From positions 1-22,130 of the IMG/VR virus record IMGVR_UViG_3300032753_000193: DNA of 22,130 bases. One strand, given 5' to 3'. Below, piece by piece: positions 1 to 22,130 of the stretch. Below the pieces are notes generated by a model. It saw only the letters and a list, made by a program, of their open reading frames with translations, had not been told where the DNA came from and made no database searches. Made by a program: the position numbers and the translations under genes. This stretch comes from a virus. How positions within the stretch are numbered: position 1 is the first letter of the stretch; every line of letters starts with the position of its first letter.

Positions 1-498
1 GGTGTCACAGCCGTTGGCTTGTGCGTTCAGCGCCGATTGCAGAACGGTGGAGAACCGTGGTCCGCCTGGTGCGCCCCAACCCTTCGTGTTGAAACCGATA
101 GCCTTCTTCGCTGCCGTGCCGTTCATTGTTTTGAGTTCCCACAGGACAAGCCCAAGGTCGTCAGTCGGGATGATGCCGTCAGCGTGGCCTGATGAAGTAG
201 CAACCCGTGATGGGATTTCAAACTTGGCATCGGGGTAACGCTTGAGGATTGCCTCTTGACAAATCTCGTGGATCAGTGTCCCGAGTCCGGTGACAAAGGT
301 TCCTGCGGCGTCAAAGGGTTCACCTTCGTAGCCAAGCATGGAGTAGGCCATTGACCGAGCGCACTTGCCACTGTCTGAGTAACGGAACGGAGTGTCAAAC
401 GCTTGCGGCTTTTTGCCTGCCTCTAAGTTGCGCTGCATCTGATCCTCAACGAACAGTTGCGTGAACCGAGGTTCTACTGGGAGTTGCCAATCAGACAT
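1..498 (-). CDS. Cas4/RecB-like PD-(D/E)XK nuclease, 3' end outside window
   Basis: The frame is open from an ATG at 498 to the window edge, giving 166 residues of a longer protein. The pattern fits the Cas4/RecB-family PD-(D/E)XK nuclease fold: SGKCARS with Cys46, which in Cas4-like enzymes would be the first iron-sulphur ligand; LIHEICQEA with His77; GHADG with Asp107; and LWELKT with Glu121 and Lys123. Those residues are seen directly; the family role is nuclease processing of DNA ends during phage replication or recombination. The remaining iron-sulphur cysteines would lie beyond the edge, so the cluster cannot be confirmed. The start is supported by GAGGAG five bases upstream, and it overlaps the stop of the helix-turn-helix gene by eight bases. 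It is the third gene after the promoter near 1000. A RecB-like nuclease without a cluster is the main alternative. Confidence 0.72.
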   Translation of the reverse strand, partial: MSDWQLPVEPRFTQLFVEDQMQRNLEAGKKPQAFDTPFRYSDSGKCARSMAYSMLGYEGEPFDAAGTFVTGLGTLIHEICQEAILKRYPDAKFEIPSRVATSSGHADGIIPTDDLGLVLWELKTMNGTAAKKAIGFNTKGWGAPGGPRFSTVLQSALNAQANGCDT

Positions 499-736
499 TT
501 ATGCTCCTCACTTCGCAGTCAAGGCCGAGAAATGCGAACACCGAACGGCTATCCACATTCCACACGCCAGCCGATGACTTCTCTGCTTTCAGCAATCCTT
601 CTTTGATTCGAGCCATGACAGTCGGGCGAGAGATTCCAATGACCCGTGCTGCCTGCTCTGCTGAAAAGTACAAAGGGTAGTCAGTGTTTGTGTCGGGCAC
701 ATAAACCCGAGGTCCAACAAGGCTAATTGTTTCCAT
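491..736 (-). CDS. Excisionase/MerR-like helix-turn-helix protein
   Basis: This 81-residue protein carries YFSAEQAARVIGISRPTVMARIKEG, the typical layout of an excisionase-type (HTH_17/MerR-like) winged helix: a strand, helix 1, turn GIS, then the recognition helix. It is followed by a short wing ending near VWNVDSRSVFAFL. The role is probably sequence-specific DNA binding, as a small phage regulator or recombination directionality factor; no integrase is visible to pair with it. I chose the ATG at 736 over the one at 751 because GAGGAGG lies six bases before it, and the longer start would swallow that site. The start lies inside the last codons of the upstream 70-residue gene, so the two are probably translationally coupled. 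Confidence 0.7.
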   Translation of the reverse strand: METISLVGPRVYVPDTNTDYPLYFSAEQAARVIGISRPTVMARIKEGLLKAEKSSAGVWNVDSRSVFAFLGLDCEVRSINV

Positions 737-935
737 AGCCAGCCTCCTCATCTTCTGGGTTCCACTCGTACTTCTTGTACATCTCGTGGAGTTCAGTCAC
801 GGTTGCACCCATCGTGGATGAAGCAACAATCAACTTTTCCCCGAGGTCTTTCATTTGCAGGCCCAACGCTATGAGGCGCTGTCCTGTCTCTGCTGTCACG
901 TCAATAGCTTGACGTTCGGTAAGGCCATCTGCCAT
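723..935 (-). CDS. Small hypothetical protein, first gene after the promoter
   Basis: This is a 70-residue acidic protein beginning MADGLTERQAIDV. It is predicted mostly helical, with a long central helix of TGQRLIALGLQMKDLGEKL type and a charged tail rich in Glu, Asp and Asn. I do not recognise a family. A longer frame starting with TTG at 974 exists, but AAGGGAG six bases upstream of the ATG at 935 decides for the shorter form, and the promoter's expected start of transcription lies near 973, which leaves no room for the longer one. It is the first gene of the left-hand transcription unit, followed directly by the helix-turn-helix gene, and may belong with regulation or early takeover functions. 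Confidence 0.65.
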   Translation of the reverse strand: MADGLTERQAIDVTAETGQRLIALGLQMKDLGEKLIVASSTMGATVTELHEMYKKYEWNPEDEEAGYGNN

Positions 936-979
936 TCCGTTCTCCCTTGGTATCGCTGGGGTTTCCCCTAGCAATGTTC

Positions 980-1008
980 ATACTAATGGCAGTTGAAGCA
1001 AAAGTCAA
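980..1008 (-). promoter_or_regulatory. Sigma-70-type promoter
   Basis: Reading the minus strand, TTGACT (-35, at 1008-1003) is followed after exactly 17 bases by TAGTAT (-10, at 985-980). The -35 matches the consensus at five of six positions and the -10 at four of six. Transcription would begin near 973, about 38 bases before the ATG of the 70-residue gene. The -35 box contains the TGA stop of the upstream 44-residue gene, so the promoter sits exactly at the boundary between the late block and the left-hand block. Confidence 0.65.
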
Positions 1009-1139
1009 TTCTTTTTACAGATATGTTCATGAACCACATCCGCAATGAATGTCATAAGGTGCAACGGGGAGTACTGGTTGGGCGAGCCGAGGTTGACAAT
1101 CGTTCCGCACTTGGGGCAACGACAAAGTATTTCCATCAT
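1005..1139 (-). CDS. 44-residue Cys-motif (zinc-ribbon-like) protein
   Basis: A short frame begins MMEILCRCPKCGT and ends HEHICKKN. It has Cys6, Cys8 and Cys11 near the start and His38/His40/Cys41 near the end, an arrangement able to bind one zinc ion. I recognise no named family. The first ATG (1139) overlaps the TGA of the glycosyltransferase-methyltransferase gene in an ATGA junction; the second ATG at 1136 is also possible. GGGAG lies about ten bases upstream, a slightly long spacing. Its TGA stop falls within the -35 box of the promoter at 980-1008. The small size limits confidence, but the coupled start and the ordered metal-ligand spacing argue for a real gene. Confidence 0.55.
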   Translation of the reverse strand: MMEILCRCPKCGTIVNLGSPNQYSPLHLMTFIADVVHEHICKKN

Positions 1140-2356
1140 ATGAGAAGTTCTCCCGGCAGTCTCTCGTCGTTCTTGATAGCGACAAGGTTGGCATGGACAT
1201 AGGCAATGTTGGGACGCGGCCAGTCGGTGTACAAGCGTGACATCTGGAACCGACAGGTGATGTCAGGGACATATTTGGCAAACTCGGCGTTGGTGTAGTA
1301 CCAGAACGAGTGTTCATTCCAGAAAGAAACGTGAGTCGGATCTTGAAAGGCTCCTCGCCCGTCAGTGGATGGGGTGGAAGTCAGCATCATCCCGCCGTGG
1401 TGTAGCACTCTGTAGCACTCATTCATCAGCGAGACAGGATCAGCAATGTGTTCAAGGAAATCCACAGCTCGAATCACTCCCACCGAATTGTTGGGCATCT
1501 TGGATAGGACTTCCATAATGTCGCCCGTTATGTCGGCATCGTGCAGATCTACTGACTGATAGCTCGGAGGCGAGTTGTGCGCTCCGCCGAGGTCGAGTCG
1601 TTTCAAGCCCATGCGTCGTGCCCATGCGAGAGCGTTCGGCTCAATCGTCCTGTCGTACATATGGACTGTCTCAGTTTGGATACGAGCGTTCAGGTCTTGG
1701 CGAGCCTGTGTCTGCTTTGAGTGAACCCGTTGGCTGTAGATCGGCCAGCCGATGCAGTAGAAAGGTCCGTACTGATACAGCCGAGCAATCAGGTCTTGGT
1801 CGTCAAGGATGTCTAGCGTCCTGTCATAGCCCCCTACAGCGTCGTATGCGGCCCTAGAAAATGCCCTGAGGTGGTTTGGTGCGTACCAGATATACGACAC
1901 GGCAGACGGGACAGCAGGGAATGAGCGTACCCAACCGTCAGTTGATTGCTGCCAGCCAAAGATGGGGTTGAAAGGATGCTCGAACCACTTGCCTTCTTCA
2001 TTGACATGCCTGAAATCTGAGTAGACCATGCCAGCCAAAGGTCGGTCCTTGAACTTCATGGCTACCATTTGCAACGCGGCAGGTGCGAGCATGTCGTCGT
2101 GGTCTAACTCTACGAGGATATCCCCCGTACACCATGACACCGCATCAGACTTGGCAGCGCCGACAGCCATAGGCCCGCGGTCATTTGCTCGAACGATCTT
2201 TACCCGAGGATCATCTAATCTTTCGAGCCACCAATCTTGGGCTTCACCGTTGAGATAAACGATCCATTCCCAATCTTTATGGGTTTGTTTATTTAAAGAA
2301 GCGTAGGCGTCGTCTAGGTATTTTGGGTTGTGCGAAGGGGTAAAGACACTAATCAC
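1136..2356 (-). CDS. Fusion of GT2 glycosyltransferase and class I methyltransferase
   Basis: This 406-residue protein has two enzymes in one chain. Residues 1-235 are a GT-A fold family 2 glycosyltransferase: the first strand MISVFTPSHN, a nucleotide-binding region, and the metal-binding DHDD at 85-88. Residues 250-395 look like a small SAM-dependent methyltransferase: LDLGGAH (254-260) as a degenerate motif I, VDFLEHI (298-304) as in type 11 methyltransferases, and ECYRVLHHGG (313-322). By family knowledge it would move a sugar from a nucleotide sugar to an acceptor and methylate a nearby group; the acceptor is unknown. The start is a GTG that overlaps the phosphoesterase gene by eight bases. 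It has a weak ribosome site, but a later start would destroy the first strand. Separate genes of this kind are common in capsule loci; the fusion on a phage is unusual. Confidence 0.8.
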   Translation of the reverse strand: MISVFTPSHNPKYLDDAYASLNKQTHKDWEWIVYLNGEAQDWWLERLDDPRVKIVRANDRGPMAVGAAKSDAVSWCTGDILVELDHDDMLAPAALQMVAMKFKDRPLAGMVYSDFRHVNEEGKWFEHPFNPIFGWQQSTDGWVRSFPAVPSAVSYIWYAPNHLRAFSRAAYDAVGGYDRTLDILDDQDLIARLYQYGPFYCIGWPIYSQRVHSKQTQARQDLNARIQTETVHMYDRTIEPNALAWARRMGLKRLDLGGAHNSPPSYQSVDLHDADITGDIMEVLSKMPNNSVGVIRAVDFLEHIADPVSLMNECYRVLHHGGMMLTSTPSTDGRGAFQDPTHVSFWNEHSFWYYTNAEFAKYVPDITCRFQMSRLYTDWPRPNIAYVHANLVAIKNDERLPGELLI

Positions 2357-3182
2357 TCACGGGAGCATACAACTTTGGCCGGTGGTCTGCCAGCCTTTTG
2401 CCCGTGTATCTGCGACACAAATAATCAAGGCTGACGAACATCGGATCGTAGGCTCCATCTTCGACCTGGTGCTTGACGATGATGCCTCGCCAGTACGCTT
2501 GCTGCGGTCCAAGGTAATCCTCATCGTGGAGATACGCTGCGCCTGCGACAAGCCCGTTCTGCTGTTTGCCTGCGACATAGCGCACGCCATAGAGAAGAAC
2601 TTGTTGGTGCCCCATCGTGAACGAATGGCCGATGGACTTCAAGCGAGTTTCAGTTGCCCCACCAAGGGGGCGTCCGTTCATCTGGTTGTAGAAGTAGTGG
2701 CTGTAGCCCACACCGTCAAGCCACAGGATTTCACGGAAAGGATGGACTTCCCAACCCGTTCTTGCAAAGTCAAGGTCGTTCTCGGAGATAGTCCCCTCCA
2801 GCTTTGCATCGAGAGAGATAGCCCTGCTGATTCTGTCCTCATGGTTGCCGAGGGTGATATGACGCTCAGGCCACCATTGCTTTTCTTTGAAGCGTTTGCG
2901 GACAAGGTTGTATTCCACAAGAGGTTTGTTGAGGAGTTCCCAAGCGTAGTTGGCGGCTTCGATGTCCTTGGCATAGCGTCTGCCCTCCATTTCTTTCTTG
3001 CCCTTGTCATAGGACGACAGGGATTCCATGTCAGCGAAGTCACCAAGGTTGACAATCTTGATTCGCTCTTTGCCAGCGAATGAATCAACAATGTACTGCC
3101 CAATCCAAACAAGGTGGTCAAGCGGTACGCCAGGTTTTGTTTGGCAGTCTGGAATTACTATGTGGGTAGGGATTGCCGACAT
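2349..3182 (-). CDS. Calcineurin-like metallophosphoesterase
   Basis: This 277-residue protein has the metal-site motifs of the calcineurin-like phosphoesterase superfamily in order: PDCQ (11-14), GDFAD (47-51), GNHED (112-116), SHYF (161-164) and GHQQ (191-194). The first motif is D-x-Q instead of the usual D-x-H, a variant seen in some phage members. The likely activity is two-metal hydrolysis of a phosphate ester or diester; the substrate cannot be told from the sequence. The start is well supported by AGGGAGGA six bases upstream. It lies between the lysis block and the glycosyltransferase-methyltransferase gene, overlapping the latter by eight bases, so it may act with the glycan-modifying enzymes or on nucleic acid. 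Confidence 0.8.
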   Translation of the reverse strand: MSAIPTHIVIPDCQTKPGVPLDHLVWIGQYIVDSFAGKERIKIVNLGDFADMESLSSYDKGKKEMEGRRYAKDIEAANYAWELLNKPLVEYNLVRKRFKEKQWWPERHITLGNHEDRISRAISLDAKLEGTISENDLDFARTGWEVHPFREILWLDGVGYSHYFYNQMNGRPLGGATETRLKSIGHSFTMGHQQVLLYGVRYVAGKQQNGLVAGAAYLHDEDYLGPQQAYWRGIIVKHQVEDGAYDPMFVSLDYLCRRYTGKRLADHRPKLYAPVSD

Positions 3183-3197
3183 GAGTTTCCTCCCTTG

Positions 3198-3710
3198 TTA
3201 TGCCTCCGTAAGCATAGCAAGTTCTGCGGGAGAAACCTGGAATGGGTCTAAATCTCTACCCTTTAGGTCTTTGCACTCCCACCCCCCGTGCTCCCAAGCC
3301 CGTGCGACAAGGGCGCTACAGATCAAAGCATCTCCTGCCCTGCGGAAATCAAAGCGGATGAATTTAGGGGTGAGAAGGTTGAAGGCGATGGAGACAATGG
3401 TGCTGATGCTGTACTTAACTCCCACCTGCTCTTTGGCGTAGGCGATGGCCTTGAACCTGTCAACTCCTACAGGACAGGGACGGATGGCGAGGTAGCCGGT
3501 AGGTGCCACGTCTGAGATTGGGACGAGCTGACCACGACGACCCATCTGGACGCACATGGTTTCCTTGGTGCCGATGTCAACGACGATAGCGGCGTGGTTC
3601 CACTTCTTGTACTTGCGCCATGAAGGACGAAGCCACTGACCGAATCGGATCAGTGTTGCGAACAAACCTTTGTTGTGGGCGAGAACGAGGTCGCCCGGTT
3701 GGGGAGTCAA
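3198..3710 (-). CDS. Permuted NlpC/P60-like (YiiX-type) cysteine hydrolase
   Basis: This 170-residue protein begins TPQPGDLVLAH, the usual opening strand of permuted papain-like NlpC/P60 proteins. It has KWNHAAIVV with His39 and DALICSALVARAW with Cys131. His before Cys is the order expected of the circularly permuted YiiX/YebB-type subfamily. The C-terminal DPFQVSPAELA is also typical. Activity could be amide or ester hydrolysis in peptidoglycan or lipid; the substrate is not defined. The start is a TTG at 3710, four bases overlapping the stop of the 31-residue membrane gene (TTGA), with AGGAG six bases before it; no in-frame ATG lies early enough to keep the PGDLVL strand. It follows the endolysin and membrane genes, so a second lysis enzyme is plausible. 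Confidence 0.68.
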   Translation of the reverse strand: MTPQPGDLVLAHNKGLFATLIRFGQWLRPSWRKYKKWNHAAIVVDIGTKETMCVQMGRRGQLVPISDVAPTGYLAIRPCPVGVDRFKAIAYAKEQVGVKYSISTIVSIAFNLLTPKFIRFDFRRAGDALICSALVARAWEHGGWECKDLKGRDLDPFQVSPAELAMLTEA

Positions 3711-3802
3711 GACTTGCTCCTCTTAATCATGATGTATGCACCTGCAAGGCACACAGCAAAAAAGAATACGACCAATGGGATACCTACGGCTTGTGCCATC
3801 AT
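3707..3802 (-). CDS. 31-residue single-pass membrane protein
   Basis: The frame encodes MMAQAVGIPLVVFFFAVC, continues hydrophobic to AYIM, and ends in the basic tail IKRSKS. That is one transmembrane helix of about 20 residues with a positively charged C-terminus. The start ATG (3802) overlaps the upstream TGA in an ATGA junction and has AGGAG five bases before it; its TGA overlaps the TTG of the next gene. Coupling on both sides and the ideal membrane-helix composition support a real gene despite its size. A holin, pinholin or antiholin-like role is inferred from position only. Confidence 0.6.
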   Translation of the reverse strand: MMAQAVGIPLVVFFFAVCLAGAYIMIKRSKS

Positions 3803-4182
3803 CCACGCTCCTGCTTGTAACGGATCATTTCACGCTCTAACCAACGGATCTTTGTGTCCCGTTCGTCATCTTCGGCTGCTTCTTCATGGTCTATGACCTT
3901 CTCTTTGCCGAGTACGGTGGCGTGATAGGTGACGAAGTATGCCGTTATCAGAATTGGTAATACGCCTACGAATCCCCATGCTCCGTAGTTGTGGGTCAAG
4001 GCAACACCGGCGAAGGAAAGGACAGTCAGGTTGGCTACGTCGTAGCAGACGTTCATCATGCCAGCCAAGTGTCCTCGCCCAGCGGTGATGGCATGCGTGA
4101 GGATTGTGGAAGTGTAGTCAAGGATCGCCATGCCTACCGAGCCGACTGCCGAGTACATGACAATGTGCCAGAAGGTTGACAT
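3799..4182 (-). CDS. Multi-pass membrane protein of lysis block
   Basis: This 127-residue protein has about three hydrophobic segments: around residues 5-25 (HIVMYSAVGSVGMAIL), 45-65 (VANLTVLSFAGVALT) and 70-90 (WGFVGVLPILITAYFVTY). They are followed by a highly charged tail with heptad-like EEAAEDDERDTKIRWLEREM, which could form a short coiled coil in the cytoplasm. I do not recognise the family with confidence. The ATG at 4182 is used rather than the TTG at 4188: it overlaps the upstream TGA by one base and has AAGGA six bases before it. Its position among four membrane genes between the endolysin and the second hydrolase makes a holin or lysis-timing role likely. Confidence 0.6.
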   Translation of the reverse strand: MSTFWHIVMYSAVGSVGMAILDYTSTILTHAITAGRGHLAGMMNVCYDVANLTVLSFAGVALTHNYGAWGFVGVLPILITAYFVTYHATVLGKEKVIDHEEAAEDDERDTKIRWLEREMIRYKQERG

Positions 4183-4541
4183 CAACAATCCTTACGGTGC
4201 ATGTCTCGAACATCGTCGAGGATTTCGTTTGTCTCCTCTAGTTCAGCCTGCATCATCTCGATTATTTGGGCTTGACGCTCAATCAGAGTTTGGAGTTGCA
4301 GGCTTGTGACTGCATTGGACTGAGCGAGGGCAGGCTGCGTGATGGCCGAGTACACCGTCAGAACTGCAAGCAGGTAGAAGTAGTGAGGGTCGAGATTGGG
4401 CCAGATAATTTCCACGACGCAGATAATGAGACAGACGAACAAGGTCTGCCAAACGCAATCGGGGGAGGCGAACCAGTTGTCAAACCAAAGAAGCGCCTTG
4501 TCTTGTTGGCGTCGAATGAAAGATTTTTCTGATCCGATCAT
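4182..4541 (-). CDS. Two-pass membrane protein with coiled-coil tail (holin candidate)
   Basis: This 119-residue protein opens with a charged amphipathic segment, then has two transmembrane helices at about residues 31-48 (VWQTLFVCLIICVVEIIW) and 54-70 (YFYLLAVLTVYSAITQP). A long helical tail rich in Gln and Glu follows (LQTLIERQAQIIEMMQAELEE), probably a coiled coil. The two-helix plus coiled-coil layout resembles the short low-affinity iron permease-like membrane proteins and also many actinophage holins; the residues alone do not separate the two. The start forms an ATGA overlap with the small membrane gene upstream. Two cysteines lie within the first helix, and one is the final residue. 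Confidence 0.6.
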   Translation of the reverse strand: MIGSEKSFIRRQQDKALLWFDNWFASPDCVWQTLFVCLIICVVEIIWPNLDPHYFYLLAVLTVYSAITQPALAQSNAVTSLQLQTLIERQAQIIEMMQAELEETNEILDDVRDMHRKDC

Positions 4542-4663
4542 CGTTTGTTCCTATACCACTTGGCTGTGCCGATGATCGCTCCGACAACAGCAAGAATAAA
4601 ACCAAAGATGAACCCAGCGGAAGCGAGCGTCCCAAGGACGGTGTTCCAGTAGGTCCAACCCAC
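4538..4663 (-). CDS. 41-residue single-pass membrane protein (holin candidate)
   Basis: The reading frame contains one strong hydrophobic helix, LGTLASAGFIFGFILAVVGA, flanked by Trp and ending in the basic tail KWYRNKR. The open frame extends upstream over the endolysin gene, but that part is Cys/Arg-rich and translates as overlap noise. I therefore place the start at the GTG at 4663, which overlaps the endolysin TAG by one base (TAGTG) and has GGGG five bases upstream. A GTG at 4687 is the main alternative. The stop overlaps the next ATG (ATGA). Being directly coupled to the endolysin, it fits a minimal class III-type holin or spanin-like partner, although function is inferred only from position and shape. 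Confidence 0.5.
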   Translation of the reverse strand: MGWTYWNTVLGTLASAGFIFGFILAVVGAIIGTAKWYRNKR

Positions 4664-5379
4664 TACAGCCCCAACAAGATTCCCCACGTCTGAGGACCCA
4701 CAACACCATCGGCTGTGATCTTGAAGAAGTTCTGAACGTTCTTGACAGCCTGCTGCGTACCAGGACCGAAGGCTCCGTCTACTGCAATGTTCTGGCTGCA
4801 CTTGTCTTTAAGAAGCGCCTGCACAGCTTTGACATATCCAGTTTGGGAAGCGTTAATTGAAAGGGTAGGAAGAATCACATCTGCTCCTGAGGTTGGGGGG
4901 GTTACTGCTGTTGCTGATGGGACTCCCGAGGTTCCAATCTGCGTGGTGTCGAAGCGGAGGTAACGCTGTGGCTGCCTCCCATCTTGTGAGACATGGATAA
5001 GCGACGGGTCGCCCTGCTCGCCCATGCTGATAGTAAGTGGGTCCGGTCCGGCTTGCACAACAAGCGCCGTGTGTTCGCCGGTTCCCGGCCCGTAAACGAT
5101 GACATCTCCGGGGATTGCTTCGCTTACAGGAATCTCGATACCGTGTGAGAGCAGCGTGCCAGTGTAGCCCTGTCCGTCAAAGCCCTGCCCGTTCGGGTCG
5201 GCAGCGCCAGCCCATGAGTAGCAGTAGGTCACGAACGCTGAGCAGTCACAGTAGATCGTGCCATTGCCCGGGCTGTGGACATTCTGCATACGCTGTGGAC
5301 CTTCGGTGTAAACGAAGCGAGCGTTGTTAGCAACGCCCCAGTTAGCCCATGCAACAATTTGGTTACGAACGTCAGCCAT
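4663..5379 (-). CDS. Endolysin: NlpC/P60 domain plus peptidoglycan-binding domain
   Basis: This 238-residue enzyme has two domains. Residues about 1-140 are an NlpC/P60-like cysteine peptidase: YCDCSAFVTYCY with catalytic Cys46, IPGDVIVY (89-96), and GEHTALVV with catalytic His103. A Thr/Pro/Ser/Ala linker (about 145-170) leads to a PG_binding_1 module (about 175-238), recognised by DGAFGPGTQQAVKNVQ and ADGVVGPQTW. The family cleaves peptide bonds in the peptidoglycan stem and binds the wall through the C-terminal module. There is no signal peptide, so export through a holin is expected. An in-frame start at 5418 exists, but AAAGGA five bases before the ATG at 5379 and the preceding fibre stop at 5388 favour the shorter form. 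Small membrane genes follow immediately. Confidence 0.88.
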   Translation of the reverse strand: MADVRNQIVAWANWGVANNARFVYTEGPQRMQNVHSPGNGTIYCDCSAFVTYCYSWAGAADPNGQGFDGQGYTGTLLSHGIEIPVSEAIPGDVIVYGPGTGEHTALVVQAGPDPLTISMGEQGDPSLIHVSQDGRQPQRYLRFDTTQIGTSGVPSATAVTPPTSGADVILPTLSINASQTGYVKAVQALLKDKCSQNIAVDGAFGPGTQQAVKNVQNFFKITADGVVGPQTWGILLGL

Positions 5380-5387
5380 GTATTCCT

Positions 5388-6383
5388 TTAAATTGAAACG
5401 AGGTGGGTGGAGAGGCAAGTGTTTACCCCAGGGAGAGTACCGACCGCTTGCGATGTATCGTTAAAAATGTAAAGTTGCAGGTAATCATTTGCGGCGCATA
5501 ACAATTCTGTTGAAAGAACAACCATAGGGTAACTGTTAGAGCCAACTGCGTATTCGTAGTTACCTACATAAAAAGAACCATTCTTCCAAATATTGATATC
5601 AATGTTCCCAGCCGTGATTGGACCACCCGAGCTTTGGAAAGACGCTATTGCGCTGACTTGGTAGACGCCTGCGGTTGGAACAAAAAGGGCATTGCTACTG
5701 CAAGTCACGCTTCCTTTTAGGTACGCTCCTGTGGCCGTTCCAGACATATTCCCAATAATTGTGCCGCTATGCGCTCCAATTACCGTCTGAGAAGTGTTGA
5801 CCATCTTGCCAGCAGGGTTGCCAGTGATGCCGGGCGGAAAGGTAATGGTCTGCCACGTTGGTTCTGCGCTAGTACCATTTGCAGTCCACACTTGGCCCGA
5901 AGTTCCGGGGTTGACAGCGACCATTGAGTTTGCACCGCTGGCTACAAGTTGCTGACCAATGGCGGTAATCTGACCGATGGTGGTGTAGACAGCGTTGTTT
6001 GCTTCGTCGGCTTCGGTTGCCGAGAACACGGGAACGCAAACTGCGTTGGCGCTGTGGGAAATCGTGGAGGTGCCATCGTAACCACGCCCATTTGAAGAAC
6101 CTGATTGCCAGACAGTAACGACATTGCTTGAAGTGTTGGCACGGGAGCAGAGGATCTTTTCTTCGTTCGGCGTGCCGTAGTCCACCGCGACCACAAAAGG
6201 ACCAGAGCCGGGTCCACCGGGAACTCCCGTGCTGCCGGTGCCAAGGTCGTGATTATTCAGGTTGATCCATGACGAAGCGTTCAAAAGCGTGAACGTCAAG
6301 TCGCCTGGGCCCATAGCCGCAGCAAGGCCGGACGGGACCGCACTACCTGAGTAGTCACGATAAAGATACGAGGGAATGGCCAT
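5388..6383 (-). CDS. Second tail fibre / receptor-binding protein with C1q-like tip
   Basis: This 331-residue protein has three parts. Residues about 25-118 form a beta module with AVDYGTPNEEKILCS and GRGYDGTSTISHSANA, shared with the 318-residue adaptor-like protein and, more weakly, the collagen-like fibre. Residues 125-180 are a short helix plus a stretch common in phage fibres (GTSGQVWTANGTSAEPTWQTI region). Residues about 189-331, starting NPAGKMVN, look like a C1q/TNF-type jelly roll, including GVYQVSA and INIWKNGS. The likely role is a trimeric fibre binding a host surface ligand. The start ATG at 6383 has AGGAT about eight bases before it. It follows the nozzle-like gene and precedes the endolysin, the usual place for a distal fibre gene. 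Confidence 0.72.
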   Translation of the reverse strand: MAIPSYLYRDYSGSAVPSGLAAAMGPGDLTFTLLNASSWINLNNHDLGTGSTGVPGGPGSGPFVVAVDYGTPNEEKILCSRANTSSNVVTVWQSGSSNGRGYDGTSTISHSANAVCVPVFSATEADEANNAVYTTIGQITAIGQQLVASGANSMVAVNPGTSGQVWTANGTSAEPTWQTITFPPGITGNPAGKMVNTSQTVIGAHSGTIIGNMSGTATGAYLKGSVTCSSNALFVPTAGVYQVSAIASFQSSGGPITAGNIDINIWKNGSFYVGNYEYAVGSNSYPMVVLSTELLCAANDYLQLYIFNDTSQAVGTLPGVNTCLSTHLVSI

Positions 6384-6401
6384 TGTTATATCCTACCTTA
6401 T

Positions 6402-8843
6402 TTATCCTGCTAGAGTTTTCATGTACACCACGATGTCGCCGTGGTAGCCACCGATTTGCACATCACGCCTACGTTCTGGCAACCAGTCAAGCATGTCAAT
6501 AGTTATTTGTGCGGTGTAAGGGCCTTCAACATAAGTGACTACTTGCTGACTTTGACGGATGGATTCGAGGAAAGCGTATTCTACGTAAGGGTCAGACCAG
6601 ACAACTGATCCTTCTACTTCATATGGTTCATAGAAGTTCAGAACTGCCGAAATCATAATGCCCGATGGGATACCCGGCAGACCCTTAAGAGTCCAACGAT
6701 TCAATGTTGGGGATTGGTAGTTCGTTCCGTCATAAGAACCAGCCAACGTGGTGACGAGTCGGTACTGCTCACCGAACTGCTGCACAAAATCTCGTGATGC
6801 TTTTTGTATTGTGTTGCTGTAGGACTCGATCTGTAGACCGGGGTTGTTGTCGGTGTAAAGCTGGAACGAGACACTAGAGTTGGCTTCGGAATTGACAACA
6901 TTGTTTACGTTGAAGTCAAGCCGCATGACGTTCTTGTTATCGGGGATGCCGTAAGTGATGAGGCCAGAATCCACCGTGCCAAAAGGAACCGTTGAGTTCG
7001 GGTTGGCGGTGAAGATGTAATTACCGTTTGATACGTTGCCTGCCAACAAGATGTTGTTCATGGACATCAAGGGGCTGTTGGTGATGGGGTCCCAATCCAA
7101 CCAAGTGCAAGCACCTGTCGCACCTTGACCATTTAACATCAAGTCTGAGGCGTAGGCAGGGGCAAGGTTGTCAAGGAAGGTAGTGAGGTCAAGCCGACCA
7201 AGGCCAGAGGAAGTAGAGTCGTAGTTGTTCCATGCCCAGTAGATATAGCGGTCATTACCAACAATAGAAGTAACGGGCTGGTTTGGGATTTCCGTGATGT
7301 CAGGCAACAATGGCCCAGCTTTCAAGTCGCCAGCGTTGCCAGTTGGGTCGTAAGCGTTGATTGTTTCACACATACGAATACCCTTGTTTGAACCAACAAA
7401 AATGTAGTTCAAGTAGCAGTACAGCGAAGTCGGGTATTCCCCAATAGGCATTGGCAAAGCCTGAACAGGGTAAGAAAGGTACTGAGCAGTTGGGTTGTTT
7501 GTGGCACTTGTTGAAGTGATGCCAGTACGGTACACAACGCCAGGACCAGTGGACACGGGGGCAGAACCAGAAGTGTCAATCGGATGGCCCGCAAAGTAAA
7601 CCATTGCGTTGCCAGCGGAGAGCGAGGTCATCACCCAGTTGGGGTTGGGGTGCGTGTAGATCCACTCGTTGCCTTGCGAGTAAGGCAGGGCTGTACCATT
7701 TGTAGCAGTTGCCGAGATTCCATAACCCGTGCCAGAAGGTGCGGTGCCTGAAATCGCGACGGTGAACTGTGGTGTTGCATTACCAGCAGAAGTGTCAACA
7801 TTGACTGAGGTAACTACGGCAGTAACCTTGTTATTTACTGCACCCGGCAACGCCCAAGTCGGTGAGAAAATGTCAACCGATTGCCCAACGACAAAATTGC
7901 ATTGACCTTCGAATGTGTAAGTAGTGCCAGAAACCGTACCGACAAGATTTGTTGCTGTGGTGATGTGGTAGGACAAGTCAAAAACATTGCAACCTACGGA
8001 GTTTGAACTGACGTTTGAACTCCATTGAGCAACATTGTTTAGGATGAAAATCAAACGATCCCCGACATAACCAAGTTTTGCTGACAACGGGAAGGCCGAG
8101 TTTGATGCAGTCCACGGATAACTTGTTCCGCCAGAAGTGTTGACGCCTGATGTATTACTTGATGCGACAATGGTGGTGACGCTTGTGCTCCCAGCGACAG
8201 CTTGGAATACTCCATATTTCGTTACCCAAAAAACGTCATAGCCGTTGGTGCAGACATCCAAGATCGGAGAAACATTTTGAACCGTAGTCGCGGTTCCGCT
8301 CCATGAAGTTTGGTAAGTAAGTTTATTGCCGTCTGCGATGTAAACGTAATTACCTACAGCAATAGCTTTGACTGAGCCAGTACCAGTGTGCTGATTTGTG
8401 ACATCGTTGAGCAACGACAATTGCCATTGAATCCAAGGGTTTACACCTTTGGAGTGTGCGAAGCGATTGTCTTTTGAATCCTTGCGGTCAAAGTAAATCT
8501 GGCCTGAACCGAACGACCAGTCACGTTGTTCACGACGCCACAAACCTTCGGTAGACACGGTGCCATCGTCGGGGATGTTGGTGAAGTGGAGCGATTGACG
8601 CTGTGCCTGTAGCGACTTGTGGCGGAAAGCCTCACGACGATACGGCTCAAAAGAAGTGTCAATCATGTAGTTGTGCCCAGCAATGCTGACAGGGAATCCG
8701 TTTGACGGAGGTACTGTTGCTATCGCTGAGGAACTTGTCGTGACCTGCGAACCGTAGGCGTAAGAGTTAACAGTGGCAATAACGCCACCTGACGCACTGA
8801 ACGCACCGCTGCGGTAAGGAAAAGTAAAAGCGTGAGAGGCCAT
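6402..8843 (-). CDS. Large tail protein, nozzle (T7 gp12-like) candidate
   Basis: This 813-residue, Ser/Thr/Asn/Gly-rich protein is predicted almost wholly beta. It contains repeated blade-like segments such as VGNYVYIADGNKLTYQT, GYVGDRLIFILNN, YLNYIFVGSNKGIRMC and GNDRYIYWAWNN, suggesting a beta-propeller. A C-terminal YVEGPYTAQITIDMLDWLP region precedes the stop. The length is close to that of podovirus tail tubular protein B/nozzle proteins, and it follows an adaptor-like gene as in T7-like and P22-like tails. The nozzle assignment is an inference from shape and order, since I see no diagnostic motif; a tail spike or minor tail protein is possible. The ATG overlaps the upstream TAA by one base. 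Confidence 0.55.
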   Translation of the reverse strand: MASHAFTFPYRSGAFSASGGVIATVNSYAYGSQVTTSSSAIATVPPSNGFPVSIAGHNYMIDTSFEPYRREAFRHKSLQAQRQSLHFTNIPDDGTVSTEGLWRREQRDWSFGSGQIYFDRKDSKDNRFAHSKGVNPWIQWQLSLLNDVTNQHTGTGSVKAIAVGNYVYIADGNKLTYQTSWSGTATTVQNVSPILDVCTNGYDVFWVTKYGVFQAVAGSTSVTTIVASSNTSGVNTSGGTSYPWTASNSAFPLSAKLGYVGDRLIFILNNVAQWSSNVSSNSVGCNVFDLSYHITTATNLVGTVSGTTYTFEGQCNFVVGQSVDIFSPTWALPGAVNNKVTAVVTSVNVDTSAGNATPQFTVAISGTAPSGTGYGISATATNGTALPYSQGNEWIYTHPNPNWVMTSLSAGNAMVYFAGHPIDTSGSAPVSTGPGVVYRTGITSTSATNNPTAQYLSYPVQALPMPIGEYPTSLYCYLNYIFVGSNKGIRMCETINAYDPTGNAGDLKAGPLLPDITEIPNQPVTSIVGNDRYIYWAWNNYDSTSSGLGRLDLTTFLDNLAPAYASDLMLNGQGATGACTWLDWDPITNSPLMSMNNILLAGNVSNGNYIFTANPNSTVPFGTVDSGLITYGIPDNKNVMRLDFNVNNVVNSEANSSVSFQLYTDNNPGLQIESYSNTIQKASRDFVQQFGEQYRLVTTLAGSYDGTNYQSPTLNRWTLKGLPGIPSGIMISAVLNFYEPYEVEGSVVWSDPYVEYAFLESIRQSQQVVTYVEGPYTAQITIDMLDWLPERRRDVQIGGYHGDIVVYMKTLAG

Positions 8844-9799
8844 TACGAACCTTGAACTCGGGTGTACTGACGAGCAAGGCGTCCTGCCTCCTCAGCGACC
8901 CTTTGGTTGTACAGAATGGTAAGAGCCTGTACGGAGTTGCTGACTGCCAATGGCGGGATTTCAGGAGCCTTGCGTGGGTCGGGTTGTACGTCAGTGAAGT
9001 TCCTGCGGATTTCACGGGGCAGGGTAAGTTGAATCTCAGTTCCCAGTGGTGGGATGTCAAGCATGGTCTTGGTCATGCCTGTCGTTGCGTAAGTCACGCC
9101 ATCCAAAGTGTAGGTTCCTGCAAGGTCTGCTGCCATCTGAGCAGAGTTGGTTACGTCAACTGTGTTGAACGGACAACTGTACTGGACATAGACAGGCTGG
9201 CCCGGATAGCCACCTTCGTAGAACACAATGCCTGCGCCAGAGGGGAACGTGGTGGTGTCACCGATGGAGCGAAGAACTTTCCACGAGTGGATACCAGGGT
9301 AGTTCCTTGTCGGGAATGGGATCTTGTGACGGACTTCCATGATGTCAATGAAGGAATCGTTGATTGCTTGGCTGAGGTCGTAGCCCATGTAAACAGGATT
9401 AAAAGTAATCGTCTGGTACTTGACTTGGAACAATCCATTGTCGGGCGATGACAAACGGAGAAGTTCGTCGTTGAGCGCAACCGAGATGTCGTAGCGTGAG
9501 TAACGGGGCTGGATGTAGGCAAGCGTGCCGTTGCTGTGCGCTGTTGCGGTGGAGCCGTTGTAGCCTCGGACAACGCCGACAGTGTTATCACCATCGTTCC
9601 AACTTGTAATAAGCATGAGTTCGTAGTCAATGGCGACGATGGCGTTAGGGCGCAGAGCTGTGCCACCGACAGCGGTAGCAGAAATAGCAAAAGAAGTGTC
9701 TGTTTCTGCCATGTCAGCGGTGAGTTGCACGCTCACGTCAATGGCTGAGCCATTAACTCGACGGTAGACCTTTTCTACCCAATCATTGAATGTAGTCAT
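8843..9799 (-). CDS. Virion protein, probable tail adaptor
   Basis: This 318-residue protein has an N-terminal helix (TFNDWVEKVYRRV), then a beta module at about residues 20-97 with IDYELMLIT and VVRGYNGSTATAHSNG. That module is common in phage virion attachment proteins and is shared with the two fibre proteins here. The middle part (about 105-235) mixes helices and strands (SVALNDELLRLSS, LSQAINDSFIDIMEV), and the C-terminal part ends in a long helix ALTILYNQRVAEEAGRLARQY. Helical ends around a beta core fit a head-to-tail adaptor or gatekeeper (T7 gp11-like), and the next gene is nozzle-sized; this is inference. The start forms an ATGA overlap with the glycosyltransferase stop. Confidence 0.52.
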   Translation of the reverse strand: MTTFNDWVEKVYRRVNGSAIDVSVQLTADMAETDTSFAISATAVGGTALRPNAIVAIDYELMLITSWNDGDNTVGVVRGYNGSTATAHSNGTLAYIQPRYSRYDISVALNDELLRLSSPDNGLFQVKYQTITFNPVYMGYDLSQAINDSFIDIMEVRHKIPFPTRNYPGIHSWKVLRSIGDTTTFPSGAGIVFYEGGYPGQPVYVQYSCPFNTVDVTNSAQMAADLAGTYTLDGVTYATTGMTKTMLDIPPLGTEIQLTLPREIRRNFTDVQPDPRKAPEIPPLAVSNSVQALTILYNQRVAEEAGRLARQYTRVQGS

Positions 9800-10998
9800 G
9801 CGTCCTCATCTATTGCTAGGGGCTTTTCTTTAACCCACATGGCCTCCTCGAAAGGATCGAGGCAGGATTCGTCTATGTAGCCAGCGTCAAAAATTACCCG
9901 CTTGACATCGGCGGTTACTTGGTACTCGTTACCCGGTCTAAACTGGTAATTCCCATTACCTATATTACAGTCAATTGGCTTAGCCACACGGAGCAAAAGC
10001 AAGGTTTGTGGACAGACCACCCATTTATCCGTGATCTTTTTTGATGGGGCAGGGAGTGTGGTCACGATTTTCTCGGCCACTTTGTCCCAAGAAAACTCTT
10101 TTCTGATTGCTTTGGCGTTCTTCTCGGCTAGTTCTAGGTGGGCGTCGTAATGCTCAAAGACTTCACACAAGGCTTCGTATGCCTTTTCTTCTGATGGCTC
10201 CCACCATTCGCCGGTGCGACCAACAATCTCAGTCTCAGCTTTAACGGGCTTCCAGTCAATGCCGATGCCGTAGTGGGCGAAGTCAGCGTGGCCGTGAGCG
10301 TTGGTCAGAATCGTGGGCATACCCTGAGCAATGGTTTGGTGAGGGATCATCCCCCAACCTTCGCCTCGGCTTAAACCCAAGTAAACATGCGCCTGCTCGT
10401 AGAGTTTGCGCTCGTCCTCGGCGGACATCAACATGTCGTTGATAACGATTATGTCGGGATCTGGCTTTGAGAGGACAGCATCAGATTTGATAATAAATCG
10501 AGGTCGAGGAAAGCCCTTGGCAATCTGACGGTCACGGAACTTCTTGAACACTTTGATGGCGATGTCAATACCCTTGCGCTTACCACCTTTGCCTGCGGTG
10601 ATAATGGTGAACGGATCTGACATTTGGCGTGGCGTGAAATACCACTCGTCGTAGTTGCAGCCCAAGCCCGTGACATGCACGTTCTTGTTGATCCTGCCAA
10701 AGGTTTCCTTGTTTTGCTTGCAGGGCACGAACACCGTGTCGAACAAGGGAACGGTGGTGAGATGTTCCATTGCAAGTTCAGTAGATTCCCACATGGAAAA
10801 CAATGCCGTGTGCTGACCCTCGTACCAACCTTCGGGTCGCTGCGGTGGGGTCATAAAGATGATGTAGGGGGCAGGCTCATCGGCAGGGTCGTAGTCCACG
10901 CACTCAACACCACGGCGTTCAAGGGCAGCGACAATCTCCGCCGCCATCCGTCCATAGCCGGTGACGTTGTTATCCGCACGAAGGACTTGGATTTTCAC
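9796..10998 (-). CDS. GT4-type glycosyltransferase with extra C-terminal domain
   Basis: This 400-residue protein is a GT-B fold enzyme. The N-terminal Rossmann half begins KIQVLRADNNVTGYGRMAAEI, with the glycine-containing acceptor-side loop. The second half opens TIITAGKGGKRKGIDIAIKVF and has SRGEGWGMIPHQTIAQGMPTI around 210-230. In GT4 enzymes that region carries E-x7-E; here it reads Glu213-x7-Gln221, so the second acid is replaced. Residues about 322-400 (QTLLLLRVAKPIDCNIG, then NEYQVTADVKRVIFDAGYI) do not belong to the transferase fold and look like a separate small domain. The role is presumably transfer of a sugar from a nucleotide sugar to an unknown acceptor. The GTG start overlaps the upstream TGA (GTGA). 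It lies among virion genes, so a virion-protein acceptor is possible. Confidence 0.8.
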   Translation of the reverse strand: MKIQVLRADNNVTGYGRMAAEIVAALERRGVECVDYDPADEPAPYIIFMTPPQRPEGWYEGQHTALFSMWESTELAMEHLTTVPLFDTVFVPCKQNKETFGRINKNVHVTGLGCNYDEWYFTPRQMSDPFTIITAGKGGKRKGIDIAIKVFKKFRDRQIAKGFPRPRFIIKSDAVLSKPDPDIIVINDMLMSAEDERKLYEQAHVYLGLSRGEGWGMIPHQTIAQGMPTILTNAHGHADFAHYGIGIDWKPVKAETEIVGRTGEWWEPSEEKAYEALCEVFEHYDAHLELAEKNAKAIRKEFSWDKVAEKIVTTLPAPSKKITDKWVVCPQTLLLLRVAKPIDCNIGNGNYQFRPGNEYQVTADVKRVIFDAGYIDESCLDPFEEAMWVKEKPLAIDEDA

Positions 10999-11318
10999 TT
11001 CTGAGCAAGTTCCTTGACTGTAGATTCAACTCGGGTGGCGAGAGCCCTGTCACCGATAATCTTGCCTGTTTCAATCTCTCGTTGAGTTGAAGCACGATCT
11101 TGTAAATCCGCTGCGCCCTTCAAGGACTTGGGTTGGATTCCCTGCTGGCGCATGGCTTTGAAAGCGTCACGGTCACGGTCAAGTTCTTTGTCGTTCTTCC
11201 AGGGGCCAGACGCAACTTGTGGCTTGCGAGTTGGCATGGCCGATGCAGCAAAAGAAACAGATTTGATCTTGCACGCAAAGCAAGATTCGTCATGTTGTCC
11301 AAAATGCTTGATACTCAT
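10995..11318 (-). CDS. Small basic protein with HHCC metal-binding motif
   Basis: This 107-residue protein starts MSIKHFGQHDESCFACKIKS. His5, His9, Cys13 and Cys16 form an H-x3-H-x3-C-x2-C pattern that should bind zinc. The rest is rich in Lys, Arg, Asp and Gln, with little hydrophobic core before a helical C-terminus (RALATRVESTVKELAQK), so it may be partly disordered outside the metal site. I believe similar short proteins occur in other actinobacterial phages near tail genes, but no function is known to me. The start overlaps the stop of the repeat protein in an ATGA junction with AGGAAAC about eight bases upstream, and its own stop overlaps the glycosyltransferase GTG. Possible roles are virion component or nucleic-acid binding. 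Confidence 0.7.
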   Translation of the reverse strand: MSIKHFGQHDESCFACKIKSVSFAASAMPTRKPQVASGPWKNDKELDRDRDAFKAMRQQGIQPKSLKGAADLQDRASTQREIETGKIIGDRALATRVESTVKELAQK

Positions 11319-11554
11319 GGCAGCGTGTTTCCTGCCAAAACATTCAGGGCGTGTACGCCTTCAAGCCCAACGGTGCCAGCAAGGACGTTGCACACTCCGG
11401 CAAACTCCAAGCCAACGGTGCCAGCTTTGTAGTTCAGAGCGCCATTCAAAGTACGGTTGGTAGTGCCAGCGTAAACGTTTGCTGCGCCAACAGCTTCTTG
11501 TCCAGTGGTTCCTGCTAGTTGGTTCAAGACTCCTGCGAGTTCACGGTAAGCCAT
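11315..11554 (-). CDS. Small protein of five 15-residue repeats
   Basis: This 79-residue protein consists, after MAYRE, of five consecutive units of about 15 residues: LAGVLNQLAGTTGQE, AVGAANVYAGTTNRT, LNGALNYKAGTVGLE, FAGVCNVLAGTVGLE and GVHALNVLAGNTLP. The shared pattern is x-x-G-[AV]-x-N-x-x-A-G-T-x-x-x-E. The regular spacing of Asn, Ala-Gly and small hydrophobics suggests a compact solenoid or a helical hairpin stack. I do not know its function; position between a fibre block and tail genes suggests a virion decoration or fibre-associated protein. A longer frame starts at 11599, but AGGAG with four bases' spacing before the ATG at 11554 and the upstream stop at 11562 decide for the short form. 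Confidence 0.72.
   Translation of the reverse strand: MAYRELAGVLNQLAGTTGQEAVGAANVYAGTTNRTLNGALNYKAGTVGLEFAGVCNVLAGTVGLEGVHALNVLAGNTLP
11318..11539 (-). repeat. Five in-frame 15-residue (45-base) coding repeats
   Basis: Translated units of 45 bases repeat five times in register across almost the whole of the 79-residue gene. The third and fourth units share AGTVGLE exactly. The repeats are clear in protein but diverged in DNA, so they are old duplications kept by selection on structure, not a recent expansion. Confidence 0.75.
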
Positions 11555-11561
11555 TGTTCTC

Positions 11562-11999
11562 CTAGATCGGGGTAATGCGGTCCGAGTAGCCAGCAGCACT
11601 CAGGAAGTTGGCCTCGGTCTGGTTGATGGTGTACAGGTGACTCCCATAGTAGACGTAATCTATGTAGACAGGAAGTGTTGCTGTCTCAATTGTCAAGTCC
11701 CAGTTTGTTGTGTAGGCGAATGGGCCAGAGGGATCGTTCAAGATCCACGGCAAAGGGTACGAAGTGTTTGAGTTCTCTGCTGTCGCTGTGTCTTGTGCCA
11801 CAGTCCCATCAGATAAGACAAAGACGTTCACGCCACGAGTCTTGGGACGGTAGTGGCGCAACAACCAAACAGCAGGACCGTGATCGTCTGGCAAGTAGTT
11901 CGGGATGTCGTCAACCGTTGGCGTCTGGAAATGAAACAGTGGACCCGTAGAAACAGGATCGGCTGAGTAAGTTGATGCGGAGTAGGGTGCGTCAATCAT
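11562..11999 (-). CDS. Hypothetical virion-associated protein
   Basis: This 145-residue protein is aromatic-rich and probably mostly beta, with segments AVWLLRHYRP, VNVFVLSDGTVAQD, YTTNWDLTIETATLPVYIDYVYYGSHLYTI and a helical end NQTEANFLSAAGYSDRI. The final part (YYGSHLYTI-NQTEANFLSAAGY) resembles a short motif found in minor structural proteins of actinobacterial phages, but I cannot assign a family. The ATG overlaps the TAA of the collagen-like fibre by one base (TAATG), suggesting coupled translation. It may be a fibre-associated or chaperone-like partner of that fibre. No signal peptide or membrane segment is visible. Confidence 0.65.
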   Translation of the reverse strand: MIDAPYSASTYSADPVSTGPLFHFQTPTVDDIPNYLPDDHGPAVWLLRHYRPKTRGVNVFVLSDGTVAQDTATAENSNTSYPLPWILNDPSGPFAYTTNWDLTIETATLPVYIDYVYYGSHLYTINQTEANFLSAAGYSDRITPI

Positions 12000-14200
12000 T
12001 ACTGGCTCACCAATGTTGCTGAAAGATAAGTGCTAGTACCGGAACTTCCCGATGAAGCCGATGCACCAGTATTTTGACCATAAAGAGCAATTGTTTGACC
12101 AGCGGCAACGTATTGAATGTCAGAAACACTAACAACATTAAATGTTGCTGCCGTTACTCCGGCTTGAGCAACATTAGAACCATTTACATAAATAAAAACA
12201 ACATTTAATCCGCTAGAACCACCGCAGTTAGCGGTACCATCTATTTGATAATAACCAGAAATCGGAGCAATAAGAGTGTTGCCGCTTTTAGTCATTCCGC
12301 CTTTCAAATAAGATTGACCTGCAAGAGCAATTTGTGTTGCGGTTGTTCCAACAGTTGTTGCTGCATTTGCATAAATTCGCCCAGCGGGGTTTGCTTGCGT
12401 TGGGTTGCCTGCTTCAAGAACCCAAGAAGTCGTGTTGGAATTGTATACAAGGTATGCAGATTGACCTGCGTACAAGCGCCCAACTGAGTAGTCAAGCGTG
12501 TTACCTGATCCAGCCGCAACCGTGACATATGAAGTAGCCGCTGCCAAAACGTACACGCCACATATTGTTCCGTTAGCGGGTGAAGCGGGAAGCGTTACGG
12601 CAAATGTGCTTGAAGGGTTACAAACCGTTACCTGTCCAGCAGTAGCCGTGACAGCAGAAGTTTGAGATGTTGAGGCAGGAAGTATGGAAGCACCTTGGTA
12701 GCCCTGATACCCTTGGTTGCCTTGATATCCTTGCGAGCCCTGCGCACCAGTTGAACCCTGCGATCCCGTAGCGCCCTGCGATCCCGTAGCGCCCTGCGAT
12801 CCGGTAGCGCCCTGAGATCCTTGACTGCCCGTCGCTCCTTGACTACCCGTCGCTCCCTGTGTTCCCTGATTGCCTTGGTATCCCTGTTGGCCTTGAGCGC
12901 CGGTAGCGCCCTGAGATCCTTGACTCCCTTGCGCTCCCTGAAAACCTTGCGGGCCTTGTACGGTAGACGCCTGACCCTGATAGCCCTGAGCACCTTGAAA
13001 TCCTTGATTACCCTGATAACCCTGATTACCTTGATATCCTTGTGGGCCTTGAACGCCTTGGGTTCCTTGTGGTCCGGTAGAGCCGACAACGCCTTGGTTG
13101 CCTTGGTAGCCCATCGTGCCTTGATTGCCCTGATAACCCTGAGCGCCTTGGCTTCCCGTCAATCCTTGGGTTCCTTGGAATCCTTGATTTCCTTGCGTGC
13201 CCTGATAGCCCTGCGGTCCCTGATAACCCTGATTGCCTTGGTTGCCCTGACTCCCCTGTGGCCCTTGGGCACCAGTGGCCCCTGTAGTCCCCTGTGGGCC
13301 TTGCACTGACGCACCTTGGTATCCTTGTGGCCCCTGGCTCCCTGTGGCTCCCTGAGAGCCTTGTGGACCTTGTGCGCCCTGAAAACCTTGCGGGCCTATG
13401 GCTCCGGGGTTGACCTCAGATTGGGCAGTCCAAATGCCAGTGGCGGAATCGTAGAGGAACGTAAAGTCCATCAACGCCTGTGTCAGTGAGATGGAGGTTG
13501 GACCACCTGCGAGGTTGAACACGTCTGTTCCCGAAGTGAGGATGTTGACGGTGTTGTTTCCCTTGATGATCTTGACGCAGATGTACGCACCGTTCGGTTG
13601 GCCCGAAGCAAGGGTGACGTTAAAGCCGCCAGCGGTGGAGTCGCAAGGGATGAGGTTGCCGTTGTAGGCAGTCGTAGCGCCTGTGGCTACAGCGGTGCGA
13701 GCGAGTCCTTGAAGCTTGGAGTTTTGAAGCGTGGTGTCGGCAGACGCACGGGTGGAAGCCTCAGCCGAGACTTGACCCTGCACGCCAGTAATGGCTGCTG
13801 CTCGAACGCTTTGTTCGGTGGAGATGGCGGAGGAGAGACTTGCTTCGGCTGCTTCAGCACGGGCAGTCTCAGCGGTGGTAAGAGATTCAATGTCCGATAC
13901 ATCAGCGACAGCGAAGCCGTGTGACCATGCGGTGTAGATCGGCCAGCCCTGTGCAACGGTGGAATCACCTGCACGAGTGACGACAGCCGAAGTAGCCCCC
14001 GTGATGTGGGAGGTGACGTAGACATTTTCAGCAGCAACGATGTTGCCGTTTGAGTCAGTCGAATAAAGGCAGACAAGAGCGACATCCCCTCCCCCAACCG
14101 TACCCATTCGGGCAAGGCCAGGAGAAGAGATTGTCGTGTCTGTGGCTGCGATAGGGGCGCTTAGTTCCCCTCGTACCGCGTCAAACCGCAGGCGGGCCAT
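11999..14200 (-). CDS. Collagen-like tail fibre with C1q-like tip
   Basis: This 733-residue fibre is clearly modular. Residues 1-105: beta module ending VVTRAGDSTVAQGWPIYTAWSHG, related to the attachment module of two other virion proteins here. Residues 105-165: Ala/Glu/Ser-rich helix (ETARAEAAEASLSSAIS), probably a trimeric coiled coil. Residues about 175-262: a beta domain ending FLYDSATGIWTAQ. Residues about 267-503: collagen-like Gly-X-Y repeats, unusually Gln-rich (GYQGNQG). Residues about 510-598: a second copy of the beta domain, ending LVYNSNTTSWVLEAG. Residues 603-733: a C1q/TNF-like tip starting NPAGRIYA and including YVNGSN. The role is presumably adsorption to the host surface as a trimer. 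The start ATG at 14200 has GGGGG four bases upstream. Confidence 0.82.
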   Translation of the reverse strand: MARLRFDAVRGELSAPIAATDTTISSPGLARMGTVGGGDVALVCLYSTDSNGNIVAAENVYVTSHITGATSAVVTRAGDSTVAQGWPIYTAWSHGFAVADVSDIESLTTAETARAEAAEASLSSAISTEQSVRAAAITGVQGQVSAEASTRASADTTLQNSKLQGLARTAVATGATTAYNGNLIPCDSTAGGFNVTLASGQPNGAYICVKIIKGNNTVNILTSGTDVFNLAGGPTSISLTQALMDFTFLYDSATGIWTAQSEVNPGAIGPQGFQGAQGPQGSQGATGSQGPQGYQGASVQGPQGTTGATGAQGPQGSQGNQGNQGYQGPQGYQGTQGNQGFQGTQGLTGSQGAQGYQGNQGTMGYQGNQGVVGSTGPQGTQGVQGPQGYQGNQGYQGNQGFQGAQGYQGQASTVQGPQGFQGAQGSQGSQGATGAQGQQGYQGNQGTQGATGSQGATGSQGSQGATGSQGATGSQGATGSQGSTGAQGSQGYQGNQGYQGYQGASILPASTSQTSAVTATAGQVTVCNPSSTFAVTLPASPANGTICGVYVLAAATSYVTVAAGSGNTLDYSVGRLYAGQSAYLVYNSNTTSWVLEAGNPTQANPAGRIYANAATTVGTTATQIALAGQSYLKGGMTKSGNTLIAPISGYYQIDGTANCGGSSGLNVVFIYVNGSNVAQAGVTAATFNVVSVSDIQYVAAGQTIALYGQNTGASASSGSSGTSTYLSATLVSQ
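12692..13402 (-). repeat. Collagen-like Gly-X-Y coding repeat
   Basis: About 236 residues of near-perfect Gly-X-Y triplets, with X often Pro, Tyr, Phe, Asn or Ser and Y nearly always Gln, Thr or Ala. Two interruptions break the triplet phase: GASVQG (residues 297-301) and GQASTVQG (about 409-415). On the plus strand the region appears as repeated Cys/Trp/Leu-rich frames, which are shadows. Such repeats are prone to length change by recombination or slippage. Confidence 0.9.
12761..12814 (-). repeat. Three tandem 18-base units inside the collagen repeat
   Basis: On the plus strand the unit cgatcccgtagcgccctg occurs twice without change, at 12761-12778 and 12779-12796, and a third time with one substitution (c to g) at 12797-12814. 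Each unit encodes six residues (two Gly-X-Y triplets). The near identity compared with the diverged remainder of the collagen region indicates a recent expansion. Confidence 0.85.
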
Positions 14201-14208
14201 TAAGCCCC

Positions 14209-14442
14209 CTACAGTCTGATGCCGCTGCTGTCAGCGTTTCGGACGAACCGTGAGTCGCCTTCTGCCGGTGCGCCTTCAAGCTTAGGATCAGCAATCCCAA
14301 AGAAGTCGCCACGAATGTCACGAGGACGGAAGTTGACTTCTACCTTGCCAGCGCAACTGGGGCACTCGGACCCACAGTTGCCGTGGCAGGTGTCGGTCTG
14401 CATCGAACGGTGACTGTCTGCTGCGTCAAAACCGTAATCCAT
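14209..14442 (-). CDS. Small Cys-cluster protein
   Basis: This 77-residue acidic protein contains TCHGNCGSECPSC, placing Cys19, Cys23, Cys27 and Cys30 in a C-x3-C-x3-C-x2-C cluster that could bind zinc or form disulphides. The remainder (VEVNFRPRDIRGDFFGIADP) has a hydrophobic stretch and ends in a polar tail. No family is recognised. The ATG overlaps the preceding TAA by one base (TAATG), with AAGGAAG five bases upstream. It is the last of four small genes after the capsid gene, and the large fibre gene begins nine bases after it. Possible roles are head completion or decoration, but this is position-based inference. Confidence 0.65.
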   Translation of the reverse strand: MDYGFDAADSHRSMQTDTCHGNCGSECPSCAGKVEVNFRPRDIRGDFFGIADPKLEGAPAEGDSRFVRNADSSGIRL

Positions 14443-14717
14443 TAGACTTCCTTAACCTTGAATGGGAAACCAGTGACATCGTTCGGCGTGTGAACGTCGT
14501 TGATCCACGAACCGTGCTGGTCAGCGGAAATGTCTTGAATCACAAGAGGAGCCTTGACGCCACGCTTGGTAGCGATGTCTGACATGCCACGGTTGACCGA
14601 GCCAGAATCCGCGACCTTAGCGACCACTGATGGGTGGCTGTAGTCATCGTTCATGTGGCCCGACAGTTCTTCCTTGCTCATTTCACGGGTGGTGCCGATA
14701 GATCCGGGAACGCTCAT
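14442..14717 (-). CDS. Small hypothetical protein after capsid
   Basis: This 91-residue, mostly polar protein has no cysteine. It contains TREMSKEELSGHMNDDY and a beta-rich second half (KAPLVIQDISADQHG, DVTGFPFKVKEV). I recognise no family. The start makes an ATGA overlap with the upstream 99-residue gene (GGAAAG about eight bases before), and the stop overlaps the next ATG. The tightly coupled set of four small genes between capsid and fibre suggests products made in related amounts, such as head-decoration or head-completion proteins; the sequence itself does not show this. Confidence 0.65.
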   Translation of the reverse strand: MSVPGSIGTTREMSKEELSGHMNDDYSHPSVVAKVADSGSVNRGMSDIATKRGVKAPLVIQDISADQHGSWINDVHTPNDVTGFPFKVKEV

Positions 14718-15013
14718 CGGTTCATCTTTCCGCCCATGATTACCTTGGCACCCATAAGGGGATCACCAAGGTGAGCACGGCTGTTGTCAGTGTCGCGGTT
14801 TGTAGCAGCGACGTTGATTCGAGTTGCTTTGCCGGTGTCCCTCATTTCCACACGACCGTCGGCAGCCATTTCGCTGTCCATGTCGTGCGTACCGTAGGAT
14901 GCGGCGTCGTTAGCCTTGGCACGCTCAGGACGCAAAGGAAGGGGCGTACCGGGTTGTCCGGCCCACTCCATGCCTCGCTTCTCGCCCATGCCTGTTGGGG
15001 ATGAAACTCCCAT
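14714..15013 (-). CDS. Small hypothetical polar protein after capsid
   Basis: This 99-residue protein is rich in Gly, Met, Asp and Arg, with few large hydrophobics. The first part (GVSSPTGMGEKRGMEW) looks disordered; later parts (GRVEMRDTGKATRINVAATNRD) could form short strands. No family is recognised. The ATG has AGGAG five bases upstream and lies two bases after the TAA of the zinc-ribbon gene. It ends with an ATGA overlap to the following gene. Its low hydrophobicity argues for an extended or capsid-bound protein, not an independent enzyme. Confidence 0.62.
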   Translation of the reverse strand: MGVSSPTGMGEKRGMEWAGQPGTPLPLRPERAKANDAASYGTHDMDSEMAADGRVEMRDTGKATRINVAATNRDTDNSRAHLGDPLMGAKVIMGGKMNR

Positions 15014-15015
15014 GA

Positions 15016-15207
15016 TTACTCCTGACTGTTGTATCGGCCACCGTCAACATTACGGCGACCAAACCAAGTAGTTAAAGGTGCTTCGCCTTCCCAAGGAGCC
15101 ACCGCAGTTCCATTAACGTGCGTATGCTTTCCGCAAATCAAACACTGGTACATATCTTGTCCAGCAATCAGATCAGCAGATCCGCAATGTGCGCAGTTAA
15201 AGACCAC
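15016..15207 (-). CDS. Small zinc-ribbon protein
   Basis: This 63-residue protein has two CxxC knuckles, NCAHCG (Cys5, Cys8) and QCLICGKH (Cys22, Cys25), 13 residues apart: the standard zinc-ribbon layout. The C-terminal half (TTWFGRRNVDGGRYNSQE) is polar. Zinc ribbons of this size bind nucleic acid or stabilise protein contacts; which applies here is unknown. The start is a GTG at 15207 with AGGGAG five bases upstream, 24 bases after the capsid stop. No in-frame ATG would retain the first CxxC. Confidence 0.75.
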   Translation of the reverse strand: MVFNCAHCGSADLIAGQDMYQCLICGKHTHVNGTAVAPWEGEAPLTTWFGRRNVDGGRYNSQE

Positions 15208-15231
15208 GGTGGCTCCCTAGAAGGCTAACGA

Positions 15232-16194
15232 CTACTGGTCGATAGCAGGGTCGGAGTAGGTCAGCGAGCTACCAGTTTCAATCCGCTGGATCGAAGCCTG
15301 ACGGTAGATGCTGTAGCCACCGAGCCAGTACCAGCCCCAAGGCACGAACCGACGCAAGAAGTCGGTGATCGGACCAGGAACAACGTGAGGCTGTTCGGTG
15401 TTTCCGTCAACCATGCTCCACGCCTTAGCAAGCGACTGACGACCCACGCAAAGGACGCCAAAGACGTTTGCACCGACGGTGCCAGTTGAGGAACCTGCGC
15501 CCTGGAACACAGGGGCACGAGGGGTCTCGATGAAGCGGAAGCCTTCAAACGCTCCCAGTTCACCGGCCCAAATCTCACCGGGCTGTGAGTAGGTGTGTGG
15601 GTCACGCCATGCAGCCGAACCCGTTTCCGAGGTGAAGTCGTAAGCGACGTTCGGGTGGACGTAAGCGGTGTAGAAACCGTTGAAGTTCGGGACGTTCTGT
15701 GAACGGAGGCGAGCCTTCGCTGCACGGATGTCAGAAGCCTTCAACAGCGTCGTGCTGTTCAAGCCGGTACGAGCGGTCTGACCGCCAGTGTAGGCCACGT
15801 TTGTACCAGCAGCGAGGACGTTGCGGGCAACTTCGTCAATTGACACACCAGCGTTGTAACCAATCACGTTGGCGACAATGGGGTCAACTTCGACGTACGA
15901 CTCACCACGAAGGGCGGCAGTCGTCAACACGGCGTTACCGTACTCAGCAAGCGTCACCGTGACGGTGCTCTCGGAAATAGCCGAAGGCGTAACGTCTGTG
16001 GACTCGTTGAGAGCGGTGGATGCAATGGCGAGGTCCGAGATAATCGGGAACGTCACCGAAGCACCTGGCATGCTCTGGTTGGTGGGCTTTACATCGGCAA
16101 CAGCGTCGAAGTAAAGTTCTGGACGGAGGGCGAAGCGTGCAAGCCGGTCATATGCCGCTTGTGCCAGCCCAAGTGCGGTTGTGGTGTAAGCCAC
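15232..16194 (-). CDS. Major capsid protein (HK97-fold, N4 gp56/P22-type)
   Basis: This 320-residue protein has the features of the N4 gp56-like/P22-type branch of HK97-fold capsid proteins: a helical N-terminus, GASVTFPIISDLAIASTALNE (the E-loop region, about 44-64), the strand ISESTVTVTLAEYGNAVLTT (73-92), a spine helix SIDEVARNVLAAG, and P-domain strands ending RFVPWGWYWLGGYSIYRQASIQRIETGS. It would form the icosahedral shell. The scaffold-like gene lies directly upstream. The start is a GTG at 16194 with AAGGAG eight bases upstream; the next residues AYTTTALGL are the usual beginning for this group. Strong expression is expected, but no private promoter is visible in the 34 bases before it. 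Confidence 0.82.
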   Translation of the reverse strand: MAYTTTALGLAQAAYDRLARFALRPELYFDAVADVKPTNQSMPGASVTFPIISDLAIASTALNESTDVTPSAISESTVTVTLAEYGNAVLTTAALRGESYVEVDPIVANVIGYNAGVSIDEVARNVLAAGTNVAYTGGQTARTGLNSTTLLKASDIRAAKARLRSQNVPNFNGFYTAYVHPNVAYDFTSETGSAAWRDPHTYSQPGEIWAGELGAFEGFRFIETPRAPVFQGAGSSTGTVGANVFGVLCVGRQSLAKAWSMVDGNTEQPHVVPGPITDFLRRFVPWGWYWLGGYSIYRQASIQRIETGSSLTYSDPAIDQ

Positions 16195-16228
16195 TTTGGG
16201 GTCTCCTTATTGGATTAACCCCGATGGA

Positions 16229-16699
16229 TCATCGCATACCGGGAGTGTAGATGCCACCTTCGGCACCCTGCTTGGAGATAATTGCCATAATCTCATCCGC
16301 CGATTTTGCCTCTGCAATCAAAGCTTCAAGAGCCTGCATTGCCGTTGGCCCGGAGTTCGAAGTTCCTGTTGAACCTTGAATTTGCCGGTGGGTTTCTAGT
16401 TCTTCTTTGATGGGGTCATGCGCCTGCTCTTGGCTAGAGAAGATCCCATATTCCTCAGCAGCCTTGCGGATTGCTTCGGGATCGGTATCGCCATCGTAAG
16501 CCTTGCGAAGCAAAGCACCGACTCCACTTTCGGGGATTCCTGCCTTGGTAAACGCCAGATCACGCTTCACGGCTTCGAGTTCGGCTTGTGCCGCCTCTGC
16601 TGCCTTGGCTCGCTCCCTGGACTTCCGCAACTCTGCACGGATGTTTGGGTCAAGGTGGTCGGATTCCTCGTTCTCGTAGAACTCGTCGGATTCGCTCAT
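16229..16699 (-). CDS. Capsid scaffolding protein candidate
   Basis: This 156-residue acidic protein starts with SESDEFYENEESDHLDP, followed by a coiled coil of about 35 residues (RAELRKSRERAKAAEAAQAELEAVKRDLAF) and a helical C-terminal half (TAMQALEALIAEAKSADEIMAIISKQG). A disordered acidic start, a central coiled coil and a position immediately before the major capsid gene are the common signature of phage scaffolding proteins, which guide procapsid assembly and leave before packaging. No protease motif is visible. The ATG at 16699 has GGAGAG four bases before it. It follows the only long gene-free stretch in the window, so this gene may head a separately controlled capsid unit. Confidence 0.7.
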   Translation of the reverse strand: MSESDEFYENEESDHLDPNIRAELRKSRERAKAAEAAQAELEAVKRDLAFTKAGIPESGVGALLRKAYDGDTDPEAIRKAAEEYGIFSSQEQAHDPIKEELETHRQIQGSTGTSNSGPTAMQALEALIAEAKSADEIMAIISKQGAEGGIYTPGMR

Positions 16700-16896
16700 G
16701 GTCTCTCCATTCCGTTACGCATGTCCACCGGAGGTGTGAACACGGATAGTTGATTGGGTTATGTGTTGGCCTATACACAGCAAGGTTGCCAACCCTTACC
16801 GGGCAGCGGCCTTAGCTCACGGCGTTCACACCGGCCAAAGCACCACTAGGGATAAGTGTATCACAAATAGTGTCCTCCGGAAGAGTCAAACCCCCA

Positions 16897-16918
16897 ACAT
16901 TGCTTGGCCGAACAATGT
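16897..16918 (-). other. Stem-loop
   Basis: The inverted repeat ACATTG/CAATGT can be extended by two A-T pairs past a one-base bulge, closing a five-base loop (CGGCC on the minus strand). A mixed A/T and G/C stem without a following T-run argues against an intrinsic terminator. Confidence 0.45.
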
Positions 16919-17037
16919 GTAACCGACTAGGGTGGTAAAGAACCTTTTTGTTCCGCTATTGGCTACCGACCTTGGCGATCAACTCAAGGCACCCACCAAC
17001 TCGCTTTCCAAGTCAATGCCCTTCCCGACCGTGTACT

Positions 17038-17061
17038 CCCCTCCCAGTCACTGGCGAGGGG
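17038..17061 (-). terminator. Strong stem-loop after the 439-residue gene, terminator-like without U-run
   Basis: On the minus strand CCCCTC pairs with GAGGGG and CCAGT with ACTGG, giving an 11-pair stem with one bulged G and a minimal loop. It begins 23 bases after the TAA. No run of T follows (AGTACACGG), so it is not a classical intrinsic terminator; it could still attenuate, protect the 3' end of upstream mRNA, or be a processing site. Confidence 0.4.
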
Positions 17062-17066
17062 CGGCA

Positions 17067-17087
17067 GTAATCACCTTAGCAGATTAC
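17067..17087 (-). other. Small inverted repeat spanning the stop codon
   Basis: GTAATC at 17087-17082 pairs with GATTAC at 17072-17067 around a nine-base loop; the TAA stop is inside the first arm. It lies directly before the stronger stem-loop, so the two form a tandem structure at the end of the upstream message. Confidence 0.4.
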
Positions 17088-18403
17088 GTTGATGCTCGCC
17101 CAACAGCCGTACCCTTGGTTCCTGCGGCGTAACCTCCACCACCGGAAAGACCTGCTGCCTTAGCCCCGAGTGCCAATTTCAGGGCTGCATCTTCTTGGGC
17201 TGCGTTAGTGCCACCAGTAGAGTTTTGGCCGGGAAAAGCGTAGTCAAGGAGTTGCTGTTGGGTAACGGTTGCTTGTCCACGGGTTCCTACGGCTGCTTGT
17301 TCCAACGGGTTTAGGGCTGCTGCTTTAGCAAAGGCTGCTTGGGTTTGGGACGCTGCGACATTGCCTGAACTATCTGTCATGTTCATTGCCGCAAGATCGG
17401 TTGCTTGTTGGTTGGTCAAGTTGCCAAATCCCGTGGCTTCTGCTTCCGTGCCGAGGACTGCGGCTTGAGTTTGTTTGATCGTGTTAGTCAATGCGTTTGC
17501 TGGATTAAGATAATATGCAGCGAGTTGTCCTGTGTCTATGCCAAAGTATTGTTTCAGCAATTGCCTAGTTTCGGCGGGAGCGTTTGCTGCTACATTGTAA
17601 CCATTTTGAACTCGCTGTTGGAACTCAGCGGCACTCACATTGTTGGCAATAAGATTACCAATTACTTGTGAAGTAAGGAACGACGCAGGCAAACCACTTT
17701 GTTGTGCGTAACCTTGGTAACTATTTTCGGTACTTAAATAAGTTGCTTCTGAAAGGGGAGATTTTCCTTCTGCAATGAGTTGTGCGTTGCCAGGAAATCG
17801 CTGTTGGTAAGCAGGAGTAGTTCGAAGCCAGTCAATGATTCCACCAAGGTTGGTCATGTCTCCGGGCGTTGAAAGGCGCTGCCACACTTGATTCGCAAGG
17901 GTTGGATCAAGGGCAGAAAGTCCCCAATCTTGAAGATCGCCAAGAACGGTGTTGTAGGCTGTCGCTTGTTCCGAAGCTGAGTAATCGGTGACTGCTGCGT
18001 AATTACCGCCGCCTCCACCGCTGTTATCGCTAGAATTGGTGTTGGGAGCAACAATAAGAGATTTAGTACCAGCCCTGTTTGAACCCGTAGTAGGCGTGTA
18101 GTCGCCTAATCCGTTTCCACCCGGAAGGGTTTGCAAGCCAACTTTGACACCACCTTGAGTGGTACCAAAATCGGAAAGCATTTTCAAAAGTCCTGTTCTG
18201 ACAGCACTAACATCAGTTGTGTAAGTGCCTGTCAGATTTTCGTAAACGCTAAGAAGTCCGGGTATGCCAACTTTCGCTACGATGTTGTTATAAACATCTG
18301 TTGGAGTTTTGCCAGCGACTCCGCCAGATACACCTTTTAACGCAGGAACGTCACCAATGCTGTACGCTCCGCCAGCCGAAGGTAAAGTTGAAAAACCTGG
18401 CAT
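17084..18403 (-). CDS. Probable internal virion protein, Gly/Ala/Gln-rich
   Basis: This 439-residue protein has no cysteine. The first 150 residues are Gly/Ser/Thr-rich with a Gly5 stretch. The middle (about 150-340) is helical with segments such as DPTLANQVWQRLSTPGD, YQQRFPGNAQLIAEGKSPL and AAEFQQRVQNGYNVAANAPAE. The C-terminal part is an Ala/Gln-rich helix region ending in a Gly-rich tail. Similar helical, Gln/Ala-rich proteins occur among phage internal or tape-like virion proteins; I do not have a firm family. The ATG at 18403 is preferred over the GTG at 18406, since AGGAG is six bases from it. It overlaps the upstream TGA by one base. Confidence 0.6.
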   Translation of the reverse strand: MPGFSTLPSAGGAYSIGDVPALKGVSGGVAGKTPTDVYNNIVAKVGIPGLLSVYENLTGTYTTDVSAVRTGLLKMLSDFGTTQGGVKVGLQTLPGGNGLGDYTPTTGSNRAGTKSLIVAPNTNSSDNSGGGGGNYAAVTDYSASEQATAYNTVLGDLQDWGLSALDPTLANQVWQRLSTPGDMTNLGGIIDWLRTTPAYQQRFPGNAQLIAEGKSPLSEATYLSTENSYQGYAQQSGLPASFLTSQVIGNLIANNVSAAEFQQRVQNGYNVAANAPAETRQLLKQYFGIDTGQLAAYYLNPANALTNTIKQTQAAVLGTEAEATGFGNLTNQQATDLAAMNMTDSSGNVAASQTQAAFAKAAALNPLEQAAVGTRGQATVTQQQLLDYAFPGQNSTGGTNAAQEDAALKLALGAKAAGLSGGGGYAAGTKGTAVGRAST

Positions 18404-19023
18404 CACATACTCCTATTCCCAAAGGCGCTGTTTAACGCTTTGCTGAAAGCATCTGCCCTGTTGTGTGCTTGTGGGCTTTTGTCCCAACCGTGAGCAGGAT
18501 CTTGCATGATATATTTGCCCCATTGGTCAAGCGTCATTGGAACAGGGCGACCTGTTTTTTCGTCCATGCCACCTTGAAGCGCAGCGGCCCATTTAGGATC
18601 TGACCAATTCGGTTCTTGGGGGATGCCGCCAAGTGTTTGTTCGGCCACTCGAATGTAAGGATCAAGCAAAACTCGGGTTGGCAAACCCATTGCAATCTGC
18701 GGCGCAAAAGTCGGGTACATGCCCTGAGCAATTTGTTCGGCGTATTTTTTAAACGCATCCGTGTTGCCGTCTTTCAAGACTTTGGCCCACTCGTCAATTG
18801 CAGGTTCTGAAATTGGAATAACAAAATCATCTGCGATTTGTTTGATTTCGCCTTTGATGCCTTTGGGCTTTTCCTCGGGGATAGAAGGAATACCAGTTGA
18901 TGACATTGGCATTTCCTGAGTTTCTGGCGCTTGTTCTTCTGGTGCCTGAGCCTCGGTAGCATCGGTTTCTTCTGGCGCTTGAGTATCTTGTTCGTCGGGC
19001 GTTGGAGTCATGGTGTCTGTCAT
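18403..19023 (-). CDS. Acidic-headed hypothetical virion protein
   Basis: This 206-residue protein opens with about 50 residues rich in Glu, Thr, Pro and Ala (EQDTQAPEETDATEAQAPEE), surely disordered. A helical body follows (IKQIADDFVIPISEPAIDEWAKVLKDG; TDAFKKYAEQIAQGM), and the C-terminus has LDQWGKYIMQDPAHGWDKSP and DAFSKALNSAFG. It has no cysteine. I do not recognise the family. The gene lies between two probable internal virion genes: its ATG follows the previous TAA by three bases and its TGA overlaps the next start. It may be an internal protein or an assembly factor; the acidic tail could mimic DNA or contact basic partners. The ribosome site is weak, so coupling may supply initiation. 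Confidence 0.55.
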   Translation of the reverse strand: MTDTMTPTPDEQDTQAPEETDATEAQAPEEQAPETQEMPMSSTGIPSIPEEKPKGIKGEIKQIADDFVIPISEPAIDEWAKVLKDGNTDAFKKYAEQIAQGMYPTFAPQIAMGLPTRVLLDPYIRVAEQTLGGIPQEPNWSDPKWAAALQGGMDEKTGRPVPMTLDQWGKYIMQDPAHGWDKSPQAHNRADAFSKALNSAFGNRSM

Positions 19024-19026
19024 TGG

Positions 19027-22000
19027 TTATCCAAGGGGTGCTAGTACGGAGATAAGGGCAGGTTTGATTGCTGCATATTTTGGATCGGTAAGATAACTGT
19101 TAATACCATCTTGCCACCATTGCTTGATTTCTGCGTAAGACCTGCTGCCGGTGGCGGCTTCTTGTTGATATTGCATCAACTGACCAATGGCAGGAAGAAA
19201 ATCGGATTCCATTAACTTGTTGATTTGTTCAATTTGTTTTGGGTATTGTTCTTTCACCGATGGGTCTTTGAGCATTTCAAGGAATTGGTTGTAGGTAGAC
19301 CAAGCTCTATCTTGTGAAGTGTTGGATTGGAATTGCGCCAACCACGTTGGGTTATAAACCCGACCATAAGATTTAATGTATTGCTGCTCTGCTTCGTATG
19401 CGCCAGACTTACCTTTGACGGTTTCGTACCAAGGATCAAGCATGTCGTAGTACCACTGATTGCCAATTGCAATCTGTAGATTTTTTATAAAATCGTCTGG
19501 CATAAGACGCTTGCGGAGTCCATCGTTGACGGTTGCCGTAAGTGCCGGTTCGTAGTAATTTTTATCTTTCGTGTCAATGCCGCCAATAAGTCCCCATGCT
19601 GCGAGTGGGTACTTATTGATAATGCTTGTGTTCTTGGGATCTTCAACTACGTTGTACAGTTCTTTGTTCTCGGGCAAATAGTTGCCGTGAGTAGTTGTAG
19701 TTGTACCCAAAGTGTCACCAAACATATCTGGGTGATCGTGGTAGAACTTTGCAGTTCCGGCAAATGGGTTGGCAGGTGTGTTCAATTTTTCGTATTGAGT
19801 GTAGATTGCTCGACCCTTTGGATCTGCTTTGCCAATACCAATGGCTACGGGAGAAATTAACCCAACAGCAATTTTACCCGCCCAATCCATAAGAGCAATG
19901 CGACGAGATTCTGAAACAAACTTGTTGTATGAGTCCGTATTTGGGTTCATCATGTTTGCTTGATATTGGTTGATGTCAATTAACGCATCGTCGTAAGTGT
20001 AATTAGGCCCGACTTTTTTTAACAATTCCGACCAACGAGCATTTGACATGTCGTTGAATACTTCAATCTGAGCTTGAATCTGAGCCTGAATAATTTGAGT
20101 GTTGAAACCCTGTTTGTCAATTCCTGCGGCAAACGCCGCGCCTTGCAACAACGAGCGAGCAATTGAGTTAGGAACAAAAGATTCCCACAGCGGGGTGCTA
20201 CTTCCAATTGGTCCCATCGCTGCGCCAGCAAGTTTGTTAATCCATTTTTGACCAAGAACCTTTTGGGTTAACCCAATGTTTTCCAAAAGAATGTGGGCAG
20301 GGACAGTGACAATGGGACCAAAGTTTGGTTTGACATATCCAAAAATACTTTGAGCAAACGACATCGGGGCGCTGCTAGAGTCGCTTCCCTCCGAGAAAGG
20401 GTCCATTGTTTGTAGCGACGACAATGAGCCGGTAAATGGTATGCCGCCCAAGAGTGCTGGGGCAGGAATGTTAAAGATGGACATTCCATTTTTCTTTGTG
20501 GTAGCAGATACCCAGTTTGTTACACCCAACATAACTGTCATGTACTGCATAAACGCACCAGGGTTCGATGCGAACAAACGCCCCATACGACGCCACGCTT
20601 GGTTCTGAGCAAAGTAGAACGGTGCGACCACTCGCATGTTTTCTTCAAACTTCATTTTGTCCATTGGGTTATGGATAAAACGAATCATGTTTTGCGATGC
20701 AGCAACTTGGGCTTGAAGATCCGCTTGATCGGCGGTCATAATGCCACGATCAACAACGTCTTGCAAAGCTTGACGGTGCTGAACAAACTCTACGATGTAG
20801 ATAGGCTGGCGTGAAATGTGGTTGACAATTGGGCCAAGGACTTTTTCGTGTCCAAAGGTTGATGCACGTTGGATCAATTGTGTTGGAGCAATGGACTTGG
20901 GAACTCGACCAACGTGAGATTCTGGCACCTGATGAGGTTTCCAAGGTTTGTCAGTCTTAGGGTCAAATGCGTATTCACGGATAAAAGCTGACGTTTCTTG
21001 CGGAACATTTTGGTTGGCAATATCTTCAAGCAATTTGCGGTGAACCATTCCGCCCCAACGGACAGAAGTGTCCTTGCCCTGACCCATAACCTTGCCTTCA
21101 AGAGCCTGCACCGATTGGTCTGCCCAAGAGTCAATGGGATCTGTGTAACCCGGCGCTCCTGGCTGTCCTTTAGCAACGGTATTGTAACGGCCCATTGTCT
21201 TTAATTCTGACTCAGGGACACTTTTAAGGATTTGCTTTGCTTCTTCTATGGCTGCGTAGTGCAATTCATCGCCACGCAATCCTTGGTCGTAAAGGTCAAG
21301 GTACGCTTCGGCAAGCGGTCTACCCAAAACTTCGTCCGAAGCAAACTTCAACGAACCAAACTTCCAGCCTTCGTAGTAGCCGGTATTGTCAAGGCCAATC
21401 TTGACATACTCGCTACCGAACTGGACACGCTTTGTCTTGACTTTTAATTTGTCAGTAAACTTACCTGTTTTGATTTCTGCCGTTTTGTCCGACAAGTCAA
21501 TGTCTGACACGGGGTAAGAATGGCGAGAGTCAATAAAATTTGGCAAGTAATGATCGTGCTGATACGCAAGGAATGTCGCTGCTTTGATGTATTCTTCATG
21601 CCCAATGGCGGTGAGGATTCCTTGTTCCACTCCTGCTACTGCGCCTCGAAGAAACAAAGCGATGTCACGCATTGCTGCTCGGGGAATGTCTTTAAGTCCA
21701 TAAGAACCAAGGGTTTTTTCCACGCCTTCGGTGGTCATCATTTTTGACGCTTCTTCGGGAATGTCAATTCCCTTGCCCTTAGCCTCAGCATTCATGATCT
21801 TCCACAGCTCTGATTCGATGTTGGAAGTCGTTGCCTTGGCGCCAAGAGTTGCTGCTTTCTTGTCAGCAATTTCAATAGCCTTGCCAATCTGACGACGAAG
21901 GTTGCCTGCAACAAAACCAGCAGCGATGTTGACTGGCCCAAGACGTGCAGTGTTCAGCCCAAGTTCAGAAGCAGAAACTCGAAGTGCCCAACCTGGCGTC

Positions 22001-22130
22001 AACAAAGCAAGAGGCTTGAACAACTTGTCGTTGATCCATTTGTTTGCGCCATCTGATATTTCAAAGAATGTGTTGGCAGCAGCAATGCGATATTGTTCCG
22101 CTGCGCTAATCCCCTTTTCTTTTTCAAGCA
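19027..22130 (-). CDS. Very large internal/ejection virion protein, 5' end outside window
   Basis: The frame is open from the window edge to a TAA at 19027, giving 1033 visible residues. The TTG at 22023 is not the true start, since 35 in-frame codons of helical, well-formed protein (EKEKGISAAEQYRIAAANTF) precede it. The protein is cysteine-free, mainly helical and has short hydrophobic stretches (MQYMTVMLGVTNWVSA; IPAPALLGGIPF; GKIAVGLISPVAIGIG). The segment NPMDKMKFEENMRVVAPFYF with FAQNQAWRRM following resembles the PF-x-x-x-Q region of large polyvalent-type phage proteins carried in virions. The probable role is an internal protein ejected with DNA, or part of one. A minor head protein fused upstream cannot be excluded. 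Confidence 0.62.
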   Translation of the reverse strand, partial: LEKEKGISAAEQYRIAAANTFFEISDGANKWINDKLFKPLALLTPGWALRVSASELGLNTARLGPVNIAAGFVAGNLRRQIGKAIEIADKKAATLGAKATTSNIESELWKIMNAEAKGKGIDIPEEASKMMTTEGVEKTLGSYGLKDIPRAAMRDIALFLRGAVAGVEQGILTAIGHEEYIKAATFLAYQHDHYLPNFIDSRHSYPVSDIDLSDKTAEIKTGKFTDKLKVKTKRVQFGSEYVKIGLDNTGYYEGWKFGSLKFASDEVLGRPLAEAYLDLYDQGLRGDELHYAAIEEAKQILKSVPESELKTMGRYNTVAKGQPGAPGYTDPIDSWADQSVQALEGKVMGQGKDTSVRWGGMVHRKLLEDIANQNVPQETSAFIREYAFDPKTDKPWKPHQVPESHVGRVPKSIAPTQLIQRASTFGHEKVLGPIVNHISRQPIYIVEFVQHRQALQDVVDRGIMTADQADLQAQVAASQNMIRFIHNPMDKMKFEENMRVVAPFYFAQNQAWRRMGRLFASNPGAFMQYMTVMLGVTNWVSATTKKNGMSIFNIPAPALLGGIPFTGSLSSLQTMDPFSEGSDSSSAPMSFAQSIFGYVKPNFGPIVTVPAHILLENIGLTQKVLGQKWINKLAGAAMGPIGSSTPLWESFVPNSIARSLLQGAAFAAGIDKQGFNTQIIQAQIQAQIEVFNDMSNARWSELLKKVGPNYTYDDALIDINQYQANMMNPNTDSYNKFVSESRRIALMDWAGKIAVGLISPVAIGIGKADPKGRAIYTQYEKLNTPANPFAGTAKFYHDHPDMFGDTLGTTTTTHGNYLPENKELYNVVEDPKNTSIINKYPLAAWGLIGGIDTKDKNYYEPALTATVNDGLRKRLMPDDFIKNLQIAIGNQWYYDMLDPWYETVKGKSGAYEAEQQYIKSYGRVYNPTWLAQFQSNTSQDRAWSTYNQFLEMLKDPSVKEQYPKQIEQINKLMESDFLPAIGQLMQYQQEAATGSRSYAEIKQWWQDGINSYLTDPKYAAIKPALISVLAPLG

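Follow-up and report, generated by a model that had tools for sequence, protein, structure and literature searches.

We analyzed a 22,130-base virus record, the whole of which is called the window here, and found a packed block of genes that we read, with moderate confidence, as the multi-holin lysis cassette of an actinophage-like phage, in which several membrane proteins would make a joint lesion and share its timing; the functional steps and the host we infer. All six genes of the cassette lie on the minus strand, in the order endolysin, 41-aa protein, 119-aa protein, 127-aa protein, 31-aa protein, and 170-aa hydrolase, with junction overlaps of 1, 4, 1, 4, and 4 bases from 5' to 3' along the cassette. 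A first-pass annotation had described, after an endolysin, membrane proteins of 41 (GTG start), 119, 127, and 31 aa and then a second cysteine hydrolase. The coordinates bear this out, with an overlap of 1 or 4 bases at each junction, and the observation of a packed membrane-gene block is confirmed. The features are as follows, with transmembrane segments abbreviated as TM:

4663..5379, minus strand: endolysin, 238 aa, from the ATG at 5379 to the stop at 4663; CHAP/NlpC-like with PG_binding_1
4538..4663, minus strand: 1-TM protein, 41 aa, GTG start; from hydropathy, HMM and hhalign to long 1-TM forms, and dN/dS in the L003 clade
4182..4541, minus strand: 2-TM protein, 119 aa, ATG start; from a family of 13 sequences, hydropathy, and a low-confidence structure model
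3799..4182, minus strand: 3-TM protein, 127 aa, ATG start; from a family of 18 sequences, AlphaFold2, and hydropathy
3707..3802, minus strand: probable lineage-specific 1-TM protein, 31 aa, ATG start; from a 29-aa counterpart in L016/L046, a strong Shine-Dalgarno, and a segment-shuffle p of 0.0002
3198..3710, minus strand: permuted papain-like (C92-type) hydrolase, 170 aa, TTG start; from a Peptidase_C92 match below the cut-off, phrog_1128, and invariant His39/Cys131
2349..3182, minus strand: metallophosphoesterase 3' of the cassette; from phrog_221 at 2.1e-40

The metallophosphoesterase comes after the cassette in most relatives as well, and a glycosyltransferase gene also lies 3' of the window's cassette. 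Scans for promoters and terminators gave no clear excess over shuffles.

Profile scans of IMG/VR yielded 36 contigs, which fall into 17 groups when their 127-aa proteins are clustered at 90% identity, and the hydrolase profile added 10 further contigs, placed in six groups by eye, for a total of 46 parsed contigs (3300021139_001461, 3300032117_000449, and 3300002307_001267 were left out of the parsing). One of the contigs, L002, has identical cassette proteins (100% identity). Across the 46 contigs, the order endolysin, 1-TM, 2-TM, and 3-TM was largely kept. In all 21 groups with the upstream end visible, a 1-TM gene came after an endolysin-type gene, with one extra small gene between them in two. 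The 3-TM family was present in 17 of the 17 groups of the first set, in which it or its neighbor was the search key, and in five of the six groups (9 of the 10 contigs) of the second set, found by the hydrolase alone. The annotation had called the region a lysis block, a function that we infer; the name is supported by position and by the adjoining endolysin in all groups with a visible upstream gene. Membrane genes away from an endolysin were also sought among the relatives, and no case was seen.

The window's endolysin has a PG_binding_1 domain (Pfam, 1.6e-13) and a catalytic part matching CHAP at 1.1e-4 and NLPC_P60 at 2.1e-4, both slightly below the Pfam cut-offs. We looked for an N-terminal hydrophobic segment, signal or anchor, and found it absent; the enzyme therefore needs a membrane lesion. 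The catalytic part among the relatives' endolysins was CHAP/NlpC-like, Amidase_2, or GH25, and, by and large, the upstream enzyme was exchanged while the membrane genes held their order. The endolysins of L035, L044, and L057 were located by a text motif and then confirmed with Pfam; those of L059, L058, L061, L065, and L100 were assigned solely with an HMM built from the window's endolysin; those of L101 and L103 fell slightly below the NlpC/P60 and CHAP cut-offs, and that of group 14 (L064/L070) below the Pfam cut-off for GH25; in L111, the PG_binding part only was visible. Two relatives, L063 and L093, have GH25 endolysins with Sec-type signal sequences, as judged by eye, and retain the membrane genes. 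There, endolysin exit is therefore not the sole job of the membrane proteins, and the pattern suggests that depolarization is part of their work.

The 119-aa protein, with hydropathy cores of 2.27 and 1.48, belongs to a family of 13 sequences sharing 49 to 73% identity and a conserved core, DPHYFYLL...QPALAQ. Lysines and arginines number 5.2 per sequence in the N-terminal part, 0.15 in the loop, and 4.9 in the C-terminal part of the family, which predicts two TM segments with both ends inside (N-in/C-in); the C-terminal tail is helical, and the structure model is poor (pLDDT 62). Members of this family fill the 2-TM slot in 12 groups. Five groups (L063, L093, L101, L102/L106/L107, and L103-L105, with Pfam run on one contig each) have a Pfam DUF1003 protein in the slot, L064/L070 an unclassified 2-TM candidate, and L111 a sub-threshold DUF1003 match. 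The slot was out of view in L052 and vacant in three groups (L058, L061/L062, and L100), so the 2-TM protein is not essential everywhere. The likeness to DUF1003 (PF06210) is one of position, 2-TM members filling the same slot in distant relatives, whereas the window's 119-aa protein had no Pfam match to PF06210 and a weak profile match only: comparison with a single DUF1003 sequence gave nothing, alignment of the two profiles gave a weak match that was in register (hhalign probability 9%; pairwise E 0.0035), and one DUF1003 relative scored 2.3e-4 against the 119-aa profile. The literature searched, which reaches few subscription journals, yielded no paper linking DUF1003 to phage lysis.

Vacant slots would be expected if there were one holin only, the 3-TM or the 1-TM protein, and the other three membrane proteins were its neighbors in a late operon, acting for example in superinfection exclusion or envelope stress. 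The occurrence of the 31-aa gene in only two groups would fit such an arrangement too, as would the glycosyltransferase, Cys-rich, and other genes inserted within the block in some relatives. We nevertheless consider a single holin rather unlikely, given that a 1-TM gene follows the endolysin in every group in which the position could be seen and that the 2-TM slot is refilled in place when the family switches from the 119-aa type to DUF1003. A joint lesion with shared timing is the reading that we prefer.

For the 127-aa protein, AlphaFold2 predicted helices at residues 2-34, 37-66, and 69-92 (33, 30, and 24 residues) and a charged C-terminal helix (pLDDT 73, pTM 0.47). Loop charges predict three TM segments in N-out/C-in orientation, and the C-terminal helix is acidic. 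The annotation had stated that membrane topology was visible. The hydropathy cores of the 41-aa and 31-aa proteins reach 2.51 and 2.56; the topology of the 127-aa protein is less visible than stated because its helices are only mildly hydrophobic, with cores of 1.43, 1.47, and 1.68. A fold search with the model gave no hit below E 0.04 among viral models, and no PDB hit approached significance.

The 41-aa protein has no lysine or arginine before its hydrophobic core and four after it, a charge distribution that predicts N-out/C-in; the 1-TM proteins as a class are given the same orientation by their charges. When the sequence was shuffled 20,000 times with dinucleotides preserved and the overlaps fixed, the 41-codon frame stayed open in 22% of cases and the 31-codon frame in 26%, so openness proves little; an equally hydrophobic open 41-aa frame arose in 0.005%. 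The Shine-Dalgarno of the GTG is ordinary, 16% of 1130 background start codons being as strong, and this fits a start that probably depends on being coupled to the endolysin stop, which it overlaps by one base in the junction TAGTG. Close relatives have ATG at the position of this GTG. Within the L003 clade, the substitution pattern marks the 41-aa gene as evolving as coding sequence: the short genes of L006 and L007 have 17 differences, 12 of them at third positions (dN 0.06, dS 0.52).

Long 1-TM relatives (95-128 aa) have a charged, probably helical tail that is absent from the window's 41-aa protein. An HMM of the short forms reaches the long forms at 2.5e-7, the long-form HMM reaches the window's protein at 1.7e-5, and hhalign gives 96% for short against long forms; judged by these profile comparisons, the 41-aa protein is a tail-less form, homologous to the membrane half of the 95-128-aa 1-TM protein. 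Of the 21 groups, 4 have short forms (38-41 aa). The one in L035 (38 aa) was assigned by position and hydropathy only, and the 1-TM proteins of L061, L062, and L111, under the hydropathy threshold, were assigned by HMM. In a tree of 15 metallophosphoesterases, all five short-form rows fall within one seven-member branch of weak support (89/95), and a single loss of the tail is possible; the tree needs three label changes, with L052 scored as not short though its contig stops before that gene. Membership in the DUF2746/LysF1b family (PF10874) was rejected by sequence: the 41-aa protein had no match at E up to 1, and none of 11 long relatives and none of 6 records matched. PHROG 1009, which matches 9 of the 11 long relatives but also all 14 control genomes, was dropped as evidence.

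Relatives were checked for stop codons in the short frames, which the annotation had named as grounds for rejecting them. The 41-aa gene survives this check. Counterparts of the 31-aa gene occur in 2 of the 22 groups having the 3-TM gene; it is absent from the other 20 and is replaced in the L003 clade. The sole counterpart is a 29-aa homologue with the same overlaps in two contigs, L016/L017 (= L046/L047), and its similarity to the 31-aa protein exceeds that of segment-wise shuffles (p 0.0002). The slot in the L003 clade holds a Cys-rich frame, itself coding, with seven of the eight L003-L007 differences at third positions. We regard the 31-aa gene as probably real but, with its counterpart confined to L016/L017 and another gene occupying the slot in the L003 clade, as lineage-specific and dispensable in the wider family. 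Retention in only one close relative group, and the frequency with which such frames stay open in shuffles, would also fit an untranslated frame, open merely as spacer that separates the 127-aa gene from the hydrolase. This is improbable in view of the hydrophobic core, equaled by an open frame in 0.015% of the 20,000 overlap-fixed shuffles, the similarity to the 29-aa protein, the overlaps at both ends in both genes, and a Shine-Dalgarno that is the second strongest of 11 starts tested and matched by 1% of the 1130 background starts. The statement that the 31- and 41-residue genes are too short for usual gene finders was overstated, given Prodigal's length floor of about 90 bases. The 31-aa protein was also considered as a spanin or lipoprotein and dropped, no lipobox being apparent on reading the sequence; likewise, the suggested envelope-spanning set finds no backing, as inspection of the sequences by reading turned up neither a spanin-type protein nor a lipobox.

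The 170-aa hydrolase matches Peptidase_C92 (PF05708) at 17.6 bits, against a cut-off of 27, and phrog_1128 at 7.8e-13; it has no sequence match in the PDB. His39 and Cys131, which we take to be the catalytic residues, are invariant in 16 of 16 hydrolase sequences and stand in permuted order, His first and Cys second. The gene is present in 15 of the 17 first-set groups and absent from L063 and L065/L066. A C92 relative in phage Elmer sits among tRNA genes, outside any lysis cassette. The window's enzyme may cut a second envelope bond. Its gene overlaps the 31-aa gene by four bases, both genes have a strong Shine-Dalgarno, unlike the three upstream membrane genes, and most groups keep the hydrolase while lacking the 31-aa gene. 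These features could mark the two as an envelope-modifying pair of their own that takes no part in the lesion, with the endolysin leaving through a holin; a functional pair should co-occur family-wide, however, and the 31-aa gene accompanies the hydrolase in two groups only. We consider this reading improbable.

Under the joint-lesion reading, the endolysin, having no export signal, would wait in the cytoplasm while the 1-TM, 2-TM, and 3-TM proteins, co-made by coupled translation, would collect in the cytoplasmic membrane. The lesion would be made by the 3-TM protein (class I holin-like), the 1-TM protein (LysF1b-like), or both, while the 2-TM protein, which has a helical tail, would help to time it, analogous to LysF1a with LysF1b in mycobacteriophage Girr. 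The lesion would then free the endolysin and collapse the proton motive force, with the 31-aa protein as a lineage-specific accessory, most likely a lesion modulator. The C92-type hydrolase would probably attack a second bond of the envelope. The multi-part pore or timing device proposed by the annotation is plausible.

The window's capsid has its closest match, at 45% identity, in the Immanuel3 group of Streptomyces phages, and its matches include Vibrio and Bacillus phages too. The 119- and 127-aa proteins had no match in 50,697 phage records and no prophage relative in the species-genome scans. The phage is tailed and probably of podovirus type, and its host probably an actinobacterium or other Gram-positive.

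How phages lyse Gram-positive hosts is poorly understood, and most descriptions of cassettes with three or four membrane proteins present them as unordered collections. A more specific form of our reading is a fixed three-part heteromeric lesion of 1-TM, 2-TM, and 3-TM proteins, which would accept three endolysin chemistries and in which the 2-TM part could be a DUF1003 protein, the 1-TM part could be as short as about 40 residues, and an additional protein of 31 residues would tune timing in one lineage; we offer it tentatively and lean against it. If it were true, DUF1003, a bacterial family of unknown function, would gain a lysis role. The ordered set, the swappable endolysins, the tail-less 1-TM form, and the DUF1003 alternative would provide natural variants to compare in separating hole-maker from clock.

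Pfam and PHROG name none of the four membrane proteins, and no sequence relative of them with a proven lysis function was found. Mycobacteriophage Paito's cassette showed no useful relation on comparison, and Immanuel3 was rejected as a direct template, its endolysin lying beside the terminase and its annotated holin far from the endolysin. The annotation had held that four membrane proteins in series exceed the common holin/antiholin pair; this stands against the textbook pairs, but four in series have already been published for actinobacteriophages. A 2022 survey covered 16 Gordonia phages (PMC9671378), and the accessible parts of two papers describe four membrane proteins in Xenia2 (PMC11385102) and 2-TM, 4-TM, and 1-TM proteins in the podovirus Bouclier (PMC13286697); four serial membrane genes are therefore already known. 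As far as the accessible text of PMC9671378 and PMC11385102 goes, these cassettes resemble the window's in having, on the same strand, an endolysin and then as many as four distinct membrane proteins with one to four TM segments each, with the 1-TM protein N-out/C-in. They differ in that their authors, in the same portions of text, see no pattern of gene organization, whereas here the order 1-TM, 2-TM, 3-TM recurs over many contigs; in the length of their 1-TM proteins, given there as 79-145 aa against the window's 41 and 31 aa; and in LysB, which was not noticed in the window (without a profile search).

The 127-aa protein is like class I holins (lambda S105; topology per PMC9671378) in its three predicted helices, N-out/C-in orientation, and charged C terminus, and unlike them in its weakly hydrophobic helices and its 1-TM and 2-TM partners on the 5' side, with no sequence relation found and no dual start seen. 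Another parallel in layout is offered by LysF1a/LysF1b of the mycobacteriophages Girr and NormanBulbieJr, where, by the accessible part of PMC13056207, a 2-TM N-in/C-in protein adjoins a 1-TM N-out/C-in protein with a 4-base overlap, as in the window. The same part of that paper reports that both proteins are needed for efficient lysis, that deleting either gene in Girr alters lysis timing, and that phages with the 1-TM protein alone are still lysis-competent. LysF1b-type proteins are described there as 92-150 aa long with a charged cytoplasmic tail; the 41-aa protein shares with them one TM segment, a predicted N-out/C-in orientation, and basic residues after the TM segment. Set against LysF1a/LysF1b as that text presents them, the window has the reverse order, no PF10874, a 41-aa protein without the charged tail, and an added 3-TM protein. 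What is new relative to these systems is the conserved slot order, the miniature 41- and 31-aa members, and DUF1003 in the 2-TM slot of distant relatives.

The cassette position of a small Cys-rich, zinc-ribbon-like protein varies among the related IMG/VR contigs (L-numbers, with contig coordinates), and third-position changes show the Cys-rich frame of the L003 clade to be coding.

L003:5874-5990, and equivalent site in L006-L009: Cys-rich gene, downstream of the 3-TM gene
L057:4825-5001: Cys-rich gene, upstream of the 3-TM gene
L051:448-609: Cys-rich gene, upstream of the 3-TM gene
L064:3509-3658 (group L064/L070): Cys-rich gene, upstream of the 3-TM gene

In eight contigs (L100-L107) an inserted protein of 240-244 aa separates the 3-TM gene from the hydrolase; in three groups (L048, L059 and L051) a family-2 glycosyltransferase-type gene lies there. 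The window has a similar glycosyltransferase-type gene, placed after the metallophosphoesterase.

L106:4256-4990: 240-244-aa protein, example
L048:2307-3542: family-2 glycosyltransferase-type gene
L059:4189-5424: family-2 glycosyltransferase-type gene
L051: family-2 glycosyltransferase-type gene (homologue in the window, 1136-2356)

The same membrane gene set adjoins two GH25 endolysins whose N-termini, judged by eye, bear a putative Sec-type signal sequence.

L063:2604-3968: GH25 endolysin with putative signal
L093:2765-3970: GH25 endolysin with putative signal

Elsewhere in the window, two proteins are repetitive, one with collagen-like GPQG/GYQG repeats over a long region and the other built from short repeats with units LAGT...N.

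11999-14200, minus strand: 733-aa protein with the collagen-like repeat region, within the structural gene block
11315-11599, minus strand: 94-aa short-repeat protein
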